Below are positions 1 through 64,000 of a stretch of DNA of 64,000 nt, piece by piece. This DNA comes from Melioribacter roseus P3M-2 (GTDB taxonomy: Bacteria > Bacteroidota > Ignavibacteria > Ignavibacteriales > Melioribacteraceae). A model generated the notes under the pieces. It was not told the DNA's origin and made no database searches. It worked only from the letters and a program-made list of their open reading frames with translations. Location of the stretch: contig NC_018178.1 of the NCBI RefSeq assembly GCF_000279145.1, positions 2,338,001 to 2,402,000 of the forward strand, written 5' to 3'. Every line of letters begins with the position of its first letter. The stretch's first letter is position 1. A program made the position numbers and the translations under genes.

Positions 1-1755
1 TTCGATTGCTGCGTTGAGCGCAAGCAAATTGGTTTGGTCGGCAATTTCATCAATAACGCTGGTAATCTCTCCGATCTGATCGGTTTTGTTTGCAAGCGAG
101 GCGATTATATTGGCTGCGCTCTCAGAGGATTCGACGATTTTGTCCATACCTTTTTTTGTGTCCGCCGTTTTATTTGTTCCTAATTCCGCAGCGGAGCTCG
201 ATTGTTTAGACATCTCTGCGACTTCGGAGATGCTATTCGACATGTCGATAATCGATTTTGTCATCTTTTCTATCGAATATGTAATTTCGCTTACCTGTTG
301 ATTTTGTTCCTGCGCGCCTGCCGCCATCTCTTCGGTTGACGAAGAAATTTGTATTGCGGCGCTGGCGGTGGCGTTAACCACTTCGCGTACTTTTATCAGA
401 ATTTCTTTTAATTCGTCTATCATGCGATTGATGTCATGGCTGAGGTCGTAGAGCACGCTGTTTCGATCGATATCGAGTTTGCGGTTAAGTTTACCGTCGG
501 CAATTTCGCGTATTACTTCGGCTATCGGGGCAATTTGTTCTTTTAAGTATGCTTCGTTTTTCTCTTCGATTTCCCGCATGTCGGTAAAGAATACAAAGGC
601 TCCGTCCATCTCGCCTTTAGAATTTTTGATCGGTCCGGATTGAGCAAGTATCGGAATGTCTTCGCCTTTATTGTTTTTTATAAATGATTTGTCTCCTTTG
701 AGGAAAATGCCTCCTACCGCGCGGCGGCTGATCGAATCGGCTCCGAATACCTCTTTTACTTTCATCTTGTTTACTATTTCCTCGGGTTTTTTTGTAGAAC
801 CGATTATATCGAGAGCGGCTTGATTTATATATGTTATTGTCAGTTCTGTGTTGATCGTAAAAAACGCGCTGGCGACTCCGTTCTGGAAACTTCTGGAATG
901 CGCTATCTCGTCTTTAATTTTTTTGATCATTTCCTCGAAAGAACGGCTCAAATTGCCTACTTCGTCTTTCCGGTCGGTATTCTCGAATTCAACGTTAAAA
1001 TTTCCTTCCAGTATTTCGGAAGCTTTGTTTGCCAGGTTATTAATCGGTTTGACTATCAGTTTTGTAATTACGGGAATGAAGGAGAACATTACAATTACGG
1101 TTATAATAATTATTAATATCGTTAACGATTTTGCCTCTTCTATTTGAGCTAAATATGTGTTGTTGAAATTTTCCGCTTCCTTATCGTAAAGTTCGACGAG
1201 TTTTTTCAGATGCATTTTAGCCGTGTCGAATTTTTTGAGCGCTTCTGCCGAAAGTAAATTATTTTGTACAACCAGCTCTTCGATTAAAGCCTGATTCTCC
1301 TCGTTATCTTCGGCTAACAACCGGTCGATTTTCTTCTGGTTATCGATTACCTGCTGATGAGTCGATTTCCATTTTTGCCAGTCCTCTTTGAAGCGAGCCC
1401 ATATTTTTTCCTCTTCTTCCTGTTTGGGTAAAGTATCGTAGATATTCCAGGCGTTATCGGCTCTTTCGAACGCGGCATTTATTGAATTATAAATTGACTG
1501 GCGAACCGCAGGGTCTTTCAAATCCCTGTTCAAAACTCCACGTTCGGCGCTCAGTACGGAAGTCTCTGCTTGATAGAGTGTGATTAGCGACTGGATGGAA
1601 GGGAGAATGTTTTTCCCCAGATGATTTACTACCGCTTCTTCTTCGTTCAGATTTTGATATGCAAGGAATGCATTGACGCCTGTCATTATTACTATCGCAG
1701 TAAAAAGAATGATGATTTTTGTGAGTATTTTAAGATCGTAAAATTTTTTGAGCAT
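1..1755 (-). CDS. Methyl-accepting chemotaxis protein with PAS domain (3' end outside window)
   Basis: A reading frame opens at the ATG complementary to 1753-1755 and stays open to base 1, giving 585 residues before the edge. A GGGGGAG ribosome-binding site lies just upstream. The protein starts MLKKFYDLKI, has a first membrane helix near residues 10-30, a helical periplasmic sensor region of about 170 residues, a second membrane helix (ILIIITVIVMFSF) near 210-230, a HAMP domain, a PAS domain near 290-400, and then the start of the MCP signalling coiled coil. The last visible residues, DQTNLLALNAAIE, are the conserved approach to the CheA/CheW-binding hairpin tip. In the family the protein relays ligand or redox signals to CheA. 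It is divergent from the stressosome genes, with about 219 bases between the two starts. The ligand cannot be read from the sequence. Confidence 0.93.
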   Translation of the reverse strand, partial: MLKKFYDLKILTKIIILFTAIVIMTGVNAFLAYQNLNEEEAVVNHLGKNILPSIQSLITLYQAETSVLSAERGVLNRDLKDPAVRQSIYNSINAAFERADNAWNIYDTLPKQEEEEKIWARFKEDWQKWKSTHQQVIDNQKKIDRLLAEDNEENQALIEELVVQNNLLSAEALKKFDTAKMHLKKLVELYDKEAENFNNTYLAQIEEAKSLTILIIIITVIVMFSFIPVITKLIVKPINNLANKASEILEGNFNVEFENTDRKDEVGNLSRSFEEMIKKIKDEIAHSRSFQNGVASAFFTINTELTITYINQAALDIIGSTKKPEEIVNKMKVKEVFGADSISRRAVGGIFLKGDKSFIKNNKGEDIPILAQSGPIKNSKGEMDGAFVFFTDMREIEEKNEAYLKEQIAPIAEVIREIADGKLNRKLDIDRNSVLYDLSHDINRMIDELKEILIKVREVVNATASAAIQISSSTEEMAAGAQEQNQQVSEITYSIEKMTKSIIDMSNSISEVAEMSKQSSSAAELGTNKTADTKKGMDKIVESSESAANIIASLANKTDQIGEITSVIDEIADQTNLLALNAAIE

Positions 1756-1974
1756 GGCTCCCCCTTACATTTTGTAAATGTAAATTATGGTTAATCCCAA
1801 TATTATTATCGGGTTATTTTCTGATTATTTAAGTTTATTTTTTATTTTTTTTGAGGAAGGTTGTTAAATTATCCCATTTGCAGTCGATAATAATCAAGAT
1901 ATATGATGAGTAAAAAAAATGTGTTTTTTTAAAAGAATATTAATTAGTTTAGAATAAAACTTTATGAGGTGTCC

Positions 1975-2850
1975 ATGACTTCAAACAAAAATACAAGCGC
2001 TTTTATCAATAACGTACTTACGACCGATATCGAAAAAATAACAGATATTGCCGAGAAACATTTCAAGAATATTCCTAACGAGAGAACTTTCGACTTTTTG
2101 TCCGAAGACGAATTTCGAGATCAGGTACTGAAATTTCTAAGGATTATAGCTAAATACAGTCCCGAAATTGAAAAACGCCAGTTTTATATCGAGCTTTCTG
2201 CGGATGTTGTCGATTTTTTGAAACAGTTTAACTCAGAACGCTCAAGACAAGGCTTCAATGCGAACGAAACTGTCTATTTTATACTGTCCTTGAAAGATAT
2301 TATTACCGATTATTTATTCGAACAAAAAGATATTGACAGGGATAAACTTGCCAGCGCGGTCAAAATTGTTTCCGCCCTGGTTAATAAACTGGCGGCTGAA
2401 GCTTACGAACTCTATACTAAGTCCCGTGAAGATGTAATCAATAAACAAGCTCGCCAGATTCTCGACATGGCTACTCCGATCATACAAATTTGGGAATCAA
2501 TTGTTGCGGTTCCTCTAATCGGCACGCTCGACAGCGCGAGGACTCAAATTGTAATGGAAAAACTTTTGGAAAAGATTGTTGCGACGAAATCGAAAGTCGC
2601 CATAATTGACATTACGGGCGTGCCTACTGTCGACACAAGAGTTGCCCAGCATATTATGAAAACTGTTCAGGCAATTAAATTATTGGGTGCCGATTGCGTT
2701 ATCACTGGTATTAGCGCTGCAATTGCTCAAACCATGGTGCAAATGGGAGTGGAATTCGGCGGCATTCATACAAGAGCTTTGATGTCGGACGGTATAAGAT
2801 ACGCGCTCAATCTTATTCGTAAATCATCTGACAATAAAGTCGAGATGTAA
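1975..2850 (+). CDS. rsbR: RsbR-type stressosome scaffold/sensor (N-terminal sensor domain plus STAS)
   Basis: The roughly 291-residue protein has an alpha-helical N-terminal half (about 1-165) resembling the RsbRD_N sensor domain and a C-terminal STAS domain (about 175-285). The STAS core IIDITGVPTVDTRVAQHIM closely matches B. subtilis RsbRA. The position of the phosphorylatable Thr205 is kept (T221 in VDT), while the Thr171 position appears as Ser (S187 in LDSART). RsbR proteins build the stressosome with RsbS and hold RsbT until stress. I prefer ATG 1975 over GTG 1969 because a GAGG at 1966-1969 sits at normal spacing from it. This is the first gene of a tight rsbR-rsbS-rsbT-phosphatase run (gaps of 2-5 bases). 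The stimulus is unknown; the N-terminus is not visibly heme- or flavin-binding. Confidence 0.93.
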   Translation: MTSNKNTSAFINNVLTTDIEKITDIAEKHFKNIPNERTFDFLSEDEFRDQVLKFLRIIAKYSPEIEKRQFYIELSADVVDFLKQFNSERSRQGFNANETVYFILSLKDIITDYLFEQKDIDRDKLASAVKIVSALVNKLAAEAYELYTKSREDVINKQARQILDMATPIIQIWESIVAVPLIGTLDSARTQIVMEKLLEKIVATKSKVAIIDITGVPTVDTRVAQHIMKTVQAIKLLGADCVITGISAAIAQTMVQMGVEFGGIHTRALMSDGIRYALNLIRKSSDNKVEM

Positions 2851-2855
2851 TAAAA

Positions 2856-3275
2856 ATGGCAAAAATTCCGATATTAAAATTAGGCTCCACTCTGTTGGTC
2901 AGTATTCAAACCGAGTTGCACGACAGACTTGCAAGCGAGCTTCAGGAAGAGATTCTTGCTTCAATTGAAAAGAATAAATCGAAGGCGGTAATAATCGACA
3001 TTACGGCGCTTGAAATTGTCGATTCGTTTATCGGTCGTATGCTGACAAATACGGCGGAAATGGCTGCGTTGATGGATGCGGAAGTTATTCTGGTAGGAAT
3101 TTCGCCCGCCGTAGCCATTACTCTGGTTGAATTGGGAATGGAACTGAAAGGAGTAAAAACCGCTCTCGATCTGGAAAGCGCTCTCGAAATAATTAACGAC
3201 AATCTATCTGAAGAAAATGACGCTGATTTTTTCTCGTCCGATCCGAAGAGCGACGATGAGCGGGATGAAAACTGA
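2856..3275 (+). CDS. rsbS: RsbS-type STAS protein of the stressosome core
   Basis: This 139-residue single STAS-domain protein carries IIDITALEIVDSFIGRML, the RsbS signature. The serine in DSF (S57) corresponds to Ser59 of B. subtilis RsbS, the residue RsbT phosphorylates to release itself from the complex. The C-terminal 20 residues are very acidic (SEENDADFFSSDPKSDDERD) and extend past the usual STAS fold. The gene starts five bases after the rsbR stop and is followed two bases later by rsbT, so co-translation is likely. It acts in the cytosol as the core of the stressosome with the upstream RsbR. Confidence 0.93.
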   Translation: MAKIPILKLGSTLLVSIQTELHDRLASELQEEILASIEKNKSKAVIIDITALEIVDSFIGRMLTNTAEMAALMDAEVILVGISPAVAITLVELGMELKGVKTALDLESALEIINDNLSEENDADFFSSDPKSDDERDEN

Positions 3276-3277
3276 GA

Positions 3278-3670
3278 ATGCAAAAAATAGAAATTACCGA
3301 CCAGGACTCGCTTCTTAAAGTAAGGCAGATTGTTCATTCGCTTGCCAGGGAAATCGGTTTCGGGCTGGTTGACCAAACGCGAATTACAACCGTTGCCAGC
3401 GAACTTACGAGAAATATTCTGCTTTATGCCAAAAAAGGTCATGTTGAAATTTATAATATTAACGGTAGCCGTATCGGCCTCAAGATGATTTTTATTGACG
3501 AAGGCCCCGGTATCGATAATATAGAGCTGGCTATGAAAGACGGTTACACTACGAGCGGCGGAATGGGAAAAGGTCTGCCGGGTTCAAAACGCCTTATGGA
3601 TGAGTTTTATATTGAATCGGCTCCCGGAAAGGGCGCCAAAGTAACAGTTATAAAATGGTTGAAAGGATAA
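3278..3670 (+). CDS. rsbT: RsbT-type serine/threonine switch kinase
   Basis: The 130-residue GHKL ATPase has the N-box ELTRNILLYAKKG, the G1 box DEGPGID and the RsbT-specific stretch TTSGGMGKGLPGSKRLMDEF. These align closely with B. subtilis RsbT, which phosphorylates RsbR and RsbS and, when released, switches on a downstream partner (the RsbU phosphatase in Bacillus). No rsbU, sigB, rsbV or rsbW lies in this window, so the partner here is uncertain. The neighbouring fused phosphatase and histidine kinases are the candidates. The ATG follows rsbS by two bases. Confidence 0.95.
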   Translation: MQKIEITDQDSLLKVRQIVHSLAREIGFGLVDQTRITTVASELTRNILLYAKKGHVEIYNINGSRIGLKMIFIDEGPGIDNIELAMKDGYTTSGGMGKGLPGSKRLMDEFYIESAPGKGAKVTVIKWLKG

Positions 3671-3673
3671 ATC

Positions 3674-4675
3674 TTGCATACATTCTATGAGTTTATTGTC
3701 GACGGCGAACATCAAATAAGTTTTGCCAGAGAGGAAGCAAAATCGATAGCAAAACAATTTGGCTTTGGAAATCCCAAACTCGAAGAAATCGCCATTATCG
3801 TATCGGAACTTGCTTCAAATATTCTTAAATACGCAGAAACAGGAAAAATTATTGTAGCGCCGTTTGTAAGCGCTAATTTGAAAGCGCTCGATATATACAG
3901 CGTAGACCACGGTTCCGGCATCGAAGATATCAACAAGGTTTTACAGGACGGGTATACCACCAAAACGAGTCTCGGTATCGGACTCGGCGCCGTAAAAAGG
4001 ATGTCCGACGAATTCGATATTTATTCTTTTTTCAAGGACAGTCTTATAAACAAAAATATTACGATTATTTTTTCCAGAAAGTACTTAAAAGATTCTGAAA
4101 AGCATTACAAGTTTGCGTTTCTCTCCAGGGCTTTGAAAGACGGAGATTATAACGGCGACGCGCTCTTTCTTAATATCGAAGGGAAGAAGTTGACAGCCGC
4201 TTTAATTGACGGAATTGGACACGGCGAAATTGCATATACTGCTTCTTATCGGGCAATTAATTATTTAATTAAAAATTACGAAAAAAATCTCGATGATATT
4301 TTACAGGATATAGACAAAGAATTGATTCATACGTTCGGCGCTGTGGCTTCTATAATTAAAATAGATAAGCAAAAACGCAAAATGATACATGCAGGCGTGG
4401 GTAATATAAGCGCCCGTGTATTAAACGCTGTAAGTAAGATTAATCCGATCAGCACAAACGGTTATCTCGGAAGCAATAAAATTAAAATTAAAACGGAAGA
4501 ATACGACTGGTCGCCGAATAATATAATAATTATGACGTCAGACGGAATAAGAGAAAAATGGAATTTGAGTTATTACAATGAGTTAATGGCTAAACACCCG
4601 GCAATAATAGCTCAGTTCATTTTTCAGTTTTTTGCAAAACCGAACGACGACGCTTCGATTTTTGTAATAACATAA
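3674..4675 (+). CDS. RsbT-like kinase fused to RsbX/SpoIIE-type PP2C phosphatase
   Basis: Residues 1-130 or so are a second RsbT-like GHKL ATPase: ELASNILKYAETG, DHGSGIEDI, and DGYTTKTSLGIGLGAVKRMSDEF. Residues about 140-333 are a PP2C-like domain with NGDALFL, LIDGIGHGE, TSDGI and PNDDAS, the expected metal-binding aspartates of the RsbX/RsbU/SpoIIE group. In known systems RsbX dephosphorylates RsbS and RsbR to reset the stressosome. A single chain that carries both an anti-sigma-type kinase fold and a reset phosphatase could set and reset the switch; that is inference. Translation appears to start at TTG 3674, three bases past the rsbT stop, with GAAAGGAT upstream. Equivalent fused proteins are known in some non-Bacillus stressosome clusters. 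Confidence 0.85.
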   Translation: MHTFYEFIVDGEHQISFAREEAKSIAKQFGFGNPKLEEIAIIVSELASNILKYAETGKIIVAPFVSANLKALDIYSVDHGSGIEDINKVLQDGYTTKTSLGIGLGAVKRMSDEFDIYSFFKDSLINKNITIIFSRKYLKDSEKHYKFAFLSRALKDGDYNGDALFLNIEGKKLTAALIDGIGHGEIAYTASYRAINYLIKNYEKNLDDILQDIDKELIHTFGAVASIIKIDKQKRKMIHAGVGNISARVLNAVSKINPISTNGYLGSNKIKIKTEEYDWSPNNIIIMTSDGIREKWNLSYYNELMAKHPAIIAQFIFQFFAKPNDDASIFVIT

Positions 4676-4685
4676 TAATAAATAT

Positions 4686-6278
4686 ATGGTCGCTTTTATG
4701 GAAGATAAAATAAACATACTCTATGCGGAAGACAACCCGTACGATATCGATTTAATGAAAAAATTTCTGACTGGCGCTGGCGGTATAAATGTTACAGTGT
4801 TAAACAGCGGAGCCGACGTTCTTAATGAACTTAATAAAAATAGATACGATCTGCGCTTGCTCGATTATAAACTGCCGGATATTTCAGGATTCGATATTCT
4901 GCTGAAGCTCAGAGCCGAAAATAACAACATCCCCGTAATTTTTCTGACGGGTTTTGGAAACCAGGATTTTATCGTGCAGGTTCTTAAAGCGGGAGCGGAT
5001 GAATTTATTGTCAAACGCGGGAATTATATTGAAAAAGTGTATGAGAGCGTATCGAAAATTCTAAAAGTAGAACCGAGGATAGGCGCTCTTAATAAAAATA
5101 ACAGCAGACCCTTAAAAGTAATTTATATCGAGGACGATCCGAGAGACGCCGACCTGCTTATCAATTATTTCGAAGAACACTCCCGCCATATTTTACTGCT
5201 TCACGTTTATAATGAAATCGACGCCCTGGAAAAAATTTCGGGCGGCGAGGTTTGCGATTTGGTTTTATGCGACCTTAAGTTGCAGGACACAAACGCAATC
5301 GAAGTTATGAAGTTATTCTCGGATAAGGGCGTCGACTTGCCGTTTATTGTTATTACGGGGCAAGGCGACGAAAATTCGGCTATCGAAGCGATAAAGCAGG
5401 GAGCTTTTGATTACCTGACAAAAAGCGACAGAATGTACAGCCTCCTGCCGTATGCAATAGAGAACGCGGTTCATCGTTATCAAAACGTATTGATGACCAG
5501 AAAGTATAACGAAGAACTCGAAATGTTGAACCGCAACCTGGAGAATAGAGTTAAGGAAAAAACAAAAGAACTCGAAGAACTCAACGAAAGAAAAGATAAA
5601 TTCTTCACTCTCCTGGCGCACGACATCAGAAGTCCGTTTAATACTATTCTCGGATTTCTCGATATTCTTATTGCCGATTTCAACGAAATTTCAGACGAAG
5701 AAAAATTGCAATATTTGCTCGACCTTCAAAAAGCTTCAAAAAATTTATACGGTCTTTTGATAAACCTGCTTGAATGGGCTAATGCCAAGAGCGGACTCAT
5801 AGCGTTCAAGCCTGAGAATATTAACGTCCGGGAGTTATTCGATAACGTCGCCGAGCTGTTCGACCTTTCTTTAAGAGAAAAAAATATTTCTTTTAATATC
5901 GCCACTGACGAATCAATGAGCGCTTATGCCGACCCAGATATGGTTTATACGATAATTCGAAACCTTGTTTCCAACGCCATAAAGTACACAGACAAAGGCG
6001 GCATTATAGAATTGGTTTCGAAAAAAGAAGGAGAAAACGTCGTAATTACTGTCTCGGATTCCGGCATAGGAATGAATCAGGAAGAGGTGAATAATCTTTT
6101 CAAAATTGAAAAATTCCATTCCAAAAAAGGCACAGAAGGCGAAACCGGTACGGGATTCGGGCTTTTATTGGTGTATGAATTAATTCGAAAAAACAACGGC
6201 GCGATTGAGTGTATTAGCAGTCCGGGTAAAGGAACTAAATTCATTGTTAAACTTCCCGCGGGTAAGCATGGAAATTAA
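4686..6278 (+). CDS. Hybrid histidine kinase: REC-REC-HisKA-HATPase
   Basis: About 530 residues. Two N-terminal receiver domains (about 9-130 and 148-270) carry their phosphoacceptors (D60 in LLDYKLPD, D196 in LCDLKLQD). A coiled coil (about 275-305) leads to a HisKA domain with H312 in LAHDIRSPFN and an HATPase_c domain with NLVSNAIKYTDKG, DSGIGM and a GTGFGL box. No membrane segment is present, so it is cytosolic and probably takes its input by phosphotransfer to the receivers or by binding to its neighbours. ATG 4701 gives MEDKINILYAEDN, which lines up with the starts of the two double-receiver paralogues downstream and may be the true start. There is no clear Shine-Dalgarno sequence for either start. 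The gene overlaps the next one by 11 bases. Confidence 0.92.
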   Translation: MVAFMEDKINILYAEDNPYDIDLMKKFLTGAGGINVTVLNSGADVLNELNKNRYDLRLLDYKLPDISGFDILLKLRAENNNIPVIFLTGFGNQDFIVQVLKAGADEFIVKRGNYIEKVYESVSKILKVEPRIGALNKNNSRPLKVIYIEDDPRDADLLINYFEEHSRHILLLHVYNEIDALEKISGGEVCDLVLCDLKLQDTNAIEVMKLFSDKGVDLPFIVITGQGDENSAIEAIKQGAFDYLTKSDRMYSLLPYAIENAVHRYQNVLMTRKYNEELEMLNRNLENRVKEKTKELEELNERKDKFFTLLAHDIRSPFNTILGFLDILIADFNEISDEEKLQYLLDLQKASKNLYGLLINLLEWANAKSGLIAFKPENINVRELFDNVAELFDLSLREKNISFNIATDESMSAYADPDMVYTIIRNLVSNAIKYTDKGGIIELVSKKEGENVVITVSDSGIGMNQEEVNNLFKIEKFHSKKGTEGETGTGFGLLLVYELIRKNNGAIECISSPGKGTKFIVKLPAGKHGN

Positions 6279-7581
6279 AGAGGAAAAAATAATTACTCTG
6301 TTGGTCGACAACGAAGAAGACCTGGTGGAAATAAGAGACGCAACGCGTAAAATTTGCGAAGCAATTGGGATTAAACAGACCGACCAGGTTAAAGTAATTA
6401 CCGCCGTTTCCGAAATTACGCGCAATATCTACGAATACGCCGATAAAGGATTTATCACGTTTTCCTTGTTTACAGACGGCTTGCAAAAATCTCTCAAGAT
6501 AGTCGCTAAAGACGAGGGACCCGGCATTGAAAACGTCGACCGGATATTAAACGGAAAATTCAAGTCGAAGACCGGAATGGGAATCGGTCTGAAAGGCTCC
6601 AAATCGCTCATGGATAGTTTTGTAATCGATTCCGAGCCGGGAGCTGGCGCTACGATTACTATGTCGAAAATCATTGAAGGGGGATTCGAGTTAAACAGAG
6701 AACAACTCGAAAATCTGAAAGAAGCCCTACTCGATACTTCCGAAAGCGAGAAAGTGACTATCGTAGCCGAACTCGAAGCGCAAAATCAGGAACTAGTAAA
6801 TATTCTCGAAGAACTCAATAAAAGTTATAAAGAACTTGAAGAAAAAAAGAATCTGCTCGACAAGTTGAACAAAGAGCTCAATAATGCTCTCGAATTGGTA
6901 AACAAAAAAAATGTGGAACTGAAAGCGTTCAATTACACTATTTCGCACGACCTGAAAGCTCCTCTGAGAGGCATTTCGGGGTATGCACGCGAAATTACAA
7001 GAAAACACGCAGAACCATTGAGCGAACGGGGCAAATTCTGCGTTGAACAAATAATTCAAGCTTCCAAACAAATGGAAGATTTGATTGAAGACCTGCTCAG
7101 CTATTCGCGGGTTGAAACCGAAACTATAAATAAAGCGCCTGTGGATATTAAAAAACTGATAGAAACCATATTAAATCAACGCAGACCTATCATCGAGGAA
7201 AAATTCGTTAAGTTAAATTTTGTTTGCCCGGAGATTGAATACGAGTGCTGGGAAAGCGGTATGGTTCATGTATTCTCGAATTTAATCGATAATGCAATCA
7301 AATTTTCCGCGAAGTCTAATCCGCCGGAAATCGACATAAGAGTTTATACCGAAAAAAACAACTTGATTTTCAGTATCAAAGACAACGGCGTGGGATTCGA
7401 TATGAAATATCACGACCGTATGTTCGAACTTTTCCAAAGACTAGTGCGATACGACGAATTCGAAGGCACGGGAGCCGGACTGGCAATAGTAAAAAAAATT
7501 GTAGAAAAACACGACGGCAGAGTTTGGGCTGAATCCGAACCGGGAAAAGGAGCCCGGTTCTATGTGTCTCTCCCGCTCTGA
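6268..7581 (+). CDS. RsbT-like ATPase fused to a phytochrome-type histidine kinase
   Basis: From ATG 6268 (437 residues) the protein opens with an RsbT-like GHKL domain (about 1-135): SEITRNIYEYADKG, DEGPGIENV, and KTGMGIGLKGSKSLMDSF. A long coiled coil follows (about 150-220, QNQELVNILEELNKSYKELEE). Then come a HisKA domain with H227 in ISHDLKAPLRGISGYA, typical of phytochrome and related kinases, and a second HATPase (NLIDNAIKF, DNGVGFD, GTGAGLAIV). So two different ATPase modules sit in one chain and no classical sensor is present. I infer that stressosome release of an RsbT-type module is converted into histidine phosphorylation. A longer in-frame start at 6205 exists, but it would run far into the previous gene. 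The next gene encodes a matching single-domain receiver. Confidence 0.88.
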   Translation: MEIKEEKIITLLVDNEEDLVEIRDATRKICEAIGIKQTDQVKVITAVSEITRNIYEYADKGFITFSLFTDGLQKSLKIVAKDEGPGIENVDRILNGKFKSKTGMGIGLKGSKSLMDSFVIDSEPGAGATITMSKIIEGGFELNREQLENLKEALLDTSESEKVTIVAELEAQNQELVNILEELNKSYKELEEKKNLLDKLNKELNNALELVNKKNVELKAFNYTISHDLKAPLRGISGYAREITRKHAEPLSERGKFCVEQIIQASKQMEDLIEDLLSYSRVETETINKAPVDIKKLIETILNQRRPIIEEKFVKLNFVCPEIEYECWESGMVHVFSNLIDNAIKFSAKSNPPEIDIRVYTEKNNLIFSIKDNGVGFDMKYHDRMFELFQRLVRYDEFEGTGAGLAIVKKIVEKHDGRVWAESEPGKGARFYVSLPL

Positions 7582-7590
7582 GGAATAATT

Positions 7591-8031
7591 ATGAAAACAA
7601 CGCTGCTTAAGCCCATTATGTTAATAGAAGATAATCCGATGGATATTGATATTTCTATTCAAGCTTTTGAAGAGGCGGGTATCAACAATCCGGTGCTCGT
7701 TTGCAGGGACGGCGAGGAAGCGTTGCAGACTATTAATAAACTGAGGGATAAAGAGAGTATTTCCTTTCCGGCGCTCGTTATTCTCGACCTTCATCTTACC
7801 AAAATCGACGGCGTCGAATTGTTGAAAATAATTAGACGAGACGAAGTCTGGGAAAACATTCCCGTGATTATTTGTTCGACATCCGGCAATAAATCCGATA
7901 TTGAAAACGCATACAAAGCCGGCGCGAACGCATATTTGATGAAACCTGCGGATTTTGACGAGTTCGTGGAATCCGCCGCTTTACTCAGACAATTCTGGCT
8001 GACCAAAAATAAATCTCCGTATAATATATAG
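7591..8031 (+). CDS. Single-domain response regulator, Rcp1 (phytochrome-partner) type
   Basis: The 146-residue receiver has no output domain. It shows the acidic pair MLIEDNPMD, the phosphoacceptor D66 in VILDLHLTKIDG, the conserved Ser/Thr in ICSTSG and the lysine in LMKPADF. The loop KIIRRDEVWENIPVIICS and the GDEAL-like start are typical of the Rcp1/CheY-like partners of phytochrome-type kinases. It follows the RsbT-histidine kinase fusion by nine bases, so it is the natural phosphate acceptor of that protein. Its output is unknown; it may dock onto another protein or onto one of the hybrid kinases downstream. Confidence 0.92.
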   Translation: MKTTLLKPIMLIEDNPMDIDISIQAFEEAGINNPVLVCRDGEEALQTINKLRDKESISFPALVILDLHLTKIDGVELLKIIRRDEVWENIPVIICSTSGNKSDIENAYKAGANAYLMKPADFDEFVESAALLRQFWLTKNKSPYNI

Positions 8032-8039
8032 AGGGTGAA

Positions 8040-8891
8040 ATGGATAAAAAATATCGACTGCTCTATGTGGAAGATAATTTACAGGATATCGACCTTACCC
8101 GGAATTTCTTTGAAGAGCGTAAAGAAGAGTTCGAACTCAAAATTGCCACAAGCGGCGAGCAATTTATTCAATTGCTCGGTTCCGAATCCTTCGACCTGGT
8201 TCTGCTGGATAACAAATTACCCGATTTCGACGGCATAACTATATTGAAAGAATTAGCCAGGCTTTCGATTAAAATCCCGATTATTTTGCTTACCGGCAGT
8301 GGCAACGACGAACTCGTTGCCGAGGCTCTCAGAATCGGAGCCTCTGCCTATATTCAAAAAACAGGGGATTATTTGGAAAATTTGCCCGACCTTATCAAAA
8401 AAACCGTCTCGGAATTCGAATCGGAAGCGGAAGCAAAAAAAATCTTTTTCATAAAATACCCGCTTAATATTTTAATTATCGAAAACGACAATCGGCAAAT
8501 CGATCTTATAACCGACTACTACAAAAACTACAAAAAGAAATATATTGTCCATATCGCTAAAAGCTGCTTGAGCGCATTGAAAATTCTCGAAGTCAAAAAG
8601 AATACCGATCTGGTTTTGTTTAACCTGAACGTCGCGGATATGAAAGCAGCGCAGTTTATAGAAAAAATAAAGAACGACGGATTTGACTTACCCGTGATTG
8701 TCTACGCCGAAAAAGGCAGCGAAGACGAGGCGCTTTCCGCATTAAACGGCGGCGCCGTCGATTATATTCTGAAACGTGAAAATTTTCTGATGGAAATCAG
8801 ATATGCAGCGGAACTCGGCTATCTGAAGCATAAAGTAATGAAAATTCAGGAATCTCCTCAGGGCGGGAAAGAAAAGGAAGAAGATACTTAG
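8040..8891 (+). CDS. Double-receiver protein, second receiver degenerate
   Basis: The 283 residues hold two receiver domains and a short charged tail. The first (about 4-125) has VEDNLQDID, D57 in LLDNKLPDFDG, a TGSG loop and the K in QKTGD. The second (about 140-265) keeps the fold (ILIIENDNRQID at its start, ILKRENF at its end), but the expected phosphoacceptor is N195 in LVLFNLNVADM, so it should not be phosphorylatable. Pseudo-receivers of this kind usually serve as protein-protein docking domains. The gene starts eight bases after the Rcp1-like regulator. The ATG at 8040 follows GAGGGTG, a reasonable ribosome-binding site. Confidence 0.88.
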   Translation: MDKKYRLLYVEDNLQDIDLTRNFFEERKEEFELKIATSGEQFIQLLGSESFDLVLLDNKLPDFDGITILKELARLSIKIPIILLTGSGNDELVAEALRIGASAYIQKTGDYLENLPDLIKKTVSEFESEAEAKKIFFIKYPLNILIIENDNRQIDLITDYYKNYKKKYIVHIAKSCLSALKILEVKKNTDLVLFNLNVADMKAAQFIEKIKNDGFDLPVIVYAEKGSEDEALSALNGGAVDYILKRENFLMEIRYAAELGYLKHKVMKIQESPQGGKEKEEDT

Positions 8892-8969
8892 CCGCTTTCT
8901 TTATAAATAAATATTAGTTATTTTATCCTCGAGAAGTTTAAGTCGGTTGAAGGGCATTATAGTATTAGT

Positions 8970-11321
8970 ATGAGCGGGCGCTATAAGATACTATACATTG
9001 AAGATAATTTCTTTGATCAGGATCTTGTTAAAAATTGCCTCGAAGAAAAAGGTGAATTCGAAGTAACTATAGCTTCTACGGCTTCAGAGGGTATGGTATA
9101 TATTTCTAAAAATGAATTCGACTTAATTCTTCTCGATAATAAACTTCCGGATATGAACGGTATCGAAATTTTAAAAAAGCTTGGAAATGTTAAAAAGGAG
9201 ACTCCAGTTATTATCTTTACAAGTAAGGGGAATGACGAACTTGTTGTCGAATCGCTGAGAGAAGGCGCCGCCACATACATATCCAAAGCGAGCAGTTATA
9301 TCGATTTATTGCCCCCTCTTTTGAAAAAGACAATCGAAGAATTCAAAAGCGGCGTTTCGCGCTCTACGCGCTTAAGCTCTCTTTCGAAAAAAATACTCTA
9401 TATCGAACGAACTCACACCGACATCGATTTAACCAGGGAAAAATTCAATGAGATAGCTCCGAATCTTGCGATAGATGCGGTCGATTCTACGGAAAAAGGG
9501 CTCGAAATTCTGTCGCAGCCCAATGATTACGACATTGTGCTTATCGACCTGAGAATGCAACGTATGAACGCTCTCGATTTTCTCAGAGAGATAAAATTAC
9601 GCGGCATTAAAATCCCGGTGATCATTCTTACGGGGTACGGCGACGAAGAAGTGGCAATGGCGGCTATTCATCTCGGAGCGTTCGATTATATCGTCAAAAG
9701 AGAAAATTACCTTTTGCAGCTTCCTTATTCGATCTATAACGCCATTAACAGATTCAATACGCTCAGTATAAACGAATCGCTTCAGAATGAATTGATTAAA
9801 TTAAACCGCTCGCTCGAGAAGAAGGTTGAAGAAAGAACAAATCAACTAAAAGAAGAATTCGAAGAACGCAAAAAGCTCGAACAAAAATACAGGGATATTT
9901 TTTATAACCACTCTGCCGTGAAAATTTTAATCGATTCCGAGACTGGTGAAATTACGGATATTAACAAATCTGCGGAAAAATTTCTCAATGTATCACCCGA
10001 TAAATTGATCGGTACGAAAGCGGCGGAAATATTCGGAGGTATCTCGAAATACATTGATAACGCTTCGGGACGCATTAAATTTTCGAACCTGGATGTCTGC
10101 GAATTTGAAATATTGAAAAACGGAAAACCTTTTAAAGAAGTCGAAGCTTTTTGTAATTCGATTCAACAGGGCAACAAAATAATCTGGGAGCTTATTCTTC
10201 ATGACATAACCGAAAAAAGAAAAATTGAAGAGAAAGCCAATTTACTGAGAAGAGCAATTGAACAAAGTCCTGTTACAGTAGTTATTACGGATACCAACGG
10301 CATTATTGAATATGTGAATCCGGTTTTTACGAAAGTTACCGGCTACAGTCTCGAAGAGGCGATAGGCAGGAAAAACAATTTGCTTAAATCGGGTCAACAC
10401 GCCGCTGAGTTTTATAAAAATTTATGGGATACAATCAAATCCGGGAAACAGTGGAGCGGGGAATTTCTGAACAAGAAAAAAGACGGAACTCTCTATTGGG
10501 AGGATGCGGTTATATTTCCTGTAATCAACAGAGCGGGCAACATAACCAATTATGTCGCAATTAAAGAAGATATTACCGAAAAGAAAAAAATGATTCAGGA
10601 ATTGATAGAAGCCAAAGAGAAAGCCGAAGAAATGAACCGCGTGAAATCGATTTTCTTTGCAAATATGAGCCACGAATTAAGAACTCCCTTCGTCGGTATA
10701 ATGGGATATGCAGAACTGTTGCGCGAATTATTAGACGTTGATGAATTAAGAGAAATGGCTGAAGGTATTTACAGGACTTCGCAGAGGATGGTAGACACGC
10801 TTTCAAAAATTCTCGACATTACGAAAATCGAATCCGAAAAGATCGAGGTTAAGTATACGGAAGTGAACATAAGACGACTTCTCGAAGATATCTGTAACGA
10901 ATATTACGCGGCTATTAAGTCTAAAAATCTTTACCTGAAAAAGGATTTTAATAATTTACCCGACAAAATTCTCTCTGATGAAAAATTGATATCGGAAATT
11001 ATTTCTAATTTAATCAGCAACGCAATCAAATTCACGTCGAAAGGCGGAATAGAAATTAAAGCAGAAACCAGGACTAAAAAGCAAATGAATTTTCTCGCGC
11101 TCTCTGTCAGCGATACGGGAATCGGAATACCTCGTGAAAAGATTGACTTGATATGGGAAGAGTTTCGACAGGTAAGCGAAGGTTCCAGCAGAGATTTCCA
11201 GGGAACAGGTCTTGGGCTTACCATATGTAAAAAATATACTGAACTGTTGGGCGGAAAAATATCAGTTGAAAGTGAGTATGGAGCGGGTTCCACCTTCTTG
11301 GTTGAAATTCCGCTCCTTTAA
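8970..11321 (+). CDS. Hybrid sensor kinase: REC-REC-PAS-PAS-HisKA-HATPase
   Basis: The 783-residue cytosolic kinase has two receivers at the front (D56 in LLDNKLPDMNG; D193 in LIDLRMQRMNA), a coiled coil near 270-300, PAS domains near 305-420 and 425-545 (the second with TDTNGIIEYVNPVFTKVTG and a PAC motif IKEDITEKKK), HisKA with H568 in MSHELRTPFVGIMGYAELL, and HATPase_c with NLISNAIKFTSKG, DTGIGI and GTGLGLTICKKY. It shares the double-receiver front with the proteins at 4686 and 8040, which points to local duplication of that module. It stands 78 bases downstream of the previous gene, so it may have its own promoter or be the end of the same operon. It converges on ilvE with two bases between the stop codons. 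Confidence 0.92.
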   Translation: MSGRYKILYIEDNFFDQDLVKNCLEEKGEFEVTIASTASEGMVYISKNEFDLILLDNKLPDMNGIEILKKLGNVKKETPVIIFTSKGNDELVVESLREGAATYISKASSYIDLLPPLLKKTIEEFKSGVSRSTRLSSLSKKILYIERTHTDIDLTREKFNEIAPNLAIDAVDSTEKGLEILSQPNDYDIVLIDLRMQRMNALDFLREIKLRGIKIPVIILTGYGDEEVAMAAIHLGAFDYIVKRENYLLQLPYSIYNAINRFNTLSINESLQNELIKLNRSLEKKVEERTNQLKEEFEERKKLEQKYRDIFYNHSAVKILIDSETGEITDINKSAEKFLNVSPDKLIGTKAAEIFGGISKYIDNASGRIKFSNLDVCEFEILKNGKPFKEVEAFCNSIQQGNKIIWELILHDITEKRKIEEKANLLRRAIEQSPVTVVITDTNGIIEYVNPVFTKVTGYSLEEAIGRKNNLLKSGQHAAEFYKNLWDTIKSGKQWSGEFLNKKKDGTLYWEDAVIFPVINRAGNITNYVAIKEDITEKKKMIQELIEAKEKAEEMNRVKSIFFANMSHELRTPFVGIMGYAELLRELLDVDELREMAEGIYRTSQRMVDTLSKILDITKIESEKIEVKYTEVNIRRLLEDICNEYYAAIKSKNLYLKKDFNNLPDKILSDEKLISEIISNLISNAIKFTSKGGIEIKAETRTKKQMNFLALSVSDTGIGIPREKIDLIWEEFRQVSEGSSRDFQGTGLGLTICKKYTELLGGKISVESEYGAGSTFLVEIPLL

Positions 11322-11323
11322 TT

Positions 11324-12394
11324 TTATTCTACAATTGTTATCCAACCGAATCGGTCTTCAATCTTACCGTATTGAAGTCCGGTAAGCTCGTCGTATAATT
11401 TAAATGCCAATTCGCCGGGTTCCGTTTCGCTGAATTTAATTTCTCTATCGTGATATTTCAATTTGCTTACCGATGAAATTACAGCCGCGGTACCGCTGCC
11501 GAAAATTTCAAGAAGTTCGCCTTTGTCGGCGGCGTTAAATAATTCTTCGATTGCAATCAAACGTTCGTTGATATTATATCCCCAGTCTTTTAAGAGTTCT
11601 ATAACCGACATTCTCGTAATGCCGGGGAGTATCGAACCGGAAAGCGCCGGAGTGGCAACCTCGTCTTTAAAACGGATGAAAATATTCATTGCTCCTACTT
11701 CTTCGATATATTTTTGTTCGATTGCGTCGAGCCATAAAATTTGAGAGTAACCTTCTTTTTTGGCTTCTTCTTGGGCTATTAAACCCGCGGCATAATTTCC
11801 GGCTGCCTTAGCTTCGCCTGTCCCTTTCCGGACGGCGCGTACATATTTGTCTGTCGCCATTATCGGAACGGGTTTGAAACCCTGCGGATAATAAGGTCCA
11901 ACGGGGCTCAAAATAATTATAAACTTATAAGAGTCGGCCGCTCTTACTCCGAAACACGGCTCGGTTGCAAATATAAACGGACGAATGTAGAGGGAATGCC
12001 CCGGTTTCTCGGGTATCCATTCTGCGTCGATTTTAACGAGTTCTTTGATTGCCTTCAGCGCCAGTTCCGGCTCGACTTCGGGAATGCATAATCTCCTTGC
12101 CGAACGGTTAAGTCTCTCGATATTTTTTTCTGGTCTGAAAAGTGCTATTTTCCCGTCAACCTGTTTGTAAGCTTTCATCCCTTCGAAAATTGCCTGCCCG
12201 TAATGGAATACCATAGCCGCAGGATCGATGTTGAGATTTTCGTATCTTTTAATTGTCGGAGTCTGCCATCCGCCTTTGTTCCTGTCGAAATCCATCTCGA
12301 AAATGTGTTCGGTAAACGTTTTCCCGAACACCAAATTCTCCGGTAACTTAACTTCTTTTTTCTTTTCGTTGTCGATTATTTTGATTTCTTGCAT
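11324..12394 (-). CDS. ilvE: Branched-chain amino acid aminotransferase
   Basis: The 356-residue fold-type IV PLP enzyme belongs to the large (BCAT/type II) subgroup. It catalyses the last step of leucine, isoleucine and valine synthesis, or the first step of their breakdown, with 2-oxoglutarate and glutamate. The catalytic lysine is K196 in GTGEAKAAGNYA. Family stretches VFHYGQAIFEGMKAY, the substrate-side YIRPF and the cofactor-phosphate loop FGSGTAAVIS are all present. It is a single gene, convergent with the hybrid kinase and divergent from the universal stress protein gene. Length is normal for the family. Confidence 0.95.
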   Translation of the reverse strand: MQEIKIIDNEKKKEVKLPENLVFGKTFTEHIFEMDFDRNKGGWQTPTIKRYENLNIDPAAMVFHYGQAIFEGMKAYKQVDGKIALFRPEKNIERLNRSARRLCIPEVEPELALKAIKELVKIDAEWIPEKPGHSLYIRPFIFATEPCFGVRAADSYKFIIILSPVGPYYPQGFKPVPIMATDKYVRAVRKGTGEAKAAGNYAAGLIAQEEAKKEGYSQILWLDAIEQKYIEEVGAMNIFIRFKDEVATPALSGSILPGITRMSVIELLKDWGYNINERLIAIEELFNAADKGELLEIFGSGTAAVISSVSKLKYHDREIKFSETEPGELAFKLYDELTGLQYGKIEDRFGWITIVE

Positions 12395-12515
12395 GGCTCT
12401 TACCGCTTTATATTTAATTTTTTGTTATTTATGTTACAAAATAATCGAAATAAATACTAATTGGCAATATAAAGGGATTTAATTAACTTGCATTTAAAAT
12501 AAAAGCAGGGGAGCG

Positions 12516-13346
12516 ATGTTTAATAAAATCGGTTTAGCCGTTACATTCTCGCCTAACGGACTTTCGCTTTTGAAGAACGCTCGTAAACTGGCCGATTTAT
12601 TCAATGCCGGGCTTGTGATAATTCATGTGGGCGAAAATAATTCCGAAAAAGAAGTAAAAATGGATGAAATGATTATCGAAGCCGGACTCGAAAAAGACGG
12701 CTATTCATTGGTCTGGCAGCAGGGCGAGCCGGCTGATACAATCATCGACGTCTGTATAAAAGAAAAAATTGACCTCTTGATTGCCGGCGCGCTCGAAAAA
12801 GAACCGTTGCTGAAATATTATACCGGTTCGGTGGCAAGAACGTTAATGAGAGAAGCGCCTTGTTCCGTACTGGTGCTGGTTAATCCCGAAAATAAGATTA
12901 TAAAATTCAATAAGATTTGCGTGGATGTCGACTATACTCCGCTTAACGAAATAGCGGTTAAAAAAGCGTATAAATTGGCGCTTTTAGAAAATACTGAGGA
13001 ATTTATTTTAGTCAGAGAATTTCAGGTGCCCGGATTGGCAATAACGGTATCCGACGGCGGCGATTCCGAAGATACCGAATCGAAAAGATTAATATGGCAA
13101 AAAGAAGAAGAAATGAAACTGAAATTATTTGCGGAAGAATTGAACCTGACGGAGATCAAACCGAAACTGGTTTGTCGATACGGCAGGGAAGGGTGGGAAT
13201 TACAACAATATGTTCGGGAATCGGGCAGCGATTTGCTGGTGGTAGCTTTGCCGCCCAATAAACTGAAATTTTTCGATCGTATTTTCAAGCACGACCTTGA
13301 ATTCATTTTCAGTCAACTCCCTTGTTCGCTGTTGATAATTCGTTGA
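12516..13346 (+). CDS. Universal stress protein, tandem UspA domains
   Basis: The 276 residues form two UspA-like domains. The first (about 1-130) ends with the family motif TGSVARTLMREAPCSVLVLV, part of the ATP-binding loop of Usp proteins. The second (about 135-276) ends DLEFIFSQLPCSLLIIR and has a weaker nucleotide-binding loop. The gene is seven bases upstream of a cation/proton antiporter gene, so the two are surely co-transcribed. Usp domains are frequently linked to CPA antiporters and are thought to regulate them, which is the likely role here. AGGGGAG precedes the ATG at 12516. Confidence 0.88.
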   Translation: MFNKIGLAVTFSPNGLSLLKNARKLADLFNAGLVIIHVGENNSEKEVKMDEMIIEAGLEKDGYSLVWQQGEPADTIIDVCIKEKIDLLIAGALEKEPLLKYYTGSVARTLMREAPCSVLVLVNPENKIIKFNKICVDVDYTPLNEIAVKKAYKLALLENTEEFILVREFQVPGLAITVSDGGDSEDTESKRLIWQKEEEMKLKLFAEELNLTEIKPKLVCRYGREGWELQQYVRESGSDLLVVALPPNKLKFFDRIFKHDLEFIFSQLPCSLLIIR

Positions 13347-13353
13347 ATAATCT

Positions 13354-15051
13354 ATGTCGATGAGCGCTTCTGAAATAACGCTATTTCTGGTGGGACTGAG
13401 CATAATACTTCTTTTTGCAAGGGGATTCGGCGAATTGCTCAGGCTGGCAAAACAGCCAATCGTAATCGGCGAAATTATAGCCGGAATTGTTCTCGGCCCT
13501 ACAGTCTTCGGATACATTTTCCCCGGAGCTTTTAATAAGCTGTTTGTCGAGTCCGAATCGATTTCAATCGCTCTTCATGCAATAACTCTTTTGGGAATCG
13601 TAATGCTGCTGCTCGTTTCCGGTATCGAAATCGATTTAGCTCTTTTGATAAGACAGAGCAAAAAAGCTCTTTTAATCAGCATTCTCGGAGTGGCATTTCC
13701 GTTTGCGCTCGGTTTTACTTTCGCATATTTGTTTCCCCATAAATTCGATATTGTCAATTACGAAGACAGACTGATATATGCTCTCTTTATCGGGACGGCG
13801 CTCTCGATAACCGCATTGCCTGTTGTGGCAAGAACTTTAATGGACTTGAATATATTCAAATCCGAGATCGGTTTTTCGATTATAACTTCGGCAATGTTTA
13901 ACGACCTGGTCGGGTGGATTATCTTCTCTATTATTTTGGGTATGCTGGGGACTAATGTGGGGCACGGGATGAGCGTGGAAAATCTCGTGCTGATGTTGTT
14001 CGCGTTTATTTTTGTGTCGCTTTTGTTCCTGCGGAAAATTTTCGATTATATGCTCAATTTTGCAAAAAAATATATGTCGAATCCGGGAGGCATTCTAAAC
14101 ATAATTTTTATAATCGGTTTCAGCGCAGCGGCGTTTACGGAATATATCGGAATCCATGCAATTTTCGGCGCGTTCATAATCGGAATAGCAATCGGCGATT
14201 CGGTGCATCTTACGGAAGACGTGCGCGAAATTATCAATCAATTCGTTACAAATATTTTTGCCCCTCTCTTTTTTGTATCGATAGGGCTGCGGATTAATTT
14301 CATACAGAACTTCGACCCCGCGCTCCTTCTAATCCTTCTGGCGCTATCCGTAGTCGGTAAAGTATTCGGTTCTACACTGGGAGCTAAACTCGGCGGCTTC
14401 GATAAATACGACTCGTGGACGATAGGTTTCGGTTTGAACTCGCACGGCACAATCGAACTCGTTCTCGGCACCGTAGCCTACGAAGCGGGCTTGATTAACG
14501 AACGTGTCTTTGTAGCGTTGATTATTATGGCTCTTACTACAACGCTTACAAGCGCTCCTTTGATGAGTTACTTTATTAAAAAGAGCAGATCCAGGTTTTC
14601 ATTTGCCGGAATTCTTAAAAAAGAAGCCGTCTTCATAGCGGACGACTCTATTTCAGATAAGAAGGAACTGATTAGAAAACTTTCGGCAAAAGTAGCCGAA
14701 GTTCACGGATTGAACAAAGACTTAATATTTGATGAAGTCTGGAAAAGGGAAGAGACGATTTCGACCGGATTGGAAAATCATCTTGCAGCGCCGCATGCTC
14801 GTTGCGACGTTAAATATCCGATAGCAGGATTGGCAGTACACAAGAAAGGAATCGATTTCGATTCGCTCGACGGCAAACCTGCCCGTCTGATAATTCTGTT
14901 GATAACTCCGAAAGACAAACCCGAACTCCAATTAGAAATGCTTTCGGGCATTGCGCAGAAATTAGGTAAAAGCGATATTATCGATTATATTATTAATCTT
15001 AATTCAAAAGAAGAAATAATAAAAACAATAAACCGGTTATTCGCGTCATGA
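13354..15051 (+). CDS. CPA2-type Na+(K+)/H+ antiporter with C-terminal PTS EIIA-like domain
   Basis: Residues 1-410 or so are a membrane antiporter of the KefB/NhaS-like CPA2 group with about 12 hydrophobic helices. Recognisable parts are IGEIIAGIVLGPTVFG, ALSITALPVVARTLMDL and FNDLVGWIIFSI with the ion-binding Asp. Residues about 430-565 are a PTS EIIA type-2 (PtsN/fructose) domain. It contains TGLENHLAAPHARCDV, whose H481 is the normal phosphorylation site. No other PTS component is present in the window. The tail probably regulates transport through nitrogen- or carbon-PTS phosphorylation, as seen for EIIA-Ntr control of K+ transporters; this is inference. It overlaps the next gene by four bases (ATGA). 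Confidence 0.9.
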   Translation: MSMSASEITLFLVGLSIILLFARGFGELLRLAKQPIVIGEIIAGIVLGPTVFGYIFPGAFNKLFVESESISIALHAITLLGIVMLLLVSGIEIDLALLIRQSKKALLISILGVAFPFALGFTFAYLFPHKFDIVNYEDRLIYALFIGTALSITALPVVARTLMDLNIFKSEIGFSIITSAMFNDLVGWIIFSIILGMLGTNVGHGMSVENLVLMLFAFIFVSLLFLRKIFDYMLNFAKKYMSNPGGILNIIFIIGFSAAAFTEYIGIHAIFGAFIIGIAIGDSVHLTEDVREIINQFVTNIFAPLFFVSIGLRINFIQNFDPALLLILLALSVVGKVFGSTLGAKLGGFDKYDSWTIGFGLNSHGTIELVLGTVAYEAGLINERVFVALIIMALTTTLTSAPLMSYFIKKSRSRFSFAGILKKEAVFIADDSISDKKELIRKLSAKVAEVHGLNKDLIFDEVWKREETISTGLENHLAAPHARCDVKYPIAGLAVHKKGIDFDSLDGKPARLIILLITPKDKPELQLEMLSGIAQKLGKSDIIDYIINLNSKEEIIKTINRLFAS

Positions 15052-15812
15052 AATTTTTTAAAAATATCGGAAGGGTAACAATAAATTTTTTTCAGGAAAG
15101 CGGACAAGTATTCAGACTGACGGGCGAGATTTTCCGTTACGCTCCTTCGCTTATAAAAGGCAGGAAAAATTTTTTGTATCAAATGGAACATATCGGCGTA
15201 AATTCAATTCCTCTCGTTTTTATTATTGCTGTTTTTACCGGAGCCGTAGCGGCATGGCAGGCTGCGTATCAATTGAAAGGAATAGCTCCCCTTTCTTTTC
15301 TCGGGGCGACTACGAGCCGCGCAATCATTACCGAACTGGGACCTGTTTTAACCGCAATTGTTATAGCCGGCAGAATCGGAGCTTCGATTGCAGCCGAACT
15401 CGGTTCCATGAAAGTAACCGAACAGATTGACGCTCTCGAGACTATGGGGATCAGCCCGGTGCGCTTCCTTGCCGCTCCGCGTTTCTTTGCGGCGGTTCTG
15501 ATGATGCCCGTACTCGTAGTTTTTGCAAACATAATTGCCATCTTCGGAGCTTATTTTATTTCCAACTTTTTCTGGGAGTCTCTTTACGGTTTTTTTCGAA
15601 TCGGTAAGAGGATATTTTTATTCGGAGACTTTGCATTCGGACTCTTCAAAGGAATGATTTTCGGCGGAGTTACTTCTCTGCTCGGCTGCCATATCGGATT
15701 CCGTACGGAAGGCGGCGCCGAAGGCGTCGGACAAGCTACAATCCGCTCGTTTGTGTTAAGCGCGGCAATGATTCTTATTCTCGACTACTTTTTATGGACC
15801 CTCGTGTTCTGA
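15048..15812 (+). CDS. MlaE/YrbE-family ABC transporter permease
   Basis: The 254-residue membrane protein matches the MlaE family. It shows GAVAAWQAAYQL, ATTSRAIITELGPVLTAIVIAGRIGASIAAELGSM, and VTEQIDALETMGISPVRFL, the last being the family's conserved cytoplasmic stretch. In Mla-type systems it forms the inner-membrane channel for phospholipid or lipid transport between membranes, together with an ATPase (MlaF) and an MCE substrate-binding protein (MlaD). Neither of those is next to it. Instead it is translationally coupled to the antiporter and followed by gdhA, so its partners must lie elsewhere. Confidence 0.92.
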   Translation: MKFFKNIGRVTINFFQESGQVFRLTGEIFRYAPSLIKGRKNFLYQMEHIGVNSIPLVFIIAVFTGAVAAWQAAYQLKGIAPLSFLGATTSRAIITELGPVLTAIVIAGRIGASIAAELGSMKVTEQIDALETMGISPVRFLAAPRFFAAVLMMPVLVVFANIIAIFGAYFISNFFWESLYGFFRIGKRIFLFGDFAFGLFKGMIFGGVTSLLGCHIGFRTEGGAEGVGQATIRSFVLSAAMILILDYFLWTLVF

Positions 15813-15847
15813 AACGTAAAAAATTACTACTTGCTAAATTGTTGTGC

Positions 15848-15918
15848 TAACCTTAATTTTACTAAAGGTTATCTAAATAAAAAAGATAGATGACGCAAAA
15901 AAAGGGGCAAAACCCCTT
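15848..15918 (+). other. Two hairpins in the 215-base leader before gdhA
   Basis: The gap between the permease and gdhA holds a stem TAACCTT (15848-15854) pairing with AAGGTTA (15865-15871), and a second stem AAGGGG (15902-15907) pairing with CCCCTT (15913-15918). Neither has a T-run on the plus strand, so they are poor plus-strand terminators. The second hairpin is followed by T-residues only when read on the minus strand. They could be attenuator or stabiliser elements for gdhA; nothing recognisable as a known riboswitch was seen. The rest of the gap is AT-rich with no other feature. Confidence 0.35.
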
Positions 15919-16009
15919 AAAATCAAATACCATTTCTATCCGACCGGTACAAAGCCTTACCCCTTGTATCAACCGAAAAAACAAAATTTTTTTCATTCAA
16001 CCAATCTAA

Positions 16010-17389
<1,380 letters not shown>

Positions 17390-17419
17390 ATTGATTTTTT
17401 TCTTTAACCGACTTTATTT

Positions 17420-20403
17420 ATGAGCGATGTGATTAAATTTAATAAGGATTTAATAGAAAAAAGCAGTTTCTCGAAAATCCAGGATTTCCACAATCTGATG
17501 CGCTACAGAATTCGGGATATACTGCTGGTATCGAGTCTATACGACCTTATATACTCGAGGAAGACAACCGGCTATACGAATATATCCGCCACGAATATGA
17601 AGGCTTGAGTCTTAGTCATGCGCCCGAACTCGTGCATATATCGAGCGGAGCCGAAGCAATAAGGACTGCGCTCGACGAAAGAAAATTCGATTTAATAATT
17701 ACCACTCTTCATATCGAAGACATGTCGCCGATTGCATTTGCCCGACGGGTAAAAGAAGCCGGATTGGATATTCCGGTTGTCCTCCTCGGATACGACAACC
17801 GTGAAATGAGCGAACTTCTGGCCACTAAAGATTTCTCCATCTTCGATAAAGTCTTTATTTGGCAGGGCGACTATCGAATTGTGCTCGCAATTATTAAGTT
17901 TCTCGAAGACCGGAACAACGTAGAGAACGACACGAAAAAAGTAGGCGTGCAGTCGATTATTTTAATTGAGGACAATGTCCGGTTTTACTCTTCATATCTT
18001 CCTATAATTTATACTGAAATATTGAAACAGTCTCAAAATCTCATGTCCGAAGGGTTGAATCTGTCCCATAAGTATTTGAGAATGAGAGCGCGTCCGAAAA
18101 TTTTATTGTGCACTACATTCGAAGAAGGATGGGAATATTTTGAAAAATACGAAGAATACGTGCTCGGTATTATTTCGGATGTCGATTTCAAAAAAGAAGG
18201 CAGGCACGATCCGAATGCGGGGATTGAATTTGCCCGAAAAGTAAAAGAACGCCACTCGGATATTCCGATTCTGCTTCAATCTACTATCGGAGAAAATGAA
18301 ATTAAAGCCGGAGAAATAGGCGCGGATTTTTTGATAAAAAATTCTCCCACTTTGCTCGAAGACCTGAAAAAATTCATGCTGAACAATTTCGGGTTCGGCG
18401 ATTTTGTCTTCAAAACTCCCGAAGGTAAAGAAGTCGGTCGCGCGAAAAATTTACTGGAACTCGAACGCCAGTTGAAGAAGATTCCCGACGAGAGTCTTCT
18501 GTATCACGCCTCACGGAATCATTTTTCGAATTGGTTGATAGCCAGAACCGAGTTTTGGCTGGCTCACAGATTGAGACCCCAGAAAGTAACCGATTTTGCT
18601 ACCCCGGACGATCTTCGCCAAAGTTTGATTAATTCGTTGAGAGAATTCAGAAAATCGAGACAGGTTGGAATTATTTCGGATTTCAATAAAGAGTCGTTCG
18701 ACCCGACTATTACTTTTGCTCGAATCGGGGGCGGCTCGATGGGAGGAAAGGCGAGAGGGCTGGGATTCGTAAACAGATTGCTAAGCGATTTCGAAGTGCG
18801 CTACCATTTCAAAGGGGTTAAAATTTTCGTGCCTTCCGCCGTTGTTATTGGAACGGAGATTTTCGATTATTTTGTAAACAATAACAATCTTCTCGACTTT
18901 GCGCTCCGTTCTGACAACGACGCCGATATTAAAAAGAAATTTCTCAATGCAAGGAAATTTCCGAAAGATGTAGTCGAAGCGCTGAAGGATTTCCTTACGA
19001 TTGTCAAAACCCCGATCGCAGTCCGGTCTTCCAGTCTCCTTGAAGATTCACAGGATCAGCCGTTTGCGGGAGTCTACGATACTTTCATGCTGCCGAATAA
19101 CGAGAAATCGCTCGAATTGCGTCTCGAAAAACTGCTCAAAACAATCAAAAGAATTTACGCGTCCATCTACCTGAAAAAGTCGAAGGATTATATCAGAATG
19201 ACTTCATACCGTCTCGAAGAAGAAAAGATGGCTGTGATAATCCAAATGTTAGTGGGCGCGGATCATAACGGCAAATTTTATCCCGAATTTTCAGGCGTTG
19301 CCAAATCGTATAACTATTATCCGATATCGCCTTTAAAAAGCTCGGACGGAATTGCGGCTGTTGCGCCGGGGCTGGGCAAATATATTGTCGACGGAGAAAT
19401 GCCGCTGCGGTTTTCCCCAAAGCATCCGAGCAGGTTAACGCAATTTTCAACCATCGACGACATGTTGAATTTCACGCCAAATCATTTTTACGCTTTGGAC
19501 CTGAATTCAGAGTTTAAAGTGGAAACCCTCGACGAAGAGAGAATGATAAAAAAATATACGCTTCAAGCGGCTCTGGAAGACGGAACTCTTAATTTTACGT
19601 GTTCGACATATTCAAAAGACAATAATCGAATTTATGACGGAGCGGAACGAGCGGGACCGAAGGTTTTTTCGCTGGCTCCGATTTTAAAATACAAATTGTT
19701 TCCCCTTACAGATATTTTGAATCTACTTCTGGAAATGAGCAGCTGGGGCACTGCTTCGCCTGTTGAAATCGAATTTGCCGTTAATTTGAGCGTACCGCAG
19801 GGCAAACCGGCTGAATTTGCTTTGCTTCAAATGCGTCCGATGGTTATCGACAGCGAACTGGAAGAATTGGACGCAACCGATTATTCCGAAGAATCGCTCC
19901 TTTGCAAATCGAACAGGGTGTTGGGCAACGGAATAAAGAACGATATCAGAGATATTGTTTACGTAAACAGGCGAAAATTCGAAACAAAATATACGAGCAT
20001 AATGGCTGAAGAAGTTGAATATTTCAATAATAAACTGATAGGTATGCGGGCGCCTTACCTTTTGATTGGCATTGGCAGATGGGGAAGTCTCGACCCGTGG
20101 CTTGGCATACCTGTAAAGTGGGAGCAAATAAACGGCGCAGCCGCCATTATCGAATCGAATTATGGCAATACCAATATCGTACCTTCGCAGGGCTCTCACT
20201 TCTTTCAAAATCTGACATCATTTAAAGTCGGCTACTTCTCGGTCAATCAAATCGACAAAGATAATTATATCGATTGGGACTGGCTCGATAAGCTGGATGT
20301 CGAAGAAGAAAAAATTTATACGAAACGTATCCGACTGGAAAAACCTCTGACCATTAAAATTAACGGTCAAAAAAACTTCGGTATTATTCTAAAGCCCGAG
20401 TGA
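17420..20403 (+). CDS. PEP/pyruvate-binding (PPDK N-terminal type) protein with receiver-like domains; frameshifted
   Basis: Read straight, two pieces appear: 17420-17608 (MSDVIKFNKDLIEK...) and 17605-20403. Shifting frame near 17546 gives a continuous chain LLVSSLYD-[P]-YILEEDNRLYEYIRHEYEGLSLSHAPELVH, so one base (probably a C in GACCTTAT) is missing. The whole product would be about 995 residues. Residues 1-140 resemble a receiver fold, a second receiver-like domain follows (IILIEDNVRFYSSY, GIISDVDFKKEG, ILLQST), and the C-terminal half has the ATP/PEP-utilising motifs GGGSMGGKARGLGFVN and SSSLLEDSQDQPFAGVYDT of PEP synthase and PPDK N-domains. The phosphohistidine and PEP-binding barrel domains of true PEP synthase are absent. 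Function is unknown; a sensor that couples phosphate signalling to energy state is a guess. Confidence 0.8.
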
Positions 20404-20460
20404 ATTGGAGATGCCGACAAAAAAAATTATCTTTATTATTCAGAAAAATAACGGTGATTT

Positions 20461-21660
20461 ATGTCTAAAATAATAATCAAGCCAGCGGAACGAACCGACA
20501 ACATTAAATACGCCGTGCGAGATATTGTCGTTATTGCCAATGAAGCTGCCAAATCGGGAAAGGAAATGCTGTATCTTAACATTGGGGACCCGAATTTGTT
20601 CGATTGGCAGACTCCCCGCATATTAATCGAAGAAACTTATAAAGCCATGCTGAATAATTACAACGGGTATGCGCCTTCATCCGGCATTAAATCCGCAGTT
20701 GATGCAATCGAAAAGGAAGCCGAAAGAAAAGGGATTAAAAATGTTCAGGATATTTTTATAACAACCGGCGCAAGCGAAGCAATCGATATTTGTCTTACCG
20801 CGCTCGTCAACGAAGGCGAAAATATCCTCACCCCTACACCCGGCTATCCGCTTTATACCGCTATTCAAAGCAAACTGAAGATGTACGAAAATCCGTATTA
20901 TCTGAATGAAGAAAATAATTGGCAGCCGGATATAGAGGATATTAAAAGAAAAATAAACGATAAGACGCGGGCTATAATCATAATAAATCCGAACAATCCT
21001 ACCGGCGCTCTTTATAGCAAAGAAATTCTGGAAGAATTAATCGAACTGGCAATAAAACATAATCTTGTCATCTTTTCCGACGAGATTTACGACAAATTAA
21101 TAATCGACGATAAAGAGCACATCTCGATTGCCTCTTTGAATTCCGAAGCGCCTGTTATTACTTTCGGCGGATTGTCGAAGAATTATATGGCGCCCGGTTT
21201 TCGTATCGGGTGGGGAATCGTAAGCGGCAACCGTACTGTGTTGAACGATTATATAGAAGCCATAAATAAACTGCTCAGGGCAAGACTCTCGGCAAATCAT
21301 CCCGAACAATACGGAATCGCCCCGGCTTTGCTGGGCGACCAGTCGCATCTGCAGGAGGCAAAAGAAAAACTGAAAAAACGTAGAGACATGACTGTCGAAA
21401 TGTTAAATGCAATCGAAGGAATTTCGTGCGTCTCGCCGGAAGGCGCGTTCTATGCGTTTCCGAAACTCAAATTTGTTAAAGACGATTACAAATGGGCGAA
21501 AGAATTGATTAAAGCCGAAGGCGTTGTTACCGTACCCGGCAGCGGTTTCGGTCAGGTAGAAGGAACCAGTCATTTCAGAATTGTATTCCTGCCGCCGGAA
21601 AACGTACTCGATAAAGCGTACAATGCAATCCGCCGTTTTATGCAAACTTATGAGGAATAA
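20461..21660 (+). CDS. Class I aminotransferase, alanine (AlaA-like) type
   Basis: The 399-residue fold-type I PLP enzyme has TTGASEAIDICLTAL, INPNNPTGALYS with the cofactor-ring residues, SDEIYDKL, and the Schiff-base lysine K240 in FGGLSKNYMAPGFRIGW, followed by an arginine for the substrate carboxylate near the C-terminus (FRIVFLPP). The overall pattern is that of archaeal and E. coli AlaA alanine aminotransferases, which exchange pyruvate and glutamate for alanine and 2-oxoglutarate. Exact specificity is not decidable from sequence alone. It is the last gene of a plus-strand run and ends directly at a strong terminator. Confidence 0.9.
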   Translation: MSKIIIKPAERTDNIKYAVRDIVVIANEAAKSGKEMLYLNIGDPNLFDWQTPRILIEETYKAMLNNYNGYAPSSGIKSAVDAIEKEAERKGIKNVQDIFITTGASEAIDICLTALVNEGENILTPTPGYPLYTAIQSKLKMYENPYYLNEENNWQPDIEDIKRKINDKTRAIIIINPNNPTGALYSKEILEELIELAIKHNLVIFSDEIYDKLIIDDKEHISIASLNSEAPVITFGGLSKNYMAPGFRIGWGIVSGNRTVLNDYIEAINKLLRARLSANHPEQYGIAPALLGDQSHLQEAKEKLKKRRDMTVEMLNAIEGISCVSPEGAFYAFPKLKFVKDDYKWAKELIKAEGVVTVPGSGFGQVEGTSHFRIVFLPPENVLDKAYNAIRRFMQTYEE

Positions 21661-21692
21661 AAAAAAGCTGCCTCTTTCGAGGCAGCTTTTTT
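21661..21692 (+). terminator. Strong bidirectional Rho-independent terminator
   Basis: Immediately after the aminotransferase stop is AAAAAAGCTGCCTC, loop TTTC, then GAGGCAGCTTTTTT: a perfect 14-base stem with A and T tails. It can stop plus-strand transcription from the aminotransferase and minus-strand transcription from xylA, whose stop codon lies 12 bases away. Confidence 0.96.
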
Positions 21693-21703
21693 ATTAGCGG
21701 CGC

Positions 21704-23032
21704 TTAAATATACATGTTGATCAACTGTTCGAGATATTCCTGCTTTCCGCTTATTAATTTCGGTTCGCCGTTTTTGATTGCAATCTCTCTTAAATCTTCG
21801 AGAGTGAGCTCGCCTTTTTCAAAACGCGCTCCGTCGCCAGAATCGAAAGAAGCGTAACGTTCCTGTCTGATTTTCTTGTAATCCGATTCGTTAAGAATTT
21901 TTTCCGCGACCAGTAAAGCGCGGGCAAAAGCGTCCATGCCGGCAATATGCGCAATGAACAAATCTTCGATGTCGGTCGAATTTCTTCGTACTTTTGCGTC
22001 GAAATTAACCCCGCCGGTTCCGAATCCGCCCGCTTCTGCAATTACAAGCATCGCTTCGACCAATTCGTAAATGTTAATCGGGAATTGATCGGTGTCCCAT
22101 CCGTTCTGGTAATCGCCGCGGTTTGCATCGATGCTGCCGAAGAGTCCGGCATCGACGGCGCATTGAATTTCGTGCTGGAATGTGTGTCCCGCAAGCGTAG
22201 CGTGGTTGACTTCTATGTTCAATTTGAAATCTTTGTCGAGTCCGTAGTGTCTAAGAAAACCGATAACCGTTTCTACGTCGTAATCGTATTGATGTTTCGA
22301 TGGTTCCATCGGCTTCGGTTCGATCAGGAAAGCGCCTTTGAAACCTTGTTTGCGTGCATAGTCTCTGGCGAGCTCGAGAAATTTAGCCATATGTTCTTTT
22401 TCGCGTTTCATATTGGTATTGAGCAGCGTCAGATAACCTTCGCGGCCGCCCCAGAAAACGTAATTCTCGCCGCCGAGTTCAATAGTAGCGTCTAGCGCGC
22501 GTTTGACCTGTGTGGCTGCGTAAGCGACTACATTGAAATCCGGATTGGTTGCGGCTCCGTTCATATAACGCGGATGCGAAAACAGATTTGCAGTGCCCCA
22601 GAGAAGTTTAACGTTCGATGCTTTTTGCTTTTCTTTCGCGTATTCGACCAATGTTTGCAAACGCTTGTCGGATTCGGCAATCGAATCGCCTTCTTCAACC
22701 ACGTCGAAATCGTGGAAACAATAGAAGGGGAGACCCAATTTGGTCGTGAATTCGAAAGCGGCGTCCATTTTGCCTTTGGCTCTCTCGATCGGGTCGGAAG
22801 CGTCGTTCCACGGCAAATGACGCGTGCCTCTGCCGAATGGATCTGACAATTCCGAACAGAAAGTATGCCAGTAAGCCGCAGAAAAACGAAAATATTCTTT
22901 CATCGTTTTTCCGAATACGACTTTATTTTCGTCGTACCACTTGAATGCAAGCGGATTTTTGGAATCGGGTCCTTCGTATTTAATTTTCCCGATACCTGTA
23001 AAATATTCTTTGTTGCCGATCAAATAATCCAT
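21704..23032 (-). CDS. xylA: Xylose isomerase
   Basis: The 442-residue class II xylose isomerase converts D-xylose to D-xylulose. Visible markers are the catalytic histidine region [13 protein letters not shown], the [15 protein letters not shown] stretch, FWGGREGY, the metal-binding [15 protein letters not shown] and [15 protein letters not shown], and [17 protein letters not shown]. All metal ligands expected for the two-cation site appear present. It is the second gene of xylBA on the minus strand, 19 bases after xylB, with CCGGAGG as ribosome-binding site. It should be controlled together with xylB by the divergent Nudix-type regulator. Confidence 0.97.
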
Positions 23033-23051
23033 TTTTTCCTCCGGTTTTATG

Positions 23052-24533
23052 TTAAATAAATTTTTTCAGGTTTGCCAGCCAATTATTGTACGCTTCGTTC
23101 GTAATCTCTTTTTGGGAATTTTCCGGTTCGATTACTTCAAATTTAGTAAGATTACGAAACGCTTCTTCTGGCGATTTGAAAAGACCCGCGCCTAACGCCG
23201 CTCCGCGCGCCGCTCCTACCGAGCCGTCCGTGTCGTATAATTCGACTGCTGCGTCGATAATGTTTGTAAATGTCGATTTGAAAATAGGGCTGAGGAACAT
23301 ATTGGCTTTGCCGGCGCGGATAACGTTGATGTCGAGTCCCATCTGACGAATTATGTCGATGCCGTATTTAAACGTGAATGCAATTCCTTCCTGCGCCGCG
23401 CGGAAAAAGTGCGCTTTGCCGTGACGATTTAAGTCGATGTTTAAGAATTGAGCTCCGATATTTTTGTTCTCGAAAACTCTTTCGGCTCCGTTTCCGAAAG
23501 GCAGCACTACGAGTCCTTCGCTTCCGATTTCGATTTCCGAGCTCATCTGATTCATCTTATCATACGATAAACCTTCGCCCATATTTTTACGCAAATAGGA
23601 GTTCATTATGCCTGTCCCGTTAATACAAAGCAATACTCCGATGCGGGGATTTTCGTGCGAGTGATTTACGTGGGCAAATTGATTGACCCGCGATAATTTA
23701 TCGTAATTGAGCCTATCGATAACCGCATATACAACGCCCGAAGTGCCCGCTGTAGCTGCAATTTCTCCGGGATTCAGAACATTGAGCGAAAATGCGTTGT
23801 TGGGCTGATCGCCGGCGCGGTAGGAAACTACGGTTTCTTTATTCAGTCCTAATTCTTCTGCTACTTCCGGCAGAATCTTTCCCTGGACCGAAAATGTCGG
23901 AACAATGTCGGGCAGCAATTTCTTGTCGATGCAGTAATAATCGAATATTTTTTCCGAAATTTGGTTTTCTTTGAAATCCCAGAAAATGCCTTCCGAAAGT
24001 CCCGAAACGGTAGTGTTGATTTCGCCGGTCAATTTCATGGCTATAAAATCGCCGGGCAGCATCGCTTTGAATATCTTTGCATAAATATCCGGCTCGTTGT
24101 CTTTTACCCATTTTAATTTGGAAGCGGTAAAATTTCCGGGCGAATTCAATAAATTATTCAAGCAATATTCCTCGCCGATTTCCTTAAACGCTCTGTTGCC
24201 TATTTCGACAGCGCGGCTGTCGCACCATATTATCGAAGGGCGTAATACGTTTCTGTTTTCGTCGACCAGGACCAGACCGTGCATCTGATACGAAATGCCG
24301 ATCGACTTAACCGCCTCAGGTTTTATGTTGTTTTTAGATATTAAATTTCTTGTCAGCAGCTTTGCATACTCCCACCAGGTTTCAGGGTTCTGTTCCGCCC
24401 ACCCGGCTTTAGGGGAATCTATTTTCATCTCTTCTTTGGGATGAAAATCGCTGTCGATTGTTCTGCCTGTTTCAACGTCGAAAAGAGAGCATTTAATGGA
24501 AGAGCTGCCGATATCGAATCCGATTGAAACCAT
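23052..24533 (-). CDS. xylB: Xylulokinase
   Basis: The 493-residue FGGY-family sugar kinase phosphorylates D-xylulose to xylulose 5-phosphate, which feeds the pentose phosphate pathway. The N-terminus has the ATPase phosphate-1 motif [26 protein letters not shown] and IIWCDSRA are the xylulokinase substrate region, and GTSGVVYAV and GRAGKANMF-like stretches (here [13 protein letters not shown]) close the nucleotide site. It is the first gene of the xylBA operon, and its start is 177 bases from the divergent regulator gene. Confidence 0.96.
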
Positions 24534-24564
24534 GTTATTACTCCCCGAAGATATTAATAATTAT

Positions 24565-24579
24565 GTGTAAAAAATACAC
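24565..24579. promoter_or_regulatory. Candidate operator between xylB and the Nudix regulator
   Basis: A perfect inverted repeat GTGTA-AAAAA-TACAC lies 32 bases upstream of the xylB start in the divergent intergenic space. Looser flanking copies of AATAAT and ATTATT extend the symmetry. Its place, just in front of xylB, suits a repressor site for the divergent NrtR-type protein. This is a pattern-based inference with no comparison to other genomes. A longer-spaced pair AAACGG / CCGTTT (about 24612-24650) is also present in the gap. Confidence 0.4.
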
Positions 24580-24710
24580 TATTATTTTTTAAAAATCACC
24601 AAAAATTTGTTAAACGGTTACTTTGAAATTTTTGACGCGGAATCCGTTTTTAATCTGTCAACTTTTCTTTAGATTTAAATGCCGATTTGATCATTCTTAG
24701 GAAAAAAGCA

Positions 24711-25400
24711 ATGTCTCATATCTTAAAAGACGTAATTAAAAACATTTCAATCGATTGTGTGATATTCGGGTTCGAAAATTCCGAGATGGAAGTTCTGCTT
24801 GTAAAGCGCGCCATTAAACCCGCCAAAGAAAGATGGGCGCTGCCCGGGGGATTTATTAAAAAAGACGAGCTGATTGAAGCTGCGGCGCAGAGAATATTGA
24901 AAGAAACTACAGGACTCGACAATATTTACCTGGAAGAATTCAAAATATTCGATAAAGTCGACAGATATCCCCTCAGAAGGGTTTTTACGCTGGGACATTA
25001 CGCTCTGGTTAAACCGGAACAATACGTGCTGTCGACCGGCGCGGATACTTCGGAAGCCAAATGGTTCAAACTCGACGAGTTGCCTGAATTGCCCTTCGAC
25101 CACCTGGATATAATTCGGGAAGCAATGGAGAAATTGAGAGCGCGAATTCGTTACCGTCCTATCGGTTTCGAATTGCTGCCGGAAAAGTTTACTCTGCCTC
25201 AACTTCAAACCCTCTACGAAGTGATACTCGGCAAAAAGCTGGACAAACGGAACTTCCGCAAGAAATTAATGAAAATGAATCTAGTCAAAAAATTGAAAGA
25301 AAAAGATAAAAACAGCACAAGAAGACCGGCTTATCTTTACCGTTTCGATAAGCGCACATACGAAAAACTGAAGAAGAACGGCTTTAATTTCGAACTATAG
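24711..25400 (+). CDS. NrtR-type Nudix-domain transcriptional regulator (likely of xylose genes)
   Basis: The 229-residue protein combines an N-terminal Nudix fold (about 10-145) with a C-terminal winged-helix region (about 150-229; ELLPEKFTLPQLQTLYEVILG, then RNFRKKLMKMNLV), the layout of NrtR-family regulators. The Nudix box is degenerate: in GGFIKKDELIEAAAQRIL, the REUxEE core reads RILKET, so two catalytic glutamates are lost and hydrolysis is unlikely. In Bacteroidota, such proteins (AraR, XylR) sense sugar metabolites. The divergent position next to xylBA points to that role. I chose ATG 24711 because AGGAAAA precedes it; the in-frame TTG at 24687 has no ribosome-binding site. Confidence 0.88.
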   Translation: MSHILKDVIKNISIDCVIFGFENSEMEVLLVKRAIKPAKERWALPGGFIKKDELIEAAAQRILKETTGLDNIYLEEFKIFDKVDRYPLRRVFTLGHYALVKPEQYVLSTGADTSEAKWFKLDELPELPFDHLDIIREAMEKLRARIRYRPIGFELLPEKFTLPQLQTLYEVILGKKLDKRNFRKKLMKMNLVKKLKEKDKNSTRRPAYLYRFDKRTYEKLKKNGFNFEL

Positions 25401-25486
25401 AGAAATTTCATTTCTGTTTTGAAAACGAGCGGGGCATTGTCTATATTTGTTTATTATTTTTAGGATAAATTGCGGTTAAATCTTCT

Positions 25487-26755
25487 TTGGCAACTCATAA
25501 TTATTTGAAAAATATAAAGATATCCCGACTCGACAACGGCATTACCGTGGTCTCCGAAAAAATAGACCATGTCGACTCCTTTTCCCTCGGTTTCTGGTTC
25601 AATGTAGGCTCCCGGGACGAGAACGAAACCAACAACGGTATCAGCCATTTCCTCGAACATATGTTCTTCAAAGGCACCCGGAAGAGAAACGCCAGAAAAA
25701 TTGCCGAGGATATCGAATCGCTCGGCGGTTATCTGAACGCTTTTACTTCTAAGGAACACACCTGTTATTATGGCAGGGGGTTGAAAGGAAATCTGGAACC
25801 GACTTTCGAAGTCCTCTCCGATATGCTCCAGAATTCGGTCTTCTCGTCCAAAGAAATTCGGAAAGAAGCCCGCGTGGTTATCGACGAACTTTATGATATC
25901 GAGGATTCGCCGGAAGAATTGATTTTTGACCGCTTTGAGAGCGCTATATTCAACGGTACAACGCTCGGACTCCCGATAATCGGCACGGAAAAGAATATCA
26001 AAAATTTCACCAGAAAAAATTTGACGGAATATGTCCGTAAAAATTATACGTTCAACAGAATGTATATCGTCGCTTCGGGCAACTTGAGCCATTCCGCTTT
26101 GATTAAACTGGCGGAAAAGTATATTAATAATTCTTTCGGAAGTTACAGCCTGCCAGAGAGAAATTTAGAACTTAACCCTGCAGGCGATCTGTTTATTGAA
26201 AAAGATTCCCAGCAGGTGCACTATATTGCAGGAACCACAACATATGGATTTAACAGCAAGAAGCGTCATGCAGCGCGCTTATTGTCGTACGTATTGGGGG
26301 ACGGCAGCAGTTCTCGTCTGTTTCAGCGATTAAGGGAAGAAAACGGCATCGCTTATCAAATAAATACGTTCTTGAATTCTTTCTACGATGTATCTACATT
26401 TGGTATCTATCTTTCGACTAACGAAAAATCGATACACAAAGCTCAGAAACTGATTTATGAAGAAATCAATAAAATCAAAAACAGAAAGATAAGCTCCAAA
26501 GAGTTGGAAAGAGCCAAAAAATATATGATCGGTAATTTAATGATGAGTCTCGAAAATACGACCAACAGAATGACAAGGATGGGGCAGTCGATTATTTACT
26601 TCGGTCAAATAAAATCTCCGGCTGAAACGGTAAGAGAAATTAATAAAATTAATGAAGACGACATAAAAGAGACAGCCAACGAAATTTTCGGCAATAATAA
26701 ACTGATTCGAGTAATATTGAGTTCAAAGAATTTATTAATGCAGCGTGTAGCATAA
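25487..26755 (+). CDS. M16-family zinc metallopeptidase
   Basis: The 422-residue protein is a processing-peptidase-like M16B enzyme. The inverted zinc motif HFLEH (H54, E57, H58) is in ISHFLEHMFFKGT. The third ligand, about 75 residues on, is E134 in EARVVIDELYD. The second half repeats the fold without the motif, as in one-chain M16B peptidases. No signal peptide is present, so it is probably cytosolic. The start appears to be TTG 25487 (no ATG precedes the conserved region). It sits 15 bases upstream of nuoG but has no obvious functional link to complex I. Confidence 0.92.
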   Translation: MATHNYLKNIKISRLDNGITVVSEKIDHVDSFSLGFWFNVGSRDENETNNGISHFLEHMFFKGTRKRNARKIAEDIESLGGYLNAFTSKEHTCYYGRGLKGNLEPTFEVLSDMLQNSVFSSKEIRKEARVVIDELYDIEDSPEELIFDRFESAIFNGTTLGLPIIGTEKNIKNFTRKNLTEYVRKNYTFNRMYIVASGNLSHSALIKLAEKYINNSFGSYSLPERNLELNPAGDLFIEKDSQQVHYIAGTTTYGFNSKKRHAARLLSYVLGDGSSSRLFQRLREENGIAYQINTFLNSFYDVSTFGIYLSTNEKSIHKAQKLIYEEINKIKNRKISSKELERAKKYMIGNLMMSLENTTNRMTRMGQSIIYFGQIKSPAETVREINKINEDDIKETANEIFGNNKLIRVILSSKNLLMQRVA

Positions 26756-26770
26756 AATAAAGGAAAGATT

Positions 26771-28423
26771 ATGCCACAAATTACTATCGACGGAAAACAG
26801 ATAGAATTCAAACCGGGACAAACAATCATTCAAGCGGCTCGAGATGCGGGGATCGAAATACCGCATTTTTGCTGGCATCCCGAATTGTCGGTCTCGGGCA
26901 ACTGCCGCGTTTGTTTGGTTGAAGTGGAAAAAATGCCGAAGCTCGTAATCGCGTGTGCAACGATTGCATCTGAAGGAATGGTCGTTCATACCAGGTCGGA
27001 AAAAGCCCTGGAAGCCAGAAACGCGGTGATGGAATTTATTTTGATAAATCACCCGCTCGATTGCCCGATCTGCGACGAAGCAGGCGAATGTAAACTTCAG
27101 GAATATGCTTACGCTCACGGCAAAGGCGAGAGCCGTTTCGAAGAAATCAAAAACAGAAAAGACAAACGCGTTCAATTAGGTCCCTACGTCAAATTCGACG
27201 GCGAACGTTGTATATCGTGCTCGCGCTGTATCCGTTTTTCCGACGAAATAGCAAAAGCAAATCAACTTACTTTTGTAAAAAGAGGCGACCGCGTTACAAT
27301 CACTACTTTCCCGGGCGAATCGTTCGACAATCCGTATTCTTTGAATGTGGTGGATATCTGTCCCGTTGGCGCTTTAACCAATCAGGATTTCAGATTCAAA
27401 TCGCGCGTCTGGGAAATGTCCCATACCGATTCGGTTTGTATCGGCTGCGCGCGCGGCTGCAATATCGATATCTGGGTAAGGAACAATCAAATACTCAGAC
27501 TTACTCCCCGTTTCAATCCCGAAGTTAACAATTACTGGATGTGCGACAACGGCAGATTGAATACGTTTAAACATGTAAATTCGGACACTCGAATAGACGG
27601 AGTTTTTGTGCGTCGGGAAGGAGCATTAACCAAAACCGATTGGGAAACGGCCTATAGCGGCGCGGCTGCGGAATTGAAAAAATACAAATCGGATGAAATT
27701 TTGTTTGTCGGGTCGCCCTTTGCAACTCTTGAAGATAATTTTGTGTTGAAAAAGCTGGCATCGCATTTTAATTCTGCTCCGTATTATCTGGCTCATATCA
27801 AACCGGGCGATCAGGACGATATTTTAATACGCGAAGATAAAACCCCTAATTCTACCGGCGCCGAGTTGCTAGGATTGAAAAAATTAAACGGTGCGGACGA
27901 ATTGCTGACGCTGCTTACGAACGGAAATGTGAAAGCCGCTTATATTGTCGAGGACGACCCGGCGGGAATGGACGGCGCATTGAAAGACGCTCTTGCAAAA
28001 TTGAAATTGTTGATTGTTCACGCTACAAATAAAAACGAAACTTCCGAATTGGCGCACTATTTATTCCCTGCCGCCACCTACGCCGAAAAACACGGCGCTT
28101 TTGTAAACTTCAAAGGCAGAGTGCAAAGAATTAGACCCGCCGTGGAAACAGTTGAACTCGACAGAGCGCTCGACGGCATGAATATGAGTCGTTGGGATAA
28201 ATTCGGAACCAAATTCGACAGATGGAAACAAGGTCATAAGTACGATGCACTGCCTTCGTGGAAAATTTTATCCCGTTTAACTTATCTAGTTAACGAAAAA
28301 ACGAAATATAACATGGCGGAAGAAGTGTTTAACGAAATCTCCAATACGGTTGAAGCATTCAAGGGAATCGATTACGATAATATCGGCGATATGGGAGTAC
28401 AAATAAAATACGAACTGGCATAA
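26771..28423 (+). CDS. nuoG: NADH-quinone oxidoreductase subunit G, short form
   Basis: The 550-residue iron-sulfur subunit has an N-terminal [2Fe-2S] ferredoxin domain (CWHPELSVSGNCRVC), the His/Cys-ligated cluster region (HPLDCPICDEAGECKLQ), and a [4Fe-4S] motif (CISCSRCIRFSDE with CPVG downstream). A further four-cysteine site follows (CIGCARGCNIDIW and CDNGR). The molybdopterin-like domain after that is shorter than in E. coli NuoG (about 900 residues). It transfers electrons from the NADH-side domain of complex I towards the quinone. It is the first of the group nuoG-nuoH-nuoI; the other complex I genes are not in the window. Confidence 0.94.
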   Translation: MPQITIDGKQIEFKPGQTIIQAARDAGIEIPHFCWHPELSVSGNCRVCLVEVEKMPKLVIACATIASEGMVVHTRSEKALEARNAVMEFILINHPLDCPICDEAGECKLQEYAYAHGKGESRFEEIKNRKDKRVQLGPYVKFDGERCISCSRCIRFSDEIAKANQLTFVKRGDRVTITTFPGESFDNPYSLNVVDICPVGALTNQDFRFKSRVWEMSHTDSVCIGCARGCNIDIWVRNNQILRLTPRFNPEVNNYWMCDNGRLNTFKHVNSDTRIDGVFVRREGALTKTDWETAYSGAAAELKKYKSDEILFVGSPFATLEDNFVLKKLASHFNSAPYYLAHIKPGDQDDILIREDKTPNSTGAELLGLKKLNGADELLTLLTNGNVKAAYIVEDDPAGMDGALKDALAKLKLLIVHATNKNETSELAHYLFPAATYAEKHGAFVNFKGRVQRIRPAVETVELDRALDGMNMSRWDKFGTKFDRWKQGHKYDALPSWKILSRLTYLVNEKTKYNMAEEVFNEISNTVEAFKGIDYDNIGDMGVQIKYELA

Positions 28424-28495
28424 AATATTTAATCGTTTGATCGCAGAGATAAATTGCAAGTCGACAGAAAAAGAAAATAATCGGAGCTTTTAGTA

Positions 28496-29527
28496 ATGAC
28501 AATTTGGGAAATAATAATTGTTTCTGTAATTAAGATTGCAATTGCGCTGACGGCGTTATTATTGTCGGTTGCTTATATGGTCTATTTCGAAAGAAAGATT
28601 AGCGCCTGGGCGCAGAACCGGCTCGGTCCAAACCGCGTCGGCTACAAAGGATTACTTCAGCCGTTTGCGGATGTTTTTAAATTGCTATTCAAAGAAGACA
28701 TTGTGCCGAACGCCGCAGATAAAACGCTTCATACAATGGCGCCGTTTATTTCGTTGTTTGTTGCATTTGCAACCTACGCCGTTGTTCCGATTGGTCCCGA
28801 AGTCAATTTGTTCGGCTATCAGATTAAGTTGGTCGTGGCGGACGTCAATATCGGAATTCTGTATGTCCTTGCTCTAACCTCGCTCGGCGTATACGGAATT
28901 ACTCTTGCAGGTTGGTCTTCGGGCAGCAAGTATTCGTTGCTTGGCGGAATACGTTCCTCGGCTCAGATGATTTCATACGAAGTTTCGATGGGATTTTCGA
29001 TTGGAGGCGTTTTATTGATGGCAGGTTCGCTGAGACCGATCGACATAGTAGATGCTCAATACGGTTGGATGTGGAATGCAATAGTTCAGCCGATCGGTTT
29101 TATTACTTTCGTTGTATCGGCGTTTGCTGAAACCAACAGACTTCCTTTCGATTTGCCCGAAGCCGAACCCGAATTAGTAGGCGGATATCATACCGAATAC
29201 AGCTCGTTCAAGTTTGCAGGTTTCTTCCTGGCCGAATATGCCAATATGATTATTGCGAGTCTGCTGATTGTTACTCTTTACCTGGGCGGATGGCAAATTC
29301 CATATATCGATAAATTGGGGTTAAGCGAAGGACTGACGACTGTTCTTCAGATTGCGGCGTTTTTATTGAAGACCGCTTTTATGCTTTTTGTGTTTATATG
29401 GGTAAGATGGAGTATACCTCGTTTCCGTTACGATCAGTTGATGAATCTCGGATGGAAAGTGATGTTTCCGCTGGCGTTGCTCAATATAGTTTGGGTTGCT
29501 CTGCTAATAATGATTTTCAAATTATAG
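28496..29527 (+). CDS. nuoH: NADH-quinone oxidoreductase subunit H
   Basis: The 343-residue membrane subunit has about eight hydrophobic helices. Signatures are YFERKISAWAQNRLGPNRVG in the first loop and the conserved quinone-chamber loop AETNRLPFDLPEAEPEL followed by GGYHTEYSSFKFAGFFLAEY. NuoH joins the membrane arm to the hydrophilic arm and forms part of the quinone-binding site. It lies 73 bases after nuoG and 15 bases before nuoI, fitting one transcript. Confidence 0.97.
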   Translation: MTIWEIIIVSVIKIAIALTALLLSVAYMVYFERKISAWAQNRLGPNRVGYKGLLQPFADVFKLLFKEDIVPNAADKTLHTMAPFISLFVAFATYAVVPIGPEVNLFGYQIKLVVADVNIGILYVLALTSLGVYGITLAGWSSGSKYSLLGGIRSSAQMISYEVSMGFSIGGVLLMAGSLRPIDIVDAQYGWMWNAIVQPIGFITFVVSAFAETNRLPFDLPEAEPELVGGYHTEYSSFKFAGFFLAEYANMIIASLLIVTLYLGGWQIPYIDKLGLSEGLTTVLQIAAFLLKTAFMLFVFIWVRWSIPRFRYDQLMNLGWKVMFPLALLNIVWVALLIMIFKL

Positions 29528-29541
29528 TTTTAAGGTAAGCA

Positions 29542-30036
29542 ATGGCACAGAAGAAAAGAAAAAAAGACCTGAATTTTTGGGAGAGAATCTACGTAGTGGA
29601 AATTATCAAAGGTATGATTCTCACTTTAAAGAATATGCTCCGTCCAAAGTTTACGATGGAGTACCCGGAGGTAAAATTCGAACCGCCCGCTTCGTACAGA
29701 GGCAGGCCTGTGCTCGTACTCGAAGATAACGGCGTCGAAAGATGCGTGGCTTGCGGGCTCTGTTCGAGGGTTTGTCCCGCTCTGGCAATCGAAGTGCAGG
29801 CTTCGGAAACCGAACTGGAAAAAGAAAGATATCCCGAAAAATTCGAAATTAATATGCTTCGTTGCATCTTTTGCGGCTTTTGCGAAGAAGTCTGCCCCGA
29901 AGAAGCAATCGTAATGAGCAAAGAATATGAACTAGTCTTTACAAACCGCGACGACGCAATCTTCGGAAAAGATAAATTGTTAATTCCCGTCGACCAGCTT
30001 CGAGATCGAATAGAATTTTTAAGGAAATTCAAATAA
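29542..30036 (+). CDS. nuoI: NADH-quinone oxidoreductase subunit I
   Basis: The 164-residue protein carries two [4Fe-4S] ferredoxin motifs, [12 protein letters not shown] and [12 protein letters not shown], which hold clusters N6a and N6b of complex I. The N-terminal helix region ([16 protein letters not shown]) is typical for NuoI. It passes electrons towards cluster N2 and the quinone site next to NuoH. It is the last gene of the nuoGHI group and is followed by a terminator hairpin. Confidence 0.97.
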
Positions 30037-30058
30037 ATCTCAAAATAACGAACAAGCG

Positions 30059-30090
30059 AAAGCGCGTTCTATTCCGGGATGCGCTTTTTT
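30059..30090 (+). terminator. Rho-independent terminator after nuoI
   Basis: AAAGCGC (30059-30065) pairs with GCGCTTT (30081-30087) around a 15-base loop and is followed by further T residues. It ends the nuoGHI transcript. The hairpin also shows that an in-frame ATG at 30079 cannot be the start of the downstream ATPase gene. Confidence 0.85.
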
Positions 30091-30171
30091 GTTTTTCAAT
30101 TACGACTTCACGATTTTGAATTACAGATAAAATTTTATAAGTTTATAAAAACCCAAAAGCGGGAGATTACG

Positions 30172-31710
30172 ATGTTTTCGAGGGTAATCTCCGCTTCTAC
30201 GTTCGGTATTGACGCTTATAGAGTGGAAGTGGAAACTCACAGCGAGAGACAGCTTCCGTCGATTACAATTGTAGGGCTGCCCGACAACGCAGTTAAAGAA
30301 AGCAGAGAGCGCGTAAGCGCTGCTCTGAAAAATACCGGTATCGATTACTCGTTCAAAAAAATTACGGTCAATCTTGCGCCCGCCGACATAAAAAAGGAGG
30401 GAAGCGCTTTCGACCTGCCGATAGCGATCGGAATACTCGCAGCAAACGAACTGGTTAATCTGAATTTATTGGATGAGACAATGATTCTGGGAGAATTATC
30501 GCTCGACGGTTCTCTACGTAAAATTAAAGGCGGCTTGCCCGTGGCTGTTGAAGCGCGTCGTCTCAAACTTAAAAGCCTGGTACTGCCGGAAGATTCCGTC
30601 AAAGAAGCTTCGATTGTAGACGGCATAAAAGTTTACGGATTGAAAAATCTGAAAGAAGTAATCGATTTTTTGAACGGGAGCAATCAATTTGAACCGACTC
30701 ACACCGATAAAGAGGAAGTATTTTCACAGATAAATAAATATCATCTCGATTTTTCCGACGTAAAAGGGCAGGAGAATGCAAAAAGAGCTCTCGAAATTGC
30801 AGCCGCCGGCGGACATAATATAATTATGATCGGACCGCCCGGCTCGGGCAAAACAATGCTTGCCAAAAGACTTCCAACAATACTTCCTCCGCTTACATTC
30901 GAAGAAGCATTGGAAACTACGAAAATTCATTCTGTGGCGGGAATACTTCCGAGAGATAAAGCATTAATAACTGAACGCCCTTTCAGGAGCCCCCACCACA
31001 CGGTTTCCGATGCGGCTTTAATCGGCGGCGGCAGCATTCCCCGTCCCGGCGAGGTTTCTTATGCGCATCACGGAGTTTTGTTCCTGGATGAATTGCCGGA
31101 ATTTAAGAAGAACGTCCTCGAAGTAATGCGCCAGCCGCTCGAAGATTCGAAAGTTACGATAAGCCGTTCGAAAATGTCGGTCGAATTTCCGGCAAACTTT
31201 ATGCTTGCCGCGGCAATGAATCCGTGCCCGTGCGGATACTATACAGACCCTTCGAAAGAATGCACGTGCACTCAGGCGCAAATTCAAAAATATATGGCTC
31301 GAATTTCAGGCCCCCTGCTCGACAGGATCGATATCCATATCGAAGTGCCGGCAGTAAAATACAAAGAATTATCCTCGGAATTGCAGGGGGAAAAATCGGA
31401 GGAAATCAGAAAGCGCGTTGTAGCCGCCCGACATGTGCAATTGAAAAGATTCGAAGGCTTGAAGAATATCTATTGCAATGCGGATATGGGCAGCCGCGAA
31501 CTCAGGAAATTTTGCCGTCTCGACAATCAATGCAATGAACTGCTCAAAATGGCGATGACCCGTCTCGGATTCTCGGCGAGGGCTTACGACAGAATTATCA
31601 AAGTAAGCCGCACAATTGCCGATATCGAATTATCCGAAAATATTTTACCCCAACACATCAGCGAAGCTATTCAATACAGAGCGCTCGACAGGGAATTGTG
31701 GGGACATTGA
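30172..31710 (+). CDS. comM: YifB/ComM-family Mg-chelatase-like AAA+ ATPase
   Basis: From ATG 30172 ([16 protein letters not shown]) the protein has about 512 residues, the normal length. An N-terminal ChlI/Lon-substrate-like domain (about 1-165, with [24 protein letters not shown]-like pattern) precedes a AAA+ core with Walker A [15 protein letters not shown], the [16 protein letters not shown] segment and Walker B [9 protein letters not shown]. A zinc-like [15 protein letters not shown] loop follows. ComM helicases promote branch migration during natural transformation. GGGAG precedes the start. The longer frame from 30079 would begin in the terminator, so it was rejected. Confidence 0.93.
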   Translation: [512 protein letters not shown]

Positions 31711-31818
31711 TTTCTGTACGGAAATTACTTCCGCCCCTGATTTGTATAACATGCATCAAAGTTGTTCCGTATTAATTATGCCGAAATTATTCCATTTAAA
31801 ATTTTTATTGACTGTAAT

Positions 31819-31850
31819 TGACTTTTTTTACATATATCATGCGGTAAATA
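31819..31850 (+). promoter_or_regulatory. Candidate promoter for the mechanosensitive channel genes
   Basis: In the 158-base gap before the MscS genes, TTGACT is followed about 17 bases later by CATATA/TATATC. This resembles -35 and -10 boxes with good spacing, and the channel gene ATG at 31869 lies a short distance downstream. No terminator for comM was found in this gap. The call rests on pattern alone. Confidence 0.3.
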
Positions 31851-31868
31851 AAAAAATATGGCAAAAAT

Positions 31869-33812
31869 ATGATATACAGAAATATTATCGGTTTTTTGGT
31901 TTTATTATTATTTTCATTATACGGAGACAATATTGCCGTTACGGACTCGACCGGTGTTCGGAAATACCCCGTAACCCTGGAATCGGATACTCTTTTTTAC
32001 ATCGGCAAGGGGATCGGCGCTTTTAATGCCGAAAAACGCGCAAGAGAAATATCCGCCGAATTAAATAATCTTTTACAGGACGAATCTTTTTCTCCGGATT
32101 CGATTAAGTTGATTAAAGGTAAAGCTTATTGGAATATTGCGGCGGGCGAAAATATCATAATGTCCGTCACGCCCGAAGACGCGGATTTTGCAGGGATTTC
32201 GGATTCGCTTCTTGCCGCGAAGCGCTATTCTTTGATTATAAACGGTATTAACAAAATTAAGTCGGTCAATAAAACCAAAATACTTATTTATAATATTATT
32301 TATAATCTCGTTTATTTGATTCTGATGGCGCTTTTCTTCTGGGGCGCAAATAAAATATTCCCTAGAATAAATAGATTTTTAGGGATTATCGCTCCGAAGA
32401 TATTGCCTACGATAAGATTCAAAGGGCGCGATATCGTTAAGAAAGAAAGTATGGTTAAAGCGCTTGATTTTACTGCAAAGGGAATACGTTTCGTATTATC
32501 GCTCTTGGTTATTTATTTGTTTATAATTTATACGCTGCAGTTATGGCCCGTAACAAGAAGCTGGGACTTGCAACCGATAATAAAGAGTCTGGCTTTGCTG
32601 ATTTTTTATACTGTGCTCTTTTATGCAATTTGGAAGGGTATAAATTCGCTCTCCAAGGTTTCGGCGACGAAAATCGGCGAATGGAAAGGCACAAAAATCA
32701 AGTCGCTTAAAATCAAGAATATCGAAGTGTTGAATGAAGACCGAATTATCGAAATATTATTGCTCGGCAACAAAATCTTAAAATTTGCTCTGTTACTGTT
32801 CTCATTCTATACATATTTGACTATAATATTCAGCTTGTTTACGTTCAGCAGTCATTGGGCTGAAACTCTGCTCGGTTACATACTGAATCCCCTTAATACA
32901 GTATGGACTTCATTTATAAATTTCCTGCCCAATCTCTTTTTTATTGTAGTGCTCGTTTTTGTATTCAATTATTTGATTAAGGCTGTCAAATTTATATTCA
33001 ATGAAATCGACAGGGGCACGCTCGAAATTCCGGGTTTTCATAAGGATTGGGCTGTTCCCACATATAAAATAGTCCGCTTTTTGATTCTGGTATTGGCGGT
33101 GATTATCATTTTCCCTTATTTGCCCGGATCGGATTCGCCGTTCTTTCAGGGGATTTCAGTCTTCCTCGGTATTTTATTTTCGTTGGGATCGTCGTCGGCA
33201 ATTTCCAATATGGTGGCGGGCGTCGTGCTGACATACATGCGTCCTTTTAAACTGGGCGACAGGGTAAAAATTGCAGATACAATAGGAGACGTAGTGGAAA
33301 AAACCCTTTTGGTGACGAGAATCAGAACGACAAAAAACGTTGATATAACAATTCCGAACTCAATGGTGCTCGGTAGTCATATTATTAATTTTAGTTCGTC
33401 TTCCGAAGATAAAGGTCTGATACTCCATACGACTGTAACAATCGGTTACGATGTTCCGTGGAAGAAAGTGCATGAATTGCTGATTGCCGCTGCCAACGAA
33501 ACCGAGCATATCAAAAAAGATCCGCGTCCGTTTGTTCTACAGACAAGTCTGGACGATTTTTACGTCTCGTACGAACTAAACGCATATACCGACAAACCTC
33601 AGATGATGCAGAAAATTTATTCCGAGCTTCATTCAATGATACAAGACAAATTCAACGAGGCGGGGGTCGAAATATTGTCGCCGCACTACAGCGCTTTAAG
33701 AGACGGAAATCAAATTACCATACCTCAGGATTATTTGCCGAAGACTTATCAGGCGCCGCCTTTTAGAATATTCGGCGTAAATTTCGGCGGCAACAAGGAA
33801 AATAAGGAGTAA
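31869..33812 (+). CDS. MscS-family mechanosensitive channel, large form
   Basis: The 647-residue protein starts with a signal peptide or anchor (NIIGFLVLLLFSLYG), a soluble N-terminal region of about 120 residues, and then several membrane helices. The pore helix and beta domain of MscS are near residues 430-640: GSSSAISNMVAGVVLTYMRPFKLGDRVKIADTIGDV. MscS-type channels release solutes when membrane tension rises after osmotic downshift. The large N-terminal region resembles that of MscK or YnaI-like proteins. The gene is directly followed by a second, smaller MscS gene three bases on. Confidence 0.9.
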   Translation: MIYRNIIGFLVLLLFSLYGDNIAVTDSTGVRKYPVTLESDTLFYIGKGIGAFNAEKRAREISAELNNLLQDESFSPDSIKLIKGKAYWNIAAGENIIMSVTPEDADFAGISDSLLAAKRYSLIINGINKIKSVNKTKILIYNIIYNLVYLILMALFFWGANKIFPRINRFLGIIAPKILPTIRFKGRDIVKKESMVKALDFTAKGIRFVLSLLVIYLFIIYTLQLWPVTRSWDLQPIIKSLALLIFYTVLFYAIWKGINSLSKVSATKIGEWKGTKIKSLKIKNIEVLNEDRIIEILLLGNKILKFALLLFSFYTYLTIIFSLFTFSSHWAETLLGYILNPLNTVWTSFINFLPNLFFIVVLVFVFNYLIKAVKFIFNEIDRGTLEIPGFHKDWAVPTYKIVRFLILVLAVIIIFPYLPGSDSPFFQGISVFLGILFSLGSSSAISNMVAGVVLTYMRPFKLGDRVKIADTIGDVVEKTLLVTRIRTTKNVDITIPNSMVLGSHIINFSSSSEDKGLILHTTVTIGYDVPWKKVHELLIAAANETEHIKKDPRPFVLQTSLDDFYVSYELNAYTDKPQMMQKIYSELHSMIQDKFNEAGVEILSPHYSALRDGNQITIPQDYLPKTYQAPPFRIFGVNFGGNKENKE

Positions 33813-33815
33813 TTT

Positions 33816-34712
33816 ATGGAATTCGAAAAAATCCTTTACGACCCGGTTATCGGAAAGTTAGTAACGGCGTTTGTTCTTACTCTTTTTATTATTTCGATAT
33901 CGAGGTTTATTCGTTCGCGCATTACAAGAGTAACAAAAGATATCGATCTGCGTTACAGATTACGAAAAATAGTAACCATAGCGAGCTATCTGATTGTTAT
34001 ATTCGTCCTTTCGATTGTATTCAGCGATAAACTCGGAGGACTCACGGTTGCGCTTGGAGTTGCCGGCGCAGGCATAGCGTTTGCTCTACAGGAAGTAATT
34101 GCAAGCATTGCGGGCTGGTTAGCCGTCTCATTGTCAAATTTCTACAGAGTGGGCGACAGAGTCCAGCTCGGCGGCAATGTCGGCGATGTAATTGATATCG
34201 GAATTTTAAGAACGACTTTGATGGAATGCCGTCAATGGGTAGACGGCGACCAGTATACAGGCAGAATTGTCAGGGTCGCAAACAGTTTCGTATTTAAAGA
34301 TTCTGTGATTAATTATTCGGCAGATTTCCCGTTTTTATGGGACGAAATAAAACTGCCGATCAGATACGGCAGCGACGTGGAGCTTACGCGGAATATTATC
34401 AATCAAGCCGCAAATGAAATAATCGGTCCTCATGTGCCGCAGGCTCAACAGCACTGGAATCGTATGCTCGACAAGTACAGGATTGAAAACGCAAACGTCC
34501 ATCCGATGATTTTTATGGTTGCCAACGATAACTGGCTCGAATTCTCGCTCCGTTATGTAGTCGATTATCAGGCGCGCAGAATTACGAAAGATAAATTATT
34601 TACAAAGATTTATAACGATATCACGAATACCAATGGTAAAGTACAGCTCGCTTCGGCTACTTTCGAGCTTACCGCGGCTCCTCAATTTAATATCAGTTTG
34701 AATAAGTCGTAA
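33816..34712 (+). CDS. MscS-family mechanosensitive channel, small form
   Basis: The 298-residue membrane protein has two or three helices in the first 100 residues and the MscS core VAGAGIAFALQEVIASIAGW followed by YRVGDRVQLGGNVGDVIDIGILRTTL. The C-terminal region is the vestibule domain. It starts four bases after the larger MscS gene, so both are made from one transcript. Having two different channel sizes side by side suggests graded responses to osmotic shock; this is inference. Confidence 0.92.
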   Translation: MEFEKILYDPVIGKLVTAFVLTLFIISISRFIRSRITRVTKDIDLRYRLRKIVTIASYLIVIFVLSIVFSDKLGGLTVALGVAGAGIAFALQEVIASIAGWLAVSLSNFYRVGDRVQLGGNVGDVIDIGILRTTLMECRQWVDGDQYTGRIVRVANSFVFKDSVINYSADFPFLWDEIKLPIRYGSDVELTRNIINQAANEIIGPHVPQAQQHWNRMLDKYRIENANVHPMIFMVANDNWLEFSLRYVVDYQARRITKDKLFTKIYNDITNTNGKVQLASATFELTAAPQFNISLNKS

Positions 34713-34755
34713 AAAAGGAATTTATTTAATATATTGAGGATAAACTGATATCGGA

Positions 34756-35535
34756 ATGAGAAAAAAGTTATACGAAGCAATTTTTGAATCGAACACAAGG
34801 GCGGGGAAATTATTCGATATATTCCTGCTGTGGATAATTATAATTAGCGTTCTCATCGTATTCCTTGAAAGCATACCCGAACTGAGCCTTTACCACAAAA
34901 AACTTTTTTACTATGCGGAATGGTCGGTAACAATATTATTTACCATTGAGTACTTATTGCGAATTTACGTAGCTCCGAAACCTTGGAAATACATAAAAAG
35001 TTTTTGGGGATTTATCGATTTCCTTTCGATAGCTCCCACTTATATCGATTTACTGTTCCCGGGCTATCACTATTTGCTGGTTGTAAGAATATTCAGATTA
35101 TTGAGAGTTTTCAGAGTACTGAAGCTAGTGCGCTACATAAAAGAATCGGAAATACATTTTGCCGCTTTAAAATCGAGTTTCCACAAAATAAGCGTTTTCT
35201 TTATAGCGGTTATTTCCATTGTGATTACTATGGGGACGATTATGTATGTAGTAGAAGGAGGAGAAAACGGATTCGACAGCATTCCGCAAAGTATTTATTG
35301 GGCTGTCGTTACCGTAACTACAGTAGGCTACGGCGATATAGTGCCGAAAACATTTGCCGGAAAATTTATAGCTTCTCTATCGATGATCATTGGATATGCA
35401 ATCATTGCAGTTCCTACCGGAATATTTACGGTTGAAATATCCCGAGCGGGAAGTTTATTAAAAAAATGCGACAAATGTAACAGCCTGATTCCTTCCGATT
35501 CAATCTTTTGTAATAAATGCGGTAGTAAAGTCTAA
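34756..35535 (+). CDS. Voltage-gated-type K+ channel with C-terminal zinc ribbon
   Basis: The 259-residue six-helix channel has an S4-like helix with regularly spaced arginines (RIFRLLRVFRVLKLVRYIK), a pore loop with the selectivity filter TVTTVGYGD, and S6 behind it. The last 30 residues form a zinc-ribbon-like CDKCNSLI...FCNKCGSKV, with four cysteines in two CxxC pairs. It is probably a K+ channel that opens with membrane potential and may be tuned by metal or redox state through the ribbon. It follows the MscS genes by 43 bases, making an osmotic/ion homeostasis group. Confidence 0.92.
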   Translation: MRKKLYEAIFESNTRAGKLFDIFLLWIIIISVLIVFLESIPELSLYHKKLFYYAEWSVTILFTIEYLLRIYVAPKPWKYIKSFWGFIDFLSIAPTYIDLLFPGYHYLLVVRIFRLLRVFRVLKLVRYIKESEIHFAALKSSFHKISVFFIAVISIVITMGTIMYVVEGGENGFDSIPQSIYWAVVTVTTVGYGDIVPKTFAGKFIASLSMIIGYAIIAVPTGIFTVEISRAGSLLKKCDKCNSLIPSDSIFCNKCGSKV

Positions 35536-35561
35536 TCTCTTTATTAATAACAGGAGCAATT

Positions 35562-36302
35562 ATGAAGTTTCTATTATACACAACGCTGTCTTTAGGAATA
35601 TTATTTTTTACAACAATAAATGGGCAAACGATTGTTACGGATCGACCGGATTTTACCGAAAGCGCCGTTACAATACCTTCTGGCACGGTTCAATTCGAAG
35701 GGGGCGTATCCTTCGATAATAATAACGATATGAATAATTTTACATTTCCAGCTCTTTTGACAAGGGTGTCTTTACATAAATCTTTCGAGGTCAGACTGGG
35801 TTTTACGGGCTGGACGTATTCCGAAGAAGAATCGAAAACTTTGATGAACGACTTGATACTCGAAGCCAAATACCAGTTGTCAATAAATCCTGAATTCCCG
35901 TTGGCAATTTTATTGGTAAGTAAACTGCCTACCGGGAGCGAAGAAATCTCGATCGAAAATCCGGAATACGGATTGAAGCTTGCAGCTTCGCATCCGGTCG
36001 CCGATTATTTATCGGTGAGCTCGAATGTCGGCGCGATTTCAATTGAACCGAACTCACAAAGGGAATTGCTGTATTTGTTTTCTTTAAGTATGGGATTTAC
36101 CATTGCCGAAAGGACGGGCTGGTTTGTGGAATTTTTTACGATGATGCCGGAAAAACGCCAATGGCAGCCCTCAATCGACACGGGACTTACTTACCTGATC
36201 GGAGATAATTTCCAGCTCGATCTGTATGCGGGATTCGGACTTAATAATTATGCGTCCGATTTATTCGGCGGACTGGGACTCTCCTACAATCTCAAATATT
36301 AG
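35562..36302 (+). CDS. Outer-membrane protein of the MetA-pathway phenol-degradation/transporter family
   Basis: The 246-residue protein has a signal peptide (MKFLLYTTLSLGILFFTTINGQ) and alternating beta-strand pattern (TDRPDFTESAVTIPSGTVQFEGGVSF at the mature N-terminus), which is the hallmark of the Phenol_MetA_deg family of predicted beta-barrels. It ends in an aromatic-rich strand (LGLSYNLKY), as outer-membrane barrels do. Substrate is unknown. It lies 27 bases after the K+ channel, with AGGAG in front of the ATG. Confidence 0.8.
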   Translation: MKFLLYTTLSLGILFFTTINGQTIVTDRPDFTESAVTIPSGTVQFEGGVSFDNNNDMNNFTFPALLTRVSLHKSFEVRLGFTGWTYSEEESKTLMNDLILEAKYQLSINPEFPLAILLVSKLPTGSEEISIENPEYGLKLAASHPVADYLSVSSNVGAISIEPNSQRELLYLFSLSMGFTIAERTGWFVEFFTMMPEKRQWQPSIDTGLTYLIGDNFQLDLYAGFGLNNYASDLFGGLGLSYNLKY

Positions 36303-36374
36303 TATAAAATGTAATACTTTTGTGATGAATTTATTTATCGGGCAGACTAAATTGCATTTAAAAACAAATTCCAA

Positions 36375-37099
36375 ATGGAAAATTTAAAAGTATTGCTTAT
36401 TGAAGACGACCCTAACATTGCGGAATTGATCGATATCCATCTGAAAGACCTCGGTTATGAACTTGAACATGAAACAAACGGGAATAACGTATTAAAGAAA
36501 GCGTTGAATGGGCTTACTCTTTAATAATCCTTGATTTAATGCTTCCGGGCAAAGACGGTATTGAAATTTGCAAAGAATTGAGAAAGTATAACAAAGAAGC
36601 GCCGGTGCTGATGCTGACTGCAAAATCCGAAGAGATTGACAAAGTGATCGGTTTCAATACCGGCGCGGACGACTATCTGACCAAGCCGTTCAGCATTGCC
36701 GAATTAATCGCCAGAATTAAAGCGCTCTTTCGTAGGATTGAAATCGATAAACACGGTATACAGGATGCTCAGGATAAGAAGATATTGCAATACGGAAAAT
36801 TATTAATCGACCTTGAAAACAGAAGGGTTACAATCGAAGGCGCCAAAGTAGATCTAACAGTCAAAGAATACGAACTGCTCGTTTTGTTTGCAGGCAAACC
36901 GGGAAGAAGCTTCAGCAGAATGGAATTGCTAAATTTGATTTGAGGTTATCAATTCTCGGGATACGAACACACGGTCAATTCCCATATAAATCGTTTGAGG
37001 AATTAAATCGAGAAAGATCCGTCTAATCCGCAATATATAAAAACGGTGTGGGGAGTGGGCTACCGGTTTGACGAGCCTGAGGAACTGGAAAATGATTAA
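36375..37099 (+). pseudogene. Decayed OmpR-type response regulator
   Basis: The intact form would have run MENLKVLLIEDDPNIAELID... through a receiver domain to an OmpR winged helix. Three lesions are seen: a one-base deletion near 36510-36512 (stop at 36522-36524; the frame resumes as AYSLIILDLMLPGKDG), an in-frame TGA at 36941-36943 where the family has Trp (LLNLI-stop-GYQFSGYEHTVNSH), and a TAA at 37004-37006 where Lys is expected (RLRN-stop-IEKDPSN). The remainder ends WGVGYRFDEPEELEND, and its stop overlaps the kinase ATG by eight bases. An ATG at 36539 could still produce a 134-residue fragment that lacks a DNA-binding end. Confidence 0.92.
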
Positions 37100-38566
37100 A
37101 CTGCTAAGATATTTTTATGTTAAGTTATCAGCGGTATTTTTAATATTACTGCTTGCGCTGGGAATAACGCAAACATATCTTATTAAAATCCGCAACCGAC
37201 TTGCGTTACGAGATCGATCAAAAGCTAAATTTGAACCTCGCGCGGGAGTTTGCCAACGAGTTAAAAACTTTACTTGAAGAAGAACCCGATTTTAAAGAAA
37301 TAGGGTATCGCATTCATTATATGATGGTTATCAAACCAAAAATCGAAATTTATATTGCCGACGAGCAAGGCAAAATTCTGGCTTTTTTTGCCGAATCAGG
37401 GAAAAAAATAGTTTCCGATAATATCGATATTGATCCTGTAAAAGAATTTATTAGAGGAGACTTTACTCTTCCTCTTCTGGGATTCGATCCGCGTAATCCC
37501 GACGTCAAAAAACCGTTTTCCGCAGCTTCCATACGGCTTGGGAAAGAAAGAAAAGGATTTCTTTATATAATTCTCGGTGGAGAAGAATACGACTCGGCTG
37601 AAGAAATGCTAAAGAATGATTATCTGTTGAGCACAATTGTGCAAGCGCTTTTGTTTTCGCTGGCCGGAACCGGTATCGCTGGTTTAATCCTTTTCTTTTT
37701 TATGACAAAAAGAATTCACGGCATTGCAGATACTGTTAAACAATTTTCGAACGGAAATTTCAAAAAACTGAATAAATGAAAAACATGACGACGAAATCGG
37801 AGAACTTGCCGCTTCGTTCAATAATCTGGCCGATACAATTGTTGAATATACAGAAGAGCTGAAAAATAAAGATTCTCTGCGAAGAGAATTAATTGCAAAT
37901 ATATCGCACGATTTAAGAACGCCCCTTGCTTCAATTCAAGGCTATCTGGAGACCATTTTTATTAAGGAAAGCAAAGGCTCTCTCTCCGATGAAGAAAGAA
38001 ACAAATATTTGCGGATAATAAATAAGAATACTGAACTGCTTAATAAAATGGTTTACGATTTATTCGAGCTTTCGAAGCTCGAAGCGCGGCAGGTGGAACC
38101 GAAACCCGAATGATTTTCGATGGCGGAATTGATTAACGACAAAACTCTCAAATTCAAGGATAGAGCCGCGAAGAAAGCCATCGAATTGAAGTTTAATATT
38201 ATAACCGACAAAACGATGGCGCTTGCGGATATAGCGCTAATGGAACGCGCAGTTTCCAATCTGCTTGAAAATGCTTTGGAACATACCCAACCTAACGGAA
38301 GCGTTACGATTAATTTATTGAATGAAAACGAAATGCTGAGAATTGAAGTATGCGATACGGGAAGCGGTATTCCGGAAGAAGAACTGCCTTTTATATTCGA
38401 CCGTTTTTACAAAAATCATAATAATCGAAAAGGAAAAGTCGGCGCCGGTCTGGGGCTTGCTATCGCTTTCCAGATTATTAATCTACACAAATCGACGCTG
38501 AAAGCGAAGAGCAAATTGAATAGCGGCTCTACTTTTTATTTCGACCTGCCTCTGTCGAATAACTGA
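37092..38566 (+). pseudogene. Decayed sensor histidine kinase, partner of the decayed regulator
   Basis: The original reading was MIKLLRYFYVKLSAVFLILLL (first membrane helix), a periplasmic domain, a second helix near 37650-37710, HAMP, HisKA and HATPase. Three lesions are visible: a frame change near 37190-37201 (resuming as RYEIDQKLNLNLAREFANEL), a second near 37777 (after FKKLNK, resuming EKHDDEIGELAASFNNLAD), and an in-frame TGA at 38111-38113 (EPKPE-stop-FSMAELINDK). The HisKA box ISHDLRTPLASIQGYLE and ATPase boxes NLLENALEHT, DTGSGI and GAGLGLAIA are otherwise well kept. This suggests fairly recent loss. A peptide from ATG 38120 to 38566 would encode only an ATPase fragment. Confidence 0.92.
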
Positions 38567-38585
38567 TATTACTCATTCTTTATTC

Positions 38586-38613
38586 TTTCGTGATAGTTTC
38601 GTGAACTTCGTAC
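38586..38613 (+). promoter_or_regulatory. Direct repeats TTTCGTGA in front of the spondin gene
   Basis: TTTCGTGA occurs at 38586-38593 and again at 38597-38604 (11-base period), with a third partial copy TTCGTAC at 38607-38613. OmpR-family regulators bind direct repeats spaced one helical turn, so this is a plausible site for the decayed regulator upstream. A similar TTTTGTGA occurs in front of the regulator pseudogene itself (near 36316-36323). It is a pattern-based suggestion. Confidence 0.4.
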
Positions 38614-38657
38614 TGTAATTTACTCCCGACATCATTAATAATAAGGAGTAATAAAAA

Positions 38658-39998
38658 ATGACCAAGAAACTATCATTATTAATATTAATCGCATTAACGG
38701 CTTTGCTTGCCGCGGCTTGCGACAGCAATTCCACCGAAACATTGGAAAGAAAAATGTTTAAAGTGAGAATCGAAAATATCGCTAAAGAGTATAAATTCGC
38801 CGACAGCGGTGTTTTTAATACGCCGGTCAATGCTTCTTCGCCTGCGCCTTTGGCTCCGGGCGGCGCTTATGAATTTACGGTTAAAGCTTTCCCGGGAAGC
38901 AAATTGTCGTTTGCCGCCATGTTTGTACATTCGAATGATTTGTTCTACGCGCCGGACGGAAACGGCATAAGTTTGTATGATAATAACGGCATGCCTGTTT
39001 CGGGCGATATAACAAGCCGGATTAAATTATGGGACGCCGGAACGGAAATTAATCAGGAGCCGGGACTCGGAGCCGATCAGGCGCCTCATCAGTCGGGAGC
39101 TAATACCGGATCTGCCGATCCACACGCCAATGTGCGATTAGCGGAAGACGAATATTCAAATTTACCTTCCGTTAATGAAGTACTGGAAGTAACGGTCGAG
39201 CCGACTTCAGTCAACAGATTTAAGGTGAAAATAGAGAATGTATCTTCGGAACATTCAATTCATACTTCAGACGGAAATGTATTGGCGGCATTGATTGCGC
39301 CGGGTGTGTGGGTAGTCCATTCGGCAAATAATCCGTTGTTCGAAGTAAACAAGCCCGATTTCGGGGAAGGATTGGAGGCTTTGGCTGAGGACGGAAACCC
39401 CGCCGTACTTTACGAAAATCTCAAAGAAGAAACTGGTATTACGCATTTGTTTGCCCCGGGAGTTTTTGTGGTTCATACTGCTTCGGCGCCTGTCTTTAGA
39501 GCCGGACAGCCGGACAGAGGAGAGGGATTGGAAGCGCTTGCGGAAGACGGTGATCCGTCTATGCTGGCGGCAAATCTGAACGGTAAAGATGGAATTTCTT
39601 TAGTGGGAGTATTTAATATGCCGGTTGGAAGCTCTGCGCCTGCTCCTATTGCCCCCGTCGGAGTTTACGAATTTGAATTCGACGCAATCGAAAAAGATTA
39701 TCTTTCGTTTGCAAGTATGTTAGTCCAATCTAACGAACTTTTTATTGCTCCTTCTGACGCCGGCATTAAATTGTTCGAAAGTTCCGATCCGATAAGCGGA
39801 GATATAACGGAACTAATTATGCTCTGGGACGCCAGAACGGAAGTAAATGAAGAACCCGGATTCGGAATAAATCAGGCGCCCCGCCAATCCGCAGCCAACA
39901 CGGGCGCGGCAGAAAACGGCGCCCTACGAATTGTCAATGACGGATACGTTTATCCGAACCTTTCGGATATTGTGCGCGTTACAATAGAAAGTAATTAA
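38658..39998 (+). CDS. Lipoprotein with two spondin-type domains
   Basis: The 446-residue protein has a lipoprotein signal (ALLAAACDSNS, Cys21). It carries a first spondin-type domain (about 34-182) and a second domain (about 186-445) interrupted by a duplicated segment: APGVWVVHSANNPLFE...GEGLEALAEDGNPAVLYENL (about 214-255) and APGVFVVHTASAPVFR...GEGLEALAEDGDPSMLAANL (about 266-307). Conserved pieces are FNTPVNASSPAPLAPGGAYEF, KLWDAGTE and GADQAPHQSGANTG, repeated as IMLWDARTE and INQAPRQSAANTG. Spondin domains in bacteria are extracellular and of unknown function. It is the first intact gene after the decayed two-component pair, preceded by TTTCGTGA repeats. Confidence 0.88.
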   Translation: MTKKLSLLILIALTALLAAACDSNSTETLERKMFKVRIENIAKEYKFADSGVFNTPVNASSPAPLAPGGAYEFTVKAFPGSKLSFAAMFVHSNDLFYAPDGNGISLYDNNGMPVSGDITSRIKLWDAGTEINQEPGLGADQAPHQSGANTGSADPHANVRLAEDEYSNLPSVNEVLEVTVEPTSVNRFKVKIENVSSEHSIHTSDGNVLAALIAPGVWVVHSANNPLFEVNKPDFGEGLEALAEDGNPAVLYENLKEETGITHLFAPGVFVVHTASAPVFRAGQPDRGEGLEALAEDGDPSMLAANLNGKDGISLVGVFNMPVGSSAPAPIAPVGVYEFEFDAIEKDYLSFASMLVQSNELFIAPSDAGIKLFESSDPISGDITELIMLWDARTEVNEEPGFGINQAPRQSAANTGAAENGALRIVNDGYVYPNLSDIVRVTIESN

Positions 39999-40011
39999 AT
40001 AATTGGGAACA

Positions 40012-40038
40012 AGCGCTCCGGCTTTTGTCCGGGGCGCT
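40012..40038 (+). terminator. GC-rich hairpin after the spondin gene
   Basis: AGCGCTCCGG pairs with CCGGGGCGCT (one G-U) around a seven-base loop. The T-run of a classical terminator is lacking, so it may only be a partial terminator or an mRNA-processing hairpin between the spondin gene and the Msr gene. Confidence 0.55.
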
Positions 40039-40057
40039 GATATAAAAGAGGTAAATT

Positions 40058-41110
40058 ATGTTGAAGTTGTTTGGAATTTTCGGACTGGTATCGTTGTTAT
40101 TTACTCTAATAACAACAAACAGCGACGAAATTAAAATGAACAAAAATACTGAAACGGCTATTTTTGCCGGAGGATGTTTCTGGTGTATTGAAGCCGCTTT
40201 CGAAAATTATGAAGGCGTTATCGAAGCGGTCTCCGGCTATACCGGCGGAAATGTTGACAATCCTACCTACGAGGAAGTTTCAACCGGTCGTACCGGACAT
40301 TACGAAGCAGTGAAAATTGTCTTTGACCCTGATAAAGTATCGTACAGCGAACTGTTGAATCATTTCTGGCTGCAAATTGACCCGACGGATGATTACGGCG
40401 CTTTTGTGGATAAAGGTTCGCAATACAGATCGGCAATTTTTTATACAAACACAGACCAAAAATACATAGCTCATTTTTCAAAAGAAAAATTTGAAGCCTC
40501 GGGAATTTACGACGACCCGATTGTAACCAAAATTTTACCGGCGAAGAAATTTTATCCGGCTGAAGATTATCATCAGGACTACTTTATTAAAAGTTCCATG
40601 AATTATAAAAGATATAAAAATCACTCCGGCAGGAATGAATTCCTCGAGCGTATCTGGGCTACGCGGTTAAATAACGATCAAAAATATATCGAGAAGATGA
40701 ATAAATCGAATCTTTCTCCGCTGCAGTATAAAGTGACTCAACAATGCAGTACCGAGCCCCCTTTCCAGAATGAATATTGGAACAATAAAGAAAAAGGAAT
40801 TTATGTCGACGTGGTTAGTGGAGAACCTCTTTTTATTTCGGCTGACAAGTATGACTCGGGAACCGGCTGGCCCAGCTTCACAAAACCTCTGGAGCCCCAT
40901 AACATTCTCGAATTTGTGGATAATTCATTCGGCATGACCAGAATCGAATTGAAAAGCCGTATCGCAAAGAGTCATCTGGGGCATGTATTCCCCGACGGGC
41001 CAAAACCGACAGGATTGAGATACTGCATTAATTCGGCATCGCTGAGATTTATACCTTACGAAAAATTGAAAGAAGAAGGATACGAAAACTATATCGAGTA
41101 TTTAAAATAA
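40058..41110 (+). CDS. msrAB: Fused peptide methionine sulfoxide reductase MsrA-MsrB
   Basis: The 350 residues begin with a hydrophobic stretch ([17 protein letters not shown]) that is a signal peptide or anchor, suggesting an envelope location. MsrA (about 30-185) has the catalytic [11 protein letters not shown] and GYTGG. MsrB (about 210-345) has the [12 protein letters not shown] start, [29 protein letters not shown] with its catalytic Cys. The enzyme reduces both S- and R-methionine sulfoxide and protects exported proteins from oxidation. It lies behind the spondin lipoprotein and in front of a pirin gene, so oxidative-stress function of this group is plausible. Confidence 0.95.
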
Positions 41111-41118
41111 GGAAAGTT

Positions 41119-41817
41119 ATGTTAAAAATAAGAAAATCCCATGAAAGAGGAGTAACAAGGCTTGACTGGCTTGTGAGTTATCATACGTTTTCATTCGGCG
41201 GTTACTTTGACCCCGATAATACGAATTTTGGCGACTTGCGAGTCATTAATGAAGATCTCGTAATGCCTTCGGCAGGATTTCCGACGCATCCTCACAACGA
41301 TATGGAAATAATTACGATTGTTTATGAAGGCGCGCTGGAGCATCGCGACAGTATGGGCAACGGCTCAGTCATTCGGCCTAATGACGTTCAGATAATGAGC
41401 GCAGGAAGCGGAATTACGCACAGCGAATTCAATCATTCAAAAGAAAAGCCCGTAAGGTTGCTGCAAATATGGATTTTCCCGAAGCGGAAGGGAATAACTC
41501 CGCGTTACGTCGAAAAGAACTTCCCTGAAGAAGACAGAATCAACCGATTACAACTGCTGGTTTCGCCTTCGGAAGACGAAGGCTCTCTTCTTATTAACCA
41601 GGATGTAAAATTGTATCGCTCAGTCCTAAAAGAAAACAATAATATCGATTTTAACATTGCGCCCGGAAGGAAAGTCTGGGTGCAATTGATATCGGGCAGT
41701 CTGAAAATAAATGAATATACAATGAGCGGCGGCGACGGACTGGCTGTTGAAAACGAAAGCTTATTAAAAATTAGTTCGCTCGCCGATTCGGATTTTTTAC
41801 TTTTCGATCTACGATAA
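41119..41817 (+). CDS. Pirin-family bicupin protein
   Basis: The 232-residue protein has the pirin N-terminal domain: SYHTFSFGGYFDP, FPTHPHNDMEIITIVYEGALEHRDSMGNG with the metal-binding His/His/Glu pattern, IMSAGSGITHSEFNHS, and LQIWIFPKRKG. E. coli YhaK and YhhW of this family show quercetinase-type activity or act as redox sensors. The real substrate is unknown. It starts nine bases after msrAB and ends inside hydF, with the two convergent ends overlapping by nine bases. Confidence 0.92.
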   Translation: MLKIRKSHERGVTRLDWLVSYHTFSFGGYFDPDNTNFGDLRVINEDLVMPSAGFPTHPHNDMEIITIVYEGALEHRDSMGNGSVIRPNDVQIMSAGSGITHSEFNHSKEKPVRLLQIWIFPKRKGITPRYVEKNFPEEDRINRLQLLVSPSEDEGSLLINQDVKLYRSVLKENNNIDFNIAPGRKVWVQLISGSLKINEYTMSGGDGLAVENESLLKISSLADSDFLLFDLR

Positions 41818-43038
41818 ACCCGAGATTTTTTCCCACTCGGCTATAGCTTCCGGGAATGGCTCAAGAGCCCGCGGTACCGCTCCGTGCATATACGAAATTG
41901 CCACTCCGTAATTTACAATCGGCACATCCATATATTTTGCTTGTTTTATACGCGTTTGCATCATCTTTCTTGTAAGAGTGCATCCACCGCAATGGATTAT
42001 CAGTTTATAATCGCCCAGATTATCCGGGAAATCGTGTCCGCTGACTATATCAATTTCGAGGTTTTTTTTCGTATGAAGCCTAAGCCACCTCGGAATTTTT
42101 ACTCTGCCGATATCGTCTTCCTGCGCATGGTGCGTACAGGCTTCGGCGATTAATACTTTATCTCCGTTTTTAAGTTCTTCTATTCTTCGTAAACCTTTAA
42201 CATATTCAGTCAGGTCGCCTTTATATCTTGCCATCAGAATCGAAAATGTAGTCAGGGGAATTTCGTCCGGCACGTCGGCAACAACACGCATAATTGCCTG
42301 ACTGTCTGTAACAACCAGCTTGGGAGGTCTGCTCAAACTGGCAAGAGCGGCTCGTAATTCTTTGTCTTTAGCTACAACAACTATCGCGTCCTCGTCGAGC
42401 GATTCTCGTATTGTCTGTACCTGTGGCATAATAAGTCTGCCTTTCGGCGCTCCCAGATCAATCGGGACTACAAGAACAATAATATCGTGTTGTTTTATTA
42501 GATCGCCTACGAGCGGTATTTCATCTTTTCCCGGTATCTCCCTCGCAAGTTTTTCTTTCAGCTCATAAATACCTTCGTCTTTTAGACACGATACGGTATG
42601 GAATTTTATCTTTAAGTTATTGAGCTCCTCAATCAGTTCGTAATTAACGCCCAGATCGGATTTGTTAATTACTACTGCGTATGGAATTTCGAATTTATCA
42701 AAGTGTTCGATTAAATTCCTTTCGTAGTCCGACAATTTGTTCTGTGAGTCGAGCACAAGCACTGCAAAGTCAGCCTCGGAAATAATTTTAACGGTCTTCG
42801 AAATTCTTTTTTCTCCCAGTTCGCCAATATCGTCAATGCCTGCCGTGTCGATTAATACCACGGGACCGAAGGGCAGCAATTCCATGGCTTTTCGAACAGG
42901 GTCGGTTGTTGTGCCTGGAATATCGCTCACAATAACCAGATCCTGCCCTACAAATCTGTTCATCAAAGAAGACTTGCCGGCATTGCGTCTGCCTACGAAG
43001 GCTATGTGTATTCTCTCGGAGTACGGTGTTTTACTCAA
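41809..43038 (-). CDS. hydF: [FeFe]-hydrogenase H-cluster maturation GTPase HydF
   Basis: The 409 residues have a Ras-like GTPase domain (G1 GRRNAGKSSLMNRF, G3 DTAG, G4 NKSD) followed by dimerisation and cluster-binding domains. The iron-sulfur ligands are visible as EACTHHAQ and IHCGGCTLTRK, i.e. the HydF pattern Cys-x-His followed by HCxxC. HydF is the scaffold on which the 2Fe subcluster is built before transfer to the hydrogenase. Its partners HydE and HydG and the hydrogenase itself are not in this window. It overlaps the 3' end of aspA by eight bases, so the two are translationally coupled. Confidence 0.95.
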   Translation of the reverse strand: MSKTPYSERIHIAFVGRRNAGKSSLMNRFVGQDLVIVSDIPGTTTDPVRKAMELLPFGPVVLIDTAGIDDIGELGEKRISKTVKIISEADFAVLVLDSQNKLSDYERNLIEHFDKFEIPYAVVINKSDLGVNYELIEELNNLKIKFHTVSCLKDEGIYELKEKLAREIPGKDEIPLVGDLIKQHDIIVLVVPIDLGAPKGRLIMPQVQTIRESLDEDAIVVVAKDKELRAALASLSRPPKLVVTDSQAIMRVVADVPDEIPLTTFSILMARYKGDLTEYVKGLRRIEELKNGDKVLIAEACTHHAQEDDIGRVKIPRWLRLHTKKNLEIDIVSGHDFPDNLGDYKLIIHCGGCTLTRKMMQTRIKQAKYMDVPIVNYGVAISYMHGAVPRALEPFPEAIAEWEKISGLS

Positions 43039-44440
43039 GGTTCAATCCCAAGTCTTTCGATATAATTTCATAAATCTGGTCTTCGCTCAGCAGCTTGCTT
43101 TTCATTAATGCTTTTACAAAAGGAATATTATTGTTATAAGCGTATTTAACCAATTCCTGAATGGTATCGTATCCGAATGTGGAAATAAGCGAAGCGGCAA
43201 CAGCCGAGCTGTTGATTAAATTCAATTTACACCTTTCTTCGTTTGCCGTAATTCCTTCGATGCAATTTTCTACGAGATTCCGATTCGATTCTCTCAGCAA
43301 TTCGAGAGATTTAAGGAAAAGATGAGCCAGCAGGGGACCGAAAGGATTAAGTTCCAGGTTACCGCCGCCGGCAATATTGGAGATAACCACATCATGTCCT
43401 TTTACAAGTTCGCAAATTTGAATGGCATTTTCGAGAATTACGGGATTAACTTTTCCCGGCATAATGCTCGATCCGGCTTGTTTCGGCGGCAAATTGATTT
43501 CTCCGATTCCTCCGTTTGGACCGCTGGACATGAATCTCAAATCGTTGCATATTTTAATTATGCTTACGGCGCCGGCTTTTACGATTCCGTGCACTTCCAC
43601 GAATACATCCATATTTTGAGTAGCGTCGATTAAATCCTCGCTTTTTGCGACGGGGAGTTTGGTGATTTTTTTAAGTATGGAATTGACGTTAAGAACGTAT
43701 TCACGCGTCGTGGACACTGAATTGCCAACAGCGGTTCCCCCGAGATTTACGGATCTCAAACGTTCTTCTGCGTTATATAGCCGCCAACGGTCTCTTGCAA
43801 TTGCCTGAGCGTATGCGCCGAATTCCTGCCCGAGCGTAATCGGCACCGCGTCCTGAAATTGAGTGCGCCCGAGTTTTAATATGTTTTTGAATTCTTCTTC
43901 TTTTTTTTGCAAACTGTTTTGAAGTAAAGCGAACGATTCCTGCAATTCTCTCAAGAGCGTAATCGATGCAATTTTAAGAGCGGTCGGGAACGTGTCGTTG
44001 GTGGATTGGCTCATATTGACGTCGTCTATCGGGTGAATATAATCGTAGTCGCCATAATTTCTGCCGGCGATTTCGAGGGCTGTATTTGCTATTACTTCAT
44101 TGATGTTCATATTCAGGGACGTGCCCGCCCCTCCCTGATAAGGATCGACTATAACTTTTTCGTAAATGCTCGACATGTCGCCTTTGATGCATGAATCGGT
44201 TTCGTGTATCAATTCTTCGATTGCCTCTGAAATCGGGTCGTATTTTTCTTTAAGTAGAAGTCCGCATTTATAATTGGTTTCGGCGGCCGCAAGTTTAACC
44301 TGAAAAAAGGCTTTGATAAGATGAAGGTTTACTTTTTCGCCGCTCTTGGGAAAATTATTGTAACTCCTCAAAGTATGGATGCCGTAAAGCGCGTCGGACG
44401 GAATTTCCATCTGTCCCAAAGAATCTTTTTCTGTTCTCAT
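43031..44440 (-). CDS. aspA: Aspartate ammonia-lyase
   Basis: The 469-residue fumarase/aspartase superfamily enzyme has the signature GSSIMPGKVNPV with its catalytic serine, TRTQFQDA-like sequence (here LGRTQFQDAVP), and IHPIDDVNMSQSTNDTFPTA. AspA releases ammonia from aspartate to make fumarate, which can feed fumarate respiration. An aspA-like gene next to hydF is a recurrent arrangement in fermentative bacteria. It could instead be an uncharacterised lyase that supports H-cluster assembly; sequence does not decide. Confidence 0.9.
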   Translation of the reverse strand: MRTEKDSLGQMEIPSDALYGIHTLRSYNNFPKSGEKVNLHLIKAFFQVKLAAAETNYKCGLLLKEKYDPISEAIEELIHETDSCIKGDMSSIYEKVIVDPYQGGAGTSLNMNINEVIANTALEIAGRNYGDYDYIHPIDDVNMSQSTNDTFPTALKIASITLLRELQESFALLQNSLQKKEEEFKNILKLGRTQFQDAVPITLGQEFGAYAQAIARDRWRLYNAEERLRSVNLGGTAVGNSVSTTREYVLNVNSILKKITKLPVAKSEDLIDATQNMDVFVEVHGIVKAGAVSIIKICNDLRFMSSGPNGGIGEINLPPKQAGSSIMPGKVNPVILENAIQICELVKGHDVVISNIAGGGNLELNPFGPLLAHLFLKSLELLRESNRNLVENCIEGITANEERCKLNLINSSAVAASLISTFGYDTIQELVKYAYNNNIPFVKALMKSKLLSEDQIYEIISKDLGLNLE

Positions 44441-44514
44441 AGTAAATCGTAAAATTATTTTTCACAAAAATAGTAAAGAAGGGGGAGATAACATAGGAAT
44501 AGGGGGATGATAAA

Positions 44515-44546
44515 GAAACGGCGGTTATATTTCAAACCGCCGTTTC
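44515..44546 (-). terminator. Terminator of the cytochrome gene
   Basis: GAAACGGCGGTT (44515-44526) pairs perfectly with AACCGCCGTTTC (44535-44546) around an eight-base loop. Read on the minus strand it follows the cytochrome stop codon (44555-44557) and leads into T-rich sequence. It separates the cytochrome gene from aspA. Confidence 0.9.
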
Positions 44547-44554
44547 GTGGAATT

Positions 44555-46549
44555 TTATTTTACGAGCAACATCTTGTTAACCTGAACGAAGTCTCCGGAT
44601 TCGATTCTGTAGAGATAGACGCCCGAAGCCAGGTTGGCGCCGTTAAACGCGATAGTGTGCGTTCCGGCGGAAAGCTGGTTGTTAACGAGAGTTTGAACTT
44701 CTTTGCCCAATACATCGTAAACCGTAAGTTTAACGTGCGACGCTTTCGGCAGCGAGAATTTAATGTTTGTTGTCGGGTTGAAAGGATTAGGATAGTTCTG
44801 ATAGAGAGCGTAATTTGTCGGAACTTCCTTCGATTCTTCAACGCTGACAACGCCGCCGAGAGCTTTGATTGTGCCTTTAAGAAGCGTAACGGTGAATTTC
44901 GGATTGTGAATGCCGTAGCTACCGTCGTAATAAATCACTCTCATATTGTATGCAGCCTGAAGCTGTTCTTTTGTCCATGTAGTGTCAGGAGTGGCATGCG
45001 GATCGGGATCCGGCAAGAGAGAACCCAAATAGTCGAGCAAGCCGTGAACTTCGTCCTGCAATCCTTCGACGACCCCGTCGCCGTCATGGTCGCCGCTGCC
45101 GTTCAAGAAGAAGCGAACGTCTTCAAAACTGGCGCCCAACGAATATCCGTGGCACTTAGCGCATGCTTTCATGTTGTCAACTCCGGTCGGAGTACTCATC
45201 GAGAATGTATGTTTACCGACTAATTGAGCGTGACCGCTTGCGTCGGTTTCGCCTTCAGCCATGTGGCAGTCAACGCATCCGTTTTCGGTAACACCAAGGT
45301 GATTCGTGCTCGCCAATGTAAAGAGCGTATCTCCGAACGTAACAACGTTAGCGGCATTGAGAACGTCTGCTGCTGTCGAATAGTGAGGTCCGTAGTGACG
45401 AGAGGGAGTTTGGGTATAGCTGCTGTTTGCAACTCTGCGGCTCTGATGGCAATTCATACAAAGTTTGCCGAGTCCGCCCTGTTCAATTACGGTGCCGTCT
45501 GCCAGAGAAGCGTTAACGGTTCTAACCTGATGCATATTGGTTGCATCGTGAGGATCGTGGCAGCCTGCGCAAGTTATCGGTTGGTAAGATGGATCGAAAT
45601 AAGGATCGTTAGTTGCAATGCCTTTAACAAACTGTGCGAAACCTTTAGCGGTATGGCAGCGTACGCAGCTTTCGCGTCCGGGACCCGTCGGATAGCTTGT
45701 AGCCTCTGCGTGTCTCGAAACATCCCATTGTTCGGGATATACGTGATAATGCCCGTCGTCATGGCACAATGCGCAATTGTCGGTAGAATAACTTACCACT
45801 ATACGAGAATCCTTGGTCGACCCGAAGTGACCGCTTGCAGGACCGTGGCAGCTTTCGCATTGAACATTGGCTCTCTGCATTGCGTCTGGATATTGATCTA
45901 TCAATGTCTGATATGTGCCTTCGGTTAAGTTCTCAGGAAAAACGAATTCGAAATCGTCAAAACCGTCATTCTCAGCATTAGCATCGTATCCGGTAGTATG
46001 ACAGGAGAGACAATTTGCGTTATAATGGCTGCTGAGCGTGCCTTCGACGCCGCGGAACATAATAGTTGAATGGTCAGTTCCTTCCCATTTTTCAACTACC
46101 GACGGGTGGCATGTCTGGCAGGTTACATTTCCAACTTCGTTATAAACGCCGATGTATTTAGCGGCATTGATTACAATCGACGCCGAATATGGACCGTCGG
46201 AAACCTGAACTACGTATTTACCCGGTTTGTCGGGGGTAAATACAATAATTTGCGAAGAAGTGTCTACGTCGAGAATACCGCCGAATTTAGGGCTTGAACC
46301 CGGAGCGCGTTCTGTTGTACTCCATTGCGGGTCGTTAAGACGACCGCCTGCGAGCGTAGCTTTAAGGTACATTTTCGTACCAACGCCTACGTTCGTTAAG
46401 CCGTTATAAGCGGAAGTGAAAATATCGTTATCGCTCAATCCGGCTTCGCGGGGCGATACTCCATAGGTAGTAATCTGCATGGTTTGCGCAGATATTAATC
46501 CCGTAACGACAAATAGGAGCAGAAATAATACGGTAACTTTTTTTTGCAT
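44555..46549 (-). CDS. Nonaheme c-type cytochrome exported by type IX secretion
   Basis: The 664-residue protein has a signal peptide (KKVTVLFLLLFVVTGLISAQ), an N-terminal beta-rich Ig-like region of about 130 residues, then nine CxxCH heme sites: CQTCH, CLSCH, CESCH, CALCH, CVRCH, CAGCH, CMNCH, CVDCH and CAKCH. The last 85 residues are a type IX sorting domain (NYALYQNYPNPFNPTTNIKF, VYDVLGKEVQTLV, LASGVYLYRIESG). It should therefore cross both membranes and sit on the cell surface or be released. Roles in respiration of external acceptors such as Fe(III) or in interspecies electron transfer are inferences. It stands alone with its own terminator and an AGGAGGAACA ribosome-binding site. Confidence 0.94.
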   Translation of the reverse strand: MQKKVTVLFLLLFVVTGLISAQTMQITTYGVSPREAGLSDNDIFTSAYNGLTNVGVGTKMYLKATLAGGRLNDPQWSTTERAPGSSPKFGGILDVDTSSQIIVFTPDKPGKYVVQVSDGPYSASIVINAAKYIGVYNEVGNVTCQTCHPSVVEKWEGTDHSTIMFRGVEGTLSSHYNANCLSCHTTGYDANAENDGFDDFEFVFPENLTEGTYQTLIDQYPDAMQRANVQCESCHGPASGHFGSTKDSRIVVSYSTDNCALCHDDGHYHVYPEQWDVSRHAEATSYPTGPGRESCVRCHTAKGFAQFVKGIATNDPYFDPSYQPITCAGCHDPHDATNMHQVRTVNASLADGTVIEQGGLGKLCMNCHQSRRVANSSYTQTPSRHYGPHYSTAADVLNAANVVTFGDTLFTLASTNHLGVTENGCVDCHMAEGETDASGHAQLVGKHTFSMSTPTGVDNMKACAKCHGYSLGASFEDVRFFLNGSGDHDGDGVVEGLQDEVHGLLDYLGSLLPDPDPHATPDTTWTKEQLQAAYNMRVIYYDGSYGIHNPKFTVTLLKGTIKALGGVVSVEESKEVPTNYALYQNYPNPFNPTTNIKFSLPKASHVKLTVYDVLGKEVQTLVNNQLSAGTHTIAFNGANLASGVYLYRIESGDFVQVNKMLLVK

Positions 46550-46781
46550 ATGTTCCTCCTATGGTTATAAGGTAGTTAATTTAGATAATCAGATAAAAAA
46601 ACTTTCTTTTCCCTTTTTGATAATCGGAAAATATGAAGAAAAATCAAGATGTCAAAGTCCAAAAAAATATTAGATGTATTTTTATCTTATTATCTTATTC
46701 TTAATCAATAACCGTTCCACCCGCAAAATTGGAAAATAGAGAATACAATTAGTATATTTTTTCCTAAAATTTGGAATACTA

Positions 46782-48191
46782 ATGAAAATTTACAATACTT
46801 TTTCTAAAACTAAAGAAGAATTTATCCCCCTAAATCCCCCGAATGTTACTTTTTACGTATGCGGACCGACAGTTTACGATTATTTTCATATTGGCAACGC
46901 CCGTTCCTTTGTAATGGCAGATATTGCCCGAAAATATCTCGAATTCAATGGATTCGTCGTAAAATTCATTATGAATATAACAGATATCGACGATAAAATC
47001 ATCAAAAAATCGTTCGAAGAAAAAAAATCGACCCGTGAAATCGCCGATTTCTTTGCCGCCGCATTCAAAGAGGACCTCGAACGGCTCTACGTTAAACCCG
47101 CAACTCTTCATCCGAGAGCTACAGAACATATCGACGATATTGTGCGTATGATTAACCGGTTGGTCGATAAAGGCTATGCGTACGAAGTTGACGGAACGGT
47201 ATTTTACGATATCTCAAAATTCAAGGAATACGGCAAACTGAGCGGGAAAAATTTGGAAGAACTCGAAGCAGGCTCCAGAATTGAAATAAATGAAAAGAAG
47301 CGAAATCCGCTCGATTTTGTGCTCTGGAAAAAAGCCAAAGAAGGCGAGCCTGCTTGGGTGAGCCCCTGGGGCAAAGGCAGACCCGGTTGGCATATCGAAT
47401 GTTCGGCTATGAGTTGTAAACATCTTGGCGAGACTATCGACATTCACGCCGGCGGCAACGACCTGATCTTTCCGCATCATGAAAACGAAATAGCTCAAAG
47501 CGAAGCAGCCAACGGCAAAAAGTTTGTCAGATACTGGATGCATTTCGGATTTCTTAATTTTCAAAATGAAAAAATGTCGAAGTCGCTCGGAAATTTTTTT
47601 ACTACGCGCGAGATTTTGTCCAAATATACAACCGAAGCAATCCGGCTTTTCTTTTCGCAGACTCATTACAGAGGACCTCTCAATTTCAGCGAAGACCTGT
47701 TATCGTCAGCCGAAAAAGGAGCCGAGAAAATCAGAAATTTCGCTCTTAGAATTAACGAAGAATTATCCAAGGATTTGCAAGAAGGGGAGTATCCTGATTT
47801 CAGTATAAAATCTTTTTATGACGAGTTTACGAATGTAATGGACGACGACCTCAATACGCCTCAGGCGGTCGCCGTAATTTTTAATTTCATACGCGAAGTA
47901 AATAAAGTTCTGGACGGCGGAGCGAAAGTGAATTCGAAATTTCTCGAGGATGTCAAGAAATTCATGACGGATACGGCGCAGAACGTTTTGGGAATAGTTA
48001 ACTTTGAAAAACTTGAGGGCAATAAAAAAGAAGCTCTCGACGACAAACTAATCGAACTTTTGATCGATATAAGGCAGACGCTCAAGAAGGAGAAAAATTA
48101 TCAATTGGCGGACTTGATAAGAGACAGATTGAACGAGCTCGGAATCGTACTGCAGGATAAAAAGGAAGGAACGAGTTATATAAGAAAATAG
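46782..48191 (+). CDS. cysS: Cysteinyl-tRNA synthetase
   Basis: The 469-residue class Ia synthetase charges tRNA-Cys. It has FYVCGPTVYD, the HIGH-type motif FHIGNARSF, zinc ligands (C28 area, GWHIECSAM and HHENEIAQ), and KMSKSLGN. Length is normal for bacterial CysS. The ATG at 46782 is 232 bases from the divergent cytochrome gene. No tRNA gene is nearby. Confidence 0.97.
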   Translation: MKIYNTFSKTKEEFIPLNPPNVTFYVCGPTVYDYFHIGNARSFVMADIARKYLEFNGFVVKFIMNITDIDDKIIKKSFEEKKSTREIADFFAAAFKEDLERLYVKPATLHPRATEHIDDIVRMINRLVDKGYAYEVDGTVFYDISKFKEYGKLSGKNLEELEAGSRIEINEKKRNPLDFVLWKKAKEGEPAWVSPWGKGRPGWHIECSAMSCKHLGETIDIHAGGNDLIFPHHENEIAQSEAANGKKFVRYWMHFGFLNFQNEKMSKSLGNFFTTREILSKYTTEAIRLFFSQTHYRGPLNFSEDLLSSAEKGAEKIRNFALRINEELSKDLQEGEYPDFSIKSFYDEFTNVMDDDLNTPQAVAVIFNFIREVNKVLDGGAKVNSKFLEDVKKFMTDTAQNVLGIVNFEKLEGNKKEALDDKLIELLIDIRQTLKKEKNYQLADLIRDRLNELGIVLQDKKEGTSYIRK

Positions 48192-48252
48192 ATGTTCTTA
48201 TTTAATTAAATATTTTCTAATTTTAGATTGTCAATTAACCTGCGGGAAAAAA

Positions 48253-49020
48253 ATGAAAAAATTTATAGTACTTTTAACTTTTTTATATACAGGCGTCCTT
48301 TTTCCACAAGGAACTTCGGGGACGGCTGCAAAGCACGAGTACAGAACTCTTATTGACTTGCCCAGCGCCGGCATCCTCGAAAAAGGTTTCGCGGGAATTT
48401 CATTCGATATTATGCCGTACGGCGTAGTTATTTCCAAGCTCGAAGTAGGCGTTTTCGACAATTTCAGTTTCGGAATTTCTTACGGAGGTTCGAATATAAT
48501 CGGCGCCGGCAAAGTCGACTGGTACTCGCTTCCCGCAATAAACGTACGACTCCGGCTGGTAGACGAAACCGAGAATATGCCCGCTGTTACAATCGGTTTC
48601 GATTCGCAGGGTAAAGGTTTATACACTAAATCATTGGAACGATATCAAATCAAATCTCCCGGATTTTTTGCCGCCGTATCGAAAAACTATCAGTTCATGG
48701 GATATCTTAGCGTGCACGGAATTGTCAACTATTCTTTAGAAAGGGAAGATAACGATAAAGACCTGAATCTGGGCTTCGGAATCGAAAAAACATTGGGCGC
48801 CAATTTCTCATTAATCGGAGAATACGATTTTGCAATTAACGACAACACCGGCAATTCATTGGGCGACGGAACAGGATATCTGAATATGGGAGTTCGCTGG
48901 TCGGTCGACGGCGGTCTGACGATCGGCGTCAACCTGAGAGATTTGCTCGATAACAAAAAATTTACTAGCAGTAAAGCCGACAGGGGAATCTACGTCGAAT
49001 TTATTAAATCGCTCTTTTAG
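48253..49020 (+). CDS. Predicted outer-membrane beta-barrel, YjbH-like
   Basis: The 255-residue protein has a signal peptide (KKFIVLLTFLYTGVLFPQ) and a beta-strand pattern throughout: EVGVFDNFSFGISYGGSNIIG, VNVRLRLVDE-like stretches, LNLGFGIEKTLGANFSLIGEYDF, and a C-terminal strand. It resembles YjbH-type lipid-anchored or barrel proteins found in Bacteroidota. I can only support a structural call. It stands between cysS and an aromatic lipoprotein gene. Confidence 0.65.
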   Translation: MKKFIVLLTFLYTGVLFPQGTSGTAAKHEYRTLIDLPSAGILEKGFAGISFDIMPYGVVISKLEVGVFDNFSFGISYGGSNIIGAGKVDWYSLPAINVRLRLVDETENMPAVTIGFDSQGKGLYTKSLERYQIKSPGFFAAVSKNYQFMGYLSVHGIVNYSLEREDNDKDLNLGFGIEKTLGANFSLIGEYDFAINDNTGNSLGDGTGYLNMGVRWSVDGGLTIGVNLRDLLDNKKFTSSKADRGIYVEFIKSLF

Positions 49021-49148
49021 TGTATTTTTTTTAGTACGACCAGTCTATTTAAATAAACAGACATTCCAGCCTGTAATTAATTTTTCCGTTTATTTTAAAC
49101 TTTTTGAGGCATTAAATTTGTCATATCAATAGAAAAAGAGGTGAGGTT

Positions 49149-50072
49149 ATGAAACGATATTTAATGATACTGGTATTGGCAGTCAGTTTCACCGGTTGCT
49201 ATACACAATTGGCTCTTCGTGAAACTTACCGGGAATACGATAACGAAGAAGATTATGTTTACGAGCGGGAAGATACTCTTTATGACGATTATGCTTATGA
49301 AGAAGAACCCACTATCGTCAATAATTATTATATAGACGACGGATGGTATCCGAACTACAGAAGGTATTTCTGGGGTTATTATCCGGGTTGGAGCGTTAAT
49401 ATAGGTTTTTATTACGACCCGTGGTGGGACTGGTACTACTATACGCCGTATCCATTGTGGTACTATCCTTATTCGCATAACTACTGGGCTTATGGCGGCT
49501 ATTGGAATTACCCGTATTATTGGAACTATTACGATTACTGGCACGGCGGCGGAACATATTACAAACACCGAAATACTTATACGCATTTGAGAGATAACAC
49601 CGGGGAACGTAATCCGATTACCAGAACCAGAACGCGGGATTATTTGAGAGACAGAACCAAAGTAATTACTAATAACGGCAATAACAGTCCCAGGGATGTT
49701 GATTTGAGCCGTTCGAAAGTTACAAGAAGCGGCGCAAATTCCTCATTAAATAAAGACGGCAACAGAAGCGTTGATTCGAACCGCGATAGGAAAACCCGTA
49801 ACGAAACATACAGAAGACCTTCAAATAACAGCGGCGACGCAAAACGGAGTCGTACTCCTTCCAGAAGGAGCGGAAATTCGGGCAGTTCAAAAAAGGGAAG
49901 CAGTTCGAGTTATTCGCCTCCGCCCTCTTATTCACCGCCGTCAAGTTCGGGCGGGTCGTCGCGTTCGTACAGTCCCCCTTCAAATTCAGGCGGCAGTTCA
50001 AGAGGTACCGGATCCAGGAGCAGCGGTTCGTCTTCGAGGTCTAGCGGCGGCAGCAGCAGAAGAGGAAGATAA
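49149..50072 (+). CDS. Lipoprotein with Tyr/Trp-rich centre and Ser/Gly/Arg-rich tail
   Basis: The 307-residue protein has a lipobox (SFTGCYTQL, Cys17). A central stretch (about 55-140) is extremely rich in Tyr and Trp (for example YYDPWWDWYYYTPYPLWYY). The last 130 residues are a low-complexity Arg/Ser/Gly/Asn tail (SGSSSRSSGGSSRRGR). No known domain was recognised. Such composition fits an exposed, possibly adhesive or polysaccharide-binding surface protein, but this is a guess. The ribosome-binding site is GAGGTGAGG. An imperfect palindrome lies about 87 bases upstream. Confidence 0.8.
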   Translation: MKRYLMILVLAVSFTGCYTQLALRETYREYDNEEDYVYEREDTLYDDYAYEEEPTIVNNYYIDDGWYPNYRRYFWGYYPGWSVNIGFYYDPWWDWYYYTPYPLWYYPYSHNYWAYGGYWNYPYYWNYYDYWHGGGTYYKHRNTYTHLRDNTGERNPITRTRTRDYLRDRTKVITNNGNNSPRDVDLSRSKVTRSGANSSLNKDGNRSVDSNRDRKTRNETYRRPSNNSGDAKRSRTPSRRSGNSGSSKKGSSSSYSPPPSYSPPSSSGGSSRSYSPPSNSGGSSRGTGSRSSGSSSRSSGGSSRRGR

Positions 50073-50103
50073 TCTTTAATATAGTTCTCAGTTCGGAGGA
50101 AAT

Positions 50104-51552
50104 ATGTATAAAAAAATTCTTGTACTTGTAGCTTTGTCGTTGCTTACCTGCGGCATAAGCGTGGCGCAGAATTACAACGACGCTCTCAGATTATCGGAAG
50201 CAGATATAATCAGCGGAGCGCGGTCTTTGTCGATGGGCAACGCTTATACGGCTTTAAGTGATGATTTCTCGGCCGCTTTATTTAATCCTGCGGGTTTTGC
50301 GCTGATAAAGAAAAGCCAATTTAACGGTTCGTTGAACTATAATCTGTTCGATAATAAATCCGAATTCTTTAATAATACCGATTCGTATTCAAACGGCGCA
50401 ACGAGACTCAATCAGTTCGGCGTCGTCTTTCCTTTTCCAACATACCGCGGCAGTTTCGTGCTGGCTCTCGGGTATAATCAATTTAAGGATTATAATTATA
50501 CGGTACGGTTCGACGGTTATAACTCCGGCAATAATTCGATGATACAGGATCTGACAAGTTACAATGACGATATTGCGTATTTATTGGGGCTAAGCTATCC
50601 GGTCTACGACAACGGCGATAATTATCTCTATGATGAAACCCGCGTCAACGGGGGACTGAATCAAAGCGGAAAAATTTTGCAGGAAGGGAAACAACATAAC
50701 TGGTCACTCTCAGCCGCTCTTGAAATTCAAAAAGATTTATTCCTCGGAATAACGCTCAATATAGTTGGCGGTGATTTCCGAAGAGACAGACAATACTGGG
50801 AAGAAGATTTGCAAGACAATTATCCGGCTGGATTTCTGCTGGATCCCGCAGAGCCGGCAACGAGCGATTTCCAAACATTTTATCTTAATGACATTATCAA
50901 ATGGGATATCTCCGCCTGGAATTTGAATCTCGGATTGTTGAGCAAAGTCAATAAAAATCTGACAATGGGATTTGCCGTTAAAACTCCGAGAAAATATACA
51001 ATTAAAGAATCGTACTTCGTTGACGCCTACAGCGATTTCGGCAGCGGCACAAGTTTTTATCTCGACCCTCCGATCGAAAACAGGCTCGAATACGAAATTA
51101 CAACGCCGTATGAATTTTCCGCCGGCGCAGCATTCAACAAAAACGGCTTGACGCTGGCTGCCGACGTAAAATTAATCGATTATTCGCAAATCGAATTCAA
51201 GTCCGGTCTGAATCGTATCGACATTGAAAACAATAACAGAGATATTCAGGAATTCTTCGGTACGGTTTATAATCTGAATTTCGGGTTGGAATACAAAATC
51301 CCCGCTACAAACGTAGCTTTGCGAGGAGGATTTATTTTAATGCCTTCGCCCTACAAAGACGACCCTTCGGATTACGATAAAAAATACGTTACTCTAGGGC
51401 TTGGCTATGATTCGAGAAATATATCGATTGACCTGGCTTATGCAATGGGATGGTGGAAAGATATAGGCGATAATTACGGCTCGAATGTTTCCAGAATATA
51501 TCAGGATGTTTCTCGGAATAATTTTGTCCTGGGATTAAAATATAATTTCTGA
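50104..51552 (+). CDS. Outer-membrane protein of the OmpP1/FadL/TodX type
   Basis: The 482 residues start with a signal peptide (YKKILVLVALSLLTCGISVAQ) and the characteristic N-terminal ...GARSLSMGNAYTALSDDFSAALFNPAGFALIKK, which is shared by FadL-like and PorV-like barrels and packs as a hatch. The rest is a long series of amphipathic beta strands ending FVLGLKYNF, a typical barrel-closing strand. The substrate is unknown; FadL relatives import hydrophobic molecules, and PorV-like relatives help type IX secretion. It follows the aromatic lipoprotein gene by 31 bases and ends at a terminator. Confidence 0.85.
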   Translation: MYKKILVLVALSLLTCGISVAQNYNDALRLSEADIISGARSLSMGNAYTALSDDFSAALFNPAGFALIKKSQFNGSLNYNLFDNKSEFFNNTDSYSNGATRLNQFGVVFPFPTYRGSFVLALGYNQFKDYNYTVRFDGYNSGNNSMIQDLTSYNDDIAYLLGLSYPVYDNGDNYLYDETRVNGGLNQSGKILQEGKQHNWSLSAALEIQKDLFLGITLNIVGGDFRRDRQYWEEDLQDNYPAGFLLDPAEPATSDFQTFYLNDIIKWDISAWNLNLGLLSKVNKNLTMGFAVKTPRKYTIKESYFVDAYSDFGSGTSFYLDPPIENRLEYEITTPYEFSAGAAFNKNGLTLAADVKLIDYSQIEFKSGLNRIDIENNNRDIQEFFGTVYNLNFGLEYKIPATNVALRGGFILMPSPYKDDPSDYDKKYVTLGLGYDSRNISIDLAYAMGWWKDIGDNYGSNVSRIYQDVSRNNFVLGLKYNF

Positions 51553-51574
51553 AATTATACGCTTACGTTATATA

Positions 51575-51604
51575 AAGACGCCCGTTTGATCGGGCGTTTT
51601 TTAT
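51575..51604 (+). terminator. Rho-independent terminator after the FadL-like gene
   Basis: ACGCCCG (51578-51584) pairs with CGGGCGT (51591-51597) around a six-base loop, the stem extends with A-T pairs, and the hairpin ends in TTTTTT. It separates the outer-membrane protein gene from rsgA. Confidence 0.93.
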
Positions 51605-51662
51605 TTTAAAACTGTATTTTTTGTAAGTTTGTATGGCTGTTAAATAAATTAATGGAGGTTCT

Positions 51663-52616
51663 ATTAAAGGTATAGTCTGCAGAATCGAGAGCAAAGATTA
51701 TTATGTATTGGACAAAAACGGCGACGAAATCCGTTGTTATCTTAGAGGGAAAATTTTAAACGAATATAAATTAAAAAAAGACAAATTAATAACGCTTGAT
51801 ATTGCGGCAGTGGGAGACATTGTAGAATTCAATTTGAACGAAGACGGCACGGGCGTAATAGAAGAAATTCTCGAACGGAAAAATCATATATCGAGAAAAG
51901 CTCCGAGGATGAAAGGCGCGTCCTACCGCGGCGAAAGACTCGAGCAGATTATTGCCGCCAATGTGGACAAAATGATTATCGTCAATAGTTGGGAACTTCC
52001 AAAATTCAACAACCGGCTTGTCGACAGGATGCTCGTGGTAGCCGAAAGTTCGGGTGTAGCGCCTTCCATCGTTATAAATAAAATCGATCTGGATGAGTCC
52101 AACGTCCGTAATAAATTTGTTAATCTCTATCGGTCAATCGGTTACAAAGTTTTTGAAACGAGTACGATTAACAATTCCGGTATTATGGAGCTGAAGGAAT
52201 TCATCAGGAATTCAGTCGCTCTTTTCTGGGGGCATTCGGGCGTCGGCAAGTCGAGCTTACTGAACAAACTCTATCCCGATTTGAATTTTAAAGTGGGTGA
52301 AGTGAGCGATTATAATAAACGCGGCAGGCATACTACCGTTACGGCGGTAATGAAAAAAGTAGAGGAAAATACTTTTGTGATTGATACTCCCGGTATCCGC
52401 GAAATAGACCCGTACGGAATTAAAAAAGAAGATCTGGGGCATTTCTTTATTGAATTCGGAGAGTTTATTCAAAATTGCCGTTTCAATACGTGCACTCATT
52501 ATCACGAACCGGGGTGCGGAGTAATCGAGGCTTACCGGGACGGTAAAATATCGAGAGAAAGATACGAGAGTTATCTGGCTTTGCTCGAAACAATCGAAGA
52601 AGATCTATTTTTTTAG
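51663..52616 (+). CDS. rsgA: Ribosome small-subunit GTPase RsgA, apparently starting at ATT
   Basis: The protein (about 318 residues) is a circularly permuted GTPase: an OB-fold front (IKGIVCRIESKDYYVLDKNG), G4 NKIDLDE ahead of G1 GHSGVGKSSLLNKLYP and G3 DTPGIRE, and a zinc motif CRFNTCTHYHEPGC. RsgA helps to finish 30S assembly. The family's N-terminus (usually MKGIV...) matches ATT at 51663, four bases behind a good GGAGG (51654-51658). There is no in-frame ATG, GTG or CTG between the in-frame stop at 51645-51647 and the conserved front; the first conventional codon is TTG 51708, which would cut off the front of the OB fold. The end overlaps the convergent ATP-grasp gene by 12 bases. Confidence 0.88.
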   Translation: MKGIVCRIESKDYYVLDKNGDEIRCYLRGKILNEYKLKKDKLITLDIAAVGDIVEFNLNEDGTGVIEEILERKNHISRKAPRMKGASYRGERLEQIIAANVDKMIIVNSWELPKFNNRLVDRMLVVAESSGVAPSIVINKIDLDESNVRNKFVNLYRSIGYKVFETSTINNSGIMELKEFIRNSVALFWGHSGVGKSSLLNKLYPDLNFKVGEVSDYNKRGRHTTVTAVMKKVEENTFVIDTPGIREIDPYGIKKEDLGHFFIEFGEFIQNCRFNTCTHYHEPGCGVIEAYRDGKISRERYESYLALLETIEEDLFF

Positions 52617-53510
52617 GGACGTAATTTTTTTCTTCATTTCATAAATAAATCTAATCACTATCTCGTCCGGAACTCCGTCGGCGTGGTTCGATTTCAGCCT
52701 GAAGTCGCACTGGTCGTTTATATAATCGATTATATAAAATTTATGATTCTGGGCGACGGCAATTTCCGTCGAAAAATAATCGATGCGAGTATACTTAGCC
52801 AGTTTGCGCGTTATTTTAAACAGCGGTTCCAATTTGTACTTTTCTATCTGTTCTTTTGTCACAACTTCGTATTTATGGGTAAGATCATTCCACCATGCAG
52901 GAATTACCCTGTTGAAAGCCCAATAAACGCGGAACCATGCCCTATGATTGCCTAAATTAACCGGAGTTATTTTTTCCTGTACAATATATTCTTCTTTGGG
53001 ATTTTCTTCCCGAACCTTTTGAATTTCTTTTAATGAGTATGCGTCGATTATTACGCCTTCGCCGCCGCCTGTTTCGATTGCCGGTTTAATTACAAAAGGT
53101 ATGCCTATCTTATAAAGGTCGTCTTCGGTTATTTTCAGCGAGTGATCGAAATAATACGCCGGCAGAATATACGATTTGGGGATATCCACATTTTTCTTGC
53201 TCAGCAAACGGTGCATATATGATTTATTCGTAAATTTGTGTACTCGCTTATGAGGATTTATTAAGTATGCATGGCGTTTTTTGAGAATTTGCGTTATCGG
53301 TTCGTAGTCGGAATCGACGTCCGATGCGCGGTCGAGATATGCATTGAAATGAAGTTCTTTGTTTCTTAGTTTTTCTATTACTTCTTCGACGTTATGGTAT
53401 GATATCAGAAATGTTGTTAATTTGTTTTCCTGAAATATTTTTTCGATCAGCTGAACAAATTCGGCGTCGTATTCCCATACATATGATATGGCTAAGTCGT
53501 ATTTTGTCAT
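52605..53510 (-). CDS. ATP-grasp domain protein of unknown substrate
   Basis: From ATG (complement of 53508-53510) the protein has 302 residues (MTKYDLAISYVWEYD...). The ATP-grasp part (about 125-280) shows IPKSYILPAYY, FVIKPAIETGGGEGVI with the phosphate-binding loop, EYIVQEKITP and, near the end, FYIIDYINDQCDFR in the place where acidic metal ligands lie. Such enzymes join a carboxylate to an amine or thiol with ATP. No peptide partner or modification substrate is visible nearby. A longer in-frame start at 53561 would add 17 residues with no ribosome-binding site. Confidence 0.78.
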   Translation of the reverse strand: MTKYDLAISYVWEYDAEFVQLIEKIFQENKLTTFLISYHNVEEVIEKLRNKELHFNAYLDRASDVDSDYEPITQILKKRHAYLINPHKRVHKFTNKSYMHRLLSKKNVDIPKSYILPAYYFDHSLKITEDDLYKIGIPFVIKPAIETGGGEGVIIDAYSLKEIQKVREENPKEEYIVQEKITPVNLGNHRAWFRVYWAFNRVIPAWWNDLTHKYEVVTKEQIEKYKLEPLFKITRKLAKYTRIDYFSTEIAVAQNHKFYIIDYINDQCDFRLKSNHADGVPDEIVIRFIYEMKKKITSLKK

Positions 53511-53616
53511 AACGTTTTTGACGCTAAAATATGAAAAGAAATTTGACAATACAATCGACAATTCATATCAAAGATTAATTTAAACTGTTATTTTTTGCTA
53601 AATATAGAACGGAACA

Positions 53617-55401
53617 ATGAAAAAAATAGTCATACTCTTATTGATTGCCTTGACGGTTTCCTGCACGAATAAAGTTGTGAAAGAGGAGGATGGCGGAATT
53701 CCCGTCGACAGTTCTTCCGTGGCGTTGAGTAAATTTATCGAAGGCAATATATATGAAATGAAAGGGAACTTCGGGGACGCTATCGTTAAATATAACGAAG
53801 CACTTGAATACGAAAAATCAGCCGGTATTTATTATGCCATTGCAAAAAATTGTTACAGAATAAACCGACTTGCGCCAGCTCTTACGAATGCAAAACAGGC
53901 TGTAAAACTCGACCCCGATAATCCCGAATATCTCTTCCTGCTGGCGACGATTTATGACGTATCGCACATGGACGATTCGTCTGCGGTTGTTTACAAAAAA
54001 ATTATTGAAATCGAACCGAACAATATCAACGCATATTACAGCCTGGCCCAGCTCTATGAAAAGAATAAACCGCTGGAAGCCATTAAGATTTATAAAAAGC
54101 TTATCTCGTCGATCGGGCCCGAGTGGCACATCCTGGTTAGGCTTACGGAATTAAACGAAAGAATCGGCAATCAAAAAGAAACGATTGAAACTCTTGAGGA
54201 ATTGTCGCGTCTTAACCCGTCGAATCTCGATTTACAAAAATTATTGATCGACGCTTATACAAAAGCTGAGCAATACGACAGGGCGTTTCAATTGTGCGAC
54301 GAGCTGCTGTTAAGTTATCCTTATGATCTCGGGTTGCTGCAGCAAAAAGGGAATATCTACATTAAACAAAATAACTGGAAAGAAGCAGCGCGCGTTTATG
54401 AAGAAATTTTCGACCGAAATAATCTGGGCTTAACGGAAAAGCTGCAGCTTGCCACATTGTTTTATGCCGCCGCCGAAAAGGACTCGAATAATATTTATAT
54501 AGCCCGTAAATTTCTTCAAAAGATTGACAGCGATACATCCGATTGGCAGGTAAACGCATACCTCGGAGAAATCGAATTAAAGCTTGGCAACGATTCTGTA
54601 GCAATCGAATATTTTCGTAAAGCGGCAAAGCTTGCCGAATGGAATGCCCAGGTCTGGATTCGCGCCGGCGGACTCCTTTTTGATTCGCGCAAATACGACG
54701 AAACAATCGAATTTATGTCGGAAGCGGCTGAAAAATTCCCGAATGATTTCGTGATTAATTTAATTTACGGACTTGCTCTGTCTCAGAGCAATAAACACGC
54801 CGAGGCAAAGATCTATCTGAAAAGAGCTATCAATCTAAATCCCGACGATATAACGGCGCTCTCCGCTTACGGTTATACTCTGAATCAACTAAAGGAAAAC
54901 GACGAAGCTCTTGTTTATTTGAATAAAGCCTTGCTGCTTCAACCCGACAATGTCGATTTGATTGGCACAGTGGCAATGATTTACGAATCGGAGGGGAATT
55001 ATAAAATGTCGGACTCCCTCTATCGACATGCGCTCGAGCTGGATTCTTTAAATGCGATTGTATTAAACAATTATGCTTATTCTCTGGCCGAAAGAAATAT
55101 CCGTCTGGACGAGGCGTTGAAAATGGCTTCGAAAGCAGTCGAAAGCGAACCGGAAAATTCATCCTTCCTCGATACGATAGGATGGATTTATTTCCGATTG
55201 GGTGATTATCAAAAAGCAAAAGACTATATTGAAAAATCATTGAGCGTCGAACCCGATAACTACACGGTTATTGACCATCTCGGCGACGTTTATTTTATGA
55301 TGGGAAATAAAACCAAAGCCATGGAATATTGGAGAAAGGCTTACGAATTAAACAACGATAACAAAAAAATTAAAGAAAAAATCGAAAAAGGTGAAATTTG
55401 A
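53617..55401 (+). CDS. TPR-repeat lipoprotein
   Basis: The 594-residue protein has a lipobox (LLIALTVSCTNK, Cys16) and is then almost entirely tetratricopeptide repeats of 34 residues, for example LAPALTNAKQAVKLDPDNPEYLF and DEALVYLNKALLLQPDNVDLI. TPR lipoproteins of this kind act as scaffolds for envelope assembly. It overlaps the next gene by four bases (55398-55401), and both are followed by an EnvC-like gene, so the three form one envelope operon. Confidence 0.92.
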   Translation: MKKIVILLLIALTVSCTNKVVKEEDGGIPVDSSSVALSKFIEGNIYEMKGNFGDAIVKYNEALEYEKSAGIYYAIAKNCYRINRLAPALTNAKQAVKLDPDNPEYLFLLATIYDVSHMDDSSAVVYKKIIEIEPNNINAYYSLAQLYEKNKPLEAIKIYKKLISSIGPEWHILVRLTELNERIGNQKETIETLEELSRLNPSNLDLQKLLIDAYTKAEQYDRAFQLCDELLLSYPYDLGLLQQKGNIYIKQNNWKEAARVYEEIFDRNNLGLTEKLQLATLFYAAAEKDSNNIYIARKFLQKIDSDTSDWQVNAYLGEIELKLGNDSVAIEYFRKAAKLAEWNAQVWIRAGGLLFDSRKYDETIEFMSEAAEKFPNDFVINLIYGLALSQSNKHAEAKIYLKRAINLNPDDITALSAYGYTLNQLKENDEALVYLNKALLLQPDNVDLIGTVAMIYESEGNYKMSDSLYRHALELDSLNAIVLNNYAYSLAERNIRLDEALKMASKAVESEPENSSFLDTIGWIYFRLGDYQKAKDYIEKSLSVEPDNYTVIDHLGDVYFMMGNKTKAMEYWRKAYELNNDNKKIKEKIEKGEI

Positions 55402-56177
55402 AAGCTATTAAATTTCTAACGGCTTTTCTGCTGGCGGCTTTTATTGCAGGCTGCGGCGCATCGAAAGAAATTTCCAACGAAAGAATACTTTCGCCGGAAA
55501 GATTGATAACCAAACTCGAGGCGAATCGACGTAAAGTAAGAACATTTTCCGCTACCGGAACAATCAATATTAAAAACGGTAATTCAACAATTGAAAGCAG
55601 CATCGAGGTTAATGTCAAAAAGCCCGATTCTGTAAGAGTGGATGTATACGGACCATTCGGCATCGAACTGGCGCAAATTTTAATTACGCGCGATAATTTT
55701 TTGTTCTACGACGCAATAAATAAGAAGGCTTATAAAGGAAAAACGGACGAGGCAGCTATTAAAAAAGCTCTGAAAATTGAACTCCCGTTCGATATGCTTA
55801 TCGACGCATTTACGGGCGGAGTCGATTTATCCGACAAGTTAAGAACCGAACCGGATGACTACGTCTATAACGAAAATTACTCGTATGTGAAGTATGTTGA
55901 TTCTACTTCAGGAACGATTAATGAATATGAAATTAATACAAGAAATTTTACGGTGAATAAAATTAAAGCGGGAAAGCTGGATAAAGGCAGCATTGTCGAA
56001 GCGAAATATGAGAATTATAAGGAATTTGAAAATATCCTTATCCCCTTGACCGTATCGATGAACTTTCCTGAAAATGGTCAGTCGTTGTTTATCAGCTATA
56101 AAAAAGTCTCTATAAACGACGGTTCGCTGAATATTTTATTTGAATTGCCTTCCGACACAATATATATAGAATTGTGA
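55398..56177 (+). CDS. DUF4292-type (LolB-like) lipoprotein
   Basis: The 259 residues have a lipobox (LAAFIAGCGASKE, Cys19) and an N-terminal region resembling DUF4292/LolB: ITKLEANRRKVRTFSATGTINI, then KKPDSVRVDVYGPFGIELAQILITRD. The LolB-like fold is a half-barrel that can bind lipid chains, so a role in moving lipoproteins or lipids to the outer membrane is possible. Start is TTG 55398, overlapping the TPR gene stop. The next gene starts inside its last codons (56174-56177), so translation is coupled. Confidence 0.8.
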   Translation: MKAIKFLTAFLLAAFIAGCGASKEISNERILSPERLITKLEANRRKVRTFSATGTINIKNGNSTIESSIEVNVKKPDSVRVDVYGPFGIELAQILITRDNFLFYDAINKKAYKGKTDEAAIKKALKIELPFDMLIDAFTGGVDLSDKLRTEPDDYVYNENYSYVKYVDSTSGTINEYEINTRNFTVNKIKAGKLDKGSIVEAKYENYKEFENILIPLTVSMNFPENGQSLFISYKKVSINDGSLNILFELPSDTIYIEL

Positions 56178-57382
56178 AGCGTTATCTAAAAATATGTTTG
56201 TTGATTCTGGCGGTTTTTTATAATCCGATTACTGCTCAGGTCGGGGACAGTATTAATTTTCGCAACGAGCAACTGGAAAATCTGAAAAGTGAAATTGCAA
56301 AACTTGAACGGGAGTTAAATCAAAAAACTCAAAAGGAAAAAGAGTCGCTGCAAGCTTTAGAAAACCTGACTCGTCAAAATACTCTGCTTCAAAAAATTCT
56401 CAATAATATAGCCAAGGAAGAAATAAACAAAGAAAAGCAAATTGCCGAACTCGAAAAAGAGATAGCCTATTCTGAGAATAAAATCAGATTGTTACAGGAC
56501 AAGTATTCGAAATACATCGTCTGGATTTATAAATACAGGGGCAAATCTTACCTTAAATACTTACTCAATACATCGTCTCCGTCGAAGATACTTAAGCGTT
56601 ACCGCTACTTCAAAAGCATAACCGAGCAAAACAGAAAAGACCTCAAGACGCTGCGAGACAGCAAAAATTATCTGGTTAAATTAAAGAACAAACTAACGGA
56701 AGAAAAAAGATCGCTGGCATTACTGAAAGCAGATAAAAAGGCCGAGCAGGATAATCTTGCGCGAAAGGAAGTCGAAAGAAAAAAACTTATTGCCGCTTTG
56801 AGAAAGGACAAGAAACATCTGGCTGAAGAAATTGAATCGAAAAGGAAAGCGGAGATTGTAATTAAAAATATCATAGCGCGGTTAATCGAAGAAGAACGCC
56901 AGAGAAGAGAATTGATGCTCAAAGAAAATGAAAAAATGCTGGACTTAAACAGAAATTATAATTATAATAATATGGAAAATTTCTCTCTCCTCAAGGGAAA
57001 ACTTGCTTGGCCTATTAGAAAGGGCAAAATAATCAGAAAATTCGGCGAAAATCGCAACAGGAAATTAAATACGGTTACGCTTAATTACGGCGTTGATATA
57101 TTGACTTCCGAAAATGCCGATGTTTATGCTGTAGCGGAAGGGGTAGTTTCCGCAATCGAATGGATACCGGGATACGGCAGCGTTGTTATTGTTACGCACC
57201 GCGACGAGTACAGAACCGTTTACGGTCATATAAAAGAAATATACGTAGAAGAGGGGCAAGTGATAAGCGGAGGAAGCGCAATAGGAAAAGTCAACGAAAG
57301 CCTTGAAGGAAATGTTCTTCATTTCGAAATTTGGAATTCCCGCAATTATCAGAATCCGGAAGTCTGGCTGTCTAAAAAATAA
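56174..57382 (+). CDS. EnvC-like murein hydrolase activator with degenerate LytM domain
   Basis: The 402-residue exported protein (signal LKICLLILAVFYNPITAQ) has a long coiled coil (about 30-260) and a C-terminal LytM/M23 domain (about 270-400). Of the zinc site, the first His is replaced by Asn (LNYGVDI, where active enzymes have HxGxD), while VYGHIKEI and VLHFEIW remain. Like E. coli EnvC it is probably not an enzyme but switches on a periplasmic amidase during cell division. It starts at GTG 56174, overlapping the stop of the LolB-like gene. The amidase itself is not in the window. Confidence 0.9.
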   Translation: MKRYLKICLLILAVFYNPITAQVGDSINFRNEQLENLKSEIAKLERELNQKTQKEKESLQALENLTRQNTLLQKILNNIAKEEINKEKQIAELEKEIAYSENKIRLLQDKYSKYIVWIYKYRGKSYLKYLLNTSSPSKILKRYRYFKSITEQNRKDLKTLRDSKNYLVKLKNKLTEEKRSLALLKADKKAEQDNLARKEVERKKLIAALRKDKKHLAEEIESKRKAEIVIKNIIARLIEEERQRRELMLKENEKMLDLNRNYNYNNMENFSLLKGKLAWPIRKGKIIRKFGENRNRKLNTVTLNYGVDILTSENADVYAVAEGVVSAIEWIPGYGSVVIVTHRDEYRTVYGHIKEIYVEEGQVISGGSAIGKVNESLEGNVLHFEIWNSRNYQNPEVWLSKK

Positions 57383-57428
57383 ATAGTTCCTTTCCGAATA
57401 ATTATCCCTTCACTAAAGCATCGGTAAG

Positions 57429-58496
57429 ATGAGGGTATGCTTTATTGGCAGATATTATCACGAGTATATAACGGCTCCCATAAAATATTCGAGAGCGCTC
57501 CGCAGTTACGTTAATGCGGACGATGTCGAAACTATATTTATTACATACTTTTTCGATTGCAGAAATTTTTTGAAAAAGCTCTTGGGAAACGAAATCTTGG
57601 AGCGGGGAGTTGTAAAGTGCGGCATATTACGCATTGTTTTAAAATTACTTAAATGCAAAATCGAATTGGTTCACTTTACAACACTCGAAAGATTTGAAAT
57701 CCCCCTTTTCATAATTTCGAAACTGATGGGCGTTAAGGTAATATCTACATTACACGGCTTATTCTATGCGGAAACGGAATATGATAAAACATACGGCAGG
57801 TTAAAAGATTTATTGCTGGAGCGTATTGCGGTAAGATTTTCCGATTTATTATTAATCTATTCTCAATACCAGGCGGAAAGACTGACGGGCAAATACAAAA
57901 TCAGGCGCGCCAAAATAAGATTTATTTATAACGGAGTAGAATCCGCTTCAAGAATAGATGAAAAACAAATTTTCGAAGACGCGCTCAGAATTTTATTCTA
58001 TAAAGGCTTCGGAGATAATGACAGAGGACTAAATCAACTAATAGGGATGCTTGAAGGCATAAGAGGAGCGCAATTACTTCTGAGGGCGTTAGGCGGCGCC
58101 GAAAGAAGAACGGTGCAAAAAACGAAAAATCTGATAATTGTATATGAGAGTTTTATTCAAGGCAAAGAATTGAATGATTTATTTAAAGAAACGCACGTCG
58201 TAATTAAAATGCCATTCTTCGAAACTTTTTCAACTTTTACGCTCGAAGCGATGTCGTATGGCGTTACGCCTGTCGTTCCCGATTTTATCGGCGTATCGAG
58301 ATATATAACTAACGGAAAAAACGGTTTGAAATATCATGCTGACAGATTGAACGAGCTGCGGGAGATTATTAAAAAAATTGCGGACGGTAATTATAATTTG
58401 AACGAACTATCGGCGAACGCGGCAGATACAGCTCGAAGACTAACATGGGAAAATATGGCAGCGCAAACAAAAGAGTTTTATGAAGAGATAATCTAA
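57429..58496 (+). CDS. Glycosyltransferase, GT4-like (GT-B fold)
   Basis: The 355-residue cytosolic enzyme has an N-terminal acceptor domain (RVCFIGRYYHEYITAPIKYSRAL), a HG box (STLHGLFYAETEY), and a C-terminal donor domain ending with the GT4-like stretch FSTFTLEAMSYGVTPVVPDFIGV. It resembles group 1 enzymes of exopolysaccharide synthesis. The donor sugar cannot be predicted. It is the first of three overlapping glycosyltransferase genes. Confidence 0.85.
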   Translation: MRVCFIGRYYHEYITAPIKYSRALRSYVNADDVETIFITYFFDCRNFLKKLLGNEILERGVVKCGILRIVLKLLKCKIELVHFTTLERFEIPLFIISKLMGVKVISTLHGLFYAETEYDKTYGRLKDLLLERIAVRFSDLLLIYSQYQAERLTGKYKIRRAKIRFIYNGVESASRIDEKQIFEDALRILFYKGFGDNDRGLNQLIGMLEGIRGAQLLLRALGGAERRTVQKTKNLIIVYESFIQGKELNDLFKETHVVIKMPFFETFSTFTLEAMSYGVTPVVPDFIGVSRYITNGKNGLKYHADRLNELREIIKKIADGNYNLNELSANAADTARRLTWENMAAQTKEFYEEII

Positions 58497-59554
58497 TGAA
58501 AGTAATTCATTTTGCTCCGTATTTTTCATATGCCAGCGGTACGAATACTTATTTGAGGCATCTGTTATTCGCGTTGAATAAGCATGGAATCGAAATGTCT
58601 TTGCTTACAAATAATCGTATTGCCTTTAACGACGTCGCGCTGCAAAATATTGATATCGATTTTATCAGGTTCGAAACCGGCATTAAAAACTTTTTTTATA
58701 TAATCGGCAATCTGAGAAGTCTATCTTCTAAAATCGTTAATAATATTGATGTCGTGCACAGTCATCACAGATATCCCGAACTAATTTCCAACATATTGAA
58801 AAAGCGTTGCAGGAAAACCGTCGCAACTGCGCATAGTAGAGTTTACGGACTTAAGCATATCTCGTTCAGATCGGACGGCATAATTGTGCCGTGTAAATAT
58901 TTGGCTGACTATCTCGTAAAAAATTTCAATGTGCGCGCAGGCAAAATTCATGTTCTCTACAATTGCATCGAACCTGAGTTGTACGATAAATTCAACTCTA
59001 TGAATCATGTAAGCAGGCATTCATTGAATATTAAACCGGACGAAATAGTGTTTCTCTATGCCGGAGCAATTTGCAATGAAAAAGGGATTGATTATCTCTG
59101 CGAAGTATTTCAGGAATTTAGTAAAGATAATGAGAATGTAAAGTTAATATTAGCGGGAAATATCATTGATAAGCGCTTGACGCGATATAGTTCGGATAAA
59201 TTGATTTTTACCGGTTATACAAAATATCCTGTGGCGTATTATAAACTGGCTGATGTGCTGGTGCATCCTTCGTATAATGATGTCTTGCCATACGCAGTGC
59301 TCGAAGCGGGTTATCTGGGCAAGATTATTATCGCTTCGGAAACCGGCGGAATTCCGGAAATTATTAATGGAAATGAAAACGGTTTCTTATTCAAAGCGGG
59401 CGATAAAACGGAGTTGCGAAATTTATTCCATTATGTGTCAAATAACCTGGAAAATTGCAGGAGGGCGGGTCTTAATCTGCAAAGAGAGATTAAAGAAATT
59501 ACATCCGCCGATAAATACGTAAAAAGTTTGATGGAAATTTATGAATCCGATTAA
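58496..59554 (+). CDS. Glycosyltransferase family 4
   Basis: The 352-residue GT-B enzyme has the N-terminal glycine-containing start (VIHFAPYFSYASGTNTYLRHL), VVHSHHRYPELI, and the family nucleotide-binding region FLYAGAICNEKGIDYLCEVF and HPSYNDVLPYAVLEAGYLG with its Glu-x7-Glu motif. It shares one base with the upstream gene and its stop overlaps the next ATG. It is expected to add a sugar to a lipid-linked glycan on the cytosolic side of the membrane. Confidence 0.92.
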   Translation: MKVIHFAPYFSYASGTNTYLRHLLFALNKHGIEMSLLTNNRIAFNDVALQNIDIDFIRFETGIKNFFYIIGNLRSLSSKIVNNIDVVHSHHRYPELISNILKKRCRKTVATAHSRVYGLKHISFRSDGIIVPCKYLADYLVKNFNVRAGKIHVLYNCIEPELYDKFNSMNHVSRHSLNIKPDEIVFLYAGAICNEKGIDYLCEVFQEFSKDNENVKLILAGNIIDKRLTRYSSDKLIFTGYTKYPVAYYKLADVLVHPSYNDVLPYAVLEAGYLGKIIIASETGGIPEIINGNENGFLFKAGDKTELRNLFHYVSNNLENCRRAGLNLQREIKEITSADKYVKSLMEIYESD

Positions 59555-60273
59555 TGGAAGTGGTAAATAGAATGAAATTATTCATAGGGAAAAAGTCGAT
59601 TAACTTGATAACTCGGGAGGAAGACTTCTTGAGAATTATAAGCGGGGGCTGTAAAGAACAGATTATTACATATGTAAATCAAAATACGGTTAACCTTTTC
59701 CACGAGAATGAAGAATATCTTAAGACCATATCGAATGAATTCCTTTGTGTCTTGGACGGCGCCGGCTTATGGTTGTCCGCATTATTTAAAAATGTACGCT
59801 GCGAGAGAATATCGTTTACAGACGCGCTCATTAAATTCTTCGAAGTCCTTATTGAAAAGAGAATGCAATTATACTATGTCGGGGGAAGTTATAATATCGG
59901 AACGCTGCAAAAAAAGATTTACCCGATAAATATAACTGGCTATGCAAACGGCTATTGCAAAAGGTACGACTGGAGGTTAAAATTAGAAGAATTAAGCAGG
60001 GCGGACGTAATAATGGTTGGAATGGGCCAGCCACGGCAGGAATATATTGCGCTTGAAATAAAAAGCCTGATTAAAAATAAAATTATTATTTGCTGCGGCG
60101 CATTTATGGATTATTATACCGGAACCGTCAGGAGGGCTCCATTAATTATGCAAAGATACGGTCTGGAATGGCTCTATAGAATTTATGACAATCCTCGATT
60201 ATACGGAAAAAGATATTTGGTCGGCATTCCCAAATTCCTCTTGAAAATGAAAGACTTGAATTATGTAAAGTAA
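59554..60273 (+). CDS. WecG/TagA/CpsF-family glycosyltransferase (GT26)
   Basis: The 239 residues contain VNQNTVNLFHENEEYL, VLDGAGLWLSALF, YYVGGSYNI, VMVGMGQPRQEYIA and CCGAFMDYYTGTVRRAP, the GT26 signature that includes the catalytic Asp/Thr near the start and the GMGxPRQE motif. Members transfer ManNAc or similar sugars onto undecaprenyl-linked glycans. A second in-frame ATG at 59572 is also possible. It closes the glycosyltransferase run and is 14 bases ahead of the C25 peptidase gene. Confidence 0.92.
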   Translation: MEVVNRMKLFIGKKSINLITREEDFLRIISGGCKEQIITYVNQNTVNLFHENEEYLKTISNEFLCVLDGAGLWLSALFKNVRCERISFTDALIKFFEVLIEKRMQLYYVGGSYNIGTLQKKIYPINITGYANGYCKRYDWRLKLEELSRADVIMVGMGQPRQEYIALEIKSLIKNKIIICCGAFMDYYTGTVRRAPLIMQRYGLEWLYRIYDNPRLYGKRYLVGIPKFLLKMKDLNYVK

Positions 60274-60287
60274 ATAAACGGGATAAT

Positions 60288-63200
60288 ATGAAACATTCTT
60301 TATCCATCCTGTCGATGTTTGTATTGGTTACCTGCAATATTTTCCCACAAATGAATTATAATTATTACGACACAACAATTGCTTATTCCGATAATGATTT
60401 ATCGACTCTAATTGACGAATCGAAACCGGGCGCTCCTTCGTTGAAATACGTTACTGTTTTTATGCCGCTTAATAGTCCCGGCGAAACGATATCGGATATT
60501 GACGTTCGGATATTGGAGTCCGAAGAAGTCGAGCGTTTTATGATTAATCCGTTAATCGCTCAACAAAATGACAGCGTAATTTCTTATCGAAGCTCGGAGC
60601 GCGTCTATGACGAATATATTACGGGAACCGACGTTTATCCCGTGTCGTTAGCAAAGTATCTGGGCAATATATCGCTCTCCGGGAAATATTATGCGGCTAT
60701 GCAGGTATGTATGCGCCAGTACGAATGGAAAAAAAACGCAGTCAAAATTTTTAATAAAATTAGGCTCAAGATTAGAACTACTATGCAAACGTCGGTCGAG
60801 AGGGCGCCTTCTATCAAAGATAATAATTGGCGCCGCCGCTGGGGCAATTATCTGAAATTTAAAATTGACCGGGAGGGAATCTACAGAATAAGTCACAAAA
60901 ACTTGATAAATATCGGCGTAAAAGAAACAACGATACGGTCGGATAAAATTCAGATTTATAATTACGGCGTTCCGGTTCCTGTTTATATAGCCGATCAGAA
61001 CGACGACGTCTTTGACGAAGGGGATTATATCGAATTTTATTCGGATATAAATAAAAACTTTGAAGATTACAAAAAGATAGTTAATGAAGGAGAAGATTAT
61101 ATCGATTATATGAACAGGTACAGTGATACTACGATTGTATGGTTGTCCTTAAATTCAGAGGATATTATGAGAATTAAACCCGTTAGTATCGACTCAAGTG
61201 AAATTGCAGATACAATCGATTATTCGCTGAGAAAAATGCATTACGAAGAAGATAATATCCTCTGGTATTACGACGCGGTAGAGCCAAGAACGCAATTGCC
61301 TTTCTGGCAGGAGCATAAAGTATGGACGTGGAGAGCGCTGGGAAACGACAGTAAATTCAGTTTGAATCTCGCACTGAACGATATAATTCCGGAAAAAGGC
61401 ATTAAAGCCGAAGCTCGGCTTATAAGCAATTCCGCCGATGTGAACGCCGGCGCGCATCGGGCATATATATCTTTTAATGACACGGAATACGGCGATACTG
61501 TAACTTACGATCTAAGGCAAACTGTTAATTTGCCGGCGAATTTTAATCGTATTGAAAGACCCGATAATAAACTTTCAGTTTGCGCTTTGCCTTCGAGAGC
61601 TTCATTCCATCAATTCCTGCTTGACTGGATTGACGTCGAATATTATTCGCGGAATAATATAAAAGGTTCCGATAAAATAATTGTTGATAAAGAAACAGTC
61701 GGAGGCGTCAAGGCAATTATGTTTTATTCCGAATCCGACACAGCTAATTTTATAGCGTATAAAATCCATCCGGAATACTCTAAGATGGAAATAATAAAAA
61801 AAGGAGAGGGGATTAATTATTTTCTCGATTCAGCCTCAAAGCGGAACGCTTATTTTATAACTGATCGTGAGGAAATACAAAAGCCGGCTTTTTGCGGCGA
61901 ACGAAAATTCGAAGATTTATCGGAGCGGTCGCCGGCGGATTATATTATTATTACTCAAGAAAATTTAATCGAATCGGCGCTAGAATACAGCTCGTTTTTA
62001 ATGGATAACTATGATATTAGCGTAAAAGTATTTTTGATAGAAGAAATTTACGACCTGTATTCGTTCGGTTATCCTTTCCCCGAAGCGGTAAAAGAATTTT
62101 TGCAAGATTATTATTACGCTAATATTAACGCCCCGCCGGAATTTTTGTTGCTTATAGGCGACGCTAATTATGATTATAAAGATAATTTTAAGCCTCTCAC
62201 GCCGGTAAAAAGAATAAATATGGTCCCATCATACGGTTTTCCTGTAAGCGATAATTGGTTCGTTATCTGGAACGATTCCATCCCGATTCCTCAAATGGCT
62301 GTTGGCAGAATTCCCGCCGTTAATAACGAGCAGGTACGTTTCTATCTTGAAAAACATCGTAGATACTTGCAAAAGCCGTATGACGATTGGAACAAGAGTT
62401 TTATATTCTTCAGCGGCGGCGATCCTTCTAAGCCTGAACAGTTAGAAATGCTGAAAAATGCAAACGATAAAATATTTCGAAGTTTTACAGACGCCCCGCC
62501 TTTGGAAGGCAGGGGAGTTCATTTTTATAAAACGTCAAAACCAATATCAAATTTTAGTAATTTACCGCCTGACTCCGTTGAAAAAGCGATTCAAGAAGGG
62601 GCGGTGGCAATCTCTTATATCGGTCACAGCGGCGCTCAGACGTGGGACAACGGGATTTTAAACGTCAACGACTTGATGAATAACTACGAAAACCGGAATC
62701 CGCTGATAACCGATTTCGGTTGCTCTACAGGGAAATTTGCCGAGCCCGATATTGTGTCGTTCGCGGAGGAATTCATCAATAATAATAAAAACGGGCAGGC
62801 GATTGCATATCTCGCAAATTCGAGCTGGGGATATCTTTCTACGTCATTGAATTTTCCGCCTCTTTTCTACGATTACTTTTTATGCGATACATTGAATTCT
62901 ATCGGTAAAATATTCATCGACGCCAAAAAAAGATTGATTGAAAGAAGCGGGCTGAATGACGTTGTGAAAGTGTTTTGCTACTGCAGTCATTTATTCGGGG
63001 ATCCGATAATTAAAATCCGATTGCCCGAAAAGCCCGAGCTCGTAACCAAGTCAGAATCTTTTTCGTTTCCCGAAGGGATAATAAAGGACAATCGAAAAAG
63101 TATAGCCGTTAATTTGGAATATTACAATTACGGAAAAAGTATAGAAGATTCGTATTCCGTAAAGATAGAACATAGCTACAGTGGTAAAACAGACACAATA

Positions 63201-63755
63201 ATTTTCAGGCGCGCAAATTATAAATACAGAAATTATGCGCGCCTGGAGCTTAATATCGAAAATCATCCCGGAGAGCATCTTTTGAAGTGCGCGCTGGATT
63301 GTAACAACGAAATAGATGAATATTACGATTCGAATAACGAAGAACGGACAAAGTTTTATGTGCACTCGTCCGATATAAGAATTCTATCTGGAAATCGATT
63401 GTATTCCGGCTATAGAGATACGCTTGTATTTTTGAACCCTCCTTTTACCGAGGATGGAAAGATGGAGATCGAATTGGCAGACGAGCAAGGTTTTTCGAAT
63501 GCGGAGCGATTTTTTATAAACTTTGGCAAAACTCTTACAACATTTTACTTGCCGGTTCAGTATAAAAACAAACGTACATGGCTCCGCTTTAGAAGAGACA
63601 AAGACACGCTCTGGTCGGAATCTTATTCATTTGCGCCTTATGTATACGATTGGGTGTTTGCCGAGCCTCTCGATTCGGATGACGCCAAAATTCATGGATT
63701 GACATACGATTACGAATCTAATGCTTGGACGTTTGTTAATAAAGAAAAACCTTAA
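60288..63755 (+). CDS. C25 (gingipain-like) cysteine peptidase, N-terminal part; frame ends at an A5 run
   Basis: The 1155-residue product has a signal peptide (SLSILSMFVLVTCNIFPQ), a propeptide-like region and a C25 catalytic domain with H780 (SYIGHSGAQTWDNG) and C812 (ITDFGCSTGKF), the dyad of gingipains and PorU. A beta-rich region follows. The stop at 63753-63755 comes just after an A5 run; in the -1 frame the sequence continues open to the window end as ...KLVSAGQTAGSVASL. So the true protein is likely longer, with a missing A or programmed slippage at 63746-63750. In T9SS bacteria, such large proteins usually end in a sorting tail and are exported. Confidence 0.88.
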   Translation: MKHSLSILSMFVLVTCNIFPQMNYNYYDTTIAYSDNDLSTLIDESKPGAPSLKYVTVFMPLNSPGETISDIDVRILESEEVERFMINPLIAQQNDSVISYRSSERVYDEYITGTDVYPVSLAKYLGNISLSGKYYAAMQVCMRQYEWKKNAVKIFNKIRLKIRTTMQTSVERAPSIKDNNWRRRWGNYLKFKIDREGIYRISHKNLINIGVKETTIRSDKIQIYNYGVPVPVYIADQNDDVFDEGDYIEFYSDINKNFEDYKKIVNEGEDYIDYMNRYSDTTIVWLSLNSEDIMRIKPVSIDSSEIADTIDYSLRKMHYEEDNILWYYDAVEPRTQLPFWQEHKVWTWRALGNDSKFSLNLALNDIIPEKGIKAEARLISNSADVNAGAHRAYISFNDTEYGDTVTYDLRQTVNLPANFNRIERPDNKLSVCALPSRASFHQFLLDWIDVEYYSRNNIKGSDKIIVDKETVGGVKAIMFYSESDTANFIAYKIHPEYSKMEIIKKGEGINYFLDSASKRNAYFITDREEIQKPAFCGERKFEDLSERSPADYIIITQENLIESALEYSSFLMDNYDISVKVFLIEEIYDLYSFGYPFPEAVKEFLQDYYYANINAPPEFLLLIGDANYDYKDNFKPLTPVKRINMVPSYGFPVSDNWFVIWNDSIPIPQMAVGRIPAVNNEQVRFYLEKHRRYLQKPYDDWNKSFIFFSGGDPSKPEQLEMLKNANDKIFRSFTDAPPLEGRGVHFYKTSKPISNFSNLPPDSVEKAIQEGAVAISYIGHSGAQTWDNGILNVNDLMNNYENRNPLITDFGCSTGKFAEPDIVSFAEEFINNNKNGQAIAYLANSSWGYLSTSLNFPPLFYDYFLCDTLNSIGKIFIDAKKRLIERSGLNDVVKVFCYCSHLFGDPIIKIRLPEKPELVTKSESFSFPEGIIKDNRKSIAVNLEYYNYGKSIEDSYSVKIEHSYSGKTDTIIFRRANYKYRNYARLELNIENHPGEHLLKCALDCNNEIDEYYDSNNEERTKFYVHSSDIRILSGNRLYSGYRDTLVFLNPPFTEDGKMEIELADEQGFSNAERFFINFGKTLTTFYLPVQYKNKRTWLRFRRDKDTLWSESYSFAPYVYDWVFAEPLDSDDAKIHGLTYDYESNAWTFVNKEKP

Positions 63756-64000
63756 AGTTGGTTTCAGCGGGACAAACTGCCGGAAGCGTAGCGTCTTTGC
63801 AAATAGACAACATCGAGCACTTTCCTACGACATATTTCTGGGGAATTGTCGCTGCGCTCATAGATACTGCCGATTTTAACGTAGTTGCCACAAAATATTT
63901 TCTCTATCCTTCGTCAAATTCTGCCGAAGAGTTAATAAACTTCATCGATACGCTAAGCGCTGAGTATTACGTGGCAATGGCTGTTTGCGACGACGGTTAT
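63752..64000 (+). pseudogene. Downstream part of the C25 peptidase gene in another frame (open at window edge)
   Basis: In the frame offset by -1, an uninterrupted reading TLKLVSAGQTAGSVASLQIDN... runs to base 64000. It includes DFNVVATKYFLYPSSNSAEELINFIDTL and VAMAVCDDG, resembling the interleukin-like EMT inducer (ILEI/FAM3-like) domain that occurs at this place in some C25 proteins. The end lies outside the window. Whether the frame change is real, a sequencing slip or programmed cannot be told. Confidence 0.7.

Follow-up and report, generated by a model that had tools for sequence, protein, structure and literature searches.

Operon layout and stressosome core

The DNA analysed here (the window, 64,000 nucleotides from Melioribacter roseus P3M-2) contains a confirmed stressosome-plus-two-component operon of nine genes at 1975-11321, all on the plus strand, in which Pfam and the ORF coordinates place rsbR, rsbS, rsbT and a phosphatase gene ahead of five two-component genes:

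1975..2850, plus strand: rsbR, RsbRD_N sensor domain and STAS domain (Pfam, alignments, AF2 model, Foldseek)
2856..3275, plus strand: rsbS, STAS antagonist (Pfam, PDB match)
3278..3670, plus strand: rsbT, stand-alone switch kinase, GHKL (Pfam, motifs)
3674..4675, plus strand: RsbT-PP2C (TX), N-terminal RsbT-like domain and SpoIIE-type phosphatase, TTG start (Pfam)
4686..6278, plus strand: HK-A, REC-REC-HisKA-HATPase (Pfam, receiver alignment)
6268..7581, plus strand: RsbT-HK, RsbT-like domain (about residues 1-136), long helix, HisKA-HATPase (Pfam, motifs, trees, AF2)
7591..8031, plus strand: single receiver domain protein (Pfam, alignment)
8040..8891, plus strand: REC-REC protein (Pfam, alignment)
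8970..11321, plus strand: HK-B, REC-REC-PAS-PAS-HisKA-HATPase (Pfam)

The gene content and coordinates given by the first-pass annotation hold, and so does its statement that the operon is devoid of a sigma factor, RsbV and RsbW, although such genes occur elsewhere in the genome. In gene order, the intergenic distances amount to 5, 2, 3, 10, -11, 9, 8 and 78 bases, whereby the overlap and the near-zero gaps suggest a single transcript; the description of the operon as running without a break is correct as regards this tight packing but not for the last gene, which is set off by the widest of these gaps. With a GC content of 39.9% as compared to 41.3% for the window, the operon is not distinctive in composition, and a scan for promoters and terminators returned counts close to those of shuffled sequence.

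The first three genes encode an RsbRST core, with conserved threonines and serine in the STAS domains of RsbR and RsbS and an RsbT of intact GHKL motifs. RsbR, matching the Vibrio protein of the solved stressosome with E=1e-32, possesses T221 and T253, which are conserved in alignments to the Listeria, Vibrio and Bacillus chains and to homologues and which we take to be the phospho-threonines of Listeria and Bacillus RsbR. RsbS matches Listeria RsbS, likewise a solved stressosome protein, with E=6e-32, and its S57 aligns with a conserved serine of that protein, presumably the phospho-site. For the stand-alone RsbT the motif alignment revealed all GHKL motifs to be intact; it is 49-57% identical to 80 loci, mostly from Bacillota, when only the best segment is considered, and among solved structures the sequence search matched SpoIIAB but no RsbT.

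RsbT domains on the phosphatase and on a kinase

The fourth gene had been annotated as an RsbX-like phosphatase. Its phosphatase domain is indeed recognized (SpoIIE, 26.5 bits against a Pfam cut-off of 25), but the protein is not the single-domain RsbX of Heinz-type modules, as it carries an N-terminal RsbT-like domain, assigned by Pfam to HATPase_c_2. In the careful tree this domain clusters with 33 other TX domains (97/93). Five two-component genes follow, as had been stated, of which one (6268-7581) encodes no receiver; its product joins an RsbT-like domain to a histidine kinase. The ATG start of RsbT-HK at 6268 creates the 11 nt overlap with the preceding gene, the Pfam scan having been run on a longer TTG form starting at 6205. 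Its kinase part comprises HATPase_c and a HisKA domain with the acceptor histidine (SHDLK motif in the alignment), and its RsbT domain retains 7/7 of the GHKL motif residues checked, because of which the fused domain may act as a kinase itself. In the AF2 model a single helix (159-245) extends from just past the RsbT domain into the kinase, in a model built from 3 sequences with pLDDT 79, pTM 0.47 and pLDDT <50 at the start of the helix (156-164). The distance from RsbT domain to histidine is not constant modulo 7 across the fusions; no constant register is kept, and the spacing is therefore not informative. Searched by sequence against solved structures, the fused RsbT domain matched a histidine kinase; histidine kinases were also among the 50 Foldseek matches listed for RsbT-HK, which says nothing on the RsbT domain.

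Proteins with HisKA and REC domains lie directly downstream of the phosphatase, as they do in Heinz-type RSTX two-component modules, and Pfam identified RsbU_N on none of the five two-component proteins. Within the REC-REC protein, the second receiver has Asn in place of the acceptor Asp and Ala in place of Thr.

The remaining genome and other genomes

Outside the operon, the M. roseus genome possesses RsbV/RsbW-like, SpoIIE and sigma genes as well as five other STAS genes. A search for RsbU_N in this genome gave 0 matches at E<=0.1 with 15/15 first-look candidates scored and a positive B. subtilis control. Among the SpoIIE matches (n=9) are the phosphatase of the window and two fragments of a single gene; six proteins were scanned with Pfam and were found to be without RsbU_N, and a cognate RsbU elsewhere in the genome was rejected. 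The module therefore differs from a Bacillus-type SigB module in having neither an RsbU with RsbU_N nor RsbV, RsbW or a sigma factor. In a genome of the same genus (G393) the operon is missing at the equivalent spot, where a chemoreceptor-like gene adjoins an aminotransferase-like gene, both names being our assumption as read from their sequences. Because of this arrangement the chemoreceptor-like gene of the window (1-1755, minus strand) was taken as a native neighbour and rejected as evidence for an output.

Like modules were found in Acidobacteriota, Nitrospirota, Deinococcota (D. radiodurans MP1), Pseudomonadota (Phaeobacter, Sphingomonas) and other Bacteroidota. From 39 genomes with matches, 20 were fetched, mostly picked for long open frames and hence a biased sample (G395 was covered as L128). 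We define here an RsbT-fused-output module as one having an RsbT-fused kinase or GGDEF protein together with RsbT-PP2C and without RsbU_N, as is the case in the window. RsbU_N and RsbT-fused output shared a locus in 0/114 surveyed loci, RsbT-PP2C was present in 26/26 loci with RsbT-fused output, and single-domain RsbX together with RsbU_N was found in 9/46 non-Bacillus-like and 68/68 Bacillus-like loci, counts which are biased because the loci were collected with RsbT-type queries. The RsbT-kinase directly follows RsbT-PP2C in other phyla, whereas in the window, unlike in other loci, HK-A sits between the two. An Acidobacteriota locus (L172) has the RsbT-PP2C and RsbT-HK pair with no RsbR, RsbS or RsbT detected.

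The careful tree included 22 RsbT domains from fusions with a kinase or GGDEF, and these locate to one side of a branch (94/83). The non-degenerate fusions have six of the seven GHKL positions intact in 21/21 cases and the seventh in 19/21. In seven Bacteroidota loci the fused domain is without the N-box Asn, G1 and G2, yet its homology persists (hhalign, E 1e-10), the N-terminal helices are retained with 23/28 invariant columns within residues 1-48, and gene order and kinase part are kept, as would be expected if such domains serve docking rather than catalysis; of these degenerate kinases, L081 and L085 were scanned with Pfam, which recognized an RsbT-type domain in neither. The gene-order comparison across class and phylum, as proposed in the first-pass annotation, documents the fused arrangement for other Bacteroidota but not for same-class relatives: among the genomes seen, M. 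roseus is the sole RsbT-fused case in its class, four relatives of this class have RsbU_N kinases, and such kinases occur in 7/14 other loci fetched from the phylum. In the closest relatives, which belong to the same family and class, loci linked to RsbT have the appearance of trans wiring.

Proposed wiring of the stressosome to its outputs

With a probability of about 0.6, we consider the stressosome and a histidine kinase to be connected in cis, the kinase docking through its own RsbT domain. Here, RsbR and RsbS would form the sensing shell, for whose STAS faces three RsbT-type domains would compete, namely RsbT as writer kinase, RsbT-PP2C as eraser and RsbT-HK as reader. At rest the RsbT domain of RsbT-HK would tether the kinase to the shell; upon stress, RsbT would phosphorylate RsbS and RsbR and the RsbT domains would be released, so that freed RsbT-HK could signal via its coiled-coil linker to the operon's receivers (HK-A, REC, REC-REC, HK-B), until RsbT-PP2C returns the shell to its start state. 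The sequences show the domain anatomy, the recurring operon, the single grouping of the fused domains, the conservation of the STAS serine and threonines and the lack of a detected RsbU_N; docking of RsbT-HK, release as the activating direction and the receivers served are suggested on this basis. We lean slightly towards a general second wiring mode, in which output enzyme and reset phosphatase each bear an RsbT domain and compete for the shell. If true, it would replace RsbT release to an RsbU_N target, have histidine kinases (HisKA and HisKA_2 type) and diguanylate cyclases as outputs, span at least five phyla, move as a cassette and use a dead RsbT domain in part of the Bacteroidota.

According to the first-pass annotation, RsbT freed from the stressosome acts on histidine kinases and turns stress into phosphorelay. 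The link between stressosome and phosphorelay is supported by the tight packing and the recurrence in other phyla, and had already been proposed (Heinz 2022, PMC9237108), but action of free RsbT in trans is not the best fit. Free RsbT would have to leave the shell and bind or phosphorylate at least one histidine kinase, as proposed for Vibrio, a rather unlikely course here even though the operon has an intact stand-alone rsbT, RsbU_N-kinases occur in 7/14 of the other phylum loci fetched and Heinz 2022 suggests RsbT-dependent sensor-kinase phosphorylation where RsbU_N is missing. Direct docking of RsbT-HK is favoured because the five proteins lack RsbU_N, for which the genome likewise gave no match, and because a receptor in trans is unnecessary for a kinase that itself contains an RsbT domain; the passages of Heinz 2022 on RsbT and VvD1 moreover give no positive result for their interaction. 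That RsbT-HK is a second serine kinase acting on RsbS or a STAS protein elsewhere, with its histidine kinase part in control and the signal running from phosphorelay to stressosome, would agree with the intact GHKL positions of the non-degenerate fusions and the five other STAS genes, but appears doubtful given the seven Bacteroidota fusions that lost the ATP-binding motifs while keeping gene order and kinase part. An RsbW-type anti-sigma function of the RsbT-like domain is highly improbable: the GHKL family is common to RsbW and SpoIIAB, the genome has sigma factors, and in the careful tree the single RsbW row weakly joins an RsbT row (50/0) inside a 28-row set holding the fused domains, but the quick tree places three RsbW-like rows on their own side (98) with the fused domains among RsbT rows, and the operon combines RsbR and RsbS with no sigma gene. 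It is hardly credible, too, that the stressosome genes and the two-component genes are mere neighbours, although contact between the two halves is so far a prediction; the distance of the last gene would allow for this, yet the packing suggests one transcript and the RsbT-kinase follows straight after RsbT-PP2C in other phyla.

Stressosomes followed by two-component genes have been published, as have systems in which RsbU_N on the target is the RsbT receptor (Heinz 2022, PMC9237108; eLife 2025, PMC12143880); in Heinz 2022, RsbU_N went undetected in most of the signalling proteins encoded downstream. The Vibrio VvD1-D2 RSTX modules described in that paper resemble the window in having rsbR-S-T-phosphatase followed by HisKA/REC proteins and no sigma factor; however, their phosphatase is termed a single-domain RsbX, whereas in the window both the phosphatase and the kinase have an RsbT domain of their own, and the link is seen in RsbU_N on the target or in a supposed phosphorylation, although fusions may be drawn in Fig. 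3 without comment. RsbU_N-histidine kinases and RsbU_N-GGDEF proteins (eLife 2025, PMC12143880, where Quin 2012 is cited in connection with them) share with RsbT-HK a stressosome-linked N-terminal module, a coiled-coil linker and a dimeric output, but their module is the receptor for free RsbT, while that of RsbT-HK is RsbT itself. The Bacillus SigB pathway has RsbR, RsbS and RsbT in common with the window, for which no RsbU_N protein was found and which lacks adjacent RsbV, RsbW and SigB.

For stressosomes without SigB, a covalent RsbT-kinase fusion offers a concrete and testable link to their targets; a kinase that has the switch protein as one of its own domains suggests a direct plug of the stressosome into a two-component pathway, and whether an output bears RsbU_N or RsbT would allow its wiring to be predicted from sequence. 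The fusion is present in bacteria amenable to laboratory work, Phaeobacter inhibens and Deinococcus radiodurans R1. Kinases DR_B0028/29 of the latter were thought to be co-regulated with an antisigma operon (PMC6501615, citing Makarova 2001), and DR_B0028 is a vacuum-stress candidate in the same report, whose passage on it mentions no fusion. The MP1 operon DR_RS15570-DR_RS15595, very likely identical with DR_B0024-DR_B0029, is arranged like the window as R-S-T-TX-[RsbT-HK-REC]-[REC-HK], including an RsbR with RsbRD_N, but differs in the C-terminal REC of its RsbT-HK and in having fewer receiver genes.

The stressosome core and its fused RsbT domains

The genome of M. roseus is one contig of 3,300,414 bp, of which bases 2338001-2402000 form the window, and the operon under study comprises the following features (counted from the window start):

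1975-11321, plus strand, nine-gene operon: rsbR, rsbS, rsbT, RsbT-PP2C, HK-A, RsbT-HK, REC, REC-REC, HK-B
1975-2420, plus strand, N-terminal domain of RsbR
3674-4675, plus strand, phosphatase RsbT-PP2C (TX)
4686-6278, plus strand, histidine kinase HK-A
6268-7581, plus strand, RsbT-HK, an RsbT-like domain fused to a histidine kinase
8040-8891, plus strand, stretch whose second receiver is a pseudo-receiver (Asn replaces the acceptor Asp, Ala replaces Thr)

Alignments place RsbS and the STAS region of RsbR with stressosome proteins of solved structure; the conserved Ser and both Thr, which we take to be the phosphorylated residues, are present. For RsbT, the 80 best loci in a scan of public genomes, Bacillota for the most part, show 49-57% identity in their best segment. 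As a consequence of these matches, the operon core is, as far as sequence tells, a genuine stressosome module. Pfam identified additional RsbT-like domains in two operon proteins, the phosphatase and the 6268-7581 kinase. The former had been described in the first-pass annotation as RsbX-like, which holds for its being a phosphatase but not for its architecture, as it is an RsbT-PP2C protein; the latter had been counted among five receiver/kinase genes, yet carries no receiver: its RsbT-like N-terminus (HATPase_c_2, E=1e-13) is joined by a long helix to HisKA and HATPase_c. All seven GHKL motif residues checked in RsbT-HK are intact, and in its AF2 model (3 sequences, mean pLDDT 79, pTM 0.47) a single helix, residues 159-245, leads into the kinase, with its first residues below pLDDT 50. 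Among the loci compared, HK-A between RsbT-PP2C and RsbT-HK was identified in the window only. The modelled N-terminal domain of RsbR adopts a globin-coupled-sensor-like fold (Foldseek E about 1e-3 to 6e-3, TM to target 0.64-0.69); haem binding looks unlikely, as its sole His (H29) sits in an early helix.

RsbU_N receptors and RsbT fusions across loci

RsbU_N, the receptor domain for free RsbT in published systems, was not detected in the M. roseus genome at E<=0.1, with a positive B. subtilis control, and by Pfam in none of the six SpoIIE proteins scanned. Outside the operon the genome has 12 matches to sigma region 2 as well as genes for STAS, RsbW-like and SpoIIE proteins, and a separate partner-switch cluster (L067, G000:C1:2167690-2173909, 2.168-2.174 Mb) is composed of a small sigma factor (195 aa, regions 2 and 4), SpoIIE, STAS, RsbW-like and a second SpoIIE protein with weak GAF matches. 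A SpoIIE phosphatase gene at G000:C1:1062279-1063471 (L072) runs across two frames, perhaps as a pseudogene or through a sequencing frameshift.

When the fused RsbT domain was searched against 395 genomes of the window's phylum, presumably Bacteroidota in GTDB, 15 matched including M. roseus, and the loci of the other 14 were all fetched. Here the matching part is a stand-alone RsbT, with one genome also matching through RsbT-PP2C, and no further kinase fusion was found among these 14 at E 1e-10. Seven of the 14 loci possess rsbR, rsbT and RsbT-PP2C followed by a kinase with a weakly RsbT-like N-terminus (22-44 bits); rsbS is listed in four of them, and in the remaining ones a frame on the opposite strand masks it. 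In the other seven, genes for a PAS-HisKA_3 kinase and a receiver accompany the RsbT gene; the one such receiver protein scanned by Pfam (locus L089) is of REC-LuxR type. RsbU_N on these kinases exceeds the Pfam cut-off of 25.5 bits in six cases (26.1-39.0) and lies slightly under it in one (25.0); two of these loci (L079, L086) yielded neither RsbR nor RsbS nor a phosphatase. All four relatives from M. roseus's own family or class (G035, G082, G196, G373) belong to the RsbU_N kind. Pfam shows no RsbU_N on the 11 RsbT-kinases scanned (window, the Acidobacteriota locus L128, L160, L081, L085, L190-L194, L217), and in those of L081 and L085 Pfam detects no RsbT-type domain either.

A census covered 114 loci, with window and plasmid loci outside the count, using queries biased toward RsbT-bearing loci and an RsbU_N profile built here from ten of the 114; its counts are not independent, given near copies (L102/L111, L187/L188, L094/L109) and some short contigs. 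All 68 Bacillus-like loci carry RsbX and RsbU_N. Among the 46 others, RsbT-PP2C accompanies an RsbT-fused output in 26, a label which takes in eight degenerate domains, and a single RsbX accompanies RsbU_N in nine; two have RsbU_N with no phosphatase found, five RsbT-PP2C with neither RsbU_N nor RsbT-fused output, one RsbX with neither, and two none of the three. One locus, L090, combines RsbT-PP2C with RsbU_N, the only such case among the 114, and RsbU_N together with an RsbT-fused output occurs in 0/114. At L090 (9062-10861, a Bipolaricaulota MAG) an RsbU_N-HD-domain (HD_5) protein follows R-S-T-TX. At L185 an RsbU_N-GAF-sigma54 activator-Fis protein (4068-5909) follows the stressosome genes, by which the stressosome is possibly wired directly to sigma-54 transcription; the preceding gene (3085-4080) ends in another RsbT domain.

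Kinship of the fused domains and a proposed mechanism

In a careful tree of 112 RsbT-type domains (138 columns, long branches, L160 fusion left out), all 22 kinase- or GGDEF-fused domains fall to the same side of a 94/83 branch (recovered in 94% of bootstrap trees), and 34 of 37 TX domains make up a separate set (97/93); the tree is not cleanly rooted by its single RsbW row, which joined an RsbT row (50/0). A quick first tree gave support of 98 to a set of 18 fused domains. The window's fused domain groups with its counterparts from two Acidobacteriota MAGs (98/91). The N-box Asn, G1 and G2 motifs are gone from the kinase N-terminal domain in all seven Bacteroidota loci and in L187, the eighth case. 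Profile comparison nonetheless shows this degenerate domain to be a homologue of RsbT (E 1e-10 against RsbT, 5e-9 against the fused domains). Residues 1-48 contain 23 of its 28 invariant columns (seven sequences, four from one genus). To judge from such conservation, selection has maintained the N-terminal helices but not ATP binding, and this speaks for binding as the domain's role.

The three RsbT domains of one operon suggest a competition for STAS faces, in which RsbT would serve as writer, RsbT-PP2C as eraser and RsbT-HK as reader. Upon stress RsbT-HK would be released and its kinase thereby switched, by analogy to RsbT release in Bacillus as described in passages of PMC12143880; docking of RsbT-HK, its direction and the receivers served are what we infer, the direction from that analogy. 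As Pfam detects no DNA-binding or other enzymatic output on any operon protein, the phosphoryl group would have to exit via a receiver with a binding function or pass to some regulator outside the operon.

Distribution in other phyla, possible mobility and earlier reports

Modules of the same kind were also identified in Acidobacteriota and Ca. Manganitrophaceae (Nitrospirota) by a named-genome scan and a census of Acidobacteria, the phylum of L128 (386 genomes, 39 matching; 20 regions fetched, mostly for long open frames). Most Acidobacteriota fusions carry receivers C-terminal to the kinase within one protein, with the next gene often a REC-kinase; three REC-REC genes after RsbT-HK at L175 (5206-8506) are reminiscent of the window's receiver-only genes. 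The locus L172 (7775-10587) is incomplete, being an RsbT-PP2C and RsbT-HK pair in whose surroundings RsbR, RsbS and stand-alone RsbT were not detected, and its genome G765 has one RsbT-type match only at E<=1e-14; L187, cut by a contig end, is likewise without stand-alone RsbT. At L181 (6907-8037, Acidobacteriota) the kinase is replaced by a GGDEF diguanylate cyclase bearing the RsbT domain, and L182 (9366-10496) encodes a protein of equal length and place with a near-identical RsbT domain.

Plasmid records with the module, locations which fit a mobile one, are those of D. radiodurans R1 MP1, Deinococcus sp. KNUC1210, Sphingomonas aliaeris, Paraburkholderia aromaticivorans, Salipiger and Phaeobacter inhibens. 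The kinase part of the Salipiger and Phaeobacter proteins is of HisKA_2 type. The Paraburkholderia record lists no STAS gene, and HATPase_c is missing from its annotated kinase but encoded, together with a REC, by the next, overlapping gene (split or frameshift). The same-genus genome G393 keeps the flanking gene order, presumably transporter, antiporter, universal-stress, aminotransferase, chemoreceptor and LexA-like genes in both, and misses the 9.3-kb operon (L215 6052-9697 versus window 1-12394), with 307 bases separating the aminotransferase-like and chemoreceptor-like genes; gain in M. roseus and loss in G393 are both possible.

Both stressosome-phosphorelay coupling and RsbU_N-kinases have been published already (Heinz 2022, PMC9237108; eLife 2025, PMC12143880). 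The titles, abstract starts and passages covered from an open-licence library contained no report of an RsbT-kinase fusion; Pane-Farre 2005/2017, Makarova 2001 and the Heinz 2022 figures may mention one. The complete R-S-T-TX-[RsbT-HK-REC]-[REC-HK] operon on plasmid MP1 (L190, 4128-9932) places the module in D. radiodurans, a genetically tractable bacterium famed for stress. Passages on its genes name DR_B0026 as RsbT, with disagreeing oxidative-stress proteome and qRT-PCR changes (PMC7143949), list DR_B0028 and DR_B0029 among receiver-containing proteins (PMC8363230), report DR_B0028 as a vacuum-response candidate and, citing Makarova 2001, presume co-regulation of both kinases with an antisigma operon (PMC6501615), and describe DR_B0029 as increased after orbit exposure (PMC7597052). 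From order and domains we infer that these tags correspond to DR_RS15580-15595.
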